A stretch of 43,050 bases of DNA from assembly GCA_012521895.1 (NCBI GenBank), contig JAAYLK010000079.1, positions 1 to 43,050 on the forward strand, in the 5' to 3' direction. This DNA is from Clostridiales bacterium (lineage in GTDB: Bacteria > Bacillota > Clostridia > Christensenellales > Aristaeellaceae). A model generated the notes under the pieces. That model was not told the DNA's origin. It was given only the letters and a program-made list of their open reading frames with translations, and did no database searches. Below are positions 1 through 43,050 of this stretch, piece by piece (positions within the stretch are counted from its first letter, which is position 1; the number at the start of each line of letters is the position of its first letter). The translations under genes were made by a program, and so were the position numbers.

Positions 1-110
1 AAAAAGAAAATTGAAAATTTGTTGGCAAGCCGCGCGCCCGGTTTTTGCTTGTTTGAGAATCCTCAATCGTGGTACCCGCCCTGCTTCCGCCAACACCGCC
101 CCTTGGATAC

Positions 111-139
111 AAAAAGGAGCGGCCCGAAGGCCGCCCCTT
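111..139 (-). terminator. Intrinsic terminator after oppA
   Basis: On the minus strand a GC-rich stem (GGGGCGGCC / GGCCGCTCC, one G-U pair) with a TTCG loop is followed by TTTTT. It lies about 37 bases beyond the oppA stop codon and ends the opp operon. Positions 1-110 show no gene I can support. Confidence 0.85.
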
Positions 140-175
140 GATGCTTGCCCTGCCAAGGCAGGGAAGGGTTTGGGC

Positions 176-1933
176 TTACTTGTTGACGACGGCGTATTTG
201 AAGAACTTGTAGCCCAGCGGGATGCTGAAGAAGCCTTCCACGTTCTCGTCGATCATGTACAAGTCGGTGTAGTAGTAGATGGGCATGAGGGCGCCGGTTT
301 CCATCAGCATGTCCTCAGCAAGGTGCATCATGGCAAAGCGGGCGGCGTCATCCGTGGTGCCCTTGACGTGCTTGATCAATACATCATAGGTTTCCGTCCA
401 GGTGCCATTTTCAACCTTGACATCCAGCCCAAAGGGGGTCAGGTCCAGGTTGTACATGGCCAGCTCGGCGTGCGCGCCCTTGCCGTACTGCACGTCGTTG
501 TTGCCGGAGCCCGAGGTCCACATATCCAGGAAGGAGATGGGGTCGTTGTAGTCGCCGATCCAGCCGTTGCGCGCCACTTCGTATTGGCCCTCTTTGCGGG
601 TGTTGAGGAAGGTGGCCCACTCCTGGTTGACCAGGTTGGCGGAAATGCCCACGCCCGCCAGCACGCTTTGCAGGTACTCAGCGATGGCCTTGTGGCCGGC
701 AGAGGTGTTGTAGAGGTATTCAAAGGCGGGGAAGTCGGAGAACTGGCCGGTGGCCTCGTCGTAGGTGTAGTACTTCTTCAGCACTTCCAGCGCTGATTCG
801 AAGTTGGCCACATAGGCATCCTCAGACACATCGTAATAGCCGCTGTAGCCTTCGTTGTGGCCGGCATTCTGGTAGAATTCCTTGCCATCAGCATCTGTCA
901 GGCCCGAAGCCACAAAGGTGTTGGCGGGCGTCTGGCCGCCCTGGGCGATGTCAGTGACGATGTAGTTGCGGTCCAGCAGCAAGCCCAGCGCCTTGCGGAC
1001 TTCCGCGTTGGCCTTCTCCAGCTCAACACCGCTCAGGGTGGAGGTGGCGGGCAGCAGGTTTTTGTTGACGTTGAAGTTGACATAGTAGGTTCCCAGCTGG
1101 CCGGCGATGACGAAGGAGTTGGGGTACTCCGTTTTCAAAGTGGCGATTTCGGACACGGGCACGTCGTCAATCAGCTGCCAGGTGCCGTTTTTGAAGTTGG
1201 CCAGCATGTTGTTGGCATCATCCGACAGGAAGGCTTTGATCTCTTCCATCTTGACGGTGTCAGCAGCGTGGTAGTTGGCGTTTTTGGTGAGCGTGATGAC
1301 GGAGTTGTGCTCCCAGCCGGTCATGGTGTAGGGGCCGTTGCCGACATAGGTGGCAGGCTCGGTGGCCCAGGCTTCGTTGGCCACGACGTCTTCACGCACG
1401 GGGAAGTAGGTGGGGAAGGCCAGCAGCTCGTTCCAGTAGGAAACGGCGTTGTTGATGGTGACTTCCAGGGTTTTGTCGTCCTTGGCGGCCACGGCTAGCT
1501 CCTCGCCATAGCCCTTGACAATTTCGAACATGTAGCCATAGTCGGCGCCCAGCTCAGCGCTGGCGGCGCGCTTCCAGGCAAACTCGAAGTCCTTCGCGCT
1601 CAGGGCCTTGCCATCAGACCAGACCAGGCCGTCTTTCAAGGTGTAGGTGTAGGTGACGGTGCCGTCCTCATTGACAACGCCCTCGGGCAGCTCAACCGCC
1701 AGGTCGGGGACGATGACGAATTTGCCATCAGCATCCTGCGCCCAGGTAGCCAGGCCCGCAAACAGGTGCACGATCATCGTCGCGCCGTCTACTGCGGAGT
1801 TGAGGGCGGGGTCAAGGGTGTCGGGTTCAGACGCCAGGGAGACGGAGATGGTGGTTTTGCTCTCCGCAAACGCCACGGCCGTCATTGACAGAACCAGCGC
1901 CAGAACCAAAGCCAGAGAAATCAGTTTTTTCAT
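176..1933 (-). CDS. oppA: Oligopeptide ABC transporter, extracellular peptide-binding protein (OppA-like)
   Basis: This family 5 solute-binding protein captures peptides outside the cell and hands them to the OppBC channel. The ATG at 1933 is chosen over an upstream in-frame start because AGGAGG sits 7 bases before it and a signal peptide (MKK, long Leu/Val/Ala core, cleavage near AFA-ES) begins there. The protein is about 585 aa, normal for the family. It shows family-5 features: an N-terminal SEPDTLDPA segment, a VGNGPYTMTGW segment mid-protein, and DYNDPISFLDMW near the C-terminus. There is no cysteine after the signal peptide, so it is not an obvious lipoprotein, which is unusual for a Gram-positive binding protein. 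It is the last gene of the oppBCDFA operon, 55 bases after oppF. A small hairpin (1963-1977) lies in that gap. The exact peptide preference cannot be read. Confidence 0.93.
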   Translation of the reverse strand: MKKLISLALVLALVLSMTAVAFAESKTTISVSLASEPDTLDPALNSAVDGATMIVHLFAGLATWAQDADGKFVIVPDLAVELPEGVVNEDGTVTYTYTLKDGLVWSDGKALSAKDFEFAWKRAASAELGADYGYMFEIVKGYGEELAVAAKDDKTLEVTINNAVSYWNELLAFPTYFPVREDVVANEAWATEPATYVGNGPYTMTGWEHNSVITLTKNANYHAADTVKMEEIKAFLSDDANNMLANFKNGTWQLIDDVPVSEIATLKTEYPNSFVIAGQLGTYYVNFNVNKNLLPATSTLSGVELEKANAEVRKALGLLLDRNYIVTDIAQGGQTPANTFVASGLTDADGKEFYQNAGHNEGYSGYYDVSEDAYVANFESALEVLKKYYTYDEATGQFSDFPAFEYLYNTSAGHKAIAEYLQSVLAGVGISANLVNQEWATFLNTRKEGQYEVARNGWIGDYNDPISFLDMWTSGSGNNDVQYGKGAHAELAMYNLDLTPFGLDVKVENGTWTETYDVLIKHVKGTTDDAARFAMMHLAEDMLMETGALMPIYYYTDLYMIDENVEGFFSIPLGYKFFKYAVVNK

Positions 1934-1988
1934 GGTTTTTCCTCCTGTGTTATTCATTCAAACGGCGCAAAACGCCGATTAAACCGAG

Positions 1989-2978
1989 TTAATGGATGTG
2001 CTCCAGGCGGTGGCAGGCCACAAAGTGGCCAGGCTTGACCTCTTCAAACGGCGGCATGGACTGGGCACAAACCTCCGCCGCGTACTGGCACCGGGTGCGG
2101 AAGGGGCAGCCGCTAGGAGCGTTGAGAGGGCTGGGGATGTCGCCTTTTAGCACAATGCGCTTGTTGGCGCGGGCCATCCTGGGATCGGGCAGGGGAACAG
2201 AGGACAGGAGCGAGCGGGAGTAGGGGTGCAGGGGGTGGTTGTAGATTTCCTCCGCCGGGGCCAACTCTACCATCTTACCCAGATACATGACGGCGATGCG
2301 GTCTGAGATGTGGCGCACCACCAGCAGGTCATGGGCGATGAAGAGATAGGTGAGCTGGAGGCGTTCCTGCAACTCATCAAACATGTTGATGACCTGCGCC
2401 TGGATGGAGACGTCCAGAGCCGACACCGGCTCGTCGCAGACGATGAACCCCGGGTTGATGGCAAGCGAGCGCGCGATGCCGATGCGCTGGCGCTGGCCGC
2501 CGGAAAACTCGTGCGCGTAGCGGGAGGCGTGCTCGGAGTTTAAGCCCACCAGTTCCAGCAGCTCCAGCACCCGGGCGTTGCGCTTGGCCTTATCCTTGTA
2601 CATCTTGTGGACGTCCAGAGGTTCCGCCACGATGTCGGACACCGTCATGCGCGGGTTGAGAGAGGAGTAGGGATCCTGGAACACCATGGTGGCCTTCTTG
2701 CGCAGGTTGCGGATGTCCTCAGGCGTCTCCATCTTCTGCCCATCAAACCAGACCTCGCCCCCGGTGGGCTTGTACAAATGCAGCATGGAGCGCCCCACCG
2801 TGGTCTTCCCGCAGCCGGATTCACCCACCAGGCCCAGGGTCTCCCCCCGGTTGATGGTGAAGGAGACATCATCCACCGCCTTCAGGGGCTTGGTGCGGAA
2901 AAAACCGACATCAATATCAAAATACTGTTTTAACCCCTTGACCTCAACCAGCGGGCTGTGTTTTTTCTGTTCAATCAT
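1989..2978 (-). CDS. oppF: Oligopeptide ABC transporter ATP-binding protein (OppF-like)
   Basis: Cytoplasmic ATPase that energises peptide uptake with OppD. Visible motifs are Walker [10 protein letters not shown], the ABC signature LSGGQ-like [16 protein letters not shown], Walker [13 protein letters not shown] and a switch histidine (FIAHDL). The C-terminal oligopeptide/dipeptide extension has the Cys-rich segment [15 protein letters not shown], which in this family can bind an Fe-S cluster. Length is 329 aa, typical of OppF. The ATG at 2978 overlaps the end of oppD by 8 bases, so the two are translationally coupled. Confidence 0.95.
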
Positions 2979-4005
2979 GGTGTTTCACCCCTTCTTCATA
3001 GGGAATGGGTGCGCCTTGTTTGCCCGCCTCACTGTCCATAAAGTCTTTGACGTTAATCCAGCAGGCGGCATAGTGGTCCTGGTTGATCACCAGCATTCCC
3101 GGGCGGCGGGAGAGGCAGACCTTCATCGCCCTGTCACAGCGGGGCGCGAAGGGGCAGCCTTTGGGCATGTTGAGCAAGTCTACCGGCGTGCCGGAGATGG
3201 GTTCCAGGCATTGGCCGTTGTTGGCGGCGGTGGGGATGGAGCGCATCAGGCCCTTGGTGTACTCGTGGCGGGGGTTGTAGAAAATCTCCTCCGCCGTGCC
3301 GCGCTCACAGATGCTGCCCGCGTACATCACCACCACCTCATCGCACATCTGGGCTACCACGCCCAGATCGTGGGTGATGAGGATGATGGACATGCCCAGT
3401 TTGTGCTGCAAATCCTGCATTAAATCCAAAATCTGTGCCTGGATGGTGACATCAAGCGCCGTGGTAGGCTCATCAGCGATGAGGATGTCCGGCTCATTGG
3501 CCAGAGCCATGGCAATCATCACGCGCTGGCGCATGCCGCCGGACAATTCAAAGGGGTATTGCTTCATGCGCTTTTTGGGCTCATTCACATTGACCAGCTG
3601 CAGCATCTCCAGCGCGCGCTCACGGGCTTGCCTGCGGTTGCGCCCTGTGTGCAGCATGATGCCTTCCATGAGCTGTTTTTCAATGGTGTAGGTAGGGTTG
3701 AGGGAGGTCATGGGGTCCTGGAAGATGATGGAAATTTTGTTACCGCGGATGCCGTGCATCACCTTTTCGTCCGCGCCCACAATCTCCGTATCTTCCAGCT
3801 TGATGCTGCCGTGGACAATTTTGCCAGTGGGAGCCAGGATGCGCATGATGGAGTAAGCCGTGACCGATTTGCCCGAGCCCGATTCCCCCACGATGCCCAG
3901 GATTTTGCCGCGGTCTAAGTTAAAGGTGATGCCGTCCACTGCCTTCACTTCACCGGCGTCGGTGAAAAAGGAGGTGTGCAGGTCTTTGACTTGAAGTAAG
4001 GACAT
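2971..4005 (-). CDS. oppD: Oligopeptide ABC transporter ATP-binding protein (OppD-like)
   Basis: Second ATPase of the peptide importer. Walker A GESGSGKS, signature [16 protein letters not shown], Walker [13 protein letters not shown] and the switch histidine ([11 protein letters not shown]) are all present. The C-terminus has the same Cys segment ([15 protein letters not shown]) as OppF. The start is the ATG at 4005, preceded by AAGGAGGGG; in-frame starts upstream lie inside oppC and have no site. That gives 344 aa. It starts 13 bases after the oppC stop and overlaps oppF by 8 bases. Confidence 0.95.
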
Positions 4006-4018
4006 CTGTCTCCCCTCC

Positions 4019-5077
4019 TTATGAATTGAGCTTGGGGTCAAAGGCATCGCGCAGGCCATCACCAAAAAGGTTGAGCGACAGCACGATGAGGCAAATCACC
4101 AGGGCCGGCAAAAGCAAACGGTGGGTGTAGGTGGACAAGCCGTCCAGGGCATCTGATGCGAGCGAGCCCAGGGAGGGCATGGGCGCGTTGACCCCCAGGC
4201 CCAAAAAGGACAGGAAGCTCTCGGTAAAGATGGCGTTGGGGATCTGAAGCGCTGTGGAGATGATGACCACGGAGATGCTGTTGGGCAAAAGGTGCTTGGT
4301 GATAATCCACTTGCCCCGGGCTCCGGTGACTTTGCTGGCCAGGACGTATTCCTGTTCCTTCAAGGACAGAATTTGCCCGCGGATCAAGCGCGCCATGCTC
4401 ACCCAGTACAACAGGCCAAACACGATGAACATGGAGATGATGTTGGAGCCGATTTTCTCCAGGATGGTGCCTTCGGTCTTGAGCACCTCGCCCAGCACCA
4501 CCGCAAGCAAGATAATGACCAGCATGTCCGGCAGGGAGTAGATGATGTCCACGATGCGCATGATGATGAGGTCGGCCTTGCCGCCCATGTACCCGGCGAT
4601 GGAGCCAATCGTCATGCCGATCACCAGCACGATGATGCTGGCAAAAAAGCCAACCGCCAGGGAAATGCGCGTGCCGTAGACCACGCGGATAAAGTAATCG
4701 CGCCCATGGGCGTCCGTGCCAAAGATGTGCGGGAAGACTTTTTCGCCGTTGTCAATCTTCTTTTGCTCGGTTTTTCCGTACTGGAAGGGGGCCAGGTTGT
4801 TGTAGCTGCTGTCCACCGGCCGCCCGGGTGTGACTCCCAGCATCTTATCATACGAATAGGGCCACACCATGGGGATGATAATCGTGGACAGGGTGATCAG
4901 GATGATCAGGATAAGGCTGACCGTGGCCACGGGGTTTTTAAGCAGCCTTTTGACCCCGTCTTTAAAAAAGGTGGACGAGGGGCGCAGCTTTGAGATGGTT
5001 TCCTTCTCTTCTTGGGTGGCCGGGGCAAAATCTTTCACGTCCAGGTGCATGCTGAACGGTCTTTTTTCAATGGTCAA
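4019..5077 (-). CDS. oppC: Oligopeptide ABC transporter permease (OppC-like)
   Basis: Membrane channel subunit that pairs with OppB. It has a long cytoplasmic N-terminus, a first membrane segment near residues 48-70, an extracellular loop with IFGTDAHGRDYFIRVVYGTRISL (the typical OppC start of the permease domain), then five more membrane helices. An EAA-type loop (LASKVTGARGKWIITKHLLPN) docks the ATPases. The start is TTG at 5077, with AGGAGG 7 bases upstream; an ATG nine codons later lacks a site. Length is 352 aa. It lies 17 bases after oppB. Confidence 0.93.
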   Translation of the reverse strand: MTIEKRPFSMHLDVKDFAPATQEEKETISKLRPSSTFFKDGVKRLLKNPVATVSLILIILITLSTIIIPMVWPYSYDKMLGVTPGRPVDSSYNNLAPFQYGKTEQKKIDNGEKVFPHIFGTDAHGRDYFIRVVYGTRISLAVGFFASIIVLVIGMTIGSIAGYMGGKADLIIMRIVDIIYSLPDMLVIILLAVVLGEVLKTEGTILEKIGSNIISMFIVFGLLYWVSMARLIRGQILSLKEQEYVLASKVTGARGKWIITKHLLPNSISVVIISTALQIPNAIFTESFLSFLGLGVNAPMPSLGSLASDALDGLSTYTHRLLLPALVICLIVLSLNLFGDGLRDAFDPKLNS

Positions 5078-5094
5078 TTTCTTCCTCCTGCCGC

Positions 5095-6024
5095 TTACTC
5101 AAACTCGATCCGGGGATCGACGACCTTGTAGAGAATATCACTGACCAGGTTCATCACCACAATCAAGGAGGCCAGGAAGATGGTGGTGCCCATGATCATG
5201 GTGTAGTCACGGTTGGTGATGCTGGAGATAAACTGCCGCCCGATACCCGGTACGGCGAAGATTTTTTCCACCACCATGGAGCCGGTCACGATGAAGGCCA
5301 GCATGGGACCAAAGTAAGTGATGACCGGGATCAGCGCGTTTTTGAGCGCGTGGCCAAAGATGATCCGGGGACCGGACACGCCCTTGGCGCGCGCGGTGCG
5401 GATGTAGTCCTGCCCCAAAACATCCAGCATGGACGAGCGCGTGAGGCGGGTGATGTAGGCCATGGGATAGAGCATCAGGGTGATGACCGGTAAAATGAGG
5501 CCCTCGGCGGTAGAGCCATTGGCCGGCAGCCAGCCCAGGGTGACTGAAAAAAGAATTAATAAGAGCGACCCCATGATGAAGGAAGGCATGGAGACAAAGG
5601 CGGTGGTGACCACCATGATGACCTTGTCGATGAATTTGTTGCGCCGCAGGGCCGCCACCGCGCCCAGCACAATACCAATGGCGGCCGCGCCAACAGCCGC
5701 AATCACGCCCAGTTTAGCGGAGGTCTTCATGCCATTTAGAATGATGTCAATCACGCTGCGTCCACGCTGCTTGAGCGAGGGGCCAAAGTCAAAGCGGGTG
5801 ACAATCTCGTTTAAGTAGGTGGTGTACTGCACAAACAAGGGTTTGTCCAGGCCGTACTTGGCCTCCAGCGCCGCCTGCGCCTCCTTGGTGATGGCCTTTT
5901 CCTTGGTGAAGGGGCCGCCGGGCACCGCGTGCATGACCGAAAAAGTAATGGTGATGACGATCCAGATGGTGAGCACAGCCAGAACAATTCTCTTGAGGAT
6001 GTAGAAGATGTTCTTGGTATTCAA
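5095..6024 (-). CDS. oppB: Oligopeptide ABC transporter permease (OppB-like)
   Basis: First gene of the opp operon and partner of OppC. It has six predicted membrane helices, the N-terminal pattern KRIVLAVLTIWIVITITF, the periplasmic-side segment DFGPSLKQRGRSVIDII and the EAA-type loop YIRTARAKGVSGPRIIFGHALKN. I prefer the TTG at 6024 because GAGGAAGG lies about 11 bases before it. A TTG at 6045 is in frame but has no ribosome binding site, and the Shine-Dalgarno-like sequence would fall inside it. Length is about 309 aa. Transcription likely starts from the promoter at 6105-6133. Confidence 0.9.
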   Translation of the reverse strand: MNTKNIFYILKRIVLAVLTIWIVITITFSVMHAVPGGPFTKEKAITKEAQAALEAKYGLDKPLFVQYTTYLNEIVTRFDFGPSLKQRGRSVIDIILNGMKTSAKLGVIAAVGAAAIGIVLGAVAALRRNKFIDKVIMVVTTAFVSMPSFIMGSLLLILFSVTLGWLPANGSTAEGLILPVITLMLYPMAYITRLTRSSMLDVLGQDYIRTARAKGVSGPRIIFGHALKNALIPVITYFGPMLAFIVTGSMVVEKIFAVPGIGRQFISSITNRDYTMIMGTTIFLASLIVVMNLVSDILYKVVDPRIEFE

Positions 6025-6092
6025 ATCAACGCCTGCCTTCCTCAAATACGGGATGGATATTGATCATTCCTCTGCGCGCGACAGCGCCGCAG

Positions 6093-6145
6093 CAAGGTAT
6101 TCCTATCTTATACCGATTCACCCAACCTTGCAAGTATATACCTTG
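6093..6145 (-). promoter_or_regulatory. opp promoter with flanking inverted repeat
   Basis: The minus strand carries TTGCAA (6128-6133), a 17-base spacer and TAAGAT (6105-6110), about 80 bases before oppB. It is bracketed by a perfect 8-bp inverted repeat, CAAGGTAT (6093-6100) and ATACCTTG (6138-6145). A third ACCTTG lies at the -35 region (6125-6130). The repeats could be operator half-sites for an unidentified regulator; that part is inference. Confidence 0.55.
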
Positions 6146-6271
6146 TATGGTTTTTTGTGTCCAGTTTCCGTCCGATAAACACAGAATAAACGATGCAGGC
6201 CTGCATAATATTCATGGTTTGAGCAGCCCGGGGAACGGGTAAACCAAGTTTTACGGGCCGACGCCAGGCAG

Positions 6272-6300
6272 TTGACACTGCGGGTTTACCCCTATATACT
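6272..6300 (+). promoter_or_regulatory. Sigma-A type promoter of the ribonucleotide reductase gene
   Basis: TTGACA (6272-6277), a 17-base spacer and TATACT (6295-6300) form a near-consensus promoter about 57 bases before the nrdA start. The -10 element lies inside the first NrdR-like box. Confidence 0.85.
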
Positions 6301-6336
6301 GCGGGGTACAGTTTTTACAACCACCACATCTTGTGG
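6289..6336 (+). promoter_or_regulatory. Tandem NrdR-like boxes
   Basis: Two 16-bp near-palindromes resemble the NrdR consensus acaCwAtATaTwGtgt. Box 1 (6289-6304) reads CCCCTATATACTGCGG and box 2 (6321-6336) reads CCACCACATCTTGTGG. Their starts are 32 bp apart, about three helical turns, which is the spacing expected for NrdR pairs. Box 1 covers the promoter -10, so binding should block transcription. The repressor gene itself is not in the window. Confidence 0.72.
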
Positions 6337-6356
6337 GACGGGAAGGAATAGAGGAC

Positions 6357-8915
6357 ATGAGCACGCTTTTTACACTCCCTGCCGCCATCATCAAGCGCTC
6401 CGGCGCGACAGAGGGCTATGACGCGCGAAAAATCCGCCGCGCCATCAGCAAGGCTTTTGACGCCACCCAGGAAACAATTGCCGATGAGCGGCTGGATCAG
6501 ATTGTACACAATGTGGAAGAAATGATGGCCGCCCTGGTTACAAAGGGCGAGGACTTCACCGTGGAGCGCGTGCAGGACATGGCCGAAATGGCCCTGATGC
6601 AATCGGGCTTCTTCCCCCAGGCCAAGGCCTACATCCTATACCGCGATGTGCGGCGCAAAAAGCGCGAGGACAAGCAAAAGCTGCTGGCCTACTTCCCGGA
6701 TTTTGAGGAGCTGGCCCCCGTGCTGTCGGGCATCGAGCGCGACTTTGCCCAGGAGGAATACGGCCTGGGCGTGCTGACGCGCAAGTTCCAGTCCCTGTAC
6801 AAAGAGGACAAGGCCCTGCAGGAGCGCATGGACGTACTGACCCGCGCCGCCATCGAGCTGACGGACAAGGAAGCCGCGCGCTGGGAGTTCATTGCCGGGC
6901 GCTTGTTCAACACCAGCTACCGCTTTAACCTCCGCCAGCGCGAGCAGGCGCTGAACCTGAACAGCTACTATGAGAAGCTGGTCTACCTGGACAGCCAGGG
7001 CTTGCTGGCGGACATGATGCTGAAGAACTACACGCAGGAAGAGATTGAGCAGGCCGCCGCCTTCATGGACTTTAAGCGGGATGATCTGCTGCCCTACTCC
7101 GGCATCGAGCTGGTCACCAAGCGTTACGTCATCAGCAACCGCCGCCATGAGGCGCTGGAATCGGTGCAGGAGATGTACCTGGGCATCGCCCTGTTTCTGG
7201 CCATCCCCGAGAAAAAGGAAGAGCGCCTCACCTGGGTCAAGCGTTTTTACGACATGCTAAGCCAGCTCAAGGTGACCATGGCCACCCCCACCCTGTCAAA
7301 CGCCCGCAAGCCCTACCACCAGCTGTCCAGCTGCTTTATTGACACGGTGCCCGACGACCTGCAGGGCATCTACCACAGCATCTCCAACTTCGCCAATGTC
7401 AGTAAGTACGGCGGCGGCATGGGGCTGTACTTTGGCAAGGTGCGCTCCGCCGGCGCCACCATCCGCGGCTTTGAAGGCGCGGCGGGCGGCGTCATCCGCT
7501 GGATCCGCCTGGCCAACGACACCGCGGTGGCGGTGGACCAGCTGGGCGTGCGCCAGGGCGCGGTCGCCGTGTACCTGGATGTCTGGCACCGCGACCTGCC
7601 GGAGTTTTTGCAGCTGCGCACCAACAACGGCGATGACCGCATGAAGGCGCACGACGTCTTCCCCGCGGTATGCATGCCCGACTACTTCTATGAGCAGTTA
7701 AAAGACAACATGAACGGGGACTGGTACCTGTTTGACCCCCATGAGATTAAGACCCGCAAGGGCTGGTCGCTGGAGGACAGCTTTGGTACGGAGTGGAAAG
7801 ACAAGTACCTGGAGCTGGTGAACGACCCCGCCGTCACCCGCCGCGCCATTCCGCTCAAGGACCTGGTGCGCCTCATCATCAAATCCGCGGTGGAGACGGG
7901 CACACCCTTTGTGTTCAACCGCGACCACGTCAACCGCATGAACCCCAACCCGCACAAGGGCATGATTTACTGCTCCAACCTGTGCACCGAAATCGCCCAG
8001 AACATGTCGGGCGTTGACCTGGTGGACCAGCGCGTGGAAACGGTGGACGGGGAGACGGTGGTGGTCACCGTCACCAAGCCCGGGGACTACGTGGTGTGCA
8101 ACCTGGCCAGCCTCAACCTGGGCAAGATTGACGTGGACGACCAGGTGGAGCTGTCCGGCCTCATCACCTCCTCCGTGCGGGCGCTTGACAACGTAATTGA
8201 GCTGAACTACTACCCCGTGCCCTACGCCCAGATCAACAACCGCCGCTACCGCCCCATCGGCCTGGGCGTGGCCGGCTACCACCACCTGCTGGCCCTGCGC
8301 GGCATCCCCTGGGAGAGCGAGGAGCATTTGCTGCTGGCCGACCGTGTGTTTGAGGACATCAACTACCACACCATCAAGGCCAGCCTGGAGGTTGCCCGGC
8401 AGAAGGGCGCCTATGAATACTTCCCCGGCTCCGACTGGGAGACCGGCGCCTATTTTGACAAGCGCGATTACACCAGCGAGCGCTGGCAGAAGCTGAAGAA
8501 GGATGTGGCCAAAGACGGCCTGCGCAACGGCTACCTGCTGGCCGTGGCGCCCACCTCCTCCATCTCCATCATCGCCGGCACCACCGCGGGCATCGACCCC
8601 ATCATGGACCGCTTCTACTACGACGAGAAGAAGTCCGGCCTCATCCCCCGCGCGGCGCCCGATTTGAACATGCACACCTACTGGTTTTACAAGTCCGCCC
8701 ACACCATCGACCAGCGCTGGTCGGTGCGCGCCAACGGCATCCGCCAGCGCCACATCGACCAGGCCCAGTCCATGAACCTGTACATCACCAACGACTACAG
8801 CTTCCGCCAGGTGCTGGAGCTGTACCAGCTGGCCTGGCAGGAGGGCGTGAAGACGGTGTACTACATCCGCTCCAAGGCTTTGGAAGTGGACGAGTGCGAG
8901 AGCTGCTCGACCTAA
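6357..8915 (+). CDS. nrdA: Class I ribonucleoside-diphosphate reductase, alpha (catalytic) subunit
   Basis: The enzyme reduces ribonucleotides to deoxyribonucleotides. Counting from the ATG at 6357 (GGAAGG about 10 bases upstream; a GTG at 6333 lies inside an NrdR-like box), the protein is 852 aa. Residues about 1-95 form an ATP-cone allosteric domain (IKRSGATEGYDARKIRRAI). The catalytic barrel holds the redox cysteine in LSSCF (near 326), the NLCTE triad (Asn 541, Cys 543, Glu 545), the PTSSIS phosphate-binding segment, and the Tyr-Tyr radical-transfer pair in VYYIRSK. The C-terminal tail ends in ECESC, the shuttle cysteine pair. The Tyr pair and this tail favour class I over the B12-dependent class II. 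No beta (NrdB) gene is adjacent, so the radical-generating partner must be encoded elsewhere. Confidence 0.92.
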   Translation: MSTLFTLPAAIIKRSGATEGYDARKIRRAISKAFDATQETIADERLDQIVHNVEEMMAALVTKGEDFTVERVQDMAEMALMQSGFFPQAKAYILYRDVRRKKREDKQKLLAYFPDFEELAPVLSGIERDFAQEEYGLGVLTRKFQSLYKEDKALQERMDVLTRAAIELTDKEAARWEFIAGRLFNTSYRFNLRQREQALNLNSYYEKLVYLDSQGLLADMMLKNYTQEEIEQAAAFMDFKRDDLLPYSGIELVTKRYVISNRRHEALESVQEMYLGIALFLAIPEKKEERLTWVKRFYDMLSQLKVTMATPTLSNARKPYHQLSSCFIDTVPDDLQGIYHSISNFANVSKYGGGMGLYFGKVRSAGATIRGFEGAAGGVIRWIRLANDTAVAVDQLGVRQGAVAVYLDVWHRDLPEFLQLRTNNGDDRMKAHDVFPAVCMPDYFYEQLKDNMNGDWYLFDPHEIKTRKGWSLEDSFGTEWKDKYLELVNDPAVTRRAIPLKDLVRLIIKSAVETGTPFVFNRDHVNRMNPNPHKGMIYCSNLCTEIAQNMSGVDLVDQRVETVDGETVVVTVTKPGDYVVCNLASLNLGKIDVDDQVELSGLITSSVRALDNVIELNYYPVPYAQINNRRYRPIGLGVAGYHHLLALRGIPWESEEHLLLADRVFEDINYHTIKASLEVARQKGAYEYFPGSDWETGAYFDKRDYTSERWQKLKKDVAKDGLRNGYLLAVAPTSSISIIAGTTAGIDPIMDRFYYDEKKSGLIPRAAPDLNMHTYWFYKSAHTIDQRWSVRANGIRQRHIDQAQSMNLYITNDYSFRQVLELYQLAWQEGVKTVYYIRSKALEVDECESCST

Positions 8916-8921
8916 CAGTTG

Positions 8922-9016
8922 CAAAGAAGTGTCTGCGGACACTTCTTTGTTTTGGAGGAACCGGAATTTCTACCTGTTCGGCTTCGCTATGCTCGCCTCA
9001 CGGCCGGTAGAAATTC
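8922..9016 (+). repeat. Double-hairpin dispersed repeat, copy A
   Basis: It begins 6 bases after the nrdA stop. Hairpin 1 has 12-bp arms (8922-8933 and 8938-8949) with loop TGCG and is followed by TTTT. Then comes a TTGGAGGAAC linker. Hairpin 2 has 11-bp arms GAATTTCTACC (8964-8974) and GGTAGAAATTC (9006-9016) around a 31-base loop. A second copy lies at 35524-35608. Each of the two stems differs between the copies at one base pair, and both changes are compensatory. Confidence 0.85.
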
Positions 9017-9101
9017 GCGGAATGGATTATTACTTTAAGTGCCCTCAATTCACAATGGTCGTATGCCCTCTCTTGCGTTCGGACATTCTCCCTTGTTCAT
9101 T

Positions 9102-9166
9102 GGGACTTCATGCCACCTTTTTCGCCCACAGGGCGCGGTGGCATGAAGTCCCCCATTTTTTGTGTG
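9102..9166 (+). terminator. Long hairpin terminator before queT
   Basis: A perfect 16-bp stem (9102-9117 with 9137-9152) encloses a second stem CGCCC/GGGCG (9123-9127, 9131-9135) and is followed by T6 at 9156-9161. It could end the nrdA transcript. It might also act as an attenuator for queT, but no alternative pairing or preQ1 aptamer was found. Confidence 0.7.
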
Positions 9167-9212
9167 ATAGTGGTACAATGCTGCGGTAGAACACTGAGAG
9201 AAAGGAACCGCC

Positions 9213-9686
9213 GTGAAAAAACAGTTCACCATCCAATCCCTGGCCGCGGGCGGCATCATCGCGGCGCTGTACGTGGCGCTGACCTTGCTGTTCGCGCCTA
9301 TCAGCTTTTCCCAAATCCAGTTTCGCATCTCCGAAACCCTCACCCTGCTACCGGTGCTGTCCGCCTCCTCGGTGCCGGGACTCTTCATCGGCTGCCTGGT
9401 GGCCAACCTGATCACCGGCCAGCCCTGGCAGGACGTGGTCTTCGGCTCCCTGGCTTCGCTGCTGGCGGCGGTGCTCACCCGCAGGTTCCGCGACAGGCTG
9501 TGGCTGGCCGCCCTGATGCCTGTTGCGGTCAACGCCCTCATCATCGGATTGATGCTGTGGCTCACCTATGGCCTCCACCCTTACATCAGCATTCTGACGG
9601 TGGGCGCGGGCCAGGCGCTGGTGTGCTATTTGCTGGGCATTCCGCTGGTCCGGCTGATGGAGAACCGCAAAATCCAGGTGCCGTGA
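9213..9686 (+). CDS. queT: QueT-family transporter (queuosine precursor uptake)
   Basis: A small integral membrane protein of 157 aa with about five or six hydrophobic segments. QueT proteins (COG4708 family) are thought to import queuosine precursors such as preQ1, probably as the S-component of an ECF-type transporter. Family-like features are the N-terminal segment AALYVALTLLFAPISFSQIQFRISE, the segment SSVPGLFIGCLVANL and a conserved-looking Pro-rich TM end near the C-terminus. The start is GTG at 9213 after GAGAAAGGAA. Members are often under preQ1 riboswitches, but I could not find one in the leader. A TACAAT -10-like element lies at 9174-9179 with no clear -35. Confidence 0.82.
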   Translation: MKKQFTIQSLAAGGIIAALYVALTLLFAPISFSQIQFRISETLTLLPVLSASSVPGLFIGCLVANLITGQPWQDVVFGSLASLLAAVLTRRFRDRLWLAALMPVAVNALIIGLMLWLTYGLHPYISILTVGAGQALVCYLLGIPLVRLMENRKIQVP

Positions 9687-9760
9687 GCAAACTTATTGCA
9701 ACAGGATTCGCTTTCATTCTCTTTATGGTCAATCCGCTGGGATTGAAAAATTCTGTTTTC

Positions 9761-9790
9761 TTGTCATCGCCCGCCCGCTTGTGGTACAAT
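9761..9790 (+). promoter_or_regulatory. Promoter of tRNA-Arg
   Basis: TTGTCA (9761-9766), an 18-base spacer and TACAAT (9785-9790) lie 31 bases before the tRNA. A CCGCAG/CTGCGG hairpin sits in the 5' leader (about 9798-9817). Confidence 0.6.
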
Positions 9791-9821
9791 GCGCCTGCCG
9801 CAGACGAGAGCCTGCGGCCTT

Positions 9822-9898
9822 GTTCCCGTAGCTCAGCAGGATAGAGCGTTCGCCTCCTAAGCGAAAGGCCTTGGGTTCGAATCCCGACGGGAACGCCA
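9822..9898 (+). tRNA. tRNA-Arg, anticodon CCU
   Basis: A complete cloverleaf can be folded. The acceptor stem is GTTCCCG (9822-9828) with CGGGAAC (9888-9894). The D arm is GCTC/GAGC. The anticodon stem TTCGC/GCGAA holds loop CTCCTAA, with anticodon CCT at 9856-9858. The T arm is TTGGG/CCCGA around TTCGAAT. The discriminator G and the CCA tail (9896-9898) are encoded. It reads the AGG codon. Confidence 0.97.
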
Positions 9899-9910
9899 GA
9901 AACTTGAAGC

Positions 9911-9949
9911 AAGGGGCTGTTGCAGATTTGTGTTCTGCCGCAGCCCCTT
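9911..9949. terminator. Candidate terminator or processing hairpin after tRNA-Arg
   Basis: AAGGGGCTG and CAGCCCCTT form a 9-bp stem around a loop holding a second TGCAG/CTGC pairing. There is no good T-tract, so this may be a 3' processing hairpin. It lies between the tRNA and the converging MFS gene. Confidence 0.45.
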
Positions 9950-10025
9950 CTGAATCTATGAATAAATACTTAACCTCGGCTGGCCGGATATCAATGCGCG
10001 TTGAACCAAGCGCTCATTGGCATGT

Positions 10026-11177
10026 TTACCGCTCGCTTGCCTTCGCGGCGCGGCCCTCCAGCACGGAGAGCAGGATGACAAAGCCGGCCAGGACGGCGGC
10101 CAAAAGGAAGGTGAGCGTCAAGTTGCCCGGCAGGGTGCCTATCAGGAAGGGGAAGACGGTGAGCCCGCTCATGGTGGCCAGCATCATCATGCCCATGGCC
10201 GAACCCGAGCGTTCCGGGAACATGCGCGTCGCCAGCACCACCAGCATGGGCCAGGTAGGCCCGCAGCCAAAGCCGAAGAGCACCACCGCCAGCACCCTGA
10301 GCGGTAGGTTGGGCGCGAAGGGCAGCAGCAGCATGCCCGCGGCCGCGATGCCGGCGTAGACGCGCAGGCTGAGCAGCTCCTTGCCATGCAGCCGCGCGCC
10401 AATCAGGCGGCCAACAATCATGGTGCCCCAGAACAGCGAAATCATCAAAGCGCTTTGCGCCTCGCTGCTGCCGTGCTGCAGGAAGAGCAGCTTGGTGTAG
10501 GAGGGCGCGATGGCTTCAAAGCCCAGGTAGAAGAACATCATCAGCGTCAGGTAGACAAAGCGCTTCTCGCGCAGCAGCTCGAACATGGCCAGGGGCGACT
10601 GGCGTTCCGCCTTGTGGCGCAGCGGCGGGTTGTTGGCGGTGAGGCCAATCCAGAGGATGAACAGCAGCGCCAATACGCCGCACACCAGGAACACCAGGTG
10701 GTGGGAACCGCTGGCCTGAAACAGGGCCACCGCCAGCAGCGGGCCGATGATGGCGCCCAGGCCAAAGCCTGAGTGCGCAATGTTGACCCACTTGGAAGCC
10801 GCGGCCGGATTCTCGTCGCTGAGCACGGCGCTGCCCAGGCCCTCGGAGGGGCCAAAGCCAAAACCAAAGAGGAAGAGGCCTAGCACCAGGGGCAGGAAGC
10901 TGTGGGACACAAAGAGGAGGGCAAAGCCTAAAAACATCACGGACATGGTGCCCACAATCACCCGGCGCTTGCCCGCCCAGTCCGCCAGGGTGGAGGACAG
11001 CACCACGCTGGTGAGCGAGCCCAGGGCGTAGATGGAAATCAGCATCCCGGCGTCAGAGGCCAGGCGCCCCAGGGAGAGGGCCATCTTGTCGGCCATGGTA
11101 TGGAAGATGTTGATCATCATTCCCAAAATGGTGATCAAGAGGCTGAATAAGATGTTTTGGTGTGTCTGTCTGCTCAT
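10026..11177 (-). CDS. MFS transporter, 12 TM
   Basis: A major facilitator superfamily permease of 383 aa with about 12 hydrophobic segments. It has an MFS loop motif (ADWAGKRRV) between TM2 and TM3 in the first half, and a matching GRLIGARL segment in the second half. A glycine-rich helix (GLFLFGFGFGPSEGLG, echoed by LFGFGCGPTWPM in the second half) marks the internal pseudo-duplication. The N-terminal part resembles the fucose/hexose-type symporter or drug exporter branch, so the substrate is unknown. The ATG at 11177 starts right before the first membrane helix. Upstream in-frame starts would add an unlikely Arg-rich, non-helical leader, although the ribosome site at 11177 is weak (AGGCAGAG). 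A TATGAT -10 element is at 11298-11303. It is monocistronic. Confidence 0.85.
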   Translation of the reverse strand: MSRQTHQNILFSLLITILGMMINIFHTMADKMALSLGRLASDAGMLISIYALGSLTSVVLSSTLADWAGKRRVIVGTMSVMFLGFALLFVSHSFLPLVLGLFLFGFGFGPSEGLGSAVLSDENPAAASKWVNIAHSGFGLGAIIGPLLAVALFQASGSHHLVFLVCGVLALLFILWIGLTANNPPLRHKAERQSPLAMFELLREKRFVYLTLMMFFYLGFEAIAPSYTKLLFLQHGSSEAQSALMISLFWGTMIVGRLIGARLHGKELLSLRVYAGIAAAGMLLLPFAPNLPLRVLAVVLFGFGCGPTWPMLVVLATRMFPERSGSAMGMMMLATMSGLTVFPFLIGTLPGNLTLTFLLAAVLAGFVILLSVLEGRAAKASER

Positions 11178-11404
11178 GCTCTGCCTGGCCAAGCTCCCGC
11201 GCGCGAAACAGGGCGCTCGCGTGCCACGGTTGCCCGCCATCCTTTCACATATTCTTAGCCTTGGGCCGCGGCAAGCCGCGCCCTGGCGCTGTGGTTCATC
11301 ATACCATAAACGGCCTGGCCTCACAGCGGTTTGCCGCGCAAGAAACCAGCAAAGACAGAAAAAGGCCGGAGAACGGGTTCGCTACGCGCGGAATGGTCAG
11401 GACG

Positions 11405-12250
11405 CTATTTTTGAGTCATCACCTCATCCACAAGATGGATTACCACACCCGTCACATGCTGCCAGGTGATTGAACTCGCGTAAGAATAGGTTGAGGCATA
11501 GGAAGACCACAAATCAGAAAGCGCTTTGCTCATCACACATTCCTGAAGGATGGCCTTAGCATCTATGAGTTGCCTTGCTGTCCCCCTCTTCCCGGCAGTA
11601 GCATTGAGGGCTTGTCCTAAATCCGATAATGTTACAACATCATGGTAAAGCTCATTCAAAATGTAAATGTCATAATAATCCCGCATCCTTGTGTTCAAAA
11701 CACCCCGGCTGAGAATGGTCTCAATCTTTTCCGCCAATACAGTTTCCAAGTTATACGAAAGCACAGGAATTTCACGCTTTTCAAACATCAAACGATATGG
11801 AAACTCAATCGCACCGGGCGTGATGACGTCATCTGTAGAAAGGTCCAACTTCATTGCTGTGATGGTTCCATCAAAAAGCGCATCCATGCTGACGCGATAC
11901 CCCGGATACTTGACATCATCCATGATGCTTGAAACGCTTTTTACAAAAAATTCCACCCCATCCTCTACGGGGATTGAAGCGATTTTTGTAATCAGGCTTG
12001 CGACTGTATCTTCGGACAAGTGAATGCCTTGAACTGTCACATCCACATCCATGGTAGACCGCGCTTCTACACCAACCATGGCTGTAACCAAAGTGCCCCC
12101 TTTGAGGATGAGTTTTTCTTTGTATTCCGAGCGTGAAACCCGCTCCAGGAAACGTTCTGTCATAAATGTGCGCATCAGCAGCTGCGCGTTCGCGGACTTT
12201 GATGCTGCCAGATTCCGAATTTTATCCTTGAGTTGTCGCGATGTCTTCAT
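11405..12250 (-). CDS. abiEii: AbiEii-type nucleotidyltransferase toxin
   Basis: Toxin of a type IV toxin-antitoxin / abortive infection pair. It belongs to the DNA polymerase beta-like nucleotidyltransferase family (AbiEii/AbiGii, DUF1814). Motif 1 is LKGGT near residue 50 followed by RSTMDVDV with the two metal-binding aspartates near 68 and 70. The later Lys/Glu motif is ETVLAEKIETILSRG followed by RMRDYYDIYIL. In studied members the toxin transfers nucleotides to tRNA or other targets and arrests growth during phage infection. Its start overlaps the antitoxin stop (ATG at 12250, or GTG at 12253, both served by GGAGG), so the pair is co-translated. About 281 aa. Base composition is visibly more AT-rich than its neighbours, suggesting transfer. 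Confidence 0.88.
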   Translation of the reverse strand: MKTSRQLKDKIRNLAASKSANAQLLMRTFMTERFLERVSRSEYKEKLILKGGTLVTAMVGVEARSTMDVDVTVQGIHLSEDTVASLITKIASIPVEDGVEFFVKSVSSIMDDVKYPGYRVSMDALFDGTITAMKLDLSTDDVITPGAIEFPYRLMFEKREIPVLSYNLETVLAEKIETILSRGVLNTRMRDYYDIYILNELYHDVVTLSDLGQALNATAGKRGTARQLIDAKAILQECVMSKALSDLWSSYASTYSYASSITWQHVTGVVIHLVDEVMTQK

Positions 12251-12843
12251 CACATCAGCACCTCCATGTATTCCCGCACGATGCCTTCAATGCTGAACAA
12301 GGAAGCATACTTCATCAACTGATTGAGGTTCTTGTCATTTCGTTTAACATACGCTTTGAGTGCGCCCTGGAAGACTTGAAACTCCAGCCTTCCCCGGCTG
12401 CGCACAAGGTCGCAAATGGTTCGGTCGATGTCATATACGGGCACTGCGTGACCAAACTGCGTTAGAGCGGTCGTCTTGCCAATTTCGTGCAGCGATTTTT
12501 GAACTGTATATACCTTGATTCCCTCCGCTGCCAACCTGTAGGGATTGTATCCGGTTTTGACAGTGATGGAAGGGTGAGTGGGTTCCCTGTCAGTCAAATC
12601 ATGGAGGAGCAAAGCGCTTTCATGGGAGAAAATTGCTTGCCTGCTACGAAGATGAAGCACAAACATGCTGTCTACCCAAGCATCAGGGGAGGCATAAACA
12701 CCGTGCGCAACACGCTCCAATTGATTGAGCTTGATGAATTGGTAAAGCGCAGCTTTATCAACCCCATCTTGAAGTGCTTGCGCTGTGTGTAGAATACCTT
12801 TGTTCCGCTCCATCAATCGGAGAAGATGATCCATATTCAGCAA
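12250..12843 (-). CDS. abiEi: AbiEi-type antitoxin and autorepressor
   Basis: Antitoxin partner of AbiEii. Residues about 1-55 form a winged-helix DNA-binding region typical of AbiEi (MERNKGILHTAQALQDGVDKAALYQ, then LERVAHGVYASPDAW). The C-terminal AbiEi domain (SHESALLLHDL, then DIDRTICDLVRSRG) neutralises the toxin. The start is TTG at 12843 with AAAGGAGG 7 bases upstream; the next ATG (12834) is spaced too far. Length is 197 aa. AbiEi proteins repress their own promoter by binding inverted repeats, and such a repeat lies immediately upstream. Confidence 0.88.
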   Translation of the reverse strand: MLNMDHLLRLMERNKGILHTAQALQDGVDKAALYQFIKLNQLERVAHGVYASPDAWVDSMFVLHLRSRQAIFSHESALLLHDLTDREPTHPSITVKTGYNPYRLAAEGIKVYTVQKSLHEIGKTTALTQFGHAVPVYDIDRTICDLVRSRGRLEFQVFQGALKAYVKRNDKNLNQLMKYASLFSIEGIVREYMEVLM

Positions 12844-12854
12844 AACTTCACCTC

Positions 12855-12892
12855 CTTTCGCGCTAATACTATATCTGATATTAGCGCGAAAG
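12855..12892 (-). promoter_or_regulatory. Inverted-repeat operator / leader hairpin of abiE
   Basis: A perfect 14-bp inverted repeat (12855-12868 and 12879-12892, spacer of 10) lies directly before abiEi. Its proximal arm supplies the first bases of the Shine-Dalgarno sequence (GAAAGGAGG). It is a natural candidate for the AbiEi autoregulatory operator. If transcribed, it would also fold into a hairpin that partly hides the ribosome site. A possible -10 (TATACT) lies just upstream at 12893-12898. Confidence 0.72.
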
Positions 12893-12945
12893 TATAGTGT
12901 TCAATAAAACATTCTTTAAATGGATCGTTCCAGAAGGATAAACAT

Positions 12946-12978
12946 TATAAAAAAACCGTGCCGGCGAATCACCGGCAC
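12946..12978 (-). terminator. Intrinsic terminator of the lysine fermentation operon
   Basis: On the minus strand GTGCCGG and CCGGCAC form a 7-bp stem with an 8-base run around the loop, followed by GGTTTTTTTATAAT. It lies about 28 bases beyond the kamE stop codon. Confidence 0.92.
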
Positions 12979-13005
12979 AGCAAAACCCGATTGAACGGTC
13001 AGGGC

Positions 13006-13734
13006 TCAGCCCTTCCCCCTGCGGATCAGCTCCTGCACGGCGAAGGCCGCGACGTCTGAGGCATATTTGCCCGGGCCAAAGCCGGCGTCATAGCCCAATT
13101 CCTTGGCCAGCTCGTGGCTGATGCGGGCGCCGCCGCAAATCAAAACGACCTTGTCGCGCAAGCCCTCAGCCTCCAGCAGCTCCACCAGCTCCACCAGGTT
13201 GTGCAGGTGGACGTCCTTTTGGGTCACCGTCTGGCTGACCAGCAGCACCTCGGCCTTTTTCTCAATGGCTGTGCGGATAAAGGCCTCGTTGGGCACCTGG
13301 CTGCCCAGGTTGTAGGCCCTGATGCCCTTGTAGCGCTCCAGGCCGTAGTGGCCGGCATAGCCCTTCATGTTCATGATGGCGTCAATGCCCACGGTGTGGG
13401 CGTCCGTGCCTGTTGACGCGCCGATGATGACGATTTCGCGGCCCAGCCGCGTTTCAATCAGCTGCTCGATGTCCTCCTGGGACAGGGCGGTGGTCTCCAC
13501 CTCGCTGACGGTGATGGTGTCAGGGTCAATGCCCTGGGGCACCACGCCATAACACACATACAGGCTAAAGCCTTCGCCCATCGCTTCGCAGTGCACCACC
13601 TGGGGGTCCGCCACGCCCATCTGGGCAAGCAGCGCCTTGGCGCAGGCCATGCCCCTGGCGCCGGCGGGCAGGGGCAGGGTGAAGCTGAACTGCATCTTGC
13701 CGTCGTTCATGGTGTCGCCATAGGGTCTAATCAT
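13006..13734 (-). CDS. kamE: D-lysine / beta-lysine 5,6-aminomutase, B12-binding beta subunit
   Basis: Small subunit of the adenosylcobalamin- and PLP-dependent aminomutase that turns beta-lysine into 3,5-diaminohexanoate. It starts with RPYGDTMNDGK, a hallmark of KamE. The Rossmann-like B12-binding domain has the base-on motif DAHTVG (His 113). Lys 124, in MNMKGYAGHYGLERY, matches the lysine that anchors PLP in the open form, at the family's spacing of 11 from the histidine. The ATG at 13734 overlaps the kamD stop by 8 bases; the long upstream reading frame is a shadow of kamD. Length is 242 aa, slightly shorter than usual at the N-terminus. It is the last gene of the operon. Confidence 0.96.
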   Translation of the reverse strand: MIRPYGDTMNDGKMQFSFTLPLPAGARGMACAKALLAQMGVADPQVVHCEAMGEGFSLYVCYGVVPQGIDPDTITVSEVETTALSQEDIEQLIETRLGREIVIIGASTGTDAHTVGIDAIMNMKGYAGHYGLERYKGIRAYNLGSQVPNEAFIRTAIEKKAEVLLVSQTVTQKDVHLHNLVELVELLEAEGLRDKVVLICGGARISHELAKELGYDAGFGPGKYASDVAAFAVQELIRRGKG

Positions 13735-15280
13735 GGTGGGCCTCTTCCAGCCGCAGCAGCGCGGCGTTGATATAGTCCGGGTGTTTTTCCACCACGCCCT
13801 CCCGACCCTTGCCCAGGGCGAAGGGGCGTTTGACATCGGCGAAGATGCCTTGTTCCAGGGCGACGAACAGGCCCATCTGTGCGATCTGTTCCAGCAAATT
13901 ATGCGCGTTTTGCAGCACGTCTTTGGCGCGGGCCTGCACCTTGCCACCCGGGGTGAACTGGATTTCCTCGTGGATGCTGCGCATGGTGGCACGCACCATG
14001 GCGGCGTTGGTGATGGCCAGGTGACGGTCAGACAGGAAGGGCGTGTGGATGGCTTCCGTCATCATGCCCAGCAGGTGAATGCTCTGCCCGGTCATCATGG
14101 CGGCAGCGTTGAACAGGGTGTCCTGCGCCTGGGTCTGGAAGATGTTGCCGGTGGAGTGCTTGGTGGGCGGCATGTACTTCAGCGGCGCTTTGGGAAAGAT
14201 TTCCCGCGCCATCTGCGCCTGGGCGATCTCCAGCAAAAAGCCGTCCTCCACCATCGGGTCAATTTCAAACGCGTGGCCCAGGCCCATCTGCTCTTCGGGC
14301 AGGCCCGCCAAGAAGGCAAAGCGCTCGTTGATGAACTGGCTGGCCAGCACCGTGTGGGCTTGCTCCACGGCGTCTGCGGTGGTCAGGTAATTGTCTTCCC
14401 CGGTGTTGATGATGATGCCGGCCTTGGCGTTGATGCTGCGGGAGAAGTGCTGGTCGATGAAGGTGCGCTCCATGTTGATGTCGCGGAAGATGATGCCGTA
14501 CATGCTGTCATTGAGCATCATATCAAGACCCTCCAGCGCGCCCATCGCGGCGATTTCGGGCATGCACAGGCCCGAGCAATAGTTGACCAGCTTGATGTAG
14601 CGGCCCAGTTCCTTGCCCACCTCATTCAAGGCCTTGCGCATGATGCGGAAGTTTTCCTGAGTGGCCATGGTGCCGCCAAAGCCTTCGGTGGTGGCGCCAA
14701 AGGGCACATAGTCCAGCAGGCTTTGCCCGGTGGAGCGGATGACCGCGATGATGTCCGCCCCCGCGCGCGCGGCGGCCTGGGCCTGCACGGCGTCCTCATA
14801 GATGTTGCCGGTGGCCACGATGACATAGATCTGGGTGTCGTTCTCGCCCAGTTTTTTCAGTAATTCTTCGCGATGCGCGCGGTGGGCGCGGATTTTCTCA
14901 AAATTCGCGTCCAGGATGGGCTTGAGCGCCGCCAGGGTCTGCTCATGGTTCAACAGCGGATGCCCCAGCAGGCTGACTTCTTCCCTGGCGAAGGCCGCGC
15001 AAAAGCCGGGCACATCAAGCCCGGTGGCATAAAGCGCGCTGGCCAGGTAGACGGACGCGCCGCGGTTTAACACACCCGCCTTTTGCAGGCTGTCCACCAT
15101 CAAATTGGGCAGGGGCACCCCGAAGGCGTCCACGCCGTCCACCCCGCACAGCCGCAGCACGGCGCGTTCCACTGTGACCGTGGTGCGCTCCAGGCTGTGC
15201 TCATGCACTTGTTTTGCGATGGTGTCGGCCAAAGCCCGGCATTCCTGAATCAGTTGTTTGTCCAGGTTCAGTTTGTTCAT
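13727..15280 (-). CDS. kamD: D-lysine / beta-lysine 5,6-aminomutase, alpha subunit
   Basis: Large TIM-barrel subunit (517 aa) that carries the PLP and adenosyl-binding side of the enzyme and works with KamE. Recognisable stretches are VDGVDAFGVPLPN near residue 50, VPFGATTEGFGGTMATQENFR near 215, and MPPTKHSTGNIFQ near 385. ATG at 15280 shares a base with the stop of the upstream gene (TGATG), with GGAGG ten bases upstream; a TTG at 15283 is an equally reachable start. Neighbours on both sides overlap, so the subunits are made in a coupled way. Confidence 0.96.
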   Translation of the reverse strand: MNKLNLDKQLIQECRALADTIAKQVHEHSLERTTVTVERAVLRLCGVDGVDAFGVPLPNLMVDSLQKAGVLNRGASVYLASALYATGLDVPGFCAAFAREEVSLLGHPLLNHEQTLAALKPILDANFEKIRAHRAHREELLKKLGENDTQIYVIVATGNIYEDAVQAQAAARAGADIIAVIRSTGQSLLDYVPFGATTEGFGGTMATQENFRIMRKALNEVGKELGRYIKLVNYCSGLCMPEIAAMGALEGLDMMLNDSMYGIIFRDINMERTFIDQHFSRSINAKAGIIINTGEDNYLTTADAVEQAHTVLASQFINERFAFLAGLPEEQMGLGHAFEIDPMVEDGFLLEIAQAQMAREIFPKAPLKYMPPTKHSTGNIFQTQAQDTLFNAAAMMTGQSIHLLGMMTEAIHTPFLSDRHLAITNAAMVRATMRSIHEEIQFTPGGKVQARAKDVLQNAHNLLEQIAQMGLFVALEQGIFADVKRPFALGKGREGVVEKHPDYINAALLRLEEAHHD

Positions 15281-16272
15281 CAAAGGGCGTCCTCCAGTAC
15301 GTTGATGAGGGGCAGGTCGGTTTCCTTGCGCATGGCGGCCTTGAAGGCCTGGCTGTCAAAGCGCCAGCCCGCGGGCGAAAAAGGGTTGAGCACCACGGCC
15401 ACCAGGTTCAAAGCGGACAGCGCCAGCAGCGGGCGGTTCAAGGCCAGCAGCCGCAAAAGGGCTTCGCCGTCCGCGATCAGCTTGGCGGCGTCCCTCACAA
15501 TGAGGCCACAGGCATGTTCCTTGCGGGATAAGACAAAGGCCTGGGCGAAGGCGTTGCCCATGGCGCCGGGCACATAGAGAAAATCCGCGTCTTTTTGCAG
15601 GCTGGCGATCGCTTCCTTCTCATGCCCAATGAGGGTGTCAAAGGGCAGGGAGTGGAAAACCATGTCCTTGTCCAGCGTGCCGGGCCGCTGAATATCCTCC
15701 AGAAAAGCAAATGCCTCCGGGGCTTGCTTGAGGGTGAAACGGCGGATGGCGGCCCCCGCCTCACGCGCCACCTTGGCCATGTCGGGGCTTAAGTACGCGC
15801 CCACAATGTACACCATCGCCTGGCAGGCGCCGGCGTGGGTGAGCCGGCCGAAGGCGCCGTCCACAAAGACCTGCCGCGCGCCAAGCGAATGCAGCCGTGA
15901 AACCACACACTGCAACTCCGCCGCGGTGGACGGCCCGCCCACCAGGGCGTTGCCCGCTTCCTCCGCCCGCACAATCAGCACTTCGCCCAGGCCGGTGTAC
16001 ATGCCTGTGCGCTCCAGCACTGTAAATGCAAGTGGCGAAGCCTCCAGGCACGCCCGCGCGCTGGCCACCAGCATGCCCTGTTCAATGCGGATGCGCGGCT
16101 TGGGCAGGCTGGACACCAGGTCCAGCTCCTCCCCATCCAGGCCAATGGAGGTCAGCCCCAGGGGGCGCTTGTCCGTCGCTTCCATAAAGGCCTTCAGTGC
16201 CGTGGTCTTGCCCGCGTTTTTGACATTGCCCACCAGGGAGATGCTGTCATATGGGGCCAGCAGGCGGCTCAT
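15280..16272 (-). CDS. kamB: P-loop protein of the lysine aminomutase cluster (KamB-like, probable reactivase subunit)
   Basis: A 330-aa cytoplasmic protein with an N-terminal Walker A motif, [10 protein letters not shown] (residues 15-24), after a short beta strand. No other domain is recognised with certainty. Its place between kamA and kamD is where lysine fermenters carry kamB, which is annotated as part of an ATP-dependent chaperone that restores inactivated 5,6-aminomutase, by analogy with diol dehydratase reactivases. The usual partner ATPase, a MutS-like KamC, is not in this operon. The ATG overlaps the kamA stop (ATGA). The name rests on position and the P-loop, so it is less certain than its neighbours. 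Confidence 0.75.
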
Positions 16273-17540
16273 GCCTTGTGTTTTCCGTTGCGCTGCCTGC
16301 GGTGCAGGGTCTTGGGCTCAATGGCCAGTTGATGGCCGCTCAGCAGCCCCGCCACGCCCTCGCGGTGCACGCCTTCCTGGCACTGCTTGCAGTGGCACTC
16401 GTCCACATAGCCTTCGGGCTCGGAATACGTGGTGACCACGCCCTCATAGTTGCGCAGCACCACCTTGGAAGGCGACTGGCTGACGATGTACTGCGGCATC
16501 ACCGGGATCTTGCCGCCGCCGCCGGGGGCGTCCACCACGAAGGTGGGCACGCAAAAGCCCGACACATGGCCGCGCAGGCCCTCGATGATTTCAATGCCCT
16601 TGCTCACGGGCGTTCTGAAGTGCTCTATGCCCATGCTGAGGTCGCACTGGTAGAGGTAGTAGGGCCGCACGCGCATGGCCGCCAGGCCGGTCACCAGGGT
16701 GCGCATGATGTTGACGCAGTCGTTCACCCCGCGCAGCAGCACGCTCTGGTTGCCAAGCGGGATGCCGGCATCGGCCAGGCGCTCAACAGCGGCCTTGCTT
16801 TCGGCTGTGAACTCATTGGGGTGGTTGAAGTGGGTGTTCAGCCACAGGGGGTGGTGTTTCTTTAAAATGCTGACCAACTCCGGCGTAATGCGGGAGGGCA
16901 GCACCACCGGTACGCGGCTGCCGATGCGGATGATTTCGACATGCGGGATGGCGCGCAGCTCGCCCAGAATCCATTCCAGGCGCTGGTCCGACAGCAGCAG
17001 CGGGTCCCCGCCCGACAGCAGCACATCGCGGATTTGCGGGGTGTTGCGGATGTAGTCCAGGCCCGCCTGCACGCGCTCGGTGGGGGAGGCGCTGTCCTTT
17101 TGCCCGGCAAAGCGCCGCCTGGTGCAGTGACGGCAATACATGCCGCACATGTCCGTCACCAGAAAGAGCACGCGGTCCGGGTAGCGGTGGGTCAGCCCGG
17201 GCACGGGCGAATCCTTGTCCTCATCCAGGGGGTCCGCCATGTCGTGGCGGCCGATGGTCAGTTCCGCAACGCCCGGCACCGCCTGCTTCCTAATGGGGTC
17301 ATTGGGGTCCTCCGGGTCAATGAGGCTTAAGTAGTACGGCGTGATGGCGATGCGGAAGCGCCCCAGCACGTCCTCCATCTCCTGTTCTTCCTGGGGGGTG
17401 AGCGGGATAAACTGCTTCAGGCCCTTGGCGTCGGTGACGCGGTGCTTGACCTGCCAGCGCCAGTCGTTCCACTGTTCCTCCGTGATATTCGGAAACAGCC
17501 GCGCCTTGCGCGCGATGTAGTCATCATTGGTTTTCAGCAT
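16269..17540 (-). CDS. kamA: L-lysine 2,3-aminomutase
   Basis: A radical SAM, PLP-dependent enzyme that interconverts L-lysine and L-beta-lysine, the first step of lysine fermentation. The cluster-binding CxxxCxxC is CGMYCRHC (Cys 132, 136, 139), the SAM-binding GGDP follows, and the PLP lysine lies in [13 protein letters not shown] (Lys 344). C-terminal cysteines in DECHCKQC fit the zinc site of the clostridial enzyme. Length is 423 aa, typical. ATG at 17540 shares a base with the kdd stop (TGATG) after GGGGGAG. EpmB-type relatives are shorter and lack this context, so the fermentative role is favoured. Confidence 0.97.
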
Positions 17541-18580
17541 CACACATCTCCCCCATATCGTTTCATGAACAATTCCTGCAAATCCTTCCTGCTGCGCAGC
17601 AGGTCCAGGGTAAAGTCCCCATGCCCGGGGGTGTAGCCGTTGCCGATGATCATGGTGGCGTTTGAAGCCACGCCCTCCGCCCCCAGGGCGGCCTTGGAAA
17701 AGGAGGTGGCCATGGAGAAGAAGTAGACCGTGCCCCCATCGCGCACCGGCAGGATGGCCGCCATCTCGGTGTTTTGCACGTTGACCACGTTGATGCTTAC
17801 ATCAACTTTCCGGCCATTGTTGGCTTCCACCACCTGCTGGTAGACCGACAGCGGGTCCCGCGCGTCGGCCATGAGGATGGCGTCACACACCTTGAGGGCC
17901 CTTAATTCCTCCGTCTGCGAGGGGCTGTGGCAGATGCCGATCACCCGTCCGGCATCACCCACGGACATTCTCGCCTGGGTGGCGCACAGCACGCCGGATT
18001 TGCCCTCGGCGCCCAGAATGACCACGCTGTCACCGGGCTTTAAGAGCCTCGCGGTCTGGGCCGGGGCGCCGGCCACATCCAGGGCCGACAGCGCCAGACG
18101 GTGGTCCAGGTCATCAGGCAGCTTGGCGTAGATGCCCGTTTCAAAGAGGATGGCCTCGCCCTCAATGTCCACCTGATCGGACTCCAGGTGGATGTCCTTG
18201 ATGTGAAGAATGACAAGCGGCGTCAGCGACAGGCTGACCAGGGTGGCAATGGGCGTGCCGGGCTTCACCTGCCCGGGAAAGTCCGCGCCCACTTCCTTGA
18301 CCCTTCCCAGCAGCATGCCGCCGGAGCCCGTGACCGGGTTTTGCAGCTTGCCGCGTTCCTTCACGATGCCCAAAATCATGGCCTTCATGGCTTCCTTGTC
18401 GCCCTGGCAGGCTTCCTTAATCTGGGTGAAGGAGGCGGAGTCCACGTTGAGGGTGTCCACCGAGATGAGCATTTCATTGGCTTGCAGGGGCATGGCGGTG
18501 TCAAGCTTCTGCGCCGGTTGGGGCAGCGCGCCCTTGGGCGCAAGCACCCGGTGGGAGCCGTAAGGGCAGGGCTTCATCAT
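17540..18580 (-). CDS. kdd: L-erythro-3,5-diaminohexanoate dehydrogenase
   Basis: An NAD(P)-dependent oxidative deaminase that converts 3,5-diaminohexanoate to 5-amino-3-oxohexanoate with release of ammonia. The N-terminus ([23 protein letters not shown]) and the 346-aa length match the Kdd family. A dinucleotide-binding Rossmann fold starts at [11 protein letters not shown] near residue 190. It overlaps kce by 4 bases (ATGA) and is followed by kamA. Confidence 0.95.
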
Positions 18581-19404
18581 GAACGTGCCTCCATTCCCAG
18601 CATCTTCCGCGCTTCATGGGGGTTGGCGATTTCTCTCCCGGCTTGCCTGGCCATGTCGGCCACCTTGCGCACCAGGTCGGCATTGCTTGAAGCGAGTACA
18701 CCCTTTTCAAGGTAGAGGTTGTCCTCCAAGCCCACGCGCACATGGCCGCCGTCCTTGATGGCCCACCGCGCCAAGGGGAACTCAAAGCGGCCGACGCCGG
18801 CCACGGAATAGGTGGCGTCATCCGGAATGGACGCGCGCAGGAAGGCGACGTCCCGCTCCTCCCCCGTCATGCCGCCGTTGACGCCCAGCACAAAGGAAAA
18901 GTGCAGGGGCGGCGTGATAAAGCCCTTCTTGTGCAGGCGCAGCGCCAGGTCCACATGGCCTTTTTCAAAGCATTCCAGCTCCTTGAAGATGCCCCGCTCC
19001 TGAATGCCTTTGGCAAAGGCGATGATGTCGTTTTCGGTGTTGATGAAGATTTCATCCCCGCCAAAGTTGAGGGTGCCGCAGTCCAGGGTGGCCATCTCGG
19101 GGTTCAAGGTGAGGGGCGCCATGCGCTCCTCCCGGCTCATCCCGGTGGCGCCGCCGGTGGACACCTGCAAAATGGCGTCCGGGCATTCTTTTTTAATGGC
19201 TTCGAGGATTTCTTGATACCGGGCGGCCTCCTGGGTGGGGCGGCCGTCATCGTGCCGGGCGTGGATGTGCAGGATGGCAGCGCCGGCGTCCACCGCTTCC
19301 TTCGCGGCTTGCGCCATTTCGGCCACCGTATAGGGCACCGCCGGGTTTTGCGCCTTGGTGACCTCAGCGCCTGTCAGGGCGCAGGTGATGATCAGCTTAT
19401 CCAT
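18577..19404 (-). CDS. kce: 3-keto-5-aminohexanoate cleavage enzyme
   Basis: A zinc-dependent TIM-barrel enzyme (BKACE family) that condenses the keto acid with acetyl-CoA to give 3-aminobutyryl-CoA and acetoacetate. Zinc ligands are visible as HIHARH (His 46 and 48). The catalytic glutamate region is [13 protein letters not shown] near residue 235. Length is 275 aa, standard. It overlaps kal by 8 bases. The acetoacetate product would need a CoA-transferase, which is not in this operon. Confidence 0.96.
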
Positions 19405-19801
19405 GGTGCTGCCCCCGCTGGTTTGCTATGGGCACCACGCAGGTGCCAGACGCGCTGGCCACCAGGATGGGCTCTGCCAATACGTCAGCCGCCGAGGGGC
19501 TGATATCGCCCCTTGGGATAATCGCCTTGTGGCAGGTGAAGGCCATCACGCGCGAGGACTTGCCCGCCTTGACCAGCTCCGCCTTGACCTCCAGGAAGTC
19601 CCCGGCGTAGACAGGGGCCAGGAAATCCACCTTGTCATAGGCGCGGAAGAGGCCCTCATCCCCGTCATGGCGGATGAGCAGCTCGGTGGCGGCATCCCCA
19701 AACAAGGCCAGGACGCGCGCGCCGTCCACCAGGCCCCCGCCGTAGTGGGCGTCCTGCTGGCTCATCCTCAAGCGCAGTGTGACGGTCAGGTTGTTGCTCA
19801 T
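19397..19801 (-). CDS. kal: 3-aminobutyryl-CoA ammonia-lyase
   Basis: A hotdog-fold enzyme (134 aa) that removes ammonia from 3-aminobutyryl-CoA to give crotonyl-CoA. The start region [22 protein letters not shown], then [20 protein letters not shown], is characteristic of Kal. It overlaps the upstream maoC-like gene by 4 bases (ATGA) and kce by 8 bases. Confidence 0.95.
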
Positions 19802-20235
19802 GCGTCCTCCTTCTTTTGGTCCCGGGGCGGCATCACGGTGGCCTCGCCCACAATCACGGTCTCGCCCTTGTCATTCACCGCCAGGCAGTCAAACACCACC
19901 CTGCCGCGCTCAACATTGATGTCCTTCACGGTGATGGACGCGGTGATGGTTTCATTCAAATACACGGGCTTGGTGAATTTCAGCGTCTGCCCGGTGTAGA
20001 TGGTGCCCAGGCCCGGCAGTTCCATGCCCAGCAGCGCGCTGAACAGCCCCGCCACCAGCATGCCGTGCGCGATGCGGGTCTTGAACATGGTGGTGCTGGC
20101 ATAGGCCTCATCCAGGTGCGCGGGGTTTTTGTCCCCGGTCAGTTGCGCGAAGGCCAAGACATCCTCCGCCGTAAACGCGCGCCGCGCTTCCGCCCTGTCG
20201 CCGATTGTTAGTTGGCTGATGGTTTTTCCGCTCAT
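19798..20235 (-). CDS. MaoC-like (R)-specific enoyl-CoA hydratase
   Basis: First gene of the lysine operon, 145 aa, single hotdog domain. The hydratase 2 motif is [18 protein letters not shown], with the catalytic Asp 35 and His 40. PhaJ/MaoC enzymes of this type hydrate trans-2-enoyl-CoA to (R)-3-hydroxyacyl-CoA. Here the natural substrate would be the crotonyl-CoA made by Kal, giving (R)-3-hydroxybutyryl-CoA; this is inference. It is not part of the textbook lysine pathway. A strong AGGAGGGC precedes ATG at 20235. Translation follows the riboswitch and terminator at 20250-20440. Confidence 0.85.
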
Positions 20236-20249
20236 GCTGCCCTCCTGTT

Positions 20250-20286
20250 AAAAAATAAAAAGCCGCCGTGTTCAAGACACGACAGC
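20250..20286 (-). terminator. Riboswitch-controlled intrinsic terminator
   Basis: On the minus strand GCTGTCGTGT (20277-20286) pairs with ACACGGCGGC (20262-20271) over 10 bp including two G-U pairs. A TTTTTATTTTTT tract (20250-20261) follows, ending four bases before the maoC ribosome site. The 5' arm contains the P1 3' strand of the lysine aptamer. Confidence 0.85.
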
Positions 20287-20440
20287 GCTCCATCAAGTGG
20301 CAGTCCGGTGGGTGTACCCCAAGGGCCCTGGCAACGGCGGCGGGGAAGCCCTCCGTTCCATCGGCGATGCAGCCCTTCACCCGTCCCCTTGGGTCCCCAC
20401 CCTTCGCATGGACGGCCTACCACGGCACCGCTCCTCTGCA
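20281..20440 (-). promoter_or_regulatory. Lysine riboswitch (L-box) before the lysine fermentation operon
   Basis: The minus-strand leader carries the conserved blocks of a lysine aptamer in order. They are AGAGGAGCG at the 5' side of P1/P2, GGTAGGCC paired back to GGGTGAA (loop E region), TCGCCGA before P3, TTGCCAGGGC after P3, and TGGAGCGCTGTC closing P1. P2 is CCGTCC/GGACGG. Its tip hairpin GGG-TGGGGA-CCC shows a loop whose GGGGA complements TCCCC in the P3 loop, matching the known L2-L3 kissing contact. P1 pairs GCAG (20436-20439) with CTGT (20282-20285). The 160-nt size fits the family. Because that CTGT is also part of the terminator 5' arm, lysine binding should prevent termination (an ON switch). 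Confidence 0.88.
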
Positions 20441-20454
20441 TTTCTTCTTTGTGG

Positions 20455-20483
20455 AGTATACAATACTGCATAAATACAGTCAA
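20455..20483 (-). promoter_or_regulatory. Promoter of the lysine fermentation operon
   Basis: TTGACT (20478-20483), a 17-base spacer and TATACT (20455-20460) on the minus strand place the transcription start just before the riboswitch aptamer. Confidence 0.88.
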
Positions 20484-20507
20484 GGGAAATTTATAGAGAA
20501 GGCGGCC

Positions 20508-20993
20508 TTACAGCCCATCCTTCGCGAAACCCACGGCCTTGGGGCAGATGCCCGGGTCGTTGATCTGGGCGATGTCCTCCGGGCGGTTGAGGGCGATCAG
20601 CTCGGCCTTGCTTTGCTTGGCGCCGCCCTGCCTGGACTGGAGCAACTTCATCACAAGGACGCCCAGCAGGAGGCCAATGGCGCCGCACAGCAGGATGAGG
20701 CCCTCCCGGCCCTCGCCCGCCAAGTTGCCCGCAAACAACCCGGCCAGAAAGCCCAGGCCATACACCGGGTAGGTGTACCACAGCATCTTTTTCCGGCTTT
20801 CATTGGGCAACAGCACCCGCGCCACATCGCCCACCTTGGCCTGGCCCTTGACCGTCACGGTGAAGGGCTTGAAGTCCCGCCCACAGGCGCCGCAGCCGCG
20901 GCAGGCCGCGATGCGCTCAAACCGCACGGTCACCCTGCCCAGTTCCGTTTGCACCACCCGCCCCAGCTTTTGCATGTTCTTCACCACACCCAT
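20508..20993 (-). CDS. RseC/MucC-like SoxR-reducing family membrane protein
   Basis: A 161-aa protein with an N-terminal soluble domain holding clustered cysteines (CRGCGACGRDF, Cys 31, 34, 37), then a beta-rich segment with VKVGD-like AKVGDVARVLLP, two membrane helices (about residues 72-90 and 97-115) and a basic tail. This layout is that of RseC, often encoded near Rnf complexes and suggested to help Fe-S or redox maturation. No rnf genes lie nearby. The ATG at 20993 has no clear ribosome site; an internal ATG six codons later is possible. A TTATAAAAT box touches the start, so a very short leader is conceivable. Confidence 0.75.
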   Translation of the reverse strand: MGVVKNMQKLGRVVQTELGRVTVRFERIAACRGCGACGRDFKPFTVTVKGQAKVGDVARVLLPNESRKKMLWYTYPVYGLGFLAGLFAGNLAGEGREGLILLCGAIGLLLGVLVMKLLQSRQGGAKQSKAELIALNRPEDIAQINDPGICPKAVGFAKDGL

Positions 20994-21026
20994 TTTATAA
21001 TGTCATTGTAACTGAAACCCGGGCAG

Positions 21027-21051
21027 AAAAAAACCACCCGGTGAAGGGTGG
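21027..21051 (-). terminator. Intrinsic terminator upstream of the rseC-like gene
   Basis: On the minus strand CCACCC and GGGTGG form a stem around TTCACC, followed by TTTTTTT. It ends transcripts coming from the small ORF at 21101-21241 and perhaps from the lyase operon behind it. Confidence 0.85.
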
Positions 21052-21100
21052 CGCGTTATGGTTGAGGGTTCAGTTCTTGCTAAAACCCGGTTGATGTACT

Positions 21101-21241
21101 TTAGTCGTTCGGTGCGCGCACGCGCACCGGGCGCAGCCTCAAGCCCAGCTTGTCCAGCAGTTGGTTCAACAGGTTGTTTGGCCTGTCCTGCCCGGTTTTG
21201 AGCAGCAGCCCATTCAGCCAGCGGGTGAAATCATTCAGCAT
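21101..21241 (-). CDS. Candidate small protein, 46 aa, unknown
   Basis: ATG at 21241 is preceded by GAGGAG seven bases upstream. The peptide is leucine-rich and amphipathic (LNDFTRWLNGLLLK, then NNLLNQLLDKLGLRL), without cysteines or a signal peptide, and ends in a basic stretch. It lies 144 bases after the lyase gene and is followed by a good terminator, which supports transcription. No family is recognised and a chance ORF cannot be excluded. Confidence 0.45.
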   Translation of the reverse strand: MLNDFTRWLNGLLLKTGQDRPNNLLNQLLDKLGLRLRPVRVRAPND

Positions 21242-21384
21242 GCTTGTACTCCTCTTCCCAGCCGCTTGGCACGTCATCACCGCCCGGCTGTTGGAATGAA
21301 CCGCGCTGTTCGCGCCGCGTTCTGTATACAAGATACCCCTTTGGCTGGCCTTTTACCCCCTTGTGAAGCAGTGTTCACCGAACG

Positions 21385-23214
21385 TTAACTGTTTTGAAAC
21401 AGTTTTGGCGGCGTTTCCCTGGAGATGATCAGCTCAAACCGCGCGGTGTGAGACGAAGCAGTTTTCCAGTTCAGCGTCAGGCGGAACAGGCTGCCGGGGT
21501 AGTTGCGCGTGAGGCGCTTGTCCGTCACCGGCAGCTCCTCCACCTGTGCTTTCAAGCCTTCCGGGAAGGACAGGCACAGCCTGCCCACCATCGCCTTGCC
21601 CTGCTCAAGGCTCGGCCTGTCCCTGAACAGAAAGACCCAGGTGATGTCCTGTTCGCCGTCAGTCTCAATGGCATCAATCAATTCAAAGCCTTTTTCTGTC
21701 AGGCGCATTTCCCGGGTAAAGCCCGACAAGCCGGCTTCCACAGGGTAGGCCCGCGACAAATCCAGCAGCACGCCGCCCTCATCCGCGCGCGCCGCCACCG
21801 CCTTGTATTGCTCCCCGGCCTGTTGCTCCACGCCGCCAATTAGGGGCACGTTGTGGTTTTTGCTGCGGGTGTTCCACAGCTCATACCGCCTGTCAGAAAA
21901 AGTCTGGGCGGTGTACACCACGTTGCCAATGTCGATGAGGAGGGGCTGGCCCCGGTCATACAGCAGAAAACTGCCCAGGTCGTTGTGGTTGTGGCTTTCG
22001 CCGTTATGCCCAGCCTTGATGGCCAGGTGGCAGCCCAGGTGACGGTAGGCGAAGATGCCGGTGTCATGAAGCGCCAAAAAGGCGGGCTTTGGCGCTTCCT
22101 CCAGCGGCGGCACCTGTGTAAATAAGGACAGCAGCAGGCGGTTCATCTGCGGGGTGTCCTCGCTGCGCCATGCGCCCCGATGGTGAATGGCGCTGCCAAG
22201 CGCCATCAGCGCCTCATTGCCCGTGCGCAGGCCATAGGTGTACAGCCGCTCGCCGTCCAGTTTGGGCCTGGCGTCGCAGTCGTTGAAGTTCCAGTAATAC
22301 ACCCCGTCAATGTGGGCATGCAGCGAGAACGCGCCGATGTTCTGAATCTTCGGGTCCTGGTAGATGTCCAGCCTACCATACGATTTTTTGTATACCAGCT
22401 CCAGGCAGTCCAGCAGCGAGCCGCCGGCCATGTTCCAGTAGGCGCAGCCCTCGTCAATCCCGCCGTCTTCCGGAATCACCTGCAGGTAGCGCTCCAGCAT
22501 GAGCAGCGCGCGGGCAATGCCGTCTGAAAGCAGCTGCCTGTCCTCCCACAGCATCAGCATGGTGTCCAGCACGTTGGACACGATCCAGGGCGTCCAGTTG
22601 TTCAGGTCCTGGCGGATCATGCCCATCCACCAGAAATCGTCCCGGGCCATGAAGGGGCGCAGGACGCGCTCCTCCAGCTCCTGCCTGACACGCCTGGAAA
22701 TCAGGGGGCTGACCATGTCCAGCCTGTCTTTCAGAAAATACAGGGCATAGGCCAGGGTGGCCGCCGTCTGGGCGGCGAACAAATCGATGTAGGGGTTGTT
22801 CTTGTCCGGCAGGGGCTCATGGCGGCTGCCCGGATGGGAACTGCCGTTGTGGGCGCTTAGCACCCAGGTGGTCTCCTCGCAGACGCACCACAGGCCGTCT
22901 ATCACCGCGTCCAGGAAACGGCCCTTATCCTCCACACACTCCGCCAGGATGGCGTGCATCAGCAGGCTGCGGCGCTTGAAATAAGGCTGCTCATAGGCCT
23001 GGCGGTCCCCCGCGCGGGTGAAGGCCAGAAAGCGGCTGGCCTCCAGCATGGGGAAGCCCGCCAGCGCCTCCTCCCCGCGCTGGAAGAGCCAGGCAGTTGT
23101 CTCCTGCCCCAGCGCCTGCCAGGATGCGCGGTCACTCCTGGGCGGGAAGGGCCGCCAGGGTTTTTCGCTGAGCAGGTCAATCAGCTTGCCTTGCGCCAGA
23201 ATGTCATTGAACAT
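21385..23214 (-). CDS. Heparinase II/III-like polysaccharide lyase family protein
   Basis: A 609-aa protein without a signal peptide, so probably cytoplasmic and acting on imported oligosaccharides. The N-terminal half is an alpha-helical toroid typical of alginate/heparin lyases. The C-terminal half has the heparinase II/III signature HNGESHNHNDLGSFLLY near residues 410-430, with the His/Asn pattern and the following LIDIGNVVYT. Such enzymes cleave uronic-acid polysaccharides by beta-elimination. It lies 3 bases after the sugar permease gene, so the four genes form one uptake-and-cleavage operon. The exact substrate cannot be told. Confidence 0.82.
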   Translation of the reverse strand: MFNDILAQGKLIDLLSEKPWRPFPPRSDRASWQALGQETTAWLFQRGEEALAGFPMLEASRFLAFTRAGDRQAYEQPYFKRRSLLMHAILAECVEDKGRFLDAVIDGLWCVCEETTWVLSAHNGSSHPGSRHEPLPDKNNPYIDLFAAQTAATLAYALYFLKDRLDMVSPLISRRVRQELEERVLRPFMARDDFWWMGMIRQDLNNWTPWIVSNVLDTMLMLWEDRQLLSDGIARALLMLERYLQVIPEDGGIDEGCAYWNMAGGSLLDCLELVYKKSYGRLDIYQDPKIQNIGAFSLHAHIDGVYYWNFNDCDARPKLDGERLYTYGLRTGNEALMALGSAIHHRGAWRSEDTPQMNRLLLSLFTQVPPLEEAPKPAFLALHDTGIFAYRHLGCHLAIKAGHNGESHNHNDLGSFLLYDRGQPLLIDIGNVVYTAQTFSDRRYELWNTRSKNHNVPLIGGVEQQAGEQYKAVAARADEGGVLLDLSRAYPVEAGLSGFTREMRLTEKGFELIDAIETDGEQDITWVFLFRDRPSLEQGKAMVGRLCLSFPEGLKAQVEELPVTDKRLTRNYPGSLFRLTLNWKTASSHTARFELIISRETPPKLFQNS

Positions 23215-23217
23215 GGC

Positions 23218-24081
23218 TCAGCCCTTGATGCCGGTGGTGGCAATACCTTCGATGAAGTATTTCTGCAGGAAGAGGAAGACGATGGCCACCGGCAGCAGCG
23301 AGCACAGCGAGGCCGCCATGATGAGGTGGTAGTCGCTGGAATACTGCTGAATGAAGCGGCGCAGGCCAATCTGGATGGTCTTCATGTGGTCGGAGGTCAG
23401 GTAGATCAGGGGGCCCATGTAGTCATTCCAGGTGTTGACGAAGGTGAAGATGGTGAGGGTGGCGATGGCGGGCTTGGACAACGGCAGGATGATTTTGAAC
23501 CAGATGCCGTACTCGCTCATGCCGTCAATGCGCGCCGCCTCGCTCAACTCATTGGGGATGCCCATGTAAAACTGCCGCATCAAAAAGACCCCGAAGGCCG
23601 AGAAGCTCTGCAGCACGATTAGCGCCCAGAGGGTGTCGTACAGGCCAAACTGCCGCATCATGATGAACTGCGGCAGCATGTACACCTGCCAGGGCACCGC
23701 GATGGTGCCGATGTAGGCCAAAAACAGCAGGTCCCGCCCCTTGAAGGTCATCTTGGCAAAGGCATAGGCCGCGAAGGAAGAGGTCAGAATCTGCATGAAG
23801 GTGACCACCAGGGAGATGATGGCGGTGTTTTTGAAATAGGTCATTAGCGGCACGCGCTGCCAGATGACGGCATAATTGTCCCACAGGGGCTGGGCCGGAA
23901 TCCACTGGATGGGGTAGCGGAAGACGTCCTTGTCCAGCTTCAGGGAGGAGGACAGCATCCACACAAAGGGCAGCAGCGCCAGCACCATGAAGGCCAGCAA
24001 AAACAGGTACAGCAGCACCTTCAGGGCGGTCTGCAGCGGGCTGCGCCGGATGTCGGTTTTTCTCGCGGTCAGGCTTGTCAT
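23218..24081 (-). CDS. Carbohydrate ABC transporter permease (MalG-like)
   Basis: Inner-membrane permease of a CUT1-type sugar importer, 287 aa, six predicted helices. The EAA loop is EAARIDGMSEYGIWFKIILPL. The ATG at 24081 is preceded by GGGAGGAG; an upstream start at 24114 would lie within the preceding gene. It overlaps no gene but follows the other permease by 17 bases. The ATPase is not in this operon, as is common for CUT1 systems sharing an MsmX-type ATPase. Confidence 0.92.
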   Translation of the reverse strand: MTSLTARKTDIRRSPLQTALKVLLYLFLLAFMVLALLPFVWMLSSSLKLDKDVFRYPIQWIPAQPLWDNYAVIWQRVPLMTYFKNTAIISLVVTFMQILTSSFAAYAFAKMTFKGRDLLFLAYIGTIAVPWQVYMLPQFIMMRQFGLYDTLWALIVLQSFSAFGVFLMRQFYMGIPNELSEAARIDGMSEYGIWFKIILPLSKPAIATLTIFTFVNTWNDYMGPLIYLTSDHMKTIQIGLRRFIQQYSSDYHLIMAASLCSLLPVAIVFLFLQKYFIEGIATTGIKG

Positions 24082-24098
24082 GATCGTCTCCTCCCTTC

Positions 24099-25031
24099 TT
24101 AGTAGTTGACCCATTTTTTCTCAGCGCGGAACTGGACCACGGTGATCAGCAGCACAATCACAAACAGCACCATGGCCACGGCGCTGGCAACGCCATACTT
24201 GATTTGCTGGAAGCTCAGGTCGTAGATGTAGCTCACCAGCATCTTGGTGGTCCGCCCGGGGCCGCCCTCTGTCATGATGGCCACCACATCATAAATTTTA
24301 AAGCAGGAGATGGTCAGCATGATGCTGACAAAGAAGGTGGTGGAAGACAGCAGGGGGAAGGTGATGCGCCAGAACTTCTGCCAGGCGTTGGCGCCGTCCA
24401 CTGTGGCGGCCTCATACAATTCCCCCGGCACGCCCTGGAGGCCCGCCAGGTACATCACCATGTAATAGCCCGCGTGCCGCCAGACGCTGACGATGATGAT
24501 GGCCAGCATCGCGTGGTCGCGGCTTTGGGTCCAGGACTTGCTGATGTTGATGCCAAAATAGGAAAGCGCCTGGTTGACCGGGCCAAACTTCATCAGCAGG
24601 AAGTTCCAGCAGACGCAGATGGCCACCACCGAGGCCACATAGGGGAAGAAAAAGGCGGTGCGGAAGAACTTGGCGCCCTTGACGGCCTTGTTCAAAATCA
24701 TCGCAAGGCCCAGAGAGCAGGCGATGGTGAGCGGCACGGTGGCCAGGGTGAACAGCACCGTGTTTTTAAGCGTTATCCCCATGTCCGAGCGCGTGAAGTT
24801 GAAATCCTTGAAAATCAGCTTGAAATTGTCCAGCCCCGCCCAGGAGATGCGGTCGATGGTGCCGCCGTTCCAGTTGAGGAAGGACAGGACGATGGAAAAC
24901 AAGACCGGCAGCATGGTGAATATCAAAAAGCCCAGGAAATTGGGCGCCAGGAAGGAGTAGGCGATCAGGGTGTTCCTGCGCTGCAGGCTTCCTTTCTTTT
25001 TTATCATCGCCTGGGGGGTGGCTGTGCTCAC
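24099..25031 (-). CDS. Carbohydrate ABC transporter permease (MalF/UgpA-like)
   Basis: Partner permease, 310 aa, six helices. The EAA loop reads EAATVDGANAWQKFWRITFPL. The GTG at 25031 is chosen because AAGGAGG lies 8 bases before it. The ATG at 25055 would put this ribosome site inside the gene. Confidence 0.9.
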   Translation of the reverse strand: MSTATPQAMIKKKGSLQRRNTLIAYSFLAPNFLGFLIFTMLPVLFSIVLSFLNWNGGTIDRISWAGLDNFKLIFKDFNFTRSDMGITLKNTVLFTLATVPLTIACSLGLAMILNKAVKGAKFFRTAFFFPYVASVVAICVCWNFLLMKFGPVNQALSYFGINISKSWTQSRDHAMLAIIIVSVWRHAGYYMVMYLAGLQGVPGELYEAATVDGANAWQKFWRITFPLLSSTTFFVSIMLTISCFKIYDVVAIMTEGGPGRTTKMLVSYIYDLSFQQIKYGVASAVAMVLFVIVLLITVVQFRAEKKWVNY

Positions 25032-25074
25032 GGCGTTGTCCTCCTTGGGGTTCATGGGTCTTCGTAACAAAAAA

Positions 25075-25108
25075 GAAAAACAGAGGGAAAGGGTTTCCCC
25101 TTTCCCTC
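25075..25108 (-). terminator. Hairpin with T-rich tail between binding protein and permeases
   Basis: GAGGGAAAGGG (25098-25108 on the minus strand) pairs perfectly with CCCTTTCCCTC (25083-25093) around GAAA, followed by TGTTTTTCTTTTTT. Placed between the binding-protein gene and its permeases, it probably acts as a leaky terminator or RNA stabiliser that gives more binding protein than permease. Confidence 0.75.
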
Positions 25109-25121
25109 GCGGAGACAGCGC

Positions 25122-26378
25122 TTATTGCCCGATGACCTCGGCCACACGGGCGTTCATGGCCTCAATGCCTTCCTCAACCGACACTTCGCGCGTCATGATG
25201 AGGGTGTGCTCTTCGTTGACGATGGTCTTGATGGCGTTGACATGCTCGCCGATGGGCCATTCCAGGCTCATCGCGGTGGGCACCAGCGCCGCCTTGGCGT
25301 TGTCATCCTTGGGGAAGCCTTCCGCGGCGGCCATGGTCTGGGCGACAGACTCGCTGACGTAGCCGGGGCGGGTGCCGACCTTGGCGATGGCCAGGGCGCC
25401 CGCTTCAGACGCGCGCCAGGAGATGAACTGCCAGGCCAGGTCCTTGTCGTTGGCGTTCTTGTTCATCGCGGAGCCGGTGATGGAGCCAAAGGAGGAGCCG
25501 GCGGCGATGTCGGGATGGTGGGGCACGGACACGAAGGACCAATCAAAGTCAAAGGTGCCCTTGGCCTTCTCGTCAATCAGGGTGGCGGCAAACCAGTAGC
25601 CCATGGGCATCATGGCCGTCTTGCCCTGGTAGAACACGCCGGAATAGTGCAGGTTGGCGGCGCGCAGCTCGGAGTATTCCTGGACAACGCCCTTGTCTTC
25701 CAGGCCCAGCACCAGGTCATAGTAGTACTTCAGCGGCTCATAATGGCCGTCCGCCAGGGTGTATTTGCCGTCGGTCACCGCCCAGCAGACAGCGGCGGAC
25801 AGCCAGGTGTGGTAGTGGGAGCCGTAGATTTTGTCGATGCCGTCGCCCTGGGTCATTTTCTCGGCCAGCGCGGCATATTCTTCCCAGGTCATGTCATTGG
25901 TGGGGTAGTCCACGCCCGCGGCATCAAACAGGGTCTTGTTGTAAAACAGCACCCAGAAGTCGGAGCGGTAGGGCAGGCCGTACAGGGCGCCGTCCGCGCG
26001 GTAATTGTTTTCCAGGCCCAGGTAGTTGCCCAGGTTGTACTGGTCTTTTTCCACGTAGGGGTCCAGGCTTTCCACGTAGCCCTGCTCAACCCAGTTGTGC
26101 ACGTCGGACAGCTCCTTGATGTCGATGACGTCCACGTTGTCACCGCCGGCTAAGATGGTGGTGGCTTTCTGGAAATAGTCCTGGGAGGCGATGTCGACAT
26201 ACTGCAGGTCGACATCCGGGAAGGCTTCCTCAAAGGCGGTTTCGGTGGCGGCCAGGTAGCCGCCGGTCAAGGTGTCCCAGGACGCGACGCGCAGCACCTT
26301 TTTTTCACCGGCAAAGGAGACAGCGCTCAGGGACAGCAGCAGGGCCAGCACCAGGAACAGGGAAAGCAGTTTCTTCAA
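25122..26378 (-). CDS. Extracellular sugar-binding protein of ABC transporter (family 1)
   Basis: Captures a sugar or oligosaccharide for the MalFG-type permeases. The start is TTG at 26378 with TAAGGAGG nine bases upstream. It begins exactly at a signal peptide (KKLLSLFLVLALLLS, cleavage near SFA-GEK). Upstream in-frame starts extend into non-signal sequence. Length is 418 aa. Typical family-1 features are VLRVASWD at the mature N-terminus, a GDNVDVIDI strand, TMMPMGYW-like AMMPMGYWFAATL, and DLAWQFISWRASEAGA. There is no lipobox cysteine, as for OppA. It is first in the operon, under the promoter at 26478-26506. Confidence 0.92.
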   Translation of the reverse strand: MKKLLSLFLVLALLLSLSAVSFAGEKKVLRVASWDTLTGGYLAATETAFEEAFPDVDLQYVDIASQDYFQKATTILAGGDNVDVIDIKELSDVHNWVEQGYVESLDPYVEKDQYNLGNYLGLENNYRADGALYGLPYRSDFWVLFYNKTLFDAAGVDYPTNDMTWEEYAALAEKMTQGDGIDKIYGSHYHTWLSAAVCWAVTDGKYTLADGHYEPLKYYYDLVLGLEDKGVVQEYSELRAANLHYSGVFYQGKTAMMPMGYWFAATLIDEKAKGTFDFDWSFVSVPHHPDIAAGSSFGSITGSAMNKNANDKDLAWQFISWRASEAGALAIAKVGTRPGYVSESVAQTMAAAEGFPKDDNAKAALVPTAMSLEWPIGEHVNAIKTIVNEEHTLIMTREVSVEEGIEAMNARVAEVIGQ

Positions 26379-26477
26379 GGGGATGTTCCTCCTTACTATG
26401 TTGATGGCAAAGGGACGCGGACAAGCAGGAGTTGACCGTCCCGCCGCCTTGTACATTTGTCCATCTAAATCAGCCAC

Positions 26478-26506
26478 ATTGTAAAATACGCTCCGGCGTC
26501 TGTCAA
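26478..26506 (-). promoter_or_regulatory. Promoter of the sugar uptake / lyase operon
   Basis: TTGACA (26501-26506), 17 bases and TACAAT (26478-26483) on the minus strand, about 95 bases before the binding-protein start. A 12-bp palindrome, ATTTGTACAAAT (26524-26535), lies just upstream of the -35 and might be an operator. Confidence 0.85.
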
Positions 26507-26542
26507 TCCGGGAACGGGTTTTTATTTGTACAAATTGAAGGA

Positions 26543-26567
26543 AAAGCCGCGGTTTTTTTGCCGCGGC
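26543..26567 (-). terminator. Terminator of the LUD-domain gene
   Basis: GCCGCGG and CCGCGGC form a stem around CAAAAAAA on the minus strand, with TTTTCC after it. It lies about 27 bases beyond the stop codon at 26594. Confidence 0.7.
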
Positions 26568-26593
26568 CTTAGTAGATCTTGTTCGTTGTTCGC

Positions 26594-27229
26594 TTAGAAT
26601 CCCAGCTCATCCCCCACCAGGATGACCTTGATGCGGCCGGGGGCGGCGGAGAAGCGGGTGATGACCAGCTGGCAGCACACAGTCTTCTCGTGCGTGCAGT
26701 CGGAGCATTTGCCGTTGTGGGTGCAGGGCGTGCCGGTGTCCAGGCGCACATTGTTGACGGGAGCGGCGTACTGGCGCACCCTGGTGATGGCGCTTTCCAG
26801 GTCCGGCGCCAATTTGTTCATCCCGGCAAAGACCAGGACGTTTTGCGGGCCGTAGCACAGGTAGGCCACGCGGTTGCCGGTGCCGTCCATGTTGACCAGG
26901 TGGCCATCGGGCGTGAAGGCGTTGGTGCTCATCAGGAAGTAGTCGCAGGTGAACAGGTCGCGCTTCATTTCGCGCACGGCCTCGGGCGTCTTGGCGCTCA
27001 AGCGGTCATAGAGGGTGTAGCCGCCCTGGGCAATCCTGTCCATCAGGCCCAGCTGCCCCAGGGTCTGGGAACCGCCCCAGCCAATGCTGCTGCCCTGCGG
27101 CATCAGTTCCAGCGCCTTTTGCACCGCGCTTTCCTTGTCCTCACAGTAAAAGGCCTCAATCTGGCGCTTGGCGAAGCTCTTGATGGTGGTTTCCGCAATC
27201 AATTTGAAATAACGCTGCTTGGGTGTCAT
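26594..27229 (-). CDS. LUD-domain protein (LutC/DUF162-like)
   Basis: A 211-aa cytoplasmic protein of the LUD superfamily. Landmarks are the N-terminal helix, SSIGWGGSQTLGQLGL near residue 47, FLMSTNAFTPDGHLVNMDGTGNRV near 98, and a C-terminal Cys-rich segment (CTHNGKCSDCTHEKTVCC). LUD proteins are related to lactate-utilisation LutC and to CoA-transferase-like folds, but stand-alone clostridial members have no proven reaction. The cysteines may bind a metal. AGGAGG precedes ATG at 27229. Monocistronic. Confidence 0.8.
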   Translation of the reverse strand: MTPKQRYFKLIAETTIKSFAKRQIEAFYCEDKESAVQKALELMPQGSSIGWGGSQTLGQLGLMDRIAQGGYTLYDRLSAKTPEAVREMKRDLFTCDYFLMSTNAFTPDGHLVNMDGTGNRVAYLCYGPQNVLVFAGMNKLAPDLESAITRVRQYAAPVNNVRLDTGTPCTHNGKCSDCTHEKTVCCQLVITRFSAAPGRIKVILVGDELGF

Positions 27230-27360
27230 ACAGACCTCCTGGGGTTTGGTGATGGTGTTGTCGGGTCCTGCCCATCATACAGGAGCGGCGAGGCTTGAAC
27301 AAGCATTTTTTCAGTTTACATCCTGGTAGTATACTGTTGATGGAAAACGGGAGGTGCTGT

Positions 27361-27843
27361 ATGGACAAAACCAACGCCATGCGGATGCTGGACAAGGCCG
27401 GGATATCGTATGAAGCCTTGGGCTATCCCTCAAACGGCGAAGCGCTGGACGCGGTGACGGTGGCCGGCTTGTTAAACGTTGCGCCCGAAAGGGTGTTCAA
27501 GACCCTGGTGCTGCAGGGCCACGACCAGGCCTTCTACGTGTGCGTCATCCCCGGGCAGGCGGAGCTGGACCTGAAGAAGGCGGCCGCCGCCTTCAAGGTG
27601 AAAAGCCTGCGCATGCTGCACGTGGATGAAATCCGCCCGGTGACAGGCTATGTCCGGGGCGGCTGCTCCCCCATCGGCATGAAGAAGCGGCTGCGCACTG
27701 CGGTTGATGAAAGCGCGCTTATACAGCCCTGCATCCTTGTTTCCGCCGGGGTGATCGGCGCGCAAATCAAGTTGAGGCCGGAGGACCTCATCAAGGTGTG
27801 CGGCGCGCTCAGTACCAACCTTGTCAGGGATTCATCTGCATAG
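27361..27843 (+). CDS. ybaK: YbaK/EbsC-type Cys-tRNA(Pro) deacylase
   Basis: Trans-editing enzyme that hydrolyses misacylated Cys-tRNA(Pro). The ATG at 27361 follows GGGAGGTG; the in-frame start 22 codons upstream lacks a site and overlaps the promoter (TATACT at 27330-27335). The 160-aa protein shows the YbaK fold: KTNAMRMLDKAGISYE at the N-terminus, VFKTLVLQG near 45, and the conserved VRGGCSPIGMKKR loop near 98. Confidence 0.9.
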   Translation: MDKTNAMRMLDKAGISYEALGYPSNGEALDAVTVAGLLNVAPERVFKTLVLQGHDQAFYVCVIPGQAELDLKKAAAAFKVKSLRMLHVDEIRPVTGYVRGGCSPIGMKKRLRTAVDESALIQPCILVSAGVIGAQIKLRPEDLIKVCGALSTNLVRDSSA

Positions 27844-27958
27844 ACAGGGCATGCAGCCGCGCCTTTGGCCTTGGTTGACAAGGAGTGGGTATACTATAGT
27901 ACAGCGTTGGACAGAGCAACGCGAAACAACAAGGGTTTTTAACCACAGGAGGTACACC

Positions 27959-28180
27959 ATGAGCAACACCAATTACGACAATCCCCACACCAACACCGGG
28001 AAAATTGTCCTGATTGTATTGCTGGTCATCGCCCTGGCAGTTGCCGCGTACTTTATTTTCTTCAACAAGAACGAGCCCAAGCCCGCGGAAGTGCCCACGG
28101 TCACAGACATTGTAAGCGATACGGGCGAAACCGTGGACAACGCTGTACAGGAAGCGGAGGACACAGTCACCACACCCTGA
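27959..28180 (+). CDS. Small single-pass membrane protein, unknown
   Basis: ATG at 27959 is preceded by AGGAGG. The 73-aa product has a polar Asn/Thr-rich N-terminus, one membrane helix (about residues 16-35) and an acidic, Thr/Val-rich tail of about 38 residues (VTDIVSDTGETVDNAVQEAEDTV). No family is recognised. A TTGACA with TATACT/TATAGT-like boxes lies about 70 bases upstream, and a strong terminator follows, so it is a one-gene unit. Confidence 0.75.
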   Translation: MSNTNYDNPHTNTGKIVLIVLLVIALAVAAYFIFFNKNEPKPAEVPTVTDIVSDTGETVDNAVQEAEDTVTTP

Positions 28181-28199
28181 GGTTCATCGCTGAAAGAGA

Positions 28200-28229
28200 A
28201 TCCCGGCGCAACCCGCGCCGGGATTTTTG
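28200..28229 (+). terminator. Terminator after the small membrane protein gene
   Basis: ATCCCGGCGC and GCGCCGGGAT form a perfect stem followed by TTTTTG. Confidence 0.92.
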
Positions 28230-28249
28230 TATGCTGTCGGGTTTGATGT

Positions 28250-31120
28250 TTACTCCGTGATTTTCAGCACCGCAGCGGTCAGCGAGGCCAGTTCCAGCCC
28301 GCCCAGCAGTGCATCGTTTTCAGCGGACGGCTTTAGCATGACATCCACCGGGTGTTCAATGGGTGTCACGCCCGCCGTCTGCCCGTCCACCAGCACCACA
28401 GCGCGGGACAGGTCAAAGGCGTAGTTGGTGAGGTCCACGGTGCGGCTGACGCTGTCGGCGTTGACGGCGACCAGGTACAGGTCCCCGGTGTCCTTGGAGG
28501 CGGCGGTGAAGGCCAGCACATGGTCAACCGCCGCGTCGTCTTCCAGGATGACGCGCTTGACCAGTTCATTCACATCGTCCATCTCGGCATAGCTGAAGGC
28601 GTCGGTGGACTTGCGCAGGGCAATCAGCCCGCGGGTGTAGTCCAGGGTGTGCTGGCTGTGCGCGCCGTCCTTTACCGCCTGCCAGTCAAAGGCGTTGACG
28701 GCATCAGACGCGTCATAGGAGTCATGGATGAAGTAGGGGTAGGTGAAGGGCTGCCCGGTTTCATCCGCCATGAAGGTGGATTTGGCCGGCGGGGCGTCCA
28801 CCTTCTGGGTGTAGTCCTCATGCTTGAACTGCTTGGTGCGGCCATACTCCTGGCCAGAGTGCAGGAAGATGATGCCCTGGTGGGTCAGCAGCAGGGCGTT
28901 GCCCAGGCGCTGACGGCGCAAAATCTCGTCCTGGTGGAGGGCGGGGTCTTTTTTGATGGAGTAGGCGATGACGTCATGCAGGGTGAGGTTGTCGTGCGCC
29001 GCGATGTACTGAACGATGTCGCCCGGGTCGTCCTCCTGCACGTTGCCCGGCTGGGCCAGCACGTTGTTAAACAACACGCTGACCGGGCGCTTGCCGCCGG
29101 TGATGAAGCGCGGCTGGCCTTCAGAGCCAAAGCCGGATTTGAGCTCGTTGCGCACCTCGTCAGAGAAGACGGCCACGGCTTCGGTCTGCCCCATGGCGGC
29201 CTGGTCGGCCGGGGTGACGCCTGTCACGCCCGCGTCGCCGTTGAAGGTAATCCAGCCCTCCCCAATCCACAGGGTAGCGGGGTTGATGGCGGAGACCCGC
29301 TCATAGGCCTGCTGCAGGGTGTCCAGGTCCAGGTTGCCCATCATGTCAAAGCGGAAGCCGTCCACCTTGAAGGTCTGCGTCAGGTAGACCAGGGAGTCGA
29401 TGATCAGCTTGCGGGTCATCAGGTGGGTGGAGCCCACCTGGCCGCCGCCAAAGCTGCCCTTGGGCTTTCCGTTCTTGTCCATGAAGTAGTAGTAATGCGG
29501 CTGGATGTCCTCCAACAGTTCAATTTTGGCGGTGTGGTTGTACACCACGTCCAGGGTGACGCCCATGCCGCGCGCGTGGATGGCGTCCACCAGTTCCTTA
29601 AACTCCGCAATCCTTGCCGCGGGGTTGCTGGGGTCGGTGGCGTACATGCCCGTCAGGGCGAAATAGGACTGGGGGTCATAACCCCAGTTGTAGTTCTGGT
29701 TTTCGCTGGCGTAGTCCAGGCTGCGCTCGCGGTCCAACTCGTTGACATGGTAGTAGCTCATCACCGGCAGCAGCTGGATGTGGGTGACGCCCAGGTCCTT
29801 GAGATAATCCAGCTTTTCAATGAAGGCGGTGAAGGTGCCGTAGGGCGCTTCCAATGCGCCCTCCAGGGAGGGGTGGGAGGTAAAATCCCGCACGTGGGCT
29901 TCATAGATGATGGCGTCTTCGCGGGTGATGAAGCCGGGGATGTCCGCAAACCTCAGTTCCGGGCCGATGGCATCGGGGTTGACAAGGGCCGCCTTGGCCA
30001 CGCCGCCGTTTGCGCTGTCCCAGGCCGCGAGCGACCGGGCATAGGGGTCCAGCACCTGTTTGGTTTCCCCGTTGTGGGTCACCAGGAAGTGGTAGAACAC
30101 GCCCTCCAGACTTTCCAGGCGGGTGACGCCCTTGTTGAGGGTGACTTCCCAGATGTGGTTGGCGTTCATTTCAAGGGGGATGTTCTGGGCGACCACCTTG
30201 TCCTGGTCCATGCTGTCATACAGCACCACGGAGACCGCCTCCGCGGTGGGCGCCCACAGGCGCAGGAGGGCGGTGCTTTCATCAATCAGTTTGGCGCCCA
30301 GTTCCTCATCGCTGGCGTACAGGGAATCCATCTCCTGCCAGGTGACAAAGGCCGGCGCGGTATTTTCCGCCTGGGGCTGCTGGAAGGGGTTGAGCAGCAC
30401 ATTGTCATCGTTTTCCTTCATGTACACAACGCGGGTTGCGCCATCCAGGGTGAACTTGTAGTCCGCTGTCTGGCTGCCGTCTAAGCGGTTCACAAACAGG
30501 AAGCCCACTTCCTTGGCGTCGGGGATCAACTCGATGTCCACAAAGGCGCCCAATGGCCCCTCCTGGGGGGTCATCTCCGTGGCGCCTGTCGGCCAGCCGC
30601 CTGTCTTTTCGGAGGCCGTCACCACATCGCCCCAGAACCACACGCCCAGGTCGGTGTAGTCCCCATCGGGCTTGAAGTAGCGCACGCGCAGGCTGCTGTC
30701 CGAAAGCTGGCGCGGGTCCTCAATGGAGACCTCCAGGGCGTTGTTGATCCACACCTCCGCCATATCCGGGCTGGGCAGGGCGATCATCAAGTCTTCCGGG
30801 GTCAGCTTGTTCCCGGTGCCGTCAATCACCAGCACGCCGATTTCCGCGGCGTCAGGAAGCAGTTCAATGTCCAGGTAGGCGCCGCTGTCCTCCAGGGTCA
30901 GCAGGCTGCGGCCATTAGGCCAGGCGCCAGTTTTTTCTGACGGGGTGACCACATCGCCCCAGAACCAGATGCCCAGGTCCTCATAGGCGTCCTCCGCGTT
31001 CTGGTAGTGCACGCGCAGGCTGCGCGCGGGCGGGGCTTCTTCCAGGTAGCCTGTCGGGACCAGTCCCAGCACCAGGGTCAGCATCAACAGAAACGACAGA
31101 ACAGGTTTGAGTTTTCTCAT
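28250..31120 (-). CDS. pulA: Secreted type I pullulanase with two CBM41 domains
   Basis: A 956-aa glycoside hydrolase family 13 enzyme that debranches alpha-1,6 links in pullulan and starch. In order it has a signal peptide (residues about 1-23) and two starch-binding CBM41-like repeats (about 34-100 and 143-212, each with LGxWFWGDVVTxSEKTG). A CBM48-like N-domain follows (about 285-350), then the catalytic barrel. Catalytic regions are visible: YNWGYDP (477-483, type I pullulanase signature), DVVYNH (524-529), DGFRFDMM with nucleophile Asp 592, GEGW with acid Glu 621, and HDN (709-711). There is no sorting signal or SLH domain. ATG at 31120 follows AAGGAGGA. It is controlled by the promoter with the cre-like site just upstream. 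Confidence 0.95.
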   Translation of the reverse strand: MRKLKPVLSFLLMLTLVLGLVPTGYLEEAPPARSLRVHYQNAEDAYEDLGIWFWGDVVTPSEKTGAWPNGRSLLTLEDSGAYLDIELLPDAAEIGVLVIDGTGNKLTPEDLMIALPSPDMAEVWINNALEVSIEDPRQLSDSSLRVRYFKPDGDYTDLGVWFWGDVVTASEKTGGWPTGATEMTPQEGPLGAFVDIELIPDAKEVGFLFVNRLDGSQTADYKFTLDGATRVVYMKENDDNVLLNPFQQPQAENTAPAFVTWQEMDSLYASDEELGAKLIDESTALLRLWAPTAEAVSVVLYDSMDQDKVVAQNIPLEMNANHIWEVTLNKGVTRLESLEGVFYHFLVTHNGETKQVLDPYARSLAAWDSANGGVAKAALVNPDAIGPELRFADIPGFITREDAIIYEAHVRDFTSHPSLEGALEAPYGTFTAFIEKLDYLKDLGVTHIQLLPVMSYYHVNELDRERSLDYASENQNYNWGYDPQSYFALTGMYATDPSNPAARIAEFKELVDAIHARGMGVTLDVVYNHTAKIELLEDIQPHYYYFMDKNGKPKGSFGGGQVGSTHLMTRKLIIDSLVYLTQTFKVDGFRFDMMGNLDLDTLQQAYERVSAINPATLWIGEGWITFNGDAGVTGVTPADQAAMGQTEAVAVFSDEVRNELKSGFGSEGQPRFITGGKRPVSVLFNNVLAQPGNVQEDDPGDIVQYIAAHDNLTLHDVIAYSIKKDPALHQDEILRRQRLGNALLLTHQGIIFLHSGQEYGRTKQFKHEDYTQKVDAPPAKSTFMADETGQPFTYPYFIHDSYDASDAVNAFDWQAVKDGAHSQHTLDYTRGLIALRKSTDAFSYAEMDDVNELVKRVILEDDAAVDHVLAFTAASKDTGDLYLVAVNADSVSRTVDLTNYAFDLSRAVVLVDGQTAGVTPIEHPVDVMLKPSAENDALLGGLELASLTAAVLKITE

Positions 31121-31153
31121 GGTTCCTCCTTATTGGCCGTGATGATGTGAAAG

Positions 31154-31168
31154 TGCAAACGTTTTCAA
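31154..31168 (-). promoter_or_regulatory. cre (CcpA) site at the pullulanase promoter
   Basis: TTGAAAACGTTTGCA on the minus strand matches every fixed position of the WTGNAANCGNWNNCW consensus. It starts five bases downstream of the TATAAT -10 box (31173-31178), covering the transcription start, so carbon catabolite repression is expected. Confidence 0.75.
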
Positions 31169-31172
31169 CCAG

Positions 31173-31202
31173 ATTATACCATGCCCGGAGGTGAAATAGA
31201 CA
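31173..31202 (-). promoter_or_regulatory. Pullulanase promoter
   Basis: A perfect TATAAT (31173-31178) on the minus strand lies with TTGTCT about 19 bases upstream. The spacing is long, so the -35 call is weak. Confidence 0.6.
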
Positions 31203-31278
31203 ACCCGCGAACAAAGCAATCCGGTAGGCCGACTGCCCGGCGGGTACATTGAAGTATCCCAAAAAAAGGAGGGAAACG

Positions 31279-32490
31279 ATGAGAAACTCAAGCATTTTAA
31301 TGCGTTTGACAGCACTTGTCCTGCTGATGCTGTTCCTGGCTCAAGGCGCGTTGGCCGAGGCCCTGCCCCCGGTGGAGACCCGCCCGGCCAACACCACCTA
31401 TCAGCCGGCCTTTGAAGGCCAGACCCGCGCCCTGGGCATCCAGACCCTGCAGGCCATCCAGGTGAATGTTCTGACGCAGGAATTGAACGCCCCCTGGGCG
31501 GTGACGGCGCTGGATGACACCCGCCTCATCATCACCGAAAAGCGCGGCACCCTGCGCATTTTTGACCCCATGAACGGCCTGTCCATACCCATTGAGGGCA
31601 TCACCGGCGTGGCGGACGGCGGCCAGGGCGGCCTGCTGGACATCGCCATCGCCCCGGACTTTGAGGAAAGCCGCCTGCTGTATGTCACCCTGGCCCACCG
31701 GACAGACGGCGGCGCGCTGACCGCCCTGGGCCGCGGCAGACTCAGCGAAGACGAAACCCGGGTTGAAAACTTTGACATCATCTGGCAGGGCGGCCCGGCT
31801 TTCTCCGGCAGCGGGCACTTTGGCAGCCGCGTGGCCATTGACAGCGAAGGCTTTGTCTTCGTGTCCACCGGCGACCGCCAGAGCGACCGCACCCGCCCCC
31901 TGGCCCAGGCTCTGTCCAGCCCCTACGGCAAAATCGTGCGCCTGACCCTGGACGGCCGGCCGGCGCCGGGCAACCCCTTTGAAGGAAATGAAGGCGCGCT
32001 GCCTGAAATCTGGAGCCTGGGCCACCGCAACGTCCAGGGCCTGGCCATCAGCCCGGTGGACGGGCGGCTGTGGGCCAGCGAGATGGGCCCGCGCGGGGGC
32101 GATGAGCTCAACCTGATTCAGCCCGGAAGCAACTACGGCTGGCCGGTGATCGGCTATGGCGTGGAATACTCCGGCGCCAAGGTAGGCGAAGGCCTGACCC
32201 AGCTGGACGGCATGGCGCAGCCGGTGTATTATTGGGACCCGGTGCTGGCCGCCAGCGGCATGGCCTTCTACACCGGAAGCCAGGTGCCCGAGTGGCGCGG
32301 CAACCTCTTCATCGGCGGCCTGGCGGGCAGCCACATCAGCCGCCTGGTGCTGGAAAACGACCGCGTGGCTTTTGAAGAGCGCCTGCTGGAACATGAAGGC
32401 CAGCGCTTCCGCGACGTGGCGGATGGCAAAGACGGCGCGCTGTACGCCGTCACCGACCAGGGGCGCCTGTACCGTATATCCGGACAATAA
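31279..32490 (+). CDS. Secreted PQQ-dependent aldose (glucose/sorbosone-type) sugar dehydrogenase
   Basis: A beta-propeller protein of 403 aa with a signal peptide (cleavage near GALA-EAL), exported. It belongs to the GSDH/Asd family (PF07995-like). Landmarks are LNAPWAVTAL, GHFGSRVAID with the candidate catalytic histidine, WSLGHRNVQGLA, EMGPRGGDELN and NYGWP. Relatives oxidise aldoses to lactones using PQQ and calcium. No PQQ synthesis genes are in the window, and PQQ enzymes are unexpected in fermentative Clostridia, so the cofactor and reaction are uncertain. ATG at 31279 follows AGGAGGGAAACG; an ATG ten codons upstream has no site. It is divergent from pullulanase and followed by a metal-binding protein 13 bases later. 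Confidence 0.85.
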   Translation: MRNSSILMRLTALVLLMLFLAQGALAEALPPVETRPANTTYQPAFEGQTRALGIQTLQAIQVNVLTQELNAPWAVTALDDTRLIITEKRGTLRIFDPMNGLSIPIEGITGVADGGQGGLLDIAIAPDFEESRLLYVTLAHRTDGGALTALGRGRLSEDETRVENFDIIWQGGPAFSGSGHFGSRVAIDSEGFVFVSTGDRQSDRTRPLAQALSSPYGKIVRLTLDGRPAPGNPFEGNEGALPEIWSLGHRNVQGLAISPVDGRLWASEMGPRGGDELNLIQPGSNYGWPVIGYGVEYSGAKVGEGLTQLDGMAQPVYYWDPVLAASGMAFYTGSQVPEWRGNLFIGGLAGSHISRLVLENDRVAFEERLLEHEGQRFRDVADGKDGALYAVTDQGRLYRISGQ

Positions 32491-32503
32491 GGAGAGAATG
32501 ACC

Positions 32504-32710
32504 ATGAAGGAAACCACCATCAAGGTGCAGGGGATGACCTGCCAGCACTGCGTGAAGGCCGTGAGCGGCGCCCTCATAAAACTGCCCGGTGTGAAGGACG
32601 CCCAGGTCAATCTGGAAAAGGGCGAGGTCACCGTGTCCTATCACGACGGCCTGGTCAATGTGCAAGCCATGAAGGACGCCATTGAAGGCCAGGGCTATGA
32701 CCTGGGCTGA
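32504..32710 (+). CDS. Heavy-metal-associated domain protein (CopZ-like copper chaperone)
   Basis: A 68-aa cytoplasmic HMA domain with the metal-binding loop GMTCQHC and a family-like fold pattern ([25 protein letters not shown]). It likely binds Cu(I) or a similar metal. The ATG at 32504 follows GGAGAG. It lies 13 bases after the sugar dehydrogenase gene, without a copper ATPase nearby, and overlaps the next gene. Confidence 0.9.
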
Positions 32711-33179
32711 GGGCCTGCGCGCCCCCATTCAGACAGACAAAGCCCTCCTCCGCTTTGATGAGGAGGTGGACGATGGCCAGCTCACCTACGCCTTGATTCC
32801 CAGCACCCACAAAGGGCTGTGGGTGTGGGGGCAGAAGGCGGGCAAAAACACCTGGGAGTTCCCCGGCGGCCACATCGAGCCGGGCGAAACGCCCGAACAG
32901 GCCGCCAGGCGGGAACTGAATGAGGAAAGCGGGGCGGTGGACTTCACGCTGACACCGCTGTGCACCTATTCGGTGCGCTGGATTTTGAAAGACGGTGGCC
33001 TGGATCTGCCGGTCTACGGCAAGCTGTTCACCGCCGACATTCAATCATTTGAACCCCTGCGGCATGAAATCGCCCGCATCGCGTTTTTTGAGGGCCTGCC
33101 GGACACTTTGAGCTACCCGGAGATTCAGCCCTACCTCATGCAGAGGGTCATCGCCTTCAGGGCAGCAATCAACACCTAA
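32697..33179 (+). CDS. NUDIX hydrolase
   Basis: A 160-aa pyrophosphohydrolase of unknown substrate. The full NUDIX box is [23 protein letters not shown] (residues about 62-84), with the metal-binding REXNEES core. The N-terminus ([18 protein letters not shown]) is unusual for house-cleaning MutT types. ATG at 32697 overlaps the HMA gene by 14 bases; a TTG at 32682 is in frame but less likely. Confidence 0.88.
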
Positions 33180-33181
33180 GA

Positions 33182-33216
33182 AAAAACCCGCAAAATGTGA
33201 AACTTCGCGGGTTTTT
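33182..33216. terminator. Bidirectional terminator between converging genes
   Basis: AAAAACCCGC (33182-33191) and GCGGGTTTTT (33207-33216) form a stem with T-tracts on both strands. It ends the NUDIX transcript on plus and the cytochrome transcript on minus. Confidence 0.88.
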
Positions 33217-33236
33217 GCTTACAGCGGAGAACACGC

Positions 33237-33641
33237 TTACCAGATGCCGAACCATTTTCCCAGCGCCCAGGGCTCCAGCAGGTGCAGCAGAAAGAGCAGC
33301 ATGCTGATGAGGGACATGGCCTTGTGGCCCTTGAAGACGCGCTTGTCCTTCTTGAAGTAGTTGATGACGCCCAGCACCGCGGTGAGGAAAAAGGACAGGT
33401 AAAGCAGGCTTCCGGTGTGCCACTTGATCTGGCCGTTCAAGCCCAGGTAGCCGTGGTAGGCCGCGATCAGCGCCAGCAGGATGCCGGCCACCTTGTGGAT
33501 GGGGCGCAGTTTTTTGAGCAGGTTCAAAAAGCGCTTGTCCTTGGTCTTGAAGGTCAGGGAATTCAGTTTGCGCAGCCACCAGGGGGAGGTGGCGATGACG
33601 GCCAGGATGATGCTGGCCCAGCCCAGAAGTCGAAAATCCAT
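33237..33641 (-). CDS. Four-helix membrane protein, putative two-heme b-type cytochrome
   Basis: A 134-aa protein with four membrane helices (about residues 5-22, 51-69, 76-96, 107-124). Two helices each carry histidines 14 residues apart: His 49 and His 63 in helix 2, His 106 and His 120 in helix 4. This His-x13-His pair on two helices is the bis-histidine ligation pattern of ferric reductase and other diheme b cytochromes. Positive-inside loops (RKLNSLTFKTKDKR, FKKDKRVFKGHK) put His 49 and 106 at the cytoplasmic side and His 63 and 120 toward the outside, as for two stacked hemes. There is no flavin or NAD domain. ATG at 33641 follows GAGGA. It is 57 bases behind the secreted cytochrome b5-like gene. 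No family name is assigned. Confidence 0.65.
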   Translation of the reverse strand: MDFRLLGWASIILAVIATSPWWLRKLNSLTFKTKDKRFLNLLKKLRPIHKVAGILLALIAAYHGYLGLNGQIKWHTGSLLYLSFFLTAVLGVINYFKKDKRVFKGHKAMSLISMLLFLLHLLEPWALGKWFGIW

Positions 33642-33653
33642 GCTGTCCTCACG

Positions 33654-33679
33654 CCCTGCCGGGACAAAGCCCGGCAGGG
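33654..33679 (-). other. Intergenic hairpin between the two cytochrome-like genes
   Basis: CCCTGCCGGG (33654-33663) and CCCGGCAGGG (33670-33679) pair perfectly (10 bp). There is no T-tract, so it is more likely an RNA-stability or processing element that sets the ratio of the two proteins than a terminator. Confidence 0.5.
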
Positions 33680-33698
33680 TTTCTATCACTTGATTCGC

Positions 33699-34475
33699 TT
33701 ATTTGATGTAGCCGGCGACGGGGGTGTTGTCAAAGATGCCCAGGTCATGGGGAGAGTCCGCGAAGCCCTCGGTCAGGTCGGTGCCGGCCAGGTGGCCAAA
33801 GTGCTCGCCCTGCACCCAGGACTGGGATTGGCTGACGTCATAGATGACGCCGTCCACCGCCACATAGGCGGGCTTGCCGTCCGTGCCGTCAAATTCCGCC
33901 AGCTCTTCCACCGTCAGCTTGACCACCAGGCGGCCCACTTCCACCACGTTTTCCAGTTTCACGACGCCGTGGGGGGAGATTTCCTTGATTTCTTTGGTCA
34001 GGTCCCGTCCGGCCTCAAAGCCGTTGTGCTGGCCGTTGCCCCAGGCGCGGCTGGCCGTCATGTCATAAATCACGCCGTCAACCGCCACATAGGCTTTCTG
34101 GCCGTCCTTGCCATTGAAGGCCGCCAGCTCCTCCAGGCTCAGCTCAATCAGCAGGCGGCCCACTGCCGGCACGCGGTCCAGCATGGCGACGCCATGGGGG
34201 GAATCCTTCTTGATTTCCTCCGTCAGGTCACGCCCGGCCTCAAAGCCGTTGTGCTGGCCGTTGCCCCAGGCGGGGGACGCCGTCAGGTCATAGATCACGC
34301 CGTCCACCGCCACATAGGCCTTGCGGCCCTCCTGGCCGTCAAACCGCGCCAGTTCATGGGCGGTCAGCAGCACTTCCTCCTGGCTTTCCGTCTGCGCGAA
34401 GGCGGCGATATTGGAAAGCGCCAGCAGGGCGACCATTGTGAATACAGTTAGGTTTCTAAAAAACTTCATCGACAT
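33699..34475 (-). CDS. Secreted protein of three tandem cytochrome b5-like heme-binding domains
   Basis: A 258-aa exported protein: signal peptide (about 1-28, AFA-QTES), then three near-identical repeats (about 36-108, 111-183, 186-258). Each contains an E-L-A-x-F-(D/N)-G start, KAYVAVDGVIYD, a GQHNGFEAG-type histidine loop and a later SPHG or SPHD histidine. These pairs (His 75/94, 150/169, 225/243) match the two axial ligands of cytochrome b5-type domains. The third repeat has diverged (SQSWVQGEHFGHLAG). It probably binds three hemes outside the cell. ATG at 34475 follows AAAGGAG. It is first in an operon with the 4-TM protein. Extracellular electron transfer is inferred, not shown. Confidence 0.82.
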   Translation of the reverse strand: MSMKFFRNLTVFTMVALLALSNIAAFAQTESQEEVLLTAHELARFDGQEGRKAYVAVDGVIYDLTASPAWGNGQHNGFEAGRDLTEEIKKDSPHGVAMLDRVPAVGRLLIELSLEELAAFNGKDGQKAYVAVDGVIYDMTASRAWGNGQHNGFEAGRDLTKEIKEISPHGVVKLENVVEVGRLVVKLTVEELAEFDGTDGKPAYVAVDGVIYDVSQSQSWVQGEHFGHLAGTDLTEGFADSPHDLGIFDNTPVAGYIK

Positions 34476-34523
34476 TTCTGTCTCCTTTCGTGTGGGTTCA
34501 AGGAGAAAATACCCGCGCGTTTT

Positions 34524-34541
34524 TTGTGTTAAACGACACAA
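34524..34541. promoter_or_regulatory. Rex-like operator between divergent redox genes
   Basis: TTGTGTTAAACGACACAA is an inverted repeat of TTGTGT and ACACAA spaced by 6, close to the Rex (NADH/NAD sensor) pattern. It lies 10 bases upstream of the ferredoxin -35, and on the minus strand over a possible -35 of the cytochrome b5-like gene. No rex gene is in the window. Confidence 0.5.
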
Positions 34542-34551
34542 ACAATCCCGG

Positions 34552-34580
34552 ATGACAAAAACGGGCCGCTGTACTATACT
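34552..34580 (+). promoter_or_regulatory. Promoter of the ferredoxin genes
   Basis: ATGACA (34552-34557), a 17-base spacer and TATACT (34575-34580), 44 bases before the first gene. Confidence 0.75.
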
Positions 34581-34624
34581 GGCGTCGGGTGAAAAACCCC
34601 CTTAATGACATTGCAGGAGTGTGC

Positions 34625-35311
34625 ATGGAACGACAGATTATCAAAATTGACCGGGACTTGTGCGTGGGCTGCGGCCTGTGCGTCAACGCCTGCCGTGAAG
34701 GCGCCATCGCACTGGTGGACGGCAAGGCCCAGTTGATGCGCGATGACTACTGCGACGGCCTGGGCAATTGCCTGCCTGTCTGCCCCACCAAGGCCATCAC
34801 CTTTGAAACGCGCAAGGCTGCGCCCTTTGACAAGGAGGCGGCCCTGGCCCACAAAGGCAGCAAAGCCTCCTGCCCGGGCACCAGGGAGACCGTGGTCACC
34901 CCGCCCCAGCCGGAAGCAAACACCAAGGACGCGCAGGGCAGCCGCCTGCAGAATTTCCCGGTGCAATTGCGATTGGTGGCCACCAACGCCGCCTTCTTTG
35001 ACGGCGCGCGCCTTTTGGTCGCCGCGGACTGCGCCGCCTACGCCCACGGCAATTTCCACCGGGATTTCATGCAAAACCACGTCACCCTGATTGGCTGCCC
35101 CAAGCTGGATGAGGCCGATTACGCCGCCAAACTGCTGGACATTCTCAACCACAACAACATCCTCTCCCTCACCATCGTGCGCATGGAAGTACCCTGCTGC
35201 GGCGGGATGGAACGCAGCGCCTTGAAAGCGCTCAAAGACTGCGATATAATGATTCCATGGAAGGTGGTCACCCTGTCTGTCAAGGGCGAAGTGCTCCACC
35301 AGTCCATCTAA
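34625..35311 (+). CDS. Two-cluster 4Fe-4S ferredoxin-type protein with a C-terminal domain
   Basis: A 228-aa soluble electron carrier-like protein. Residues about 5-60 hold two [4Fe-4S] motifs: CVGCGLCVNAC, and the variant YCDGLGNCLPVCP. A linker rich in Pro/Ala/Lys (about 65-105) leads to a C-terminal domain with conserved-looking cysteines (AADCAAYA, IGCPKLDE, PCCGGM). Similar clostridial proteins occur next to hybrid-cluster protein or ferredoxin genes, but their partner is unknown. ATG at 34625 follows CAGGAG; a start 12 codons upstream has no site. It is 17 bases before a small ferredoxin. Confidence 0.8.
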   Translation: MERQIIKIDRDLCVGCGLCVNACREGAIALVDGKAQLMRDDYCDGLGNCLPVCPTKAITFETRKAAPFDKEAALAHKGSKASCPGTRETVVTPPQPEANTKDAQGSRLQNFPVQLRLVATNAAFFDGARLLVAADCAAYAHGNFHRDFMQNHVTLIGCPKLDEADYAAKLLDILNHNNILSLTIVRMEVPCCGGMERSALKALKDCDIMIPWKVVTLSVKGEVLHQSI

Positions 35312-35328
35312 AACAAGGAGGTTTTCCA

Positions 35329-35514
35329 ATGAAAGCACATGTGGATCAAGACGGATGCATCGGCTGCGGCCTGTGCGCGGACACCTGCCCCGAAGTGTTC
35401 CAGATGAATGATGACGGCCTGGCGGAAGTCCATGGCGACATCACCCCGGACAACCAGGCGGCCGCTGAGGAAGCGCGCGACTCCTGCCCGGTGAGCGTTA
35501 TTACAATCGAGTAA
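35329..35514 (+). CDS. Monocluster [4Fe-4S] ferredoxin (Thermotoga type)
   Basis: A 61-aa low-potential electron carrier. The cluster ligands are in CIGCGLCADTCPEVF plus the C-terminal Cys 53 (SCPVSVITIE). The single-cluster layout and the F-x-M-N-D-D-G segment match the Thermotoga-like ferredoxins. ATG at 35329 follows AAGGAGG. It is the last gene of its unit; the double-hairpin repeat starts 10 bases after its stop. Confidence 0.93.
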   Translation: MKAHVDQDGCIGCGLCADTCPEVFQMNDDGLAEVHGDITPDNQAAAEEARDSCPVSVITIE

Positions 35515-35523
35515 ACTTCGTTT

Positions 35524-35608
35524 CGAAGAAGTGTCTGCGGACACTTCTTCGTTTTGGAGGAACGGGAATTTCTGCCTGTTCGCATTCGCTCACGGCCGGC
35601 AGAAATTC
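35524..35608 (+). repeat. Double-hairpin dispersed repeat, copy B
   Basis: Same order as copy A. Hairpin 1 has 12-bp arms (35524-35535 and 35540-35551) with loop TGCG. A GTTTTGGAGGAAC-type linker follows. Hairpin 2 has arms GAATTTCTGCC (35566-35576) and GGCAGAAATTC (35598-35608) around a 21-base loop. Against copy A, base pair 35525/35550 is G-C instead of A-T, and 35574/35600 is G-C instead of A-T. Both keep pairing. Confidence 0.85.
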
Positions 35609-35631
35609 GCGGTACATTTGGGCTAAAGCCC

Positions 35632-35779
35632 AAATCCAAACCACCGCACTTGGGCAGAGCTCACCGCCGCCAGTGGCGGGTGAAGGTGAGCGGCAGCCCA
35701 ATGAGCAAAGGAAGGTGCAAGCGCCGTCCACGGCGTGAAGGCAACTGACTATTGCGAATTGAGACGCTGGTTTGGATTT
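35632..35779 (+). ncRNA. Candidate structured RNA closed by a 12-bp long-range stem
   Basis: AAATCCAAACCA (35632-35643) pairs perfectly with TGGTTTGGATTT (35768-35779). Inside is a nested stem system: TTGGGC/GCCCAA (35650-35655, 35696-35701), GCTCACC/GGTGAGC (35659-35665, 35685-35691) and CCGCC/GGCGG (35667-35671, 3575-35679 region of the same arm). A separate hairpin CGCCG/CGGCG (35722-35726, 35731-35735) follows. A hairpin ATTTGGGCT/AGCCCAAAT precedes it (35616-35635), and a terminator follows (35822-35841). No coding frame fits. The family is unknown; it could also be part of a small mobile repeat. Confidence 0.5.
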
Positions 35780-35821
35780 CCATCAGAGGGCTTCGCCCTC
35801 CGATACCTCCCAGGATCTAGC

Positions 35822-35841
35822 ACCGCCTCCGGGCGGTTTTT
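35822..35841 (+). terminator. Intrinsic terminator before serC
   Basis: ACCGCC and GGCGGT form a stem with loop TCCG, followed by TTTTT. A GAGGGC/GCCCTC hairpin (35786-35800) precedes it. The remaining 35842-35992 is the serC leader with a TATGAT -10-like box and no riboswitch or T-box that I can recognise. Confidence 0.85.
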
Positions 35842-35992
35842 GTGTTTAAGTTGAACATTTGCGCAAAGCCTGTTCTTTCAAGGCCCGGTTTGGGGGTATG
35901 ATAGGAATAGATTCCAGCATACCGACCTTGACGCGGACATTGACAGGAAACAGCAAAAGATTGCTGATTTTGAACACACTCCGGAGGCGCTT

Positions 35993-37078
35993 ATGACAAG
36001 GATCCACAATTTTTCAGCGGGGCCTGCCACCCTGCCCCTTGAGGTGCTGGAAACAGCCGCCCAGGAACTGGTGGACTACCAGGGCAATGGCCTGTCGGTG
36101 ATGGAGATGAGCCACCGCTCTTCGGCCTATGAGGCCATCATCAAGCAGACCGAGCGGGACATCAGGACGCTCGCGAACATCCCCGAGGACTACGCCGTGC
36201 TGTTTTTGCAAGGCGGGGCCACCCTGCAGTTTTCCATGGTGCCCATGAATTTGAGCGTGAAGGGCAAGGCGGACTTCCTCATCACCGGCCACTGGGCGCA
36301 AAAGGCGGCCCAGGAAGCGCAAAAGTATACCGACGCGCGCGTCATTGCCAGCAGCGAGGATTTGCAGTTTACCGCCATCCCAACATTCAGCGCGCAAGAC
36401 TTTAGAAACGACGCGGACTACGTCCACATCTGCGAAAACAACACCATCTACGGCACGCAGTTTCATGCTCTGCCCGACACCGGGAAGGTTCCGCTGGTGG
36501 CGGACCAGTCCTCCTGCATCTTTTCAAAGCCCCTGGACATTGCCCGCTACGGCCTGATTTACACCGGGGCGCAGAAAAACATCGGCCCGGCCGGGCTCAC
36601 CCTGGTCATCATCCGCAAGGATTTAATCAGGAAGGACCTGCCGGAGGCCACCCCGCTGCTGCTGCGTTATGACACCCACCTGGGCAGCGACTCCATGTAC
36701 AACACGCCTCCCACCTACGCCATCTACATCACCGGGCTGGTGGTGCGCTGGCTGCTTGACAACGGCGGTTTGGAGGCGGCGCGGGCGCGCAATGAAAAGA
36801 AGGCGGCCCTCCTGTACAAGACCCTGGATGAGAGCAGGCTGTTCCGCGGCACCGCGGACAGGGGCAGCCGGTCGTTAATGAACGTCACCTTTTTGACCGG
36901 GGATGAGCAAAAGGACGCCGACTTCATCAAGATGGCGGCCAAGCGCGGCATCCAGGGCATCAAGGGCTACCGCACCGTGGGCGGGATGCGCGCCAGCCTC
37001 TACAACGCCCTGCCTTATGAGGCGGTGGAGGCCTTGTGCGAAGCGATGAAGGATTTTGAAAGGGAACAGCCATGCTAA
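35993..37078 (+). CDS. serC: Phosphoserine aminotransferase
   Basis: A PLP enzyme of serine synthesis converting 3-phosphohydroxypyruvate to phosphoserine. It is 361 aa, with FSAGPATLPLEVLE at the start, SHRSSAYEAI, a GGATLQF loop, VADQSSCIFSKPLD and the PLP lysine in YTGAQKNIGPAG. ATG at 35993 follows GGAGGCGC. It overlaps serA by 7 bases. Confidence 0.96.
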   Translation: MTRIHNFSAGPATLPLEVLETAAQELVDYQGNGLSVMEMSHRSSAYEAIIKQTERDIRTLANIPEDYAVLFLQGGATLQFSMVPMNLSVKGKADFLITGHWAQKAAQEAQKYTDARVIASSEDLQFTAIPTFSAQDFRNDADYVHICENNTIYGTQFHALPDTGKVPLVADQSSCIFSKPLDIARYGLIYTGAQKNIGPAGLTLVIIRKDLIRKDLPEATPLLLRYDTHLGSDSMYNTPPTYAIYITGLVVRWLLDNGGLEAARARNEKKAALLYKTLDESRLFRGTADRGSRSLMNVTFLTGDEQKDADFIKMAAKRGIQGIKGYRTVGGMRASLYNALPYEAVEALCEAMKDFEREQPC

Positions 37079-38280
37079 AGGACAGGAAAGTGACGCTGCT
37101 CAACGACATTTCGCCCAAGGGCCTGGCCGAGTTTGGCAGCAATTACGCCATCAGCCAGCAGGCTGAGGAGGCCGACCTCTGGCTGGTGCGCTCCGCCGAC
37201 CTGCTGGAAACCCCCCTGCCGGAGCGCCTGCGCGCCATCGCCCGGGCGGGCGCCGGGGTGAACAACATCCCCATCAAGCGCGCCACCGACCAGGGCATCG
37301 TGGTCTTCAACACCCCCGGCGGCAACGCCAACGCGGTGGCCGAACTGGTCATCGCCGGCATGCTGCTGGCCTCCCGCGGCATCCTGGACGGCGCCAACTG
37401 GCTGCGCGGGCAGACGCCGGACAAAGAGCTGGGCCAGCTGGCCGAAAAGCACAAGAAGGCCTTCTCCGGCAGTGAAATCAGGGGTAAGAAGCTGGGCGTG
37501 GTGGGCCTGGGCGCGGTGGGCCACCTGGTGGCCAACGCCGGCATCAGCCTGGGGATGAAGGTGGTGGGCTATGACCCCTTCATCTCCATCGAGTTCGCGC
37601 TGAAGCTGTCGCGGGAGGTGGCGATCGCCAATGAGCTCAACGACATGCTCTCCGAATGTGACTTTATTTCATTGCATGTGCCCCTGATTGAAAAAACGCG
37701 CGGCATGTTTGACAGCCAGCGCATCGCCCACTTCAAGCCCGGCGCCGTGCTGCTGAACTTCGCCCGGGACCTGCTGGTGGACGAGGCCGCCCTGGGCCAG
37801 GCGCTGCAATCCGGCGCGGTCAAGCGCTACATCACCGACTTTGCCAACGAGCAGGTGATGAACTTCCCCAACACCATCATCCTGCCCCACCTGGGCGCCG
37901 CCACCGAGGAATCCGAGGAGAACTGCGCGGTGATGGCGGTGAAGCAGGCGCAGGATTACTTAAACAACGGCAACATCATCAACTCCGTCAACTTCCCCGC
38001 CATTTCCTTGGGCCGCGCCAGCTACCCCACCCGGGTGATGGTGCTGCACCGCAACGTGCCGGGCATCCTAAGCAAAATCACCACCCTGTTTGGCGAAGCG
38101 GGCATCAACATTGAGCGCATGGTCTCCGCCAGCCGGGGGGACGCGGCCTGCGCCCTGTTTGACGTGCCGGTGAACGTGCTGCGCGACTTCGCCATGCAGC
38201 TGGCCTCCCAGGAGGGCATCCTGAAGGTGCGGGTCATCTATGGCAAGAGCGAGCAGGATAGCCAGGGAGGCAAGGCATGA
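37072..38280 (+). CDS. serA: D-3-phosphoglycerate dehydrogenase with ACT domain
   Basis: First enzyme of serine synthesis, NAD-dependent, 402 aa. The Rossmann motif is GVVGLGAVGHLVAN near residue 145 with the following acidic D. Catalytic Arg/Glu/His regions are visible (LNFARDLL, ITDFANEQ, LPHLGAATEESEENC). A C-terminal ACT domain (about 323-395, MVLHRNVPGILSKITTLFGEAGINIERM) probably senses serine. It overlaps serC upstream and the DUF1015 gene downstream (ATGA), so all three are co-translated. Confidence 0.95.
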   Translation: MLKDRKVTLLNDISPKGLAEFGSNYAISQQAEEADLWLVRSADLLETPLPERLRAIARAGAGVNNIPIKRATDQGIVVFNTPGGNANAVAELVIAGMLLASRGILDGANWLRGQTPDKELGQLAEKHKKAFSGSEIRGKKLGVVGLGAVGHLVANAGISLGMKVVGYDPFISIEFALKLSREVAIANELNDMLSECDFISLHVPLIEKTRGMFDSQRIAHFKPGAVLLNFARDLLVDEAALGQALQSGAVKRYITDFANEQVMNFPNTIILPHLGAATEESEENCAVMAVKQAQDYLNNGNIINSVNFPAISLGRASYPTRVMVLHRNVPGILSKITTLFGEAGINIERMVSASRGDAACALFDVPVNVLRDFAMQLASQEGILKVRVIYGKSEQDSQGGKA

Positions 38281-39500
38281 GCCGGTGGGCAGGCCTGGGC
38301 ATCTCCCCCGCACGGTTCCTGCTGCCCAAAAAGGAGCATCTGAACCATTTCTGGGGCGTGGTGGCGCTGGACCAATACACCTCACAAAAGGAAGTCTGGC
38401 TGCGGGCCGGGGAGGAAGTCGGCGAACATCCCTCTACCCTGCGTCTGATTGTGCCCGAGGCCTTTCTGGACGAGGCGGAGCGGCGCAGCCAGGCGGTCTA
38501 CCGGGCGATGGAGGACTACCTGGCGCGGGATTTGTTTGACGCCTATCCTGACAGCTTTGTGCTGGTGGAGCGGCAGACCCAGTCGGGCAAGCGCGTGGGC
38601 CTGGTGCTGTGCATCGACCTGGAGGAGTACGAATACGACCCCAAAAGCCAGGCGCTCATCCGCGCGACGGAGGAGACGGTGCTCTCCCGCATCCCGCCAA
38701 GGCTGAAGGTGCGCGAGCAATCCAAACTGGAGATGAGCCACGTGCTGCTGCTGGTGGACGACCCAACAGACAGCCTGATGGGGCCGCTGTATGAAAAAAG
38801 GGACAGCCTGCCCCTGCTGTATGACCTGGACTTGCTGATGAACGGCGGGCACATCCGCGGCTGGCAGGTGAAGGAGGACGGCGACCACGAACGCCTGGCT
38901 GCTGCCCTGCGAAAGCTCAAAGACAAGGTTCAAAACCAGGGCATGCTCTTTGCAGTGGGCGATGGCAATCACTCCCTGGCGGCGGCCAAGGCCTCCTGGG
39001 ACAAGCAAAAGCGGCATCTGAGCAAACAGGAGCAGGAAGCCCACCCCGCCCGCTTCGCCTGCGCGGAGCTGATCAATTTACACAGCGAAGCCCTCTTGTT
39101 TGAGCCCATCCACCGCCTGGCCTTTGGGACAGACGCAGGCGCGGTGCTGGCTGCCCTGGAAGGGCTGAAGCCTGAAAACACACAGGAGGAGCCCGATCTG
39201 GTGCTCATCACCGGGGAGAGCGAGCGTGCCCTGAAGCTGTCCGTGCCGGACGGCGCCCTGGTGACCGCCCTGGTGCAAACGGCGCTGGACGAGGCCGGGT
39301 TTGACCTGGACTACATCCACGGGGCGGATACCCTAAGGGACCTGGTCAAGAAAGAGCAGGCCGTAGGCCTGCTCATGCCGGATTTCCCCAAGGACAGGCT
39401 CTTCCCCACGGTGGAAAAAGACGGCAAGCTGCCCCGCAAGACCTTTTCCATGGGCGAGGCCAACGAGAAGCGCTATTACATGGAGACCAGGACCATCTGA
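38277..39500 (+). CDS. DUF1015 family protein in the serine operon
   Basis: A 407-aa cytoplasmic protein of unknown function. The family motif GDGNHSLAAAK lies near residue 224, with a preceding FAVGDG. The rest is alpha/beta with no other known motif. It recurs behind serC-serA in clostridial genomes, as far as I recall. No phosphoserine phosphatase (serB) is present here, so a role in the last step or in serine sensing is tempting but unproven. Confidence 0.85.
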   Translation: MSRWAGLGISPARFLLPKKEHLNHFWGVVALDQYTSQKEVWLRAGEEVGEHPSTLRLIVPEAFLDEAERRSQAVYRAMEDYLARDLFDAYPDSFVLVERQTQSGKRVGLVLCIDLEEYEYDPKSQALIRATEETVLSRIPPRLKVREQSKLEMSHVLLLVDDPTDSLMGPLYEKRDSLPLLYDLDLLMNGGHIRGWQVKEDGDHERLAAALRKLKDKVQNQGMLFAVGDGNHSLAAAKASWDKQKRHLSKQEQEAHPARFACAELINLHSEALLFEPIHRLAFGTDAGAVLAALEGLKPENTQEEPDLVLITGESERALKLSVPDGALVTALVQTALDEAGFDLDYIHGADTLRDLVKKEQAVGLLMPDFPKDRLFPTVEKDGKLPRKTFSMGEANEKRYYMETRTI

Positions 39501-39514
39501 TGTCATTCAAAACA

Positions 39515-39555
39515 GAACAAGGGCCTGCCGGAAGAAGTACGGCAGGCCCTTGTTC
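39515..39555. terminator. Bidirectional hairpin terminator
   Basis: A perfect 16-bp stem (39515-39530, 39540-39555) with a 9-base loop lies between the converging DUF1015 and DUF554 genes. T-tracts are poor on both sides, so termination is likely but not certain. Confidence 0.7.
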
Positions 39556-39569
39556 AATGGGTGGAGCGT

Positions 39570-40253
39570 TTAAAACAGTTCGACCACAAAGGCAATCACC
39601 GGGGCGATGAGGATGGCCGGCAGCAAATCCGCCACCTTGATTTTGGTAACCTCCAGCATGTTCAGCCCCAGCGCCACGATGATAAGGGAGCCCGCCGCCG
39701 TCATCTCCGCCACCATGAAGGGGGACAGCACCGGGGCGATCACCTGCGCCAGCAGCGCGATGGCGCCCTGGTAGAGGAACACCATCACACAGGACAAGGC
39801 CACGCCCAGCCCCAGGGTGGAGGCCAGCATGATGGCGGCCACAAAGTCCAGGGCGGACTTGGCAAAGAGGGTGGCGTAATCGCCCTTGAGCCCGGCGTCC
39901 AGGGAACCGGTCACCGCCATGGCGCCCACACAAAACAGCAGGGAGGCGGTGACAAAGCCTTCCGCCACCTTCCCAAACCTGTCGCGGGTCAGCTCCTGCG
40001 CCTTGTCCCCCAAGTGGGTGACCGCGCCGTCAATGTCGGCCAGGGTGCCCAGGATGGCGCCGGTGGCCATGGCGGCGATGGTGATGAGGATGTTCTGCCC
40101 CTTCATGGCGCCGGAAATGCCGATGTACACGACGCACAGCGCGATGCCCGCCATCGCGGCCTTTGTCAGCTTCTCATTCAAAAACCGTCCAAAGGCCGTG
40201 CCCAGCACACCGCCCAACAAGACCACCACCGCGTTGACAAAGACAGCCAGCAT
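39570..40253 (-). CDS. DUF554 family membrane protein
   Basis: A 227-aa integral membrane protein with about seven hydrophobic segments. The pattern ANAVVVLLGGVLGTAFGRFL at the N-terminus and IGISGAMKGQNILI match DUF554 (YdfK-like) proteins, a putative transporter of unknown substrate. It is last of a three-gene minus-strand group behind azlC and azlD, 9 bases after azlD. Confidence 0.87.
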   Translation of the reverse strand: MLAVFVNAVVVLLGGVLGTAFGRFLNEKLTKAAMAGIALCVVYIGISGAMKGQNILITIAAMATGAILGTLADIDGAVTHLGDKAQELTRDRFGKVAEGFVTASLLFCVGAMAVTGSLDAGLKGDYATLFAKSALDFVAAIMLASTLGLGVALSCVMVFLYQGAIALLAQVIAPVLSPFMVAEMTAAGSLIIVALGLNMLEVTKIKVADLLPAILIAPVIAFVVELF

Positions 40254-40262
40254 GTTTATCTC

Positions 40263-40565
40263 CTATATCAGCAGTTCCGCAAGCAAGACCATCAGGCAGG
40301 CCGCCCCCGCCACCTTGATGAGGCCGCCGTCAAGAAAGGCCACCACCACCGCCGTTACAAAGCCCAGCAGGCCGCTTGCAAGGTGCCCGGTGGAAAACAC
40401 CATGTCCGGAAAGGCCATCGCCGCCAGGGTGGCATAGGGCACCACGTCCAGAAAGGCGCGCAGGCGCGGGTTTTGAATAGGCCGGCGAATCAGCAAGAAG
40501 GGCAGGGCCCGCACCAGGAAGGTGACCAGGGCGATCACCAGGATGTACACCAGGCTAGCGGGCAT
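40263..40565 (-). CDS. azlD: Branched-chain amino acid exporter small subunit (AzlD)
   Basis: A 100-aa membrane protein of four helices that partners AzlC. The segment ALVTFLVRALPFLLIRR at the N-terminus is typical of AzlD. ATG at 40565 follows GGAGGG and overlaps the azlC end by 11 bases; the longer upstream frame is a shadow of azlC. Confidence 0.9.
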   Translation of the reverse strand: MPASLVYILVIALVTFLVRALPFLLIRRPIQNPRLRAFLDVVPYATLAAMAFPDMVFSTGHLASGLLGFVTAVVVAFLDGGLIKVAGAACLMVLLAELLI

Positions 40566-41259
40566 TGCTTCCCTCCTTTTTTGGCCAGCAGGCCGCGGCC
40601 AGAGACAGGGACAGCGCCACCGCCGCCACCCGAAGCCCGGTGGACAGGCCATTAAACAGCGGCAGGACGCGCAGCAGCCAGCTCATCAGCATCGCCAGCG
40701 CGCACACCGCCAGCACCCTCCGGCTCTTCCGGGCCGGCGGCACCACCACCGCGATGAACATGGCGTACAGGGCCACCCCGGCTGCGTTTAAGACCACCTT
40801 TGGCAGCAGCGCGCCCAGGGCCGCGCCCAGGAAGGTGCCCAGCGCCCAGCAGGGGATGGTGGACGCCATCATGCCGTAGTAATAGGAGGGCGCAAGCGGT
40901 TCCTTCCGCGCGACCCCCAGGGCGAACAGCTCGTCGGTGACATCAAAGGCCACCAGCAAGCGCTTCCTAAGGGGGCTCACCCGGTCCAGCTTCTGAGTCA
41001 GGATGGAGGACATCAGCACATAGCGCAGGTTGACCACCACCTGGGCCACCGCGGTCTCAAGCAGCGAGGTGCCCGCCGCCATCGCGGTGAAGCCGGCGAA
41101 CTGCCCGGCGGAGGTGTTGGTGATGAGCGAAGCAAAGGCCGCCTGCCAGGGCGTCAGCCCGGCCTTGGTGGCCGCCAGCCCCAGGGTGAAGGAAACAGCC
41201 AGGTAGCCCAGCGCCACCGGCACCGCGTCCCGCATCCCCTTGTGAAAGCCGCCGCGCAT
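40555..41259 (-). CDS. azlC: Branched-chain amino acid exporter large subunit (AzlC)
   Basis: A 234-aa inner membrane protein, about six or seven helices. Landmarks are RDAVPVALGYLAVSFTLG, NTSAGQFAGFTAM, NLRYVLMSS and FDVTDELFA, all characteristic of AzlC. ATG at 41259 follows GGAGGGTGT. Its promoter (TTGAGC, 18 bases, TATACT, 41286-41315) lies close upstream. Confidence 0.93.
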   Translation of the reverse strand: MRGGFHKGMRDAVPVALGYLAVSFTLGLAATKAGLTPWQAAFASLITNTSAGQFAGFTAMAAGTSLLETAVAQVVVNLRYVLMSSILTQKLDRVSPLRKRLLVAFDVTDELFALGVARKEPLAPSYYYGMMASTIPCWALGTFLGAALGALLPKVVLNAAGVALYAMFIAVVVPPARKSRRVLAVCALAMLMSWLLRVLPLFNGLSTGLRVAAVALSLSLAAACWPKKEGSNAR

Positions 41260-41285
41260 ACACCCTCCAGACTGACAATGCAGCC

Positions 41286-41315
41286 AGTATACTGCAGCCT
41301 GCCCGGAAAGCTCAA
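41286..41315 (-). promoter_or_regulatory. azlCD promoter
   Basis: TTGAGC (41310-41315), an 18-base spacer and TATACT (41286-41291) on the minus strand, back-to-back with the promoter of the next plus-strand gene. Confidence 0.7.
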
Positions 41316-41334
41316 GCGGGGCATGCGATTCGCT

Positions 41335-41362
41335 TTGCATTTCCGGCTTTGCAGGCTAAAAT
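41335..41362 (+). promoter_or_regulatory. Promoter of the isomerase/epimerase-like gene
   Basis: TTGCAT (41335-41340), a 16-base spacer and TAAAAT (41357-41362), 33 bases before the start codon. Confidence 0.55.
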
Positions 41363-41394
41363 GGTGCCAAACCAGTTCAACAGGAGGCATGCAG

Positions 41395-42234
41395 ATGAAA
41401 TTAGGCGGCAGTGTGGTGGGCCCGTGGAAAACAGTGGAAGAATGGCAGAACTTGCTGAAACAATCGCGCTTCGCGGCCATCACCAGCCCGGTGGACAGCC
41501 GCACGGACAAGGCCTTCGCCGCAGACATCCTGGCGGCCACCAGGGAAGCGGGCGTTTTGGTGGCCGAAGTGGGCGTGTGGAAAAACCCGCTGTCCAAAGA
41601 CCGGCGGCAGCGGGAGGAGGCCCTGCAATTGGCCAAGGCCCAGCTGGCCTTCGCGGAGGAGCACGGCATCCCCTGCTGCGTGAACATCGCCGGCTCCCGC
41701 GGGGATGTGTGGGACGGCGCGCACAAGGACAACTACACCCGGGAAACCTACGAGCTGCTGGTGTTCTCCGTGCAAGACATCATCGACAGCGTCTCCCCCA
41801 AAACCGCCAGCTATACCCTGGAATCCATGCCCTGGATGCTGCCGGACGGCCCGGAGGAGACACTGCAGTTACTCAGCGACGTAAACCGGCCGCGTTTTCA
41901 GGCGCACCTGGATTTTGTCAACATGATCAACAGCCCCCGGCGCTTTTTGTACGCGGCGGAGTTTGTGGAGGAATGCCTCATAAAGCTGGGGCCGCACATC
42001 AAAAGCACCCACCTGAAAGACTCCTTCATGGAGCCCGCGTATACCTGCGTCATCCGGGAGACTGCCCCCGGCAAGGGGCAGTTGGACCTTGCCAGGATTC
42101 TGAAAAGCATCGACGCCCACCTGCCCAAAGACGCCCCCGTCCTGCTGGAGCACATGCACAGCTTTGAGGACTACGCGGCGGCCTTTGACCATGTGGCGGG
42201 CATCGCCGCGCGGCACGGCATCCCGGTCAGCTGA
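41395..42234 (+). CDS. Sugar phosphate isomerase/epimerase-like TIM-barrel protein
   Basis: A 279-aa protein of the xylose isomerase-like (AP endonuclease 2 type) TIM-barrel family. Typical metal-ligand regions are EVGVWKNP, YTLESMPWM (Glu), HLDFVNMI (His/Asp), STHLKDSF and the closing VLLEHM. The substrate is unknown; relatives act on sugars or on hydroxypyruvate. ATG at 41395 is preceded by AGGAGG at 7 bases. Monocistronic. Confidence 0.82.
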   Translation: MKLGGSVVGPWKTVEEWQNLLKQSRFAAITSPVDSRTDKAFAADILAATREAGVLVAEVGVWKNPLSKDRRQREEALQLAKAQLAFAEEHGIPCCVNIAGSRGDVWDGAHKDNYTRETYELLVFSVQDIIDSVSPKTASYTLESMPWMLPDGPEETLQLLSDVNRPRFQAHLDFVNMINSPRRFLYAAEFVEECLIKLGPHIKSTHLKDSFMEPAYTCVIRETAPGKGQLDLARILKSIDAHLPKDAPVLLEHMHSFEDYAAAFDHVAGIAARHGIPVS

Positions 42235-42318
42235 AGCGGGACAAAATCCAGCCACCGCCAGCTGTGAAAGCGCGGTTTTTGTCGTTCCTGTCCCCTTTTC
42301 CGCCAGTTTCAACGAGAA

Positions 42319-42340
42319 CCCACGAAGTGGGACGTTTTCC
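42319..42340 (+). terminator. Possible terminator of the isomerase-like gene
   Basis: CCCAC-GAA-GTGGG followed by ACGTTTTCC, about 85 bases beyond the stop. The stem is short, so support is weak. Confidence 0.4.
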
Positions 42341-42373
42341 GCCCACCGGAATAAAAAACATGCCAGCAAAACC

Positions 42374-42402
42374 TTGACGGAAAGGCTTCGCTTGTTTATC
42401 AT
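42374..42402 (+). promoter_or_regulatory. Promoter of the small secreted protein gene
   Basis: TTGACG (42374-42379), a 17-base spacer and TATCAT (42397-42402). Confidence 0.7.
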
Positions 42403-42437
42403 GTCCATGGATTTGATAATACTTAAGGAGGCTCCCC

Positions 42438-42986
42438 ATGAAGAAACTCTTGTCTCTGGCCCTGGCCCTGGTCCTGGTTCTGTCTGTGATGTCTTTTGCT
42501 GCTGCTGAAGGCGCCGCTAACAAGCACGGCCTTGGCATGGTCACCTCGATTGGCTCCCTCGCCGACGCGACCGCCGAAAAACCCGGCGCCGCCCAGGTCA
42601 ACACCACCGTTTGCAGCGTGATCGTTGATGCGGATGGCAAGATCGTTTCTGTCATCTGGGACGTCCAGCAGACCAAAATCACCTTCTCCCTGGAAGGCAA
42701 GCCCGTTGACCTGCCCGAGGTCCTGAAGACCAAGCTGGAAAAGGGTGACGAATACGGCATGAGGAAAGTCTCCGGCATCGGCAAAGAGTGGTTTGAGCAG
42801 ATCGCGGCCTTTGGCGAGTACGTCATCGGCAAGACCCTGGAAGAAGTGAAAGCCATGCCCACCTTCGACCGCGGCGACGGCAGCCACAACATGGTTCCCG
42901 ACGCGGAAGACCTGAAGGCCTCTGTCACCATCACCGTGGGCGACTACATCGCCTCCCTGGAGAAAGCCATCGCCAACGCCAAATAA
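42438..42986 (+). CDS. Small secreted protein, unknown
   Basis: A 182-aa exported protein. The signal peptide (MKKLLSLALALVLVLS, cleavage near AAA-EGA) is like that of OppA. The mature part is alpha/beta, with GLGMVTSIGSLADAT, repeated beta strands (VCSVIVDADGKIVSVIWD) and a helix with GMRKVSGIGKEWFEQ. The strand pattern with a DG turn recalls FMN-binding-type domains, but no flavin-attachment threonine motif is seen, so I do not assign one. It has no lipobox. AAGGAGG precedes ATG at 42438. Confidence 0.8.
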   Translation: MKKLLSLALALVLVLSVMSFAAAEGAANKHGLGMVTSIGSLADATAEKPGAAQVNTTVCSVIVDADGKIVSVIWDVQQTKITFSLEGKPVDLPEVLKTKLEKGDEYGMRKVSGIGKEWFEQIAAFGEYVIGKTLEEVKAMPTFDRGDGSHNMVPDAEDLKASVTITVGDYIASLEKAIANAK

Positions 42987-43007
42987 GGCACGGACAATAC
43001 GCTTAAT

Positions 43008-43032
43008 AACCGCGGGCAACCGCGGTTTTTTT
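43008..43032 (+). terminator. Terminator after the small secreted protein gene
   Basis: AACCGCGG and CCGCGGTT form an 8-bp stem with loop GCAA, followed by a TTTTTTT tract. Confidence 0.9.
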
Positions 43033-43050
43033 GTTGCACCTCAGTGTCTG

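Follow-up and report, generated by a model that had tools for sequence, protein, structure and literature searches.

Dispersed hairpin elements of Aristaeellaceae are probably miniature transposons with IS1182-type ends that duplicate terminator stem-loops

Two copies of a hairpin element in the window

The window, that is, the whole 43,050-nt stretch of DNA analysed here (contig JAAYLK010000079.1 of a Clostridiales bacterium of the family Aristaeellaceae), contains two copies of a structured element. Copy A lies downstream of an open reading frame that we take to be nrdA, judging from its C-terminus rather than from a domain scan, and copy B follows a presumed ferredoxin gene, named after its CxxCxxC pattern (Table 1). 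As the original prediction had described, both copies contain two stems and a GGAGG linker and start shortly after a plus-strand stop codon, the measured gaps being 6 (A) and 9 (B) bases; each stem carries one A-T to G-C exchange that keeps the pairing, and the loop of hairpin 2 differs in length between the copies. The linker common to A and B was found nowhere else in the window, and in none of 100 shuffles. The prediction did not contain the continuation of the element past hairpin 2, its inverted-repeat ends, or the duplicated terminators that flank its relatives.

Copy A lacks hairpins 4 and 5 and the right end, and carries an extra module different from that of copy B. The last hairpin of this module is followed by six T (9156-9161), and the two together probably form a terminator; a simple terminator scan did not flag the hairpin. 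Hairpin 1 was flagged as an intrinsic terminator in neither copy and is followed by only four T, and no target duplication was recognisable at A or B. Rfam gave no match at the gathering score at either copy in the window, and in five of the loci only weak matches far below that score were located at the element. Elsewhere in the window, a lysine riboswitch occupies 20275-20446 on the minus strand (58.1 bits), and a 225-base repeat in two adjacent copies, 79% alike, spans 33837-34286, probably within a gene.

Table 1 Features at the two copies of the element in the window
Feature	Position	Strand	Basis and remarks
Probable nrdA (ribonucleotide reductase large chain)	6333..8915	+	ORF; upstream neighbour of copy A; stop TAA 8913-8915
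Copy A, element core (hairpin 1, linker and hairpin 2)	8917..9022	+	Covariance model R1, 99 bits, E 5.4e-22
Copy A, hairpin 1	8922..8949	+	12 bp, C(TGCG)G loop; read as transposon left-end hairpin, overlapping the terminal repeat
Copy A, linker with GGAGG	8950..8963	+	
Copy A, hairpin 2	8964..9016	+	11 bp plus 3, loop 31
Copy A, last hairpin of inner module	9102..9152	+	16 bp outer stem; -39.6 kcal/mol, z -6.64
Probable ferredoxin gene	35329..35514	+	ORF; upstream neighbour of copy B
Copy B, entire element including the module inserted into hairpin 4	35519..35819	+	R1, 113 bits, E 1.4e-25; 301-nt fold, z -6.64; end approximate
Copy B, hairpin 1	35524..35551	+	
Copy B, hairpin 2	35566..35608	+	Loop 21
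Copy B, hairpin 3	35616..35635	+	Covariation in relatives
Copy B, hairpin 4	35636..35775	+	Arms 35636-35642 and 35769-35775, inserted module between; arms covary in relatives
Copy B, hairpin 5	35783..35803	+	
Copy B, decayed right end (CCTCCCAGGATCTA)	35806..35819	+	Compared with intact right ends elsewhere
Host terminator adjoining the right end of copy B	35822..35837	+	Terminator scan

Architecture and distribution of the element

The original prediction expected further genomic copies with preserved stems, and such copies exist. In the 2.26 Mb genome, a pattern search followed by a covariance model built from 21 copies (R1) detected the core 25 times with E values of 4.5e-9 or lower, and the stems of these copies are kept rather than broken at random. 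A full copy consists of a left end, hairpin 1, the linker TTTTGGARGAAC, hairpins 2 to 5, the conserved motif CTCCC and a right end resembling ATATAGTTTTTTGACAGTCTG, so that an element has up to five hairpins and imperfect terminal inverted repeats. The minimal form, L127, consists of hairpin 1 and the right end only, and extra modules are sometimes inserted, as in hairpin 4 of copy B and, with another module, in copy A. The element is short, has many copies and contains no transposase gene, as is characteristic of a MITE; intact copies, taken from other genera, measure 212-237 bp, and the terminal ends of the copies in the own genome are decayed. A pairing of GGAGG with the 3' CCTCC, present in the fold of copy B, had no covariation support and was rejected, because copies with a GGAAG linker still have CCTCC or CTCCC.

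Among 40 genomes searched with R1 at E<=0.001, 12 matched; this number includes the own genome, and six genomes of the genus each had at least 14 matches. Some genomes of the genus presumably come from anaerobic digesters, judging by the isolate names. No match was obtained in 16 genomes from other families of the same order. When 300 family genomes were searched at E<=1e-5, the model matched 29, which represent 9 of 50 genera. The C-terminal part of nrdA is present in nine of ten genus relatives (74-86% identity); no empty site for copy A was found at nrdA among them, the downstream DNA being unalignable by eye, and no close strain provided an empty site for any copy.

Covariation of the hairpins

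In the 21-copy alignment, 97.8% of the cells pair and both sides have changed in 12 of 26 pairs, values reached by 0 of 500 shuffles; in a sliding control the pairing drops to 37-49%. A set of 44 full-length copies, scored over 42 pairs of hairpins 1, 2, 3 and 5, gave 223 double-changed cells compared with 79.7 in shuffles (0 of 500). Because two subtypes differ, the drawn form of hairpin 3 pairs in just 59% of the cells of this set. Within the subtypes, hairpins 3 and 4 are supported by 22 cells versus 4.7 in shuffles and, in a second test, by 25 versus 7.3, where two of the five measures do not exceed the shuffles.

The covariation is thus real, but it does not single out the plus strand, and selection on RNA structure, which the original prediction had considered possible, does not follow from it. 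In hairpins 1, 2 and 5 read on the plus strand, with one G-T-rich pair left out, there are 21 G-T cells and 42 A-C cells. Since the opposite strand would have G-U in place of an A-C cell, these counts do not favour plus-strand RNA; selection on that RNA predicts the reverse ratio, and template switching would also give paired changes, so we do not claim RNA selection.

Target duplications flanking the miniature elements

The two flanks of each copy were compared, using mismatched flank pairs as the control and their 99th percentile as the threshold. The set was assembled from 114 model matches, 72 of which had a recognised right end; 14 rows were removed by hand (antisense or second matches, a wrong or missing end, another genus, partial copies), rows short of flank were dropped, and L016, L004 and L014 were restored with a newly found end. 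In 16 of the resulting 60 copies the flanks were more alike than the threshold, where 0.6 were expected, and 0 of 10,000 permutations reached this. This test replaces an earlier one on 38 copies with eight clear cases. The majority of the significant flanking repeats can be folded into a terminator hairpin. No duplication is present at most copies, A and B among them, and in L111 and L015 the duplication contains only one hairpin arm.

Duplications flush with the element, 20-37 bp long, were found in other genera at 14 of 40 regions, hand-chosen from the R1 matches in the 300 family genomes. Among the 26 rows without a flush duplication, 17 were re-examined: four have no right flank at a contig end (L229, L236, L237 and L243), and several have decayed hairpin repeats as judged by eye (L244, L245 and L247). 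In L240 (G264), the hairpins at the two ends of the element differ. The terminal repeat of a sister family in G001, CAGACTGTCGAAAAAGG, is near-perfect, and in L164 it directly adjoins a repeat of about 24 bp. One sister element (L172, G001:C119) lies inside the hairpin AAGTGTCCGCGGACACTT, which resembles hairpin 1; an element may here have served as the target. In a single case, L118 (G004:C9:53879), the left flanking hairpin matches the right one better when inverted, by eye (loop GCAACAG versus CTGTTGC).

The element is inserted both ways relative to genes. A rough gene call, wrong in at least L009, L017 and L090 as judged by stop codons, placed a same-strand gene upstream in 26 of 39 rows and convergent genes around 16 of 39.

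The position of the duplication edges was analysed at 19 sites, comprising the 14 duplicated miniature copies of other genera and five insertion sequences (see below). The empty site was rebuilt and folded, and windows were slid by up to 15 bases. The mean folding energy was -18.0 kcal/mol at the duplication, against -2.8 and -4.0 at the ends of the range, and the minimum coincided with the duplication within 0.5 kcal at 18 of the 19 sites. At most three end bases are unpaired in 17 of 19 sites, over duplication lengths of 20-37, and a T run lies just outside the duplication in most of them. According to these fold edges, both joining points lie at the foot of the stem, one per strand, which in turn indicates that the target's own hairpin sets the length of the duplication.

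IS1182-family insertion sequences with the same ends

Complete IS1182-family insertion sequences in relatives have the same ends as the element (CAGNCTGTC..AAA). The terminal repeats of the miniature form are CAGTGTGTCGAAAAAG and CAGCCTGTCAAAAAAG, compared with CAGCCTGTCAAAA in L211 and CAGTCTGTCGAAAAAG in L276. By eye, the inner hairpins bear no likeness to the insertion sequence. In L182 (G006), a terminator hairpin is followed immediately by the shared end CAGACTGTAGACAAAGT, with an IS1182 reading frame about 150 bp further on, and two further left ends in G006 resemble it; the other loci of this first IS1182 search (L180-L199) had no such ends. The transposase of L201 scored 409.9 bits with NF033551 (cut-off 270) and also matched PF13751, PF05598 and PF01609. 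One complete transposase, used as a query against 200 family genomes, yielded 16 loci. Both ends could be set in five of these, and all five have identical, flush duplications of a whole stem-loop (AAACTGCCCAAGGGCAGTAA, AAACCACCCGTCAAACGGGTGGTTT, AGCCTTGCATTTTTGCAAGGCT, AGGCGCTTCCCATGCGGAAGCGCCT and CCGAATCTTCAGCTTGTTAGCTGAGGATTCGT). An insertion sequence in G192 (L212) has different hairpins at its two ends; this mismatch, like that of L240, could reflect recombination between copies or an assembly join.

Beyond the family, a copy on a Rhizobium plasmid is flanked by ACGGCCCGGGAAGCCCGGGCCGT on either side, again a whole stem-loop duplication, and the hairpins bordering a Peribacillus copy differ between its ends. 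At class level, whole stem-loop duplications occur at 6 of 30 loci. Four others have GARRSCACTGAAAAA ends and ordinary 7-9 bp duplications with no hairpin, which shows that the method does not force hairpins; one CAG-type end has 4 bp (L294), one case of 13 bp is doubtful (L278), and 18 were uncalled. In the transposase tree, the hairpin duplicators and the rows whose ends merely abut hairpins form one group of 24 rows (support 88/97), with the short duplicators outside it. L221 also fell outside because the wrong reading frame had been taken, and this row was disregarded.

At the left ends of IS1182 elements, the target hairpin ends within three bases of the element in 19 of 19 cases, and a hairpin starting within the terminal repeat, like hairpin 1, is present in 18 of 19. 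This shared inner hairpin identifies hairpin 1 as a transposon end hairpin; it may serve to block transcription entering from outside, or to assist the transposase. An insertion sequence (L211) and a small element (L226) whose ends are similar occur together in G200. Searches of the own genome gave no IS1182 transposase, and an attempt to locate an autonomous partner there by end pattern was discarded, with five matches versus eight for the reversed-pattern control.

Proposed mechanism and alternatives

We propose, with a probability of about 0.9, that the element is a MITE moved in trans by an IS1182-family DDE transposase, joined at the feet of a terminator stem and duplicating the terminator, and that copies A and B are old copies of it. 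The latter have no duplication of their own, A lacks the right end and that of B is decayed, and therefore both were interpreted through their relatives. What appears directly from the sequence is the sharing of ends, the left-end hairpin, and the identity of the duplication with the stem-loop in young copies and complete insertion sequences. The partner transposase would join the element ends at the two feet of the terminator stem-loop, one on each strand, the target probably being extruded as a cruciform at joining, and after repair the element would be flanked by two complete copies of the terminator. Since the terminator would be retained on both flanks, insertion would be near-neutral, and it seems to do little harm to the host. 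Landing in gene ends and copying the terminator offers a simple reason for tolerance.

The reading of the element as a cis-acting RNA of 3' untranslated regions (a stabiliser, attenuator or terminator under RNA selection) would agree with the covariation in hairpins 1 to 5, the C(UNCG)G type of the hairpin 1 loop, the stop codon before both window copies and the predominance of same-strand upstream genes in the rough call. It is nevertheless improbable, given the terminal repeats and target duplications, the insertion in both orientations, the lack of a G-T excess on the plus strand and a hairpin 1 that did not score as a terminator. As to the terminator role suggested originally, hairpin 1 does not qualify in A or B, but the element does adjoin true terminators. 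A different explanation concerns the covariation only and is compatible with the MITE reading, namely that the paired changes arose by mutation. A known mutation process, template switching within an imperfect palindrome, corrects one arm from the other, and it would fit with every hairpin keeping its pairing without strand preference. However, the copies of several species retain five distinct hairpins and the conserved single-stranded motifs that separate them, and the core occurs in nine genera, which suggests some constraint; this account of the covariation is possible, though we lean against it.

The original prediction also offered a REP-like repeat, and an element of the REP/BIME type moved by a RAYT (Y1) transposase would likewise be short, dispersed, palindromic and intergenic. 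This origin is very improbable, because both the ends and the target duplications belong to an IS1182-family DDE transposon and because PF01797 gave no match in the own genome. It is hardly credible, too, that each flanking repeat is the terminator of its own convergent gene and that the two resemble one another by chance. Convergent genes do surround 16 of 39 copies in the rough call, but the excess of like flank pairs over mismatched ones and the identity of all five family IS1182 duplications on both sides contradict such a coincidence.

Relation to known systems

The MITE reading has its closest counterparts in IS1272 and TnSha1 of Staphylococcus, which belong to the same transposase family, target stem-loops including transcription terminators, and insert in both orientations (PMC5678879, PMC4923244). 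According to the sections of these papers considered here, they delete part or all of the stem-loop without a target duplication, and duplication of a whole stem-loop appears only as a hypothetical pathway (3b-6b in Fig 13 of PMC5678879). In the present elements the stem-loop is not replaced in this manner but duplicated as a whole. The MITEs of ISMac2 (IS1182) in Methanosarcina acetivorans, 160 and 169 bp long, are also small elements of an IS1182-family insertion sequence; their direct repeats differ from those found here, at 4 and 0 bp (the column order of the table being uncertain), and a terminator target is not mentioned in the sections of PMC3852290 considered. BOX, RUP and SPRITE of Streptococcus pneumoniae resemble the element as small, dispersed, modular stem-loop repeats, SPRITE being terminator-like (PMC3049150, PMC10969869); unlike it, they have no IS1182 ends, and terminator duplication is not described in the parts of PMC10969869 considered. 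REP/BIME sequences with RAYT (PMC2817692) are similar as extragenic palindromes and differ in their transposase class, Y1, which was not found in the own genome. In the portions of the open-access literature covered, no report of whole stem-loop target duplications was found.

For the element described here, the consequence is that the target stem-loop sets the duplication length, and the pathway of the IS1272 paper becomes readable from sequence and testable. The analysis also carries a warning, in that hairpins with covariation downstream of a stop codon can prove to be transposon ends rather than regulatory RNAs. Normally, it is the enzyme that determines how long the target duplication of a DDE transposon is, and this length hardly varies. 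A broader picture, for which we see the balance as even, is that this clade of IS1182 transposases would read the shape of the target and not its sequence, with the host hairpin measuring out the duplication (20-37 bp) and the host gaining a second working terminator. The small riders would have become chains of hairpins, perhaps partly captured terminators, with structure kept for transposition or insulation.

Nested and interrupted elements

An inner TACAGTCAG or TTTCAGTCTG, like the outer right end, stands directly before hairpin 5 in L246-L249 of G176 and in most full copies, as if hairpin 5 were the captured target of an older, shorter element. Around contig positions 570-710, L090 has a single right end preceded by three tandem copies of the left part, which comprises hairpin 1, the linker and hairpins 3 and 4. 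L161 was at one stage taken for a long element and proved to be a right end interrupted by another repeat. This second small repeat (TAATACTGATTCCAATCTTTATTGCATCG...), apparently a second family of miniature elements, breaks the right part of the element in both L065 and L161 (G004). Finally, in L002 (G000:C15), at a contig end, the apparent start of an IS5-type transposase, named by eye, directly follows the element.

What the first reader, a model, noticed from the sequence alone, without database searches (positions are those of the whole stretch)
20250..20483. Lysine riboswitch in front of a lysine-degrading operon, wired as an ON switch
Seen: conserved lysine-aptamer blocks in order, P2 and P3 stems, and complementary L2/L3 loops (GGGGA with TCCCC). 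The P1 3' strand (CTGT, 20282-20285) is part of the 5' arm of a 10-bp terminator with a T-tract. Known: most characterised L-box elements repress lysine synthesis or uptake (OFF). Inference: lysine stabilises P1, which breaks the terminator, so lysine induces its own fermentation. There is no room for a separate anti-terminator between P1 and the terminator. Related catabolic L-boxes may already be listed in genome surveys; I could not check.
Basis: partly seen in the sequence, partly recalled or inferred. Interest (0 to 1): 0.85.

Follow-up and report, generated by a model that had tools for sequence, protein, structure and literature searches.

The report
Lysine-induced riboswitch for lysine fermentation
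A lysine-sensing RNA in front of the genes that ferment lysine is very probably wired to turn those genes on when lysine is present; this is a sound new example of an arrangement that earlier surveys had already predicted, not a new kind of switch.

Summary
Rfam's lysine model hits window 20446-20275 (minus) at 58.1 bits (cut-off 30). A 10-bp terminator with a T-tract (20286-20262) reuses the P1 3' strand CUGU. A sigma-70-like promoter lies just upstream (20483-20455). The operon is a full lysine-fermentation set: MaoC-like, kal, kce, kdd, kamA, kamB, kamD, kamE.

The ON reading was tested comparatively. In 64 of 64 lysine riboswitches before lysine-fermentation genes, the first terminator is built from the P1 3' strand. 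That is true of only 5 of 37 other lysine riboswitches, where the terminator usually stands apart (Fisher p about 1e-19; 34 of 34 against 2 of 22 after clustering at 70% identity). The same genome has a second lysine riboswitch of OFF layout before a transporter.

Novelty is low: PMC5584792 lists catabolic lysine riboswitches as positively regulated, and PMC2258182 describes lysine ON switches that bury terminator strands. I found no experimental test in the held library. Verdict: real, ON logic well supported by architecture, a new member of a known kind; lysine binding and induction remain unmeasured.

The parts
20455..20483 (-). sigma-70-like promoter TTGACT-17-TATACT (10 of 12); transcript start inferred near 20450
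   Evidence: 0.1 expected by chance
20275..20446 (-). lysine riboswitch aptamer, RF00168
   Evidence: 58.1 bits, cut-off 30, E 8.7e-13, full model
20436..20439 (-). P1 5' strand GCAG
20394..20398 (-). L2 loop GGGGA, kissing partner of L3
   Evidence: covarying loops in L029
20342..20346 (-). L3 loop UCCCC
20282..20285 (-). P1 3' strand CUGU, shared with the terminator 5' arm (the switching strand)
20262..20286 (-). intrinsic terminator hairpin, 10 bp, loop 5, about -14 kcal/mol
20250..20261 (-). U-tract TTTTTATTTTTT
20241..20246 (-). ribosome binding site AGGAGG before ATG at 20235
19798..20235 (-). MaoC-like hydratase, first gene of the operon
   Evidence: PF01575, E 1.8e-22
19397..19801 (-). 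kal, 3-aminobutyryl-CoA ammonia lyase
   Evidence: NF052388 182.8 bits, cut-off 160
18577..19404 (-). kce, 3-keto-5-aminohexanoate cleavage enzyme
   Evidence: NF052387 404.9 bits, cut-off 382
17540..18580 (-). kdd, L-erythro-3,5-diaminohexanoate dehydrogenase
   Evidence: NF052381 254.3 bits, cut-off 200
16269..17543 (-). kamA/ablA, lysine 2,3-aminomutase
   Evidence: TIGR03820 635.6 bits, cut-off 525.4
15280..16272 (-). kamB, reactivase of lysine 5,6-aminomutase
   Evidence: NF052386 265.4 bits, cut-off 210
13727..15283 (-). kamD, lysine 5,6-aminomutase alpha
   Evidence: NF052384 819.4 bits, cut-off 600
13006..13770 (-). kamE, lysine 5,6-aminomutase beta (exact start not determined)
   Evidence: NF052385 376.4 bits, cut-off 280

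Best explanation
A lysine riboswitch controls transcription elongation into the lysine-fermentation operon as an ON switch. RNA polymerase starts near 20450 and makes the aptamer first. Without lysine the four-pair P1 is weak, and its 3' strand CUGU (20285-20282) joins the 10-bp terminator, so transcription stops in the U-tract. With lysine bound, P1 is held. The terminator then keeps only its 5-bp tip (20281-20277 with 20271-20267), separated from the U-tract by five unpaired bases, so polymerase reads on and lysine induces its own fermentation. Shown here: aptamer, terminator, the shared strand, the operon's gene content, and conservation of this layout in relatives. Inferred: lysine binding, direction and size of the response, and transcript start.
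For: Rfam match with core AGAGG, GCCGA, CUGNCA and UGGAGNGCU kept, and a base-paired change at the first P3 pair (A-U to U-A) here and in L029. Terminator and promoter. Operon. 64 of 64 catabolic lysine riboswitches have the first terminator built on the P1 3' strand, against 5 of 37 others; after clustering at 70% identity, 34 of 34 against 2 of 22. Three-way pairing: the four P1 3' bases pair in P1 in 60-64 of 64 and in the terminator in 54-63 of 64; position 3 varies between A and G with matching partners in both helices; beyond position 4, P1 pairing drops to 31-40 of 64 while terminator pairing stays at 58-60 of 64. In the same order, 22 of the 23 other kal-bearing genomes found carry the riboswitch just before kal or its operon, while congener G114 lacks both. 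The own genome's other lysine riboswitch, before a lysine/arginine-type transporter, has a separate terminator 17 nt past P1 and a -15.5 kcal/mol candidate antiterminator.
Against: No binding or transcription data. The match is weaker than the transporter riboswitch of the same genome (58 against 104 bits), with 8 of 48 model pairs non-canonical and a four-pair P1. Static folding of this G+C-rich leader does not give the aptamer: unconstrained -83.1, terminator state -82.6, aptamer with P1 -62.1 kcal/mol, without kissing-loop, ligand or co-transcriptional terms.
Confidence: 0.88

Rival explanations
1. A conventional OFF lysine riboswitch: lysine promotes termination.
For: Most characterised lysine riboswitches are OFF, and the other copy in this genome has the OFF layout.
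Against: P1 and the only terminator share CUGU and cannot coexist; no second terminator was found before the start codon; repressing degradation when lysine is plentiful makes little physiological sense; none of 64 catabolic copies has the OFF layout.
Confidence: 0.04
2. A decayed or non-responsive riboswitch: the leader misfolds and the terminator acts as a constant attenuator.
For: Lower bit score, short P1, 8 non-canonical pairs, and a static fold that prefers a non-aptamer structure.
Against: Core residues are kept, P3 and the kissing loops change in a paired manner in the congener, and many catabolic relatives with equally short P1 keep the same layout.
Confidence: 0.06
3. The aptamer senses a pathway intermediate such as beta-lysine rather than lysine.
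For: It stands before the enzymes that make and use beta-lysine.
Against: The conserved core is that of RF00168, shared with biosynthesis and transport copies; no class-wide core change was seen.
Confidence: 0.02

Closest known systems
Catabolic lysine riboswitches of Clostridium sticklandii (kal-kce), Fusobacterium nucleatum (kal), Thermoanaerobacter tengcongensis and T. wiegelii (pspF3-kal-kce) (PMC5584792)
   Same: Same aptamer family, same pathway, positive regulation stated by the authors. Caldanaerobacter L065 in my set has the regulator-kal layout and the P1-built terminator.
   Different: Here the first gene is a MaoC-like hydratase and the whole kal-kce-kdd-kamA-kamB-kamD-kamE set follows.
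ON-logic lysine riboswitches as described by Barrick and Breaker (PMC2258182, citing Rodionov 2003)
   Same: Ligand binding buries a piece of the terminator stem in an alternative pairing, without an extra antiterminator.
   Different: No difference in logic.
Adenine and glycine ON riboswitches
   Same: Ligand-stabilised aptamer buries part of the terminator; glycine gcv is an ON switch for catabolism of its own ligand.
   Different: Different ligand and aptamer family.
OFF lysine riboswitches (B. subtilis and E. coli lysC; the transporter copy in this genome, L001)
   Same: Same aptamer family.
   Different: Transcriptional OFF copies have a separate downstream terminator and an antiterminator.

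Membership tests
RF00168 lysine riboswitch | score over the curated gathering threshold across the whole model | tested here: met
   58.1 against 30 bits, positions 1-182
RF00168 lysine riboswitch | conserved junction core (AGAGG, GCCGA, CUGNCA, UGGAGNGCU) | tested here: met
RF00168 lysine riboswitch | L2-L3 kissing loops | tested here: met
   GGGGA with UCCCC; different but complementary loops in congener L029
RF00168 lysine riboswitch | K-turn and loop E motifs in P2 | tested here: inconclusive
   two model positions are deleted near the loop E region; not modelled in three dimensions
RF00168 lysine riboswitch | binds lysine | not testable with these tools
   needs in-line probing or calorimetry
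transcriptional ON riboswitch | terminator 5' arm contains the P1 3' strand, no separate antiterminator | tested here: met
transcriptional ON riboswitch | ligand raises read-through | not testable with these tools
   needs single-round transcription
lysine fermentation operon (kam/kdd/kce/kal) | enzymes of the pathway over curated cut-offs | tested here: met
   kal, kce, kdd, kamA, kamB, kamD, kamE all over cut-off

The most novel reading that the evidence does not exclude
Polarity of lysine riboswitches follows gene function as a rule: every copy before lysine-fermentation genes across several Bacillota lineages is an ON switch made by reusing the P1 3' strand, often with an inner P1 of only four pairs, and single genomes hold opposite-polarity copies so that lysine stops its uptake while inducing its fermentation.
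Probability: 0.55. Interest if true: 0.5.

Novelty: new member of a known kind. Interest (0 to 1): 0.35.

Why it matters
It links a natural lysine-induced RNA switch to a full lysine fermentation operon, in a genome that also holds an OFF-layout copy of the same aptamer before a transporter. The pair is a clean natural test of how one aptamer is wired to opposite outputs, and ON lysine switches are useful as biosensors. The principle itself was already predicted.

Tried and rejected
Static minimum-energy folding, free and with constraints, neither supports nor excludes the switch, because the G+C-rich leader misfolds in silico. My first comparative run misread minus-strand loci as plus; it was corrected, and only one search is used. 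Simple motif counts for the core were noisy because helices vary. Rodionov 2003 and the crystal-structure paper are not held, so ligand contacts were not checked residue by residue. The five overlap-type controls were examined: L117 and L127 stand before pckA, L132 before a glutamate-synthase-like operon; L128 was not scanned but has the leader of the pckA type; L129, with a weak hairpin, stands before an NhaC-type transporter.

Full report
Observation. Rfam's lysine model matches window 20446-20275 on the minus strand over its whole length at 58.1 bits, against a gathering score of 30. P1 is four pairs, GCAG 20439-20436 with CUGU 20285-20282, one of them G-U; the two outer model pairs are mismatched. 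L2 GGGGA and L3 UCCCC are complementary. The terminator is 20286-20262, ten pairs and a five-base loop, followed by TTTTTATTTTTT. A promoter TTGACT-17-TATACT at 20483-20455 would start the transcript a few bases before the aptamer (the start itself is inferred). AGGAGG and ATG follow the terminator.

Operon. On the same strand follow a MaoC-like hydratase, kal, kce, kdd, kamA, kamB, kamD and kamE; every one from kal on scores over NCBIfam's curated cut-off. This is the lysine fermentation pathway through beta-lysine and 3,5-diaminohexanoate (established pathway knowledge). A MaoC-like gene also comes first in the same-genus relative L029 and in L062, so it belongs to the unit in this group, though its step is not known; an (R)-specific crotonyl-CoA hydratase is my guess.

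Test of the ON logic. I collected 64 lysine riboswitches standing before lysine-fermentation genes: the window, 22 from other genomes of the same order, 33 from named genome contigs, and 8 from the wider phylum including two tandem pairs. As controls I took 37 others; those whose first gene I scanned include lysA, asd, dapF, NhaC-type and ABC-transporter genes. A script sought U-tract hairpins near and downstream of the aptamer's 3' end and asked whether the 5' arm of the first one includes the P1 3' strand. Result: 64 of 64 catabolic copies overlap; among controls 5 overlap, 28 are separate and 4 have none (Fisher p 1.3e-19). After clustering at 70% identity it is 34 of 34 against 2 of 22. 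In catabolic copies the hairpin begins 3 to 16 bases before the P1 end; in most controls it begins 17 to 58 bases after it.

Three-way covariation. The four inner P1 3' bases pair in P1 in 60-64 of 64 and in the terminator in 54-63 of 64. Position 3 is A with U partners, or G with C or U partners, in both helices. Past position 4 the P1 pairing fades to 31-40 of 64 while the terminator pairing stays at 58-60 of 64. Members of one clade share ancestry, so these are not independent counts.

Distribution. In the same order, 24 of 297 genomes have kal over cut-off, the window's genome among them. Of the other 23, 22 have a lysine riboswitch within about 1 kb of kal on the same strand; G144 has none. 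Congener G114 has neither kal nor riboswitch. Across the phylum the link is looser: of 77 kal-bearing genomes only 6 had a riboswitch within about 10 kb of kal (with stricter filters).

Opposite polarity in one genome. The only other lysine riboswitch in this genome (C33; L001, 104 bits) stands before a lysine/arginine/ornithine-type ABC transporter gene. Its terminator starts 17 bases past P1, and its P1 3' region can pair with downstream sequence at -15.5 kcal/mol, the layout of an OFF switch. Inference: high lysine lowers this uptake system and raises fermentation.

Limits. Static folding disfavours the aptamer by about 20 kcal/mol in this G+C-rich leader; such a calculation omits tertiary contacts, ligand and folding during transcription. 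There is no wet evidence.

What is known. PMC5584792 states that lysine riboswitches stand before catabolic genes in four named species and regulate them positively. PMC2258182 states that certain lysine riboswitches with ON logic bury pieces of terminator stems. Text searches of the held library found no experimental demonstration of a natural catabolic one; subscription papers are not covered. The finding is thus a well-supported new member of a known, mainly predicted, kind.

Noticed in passing
L117 1501-1689, L127, L151, L153-L155 (genus g187 of family f92, Bacillota): Strong lysine riboswitches (L117 124 bits) with an ON-type hairpin that reuses the P1 3' strand stand before an open frame matching PEP carboxykinase (pckA; scanned for L117 and L127). 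These genomes have kal and kamA but no lysine riboswitch found at that operon.
   Followed up: partly
L132/L156 1501-1684, L149, L150, L152 (same genus): A second ON-type lysine riboswitch; in L156 it stands before a class-II glutamine amidotransferase-like gene, a glutamate-synthase-like gene and an FwdC-like gene, which looks like a split archaeal-type glutamate synthase.
   Followed up: partly
L145 813-1257, L146 9294-9705: Tandem lysine riboswitches, both with P1-built terminators, about 6 kb before kal; in L146 the next gene is kdd.
   Followed up: partly
L023, L027, L028, L030, L068, L095, L141, L145: A second terminator-like hairpin after the P1-built one, in some cases repeating the GCGCTAT block, perhaps a second decision point.
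   Followed up: no
L065 1387-2820, L144 989-2449: A sigma-54-dependent regulator (PrdR-like) lies between the riboswitch and kal, so the riboswitch may control the regulator first.
   Followed up: no
window 11405-12843: AbiEi/AbiEii type IV toxin-antitoxin pair directly downstream of the kam operon.
   Followed up: no
window 19798-20235: MaoC-like hydratase as the first gene of the lysine operon, also first in relatives such as L029 and L062; its step in the pathway is unexplained.
   Followed up: partly
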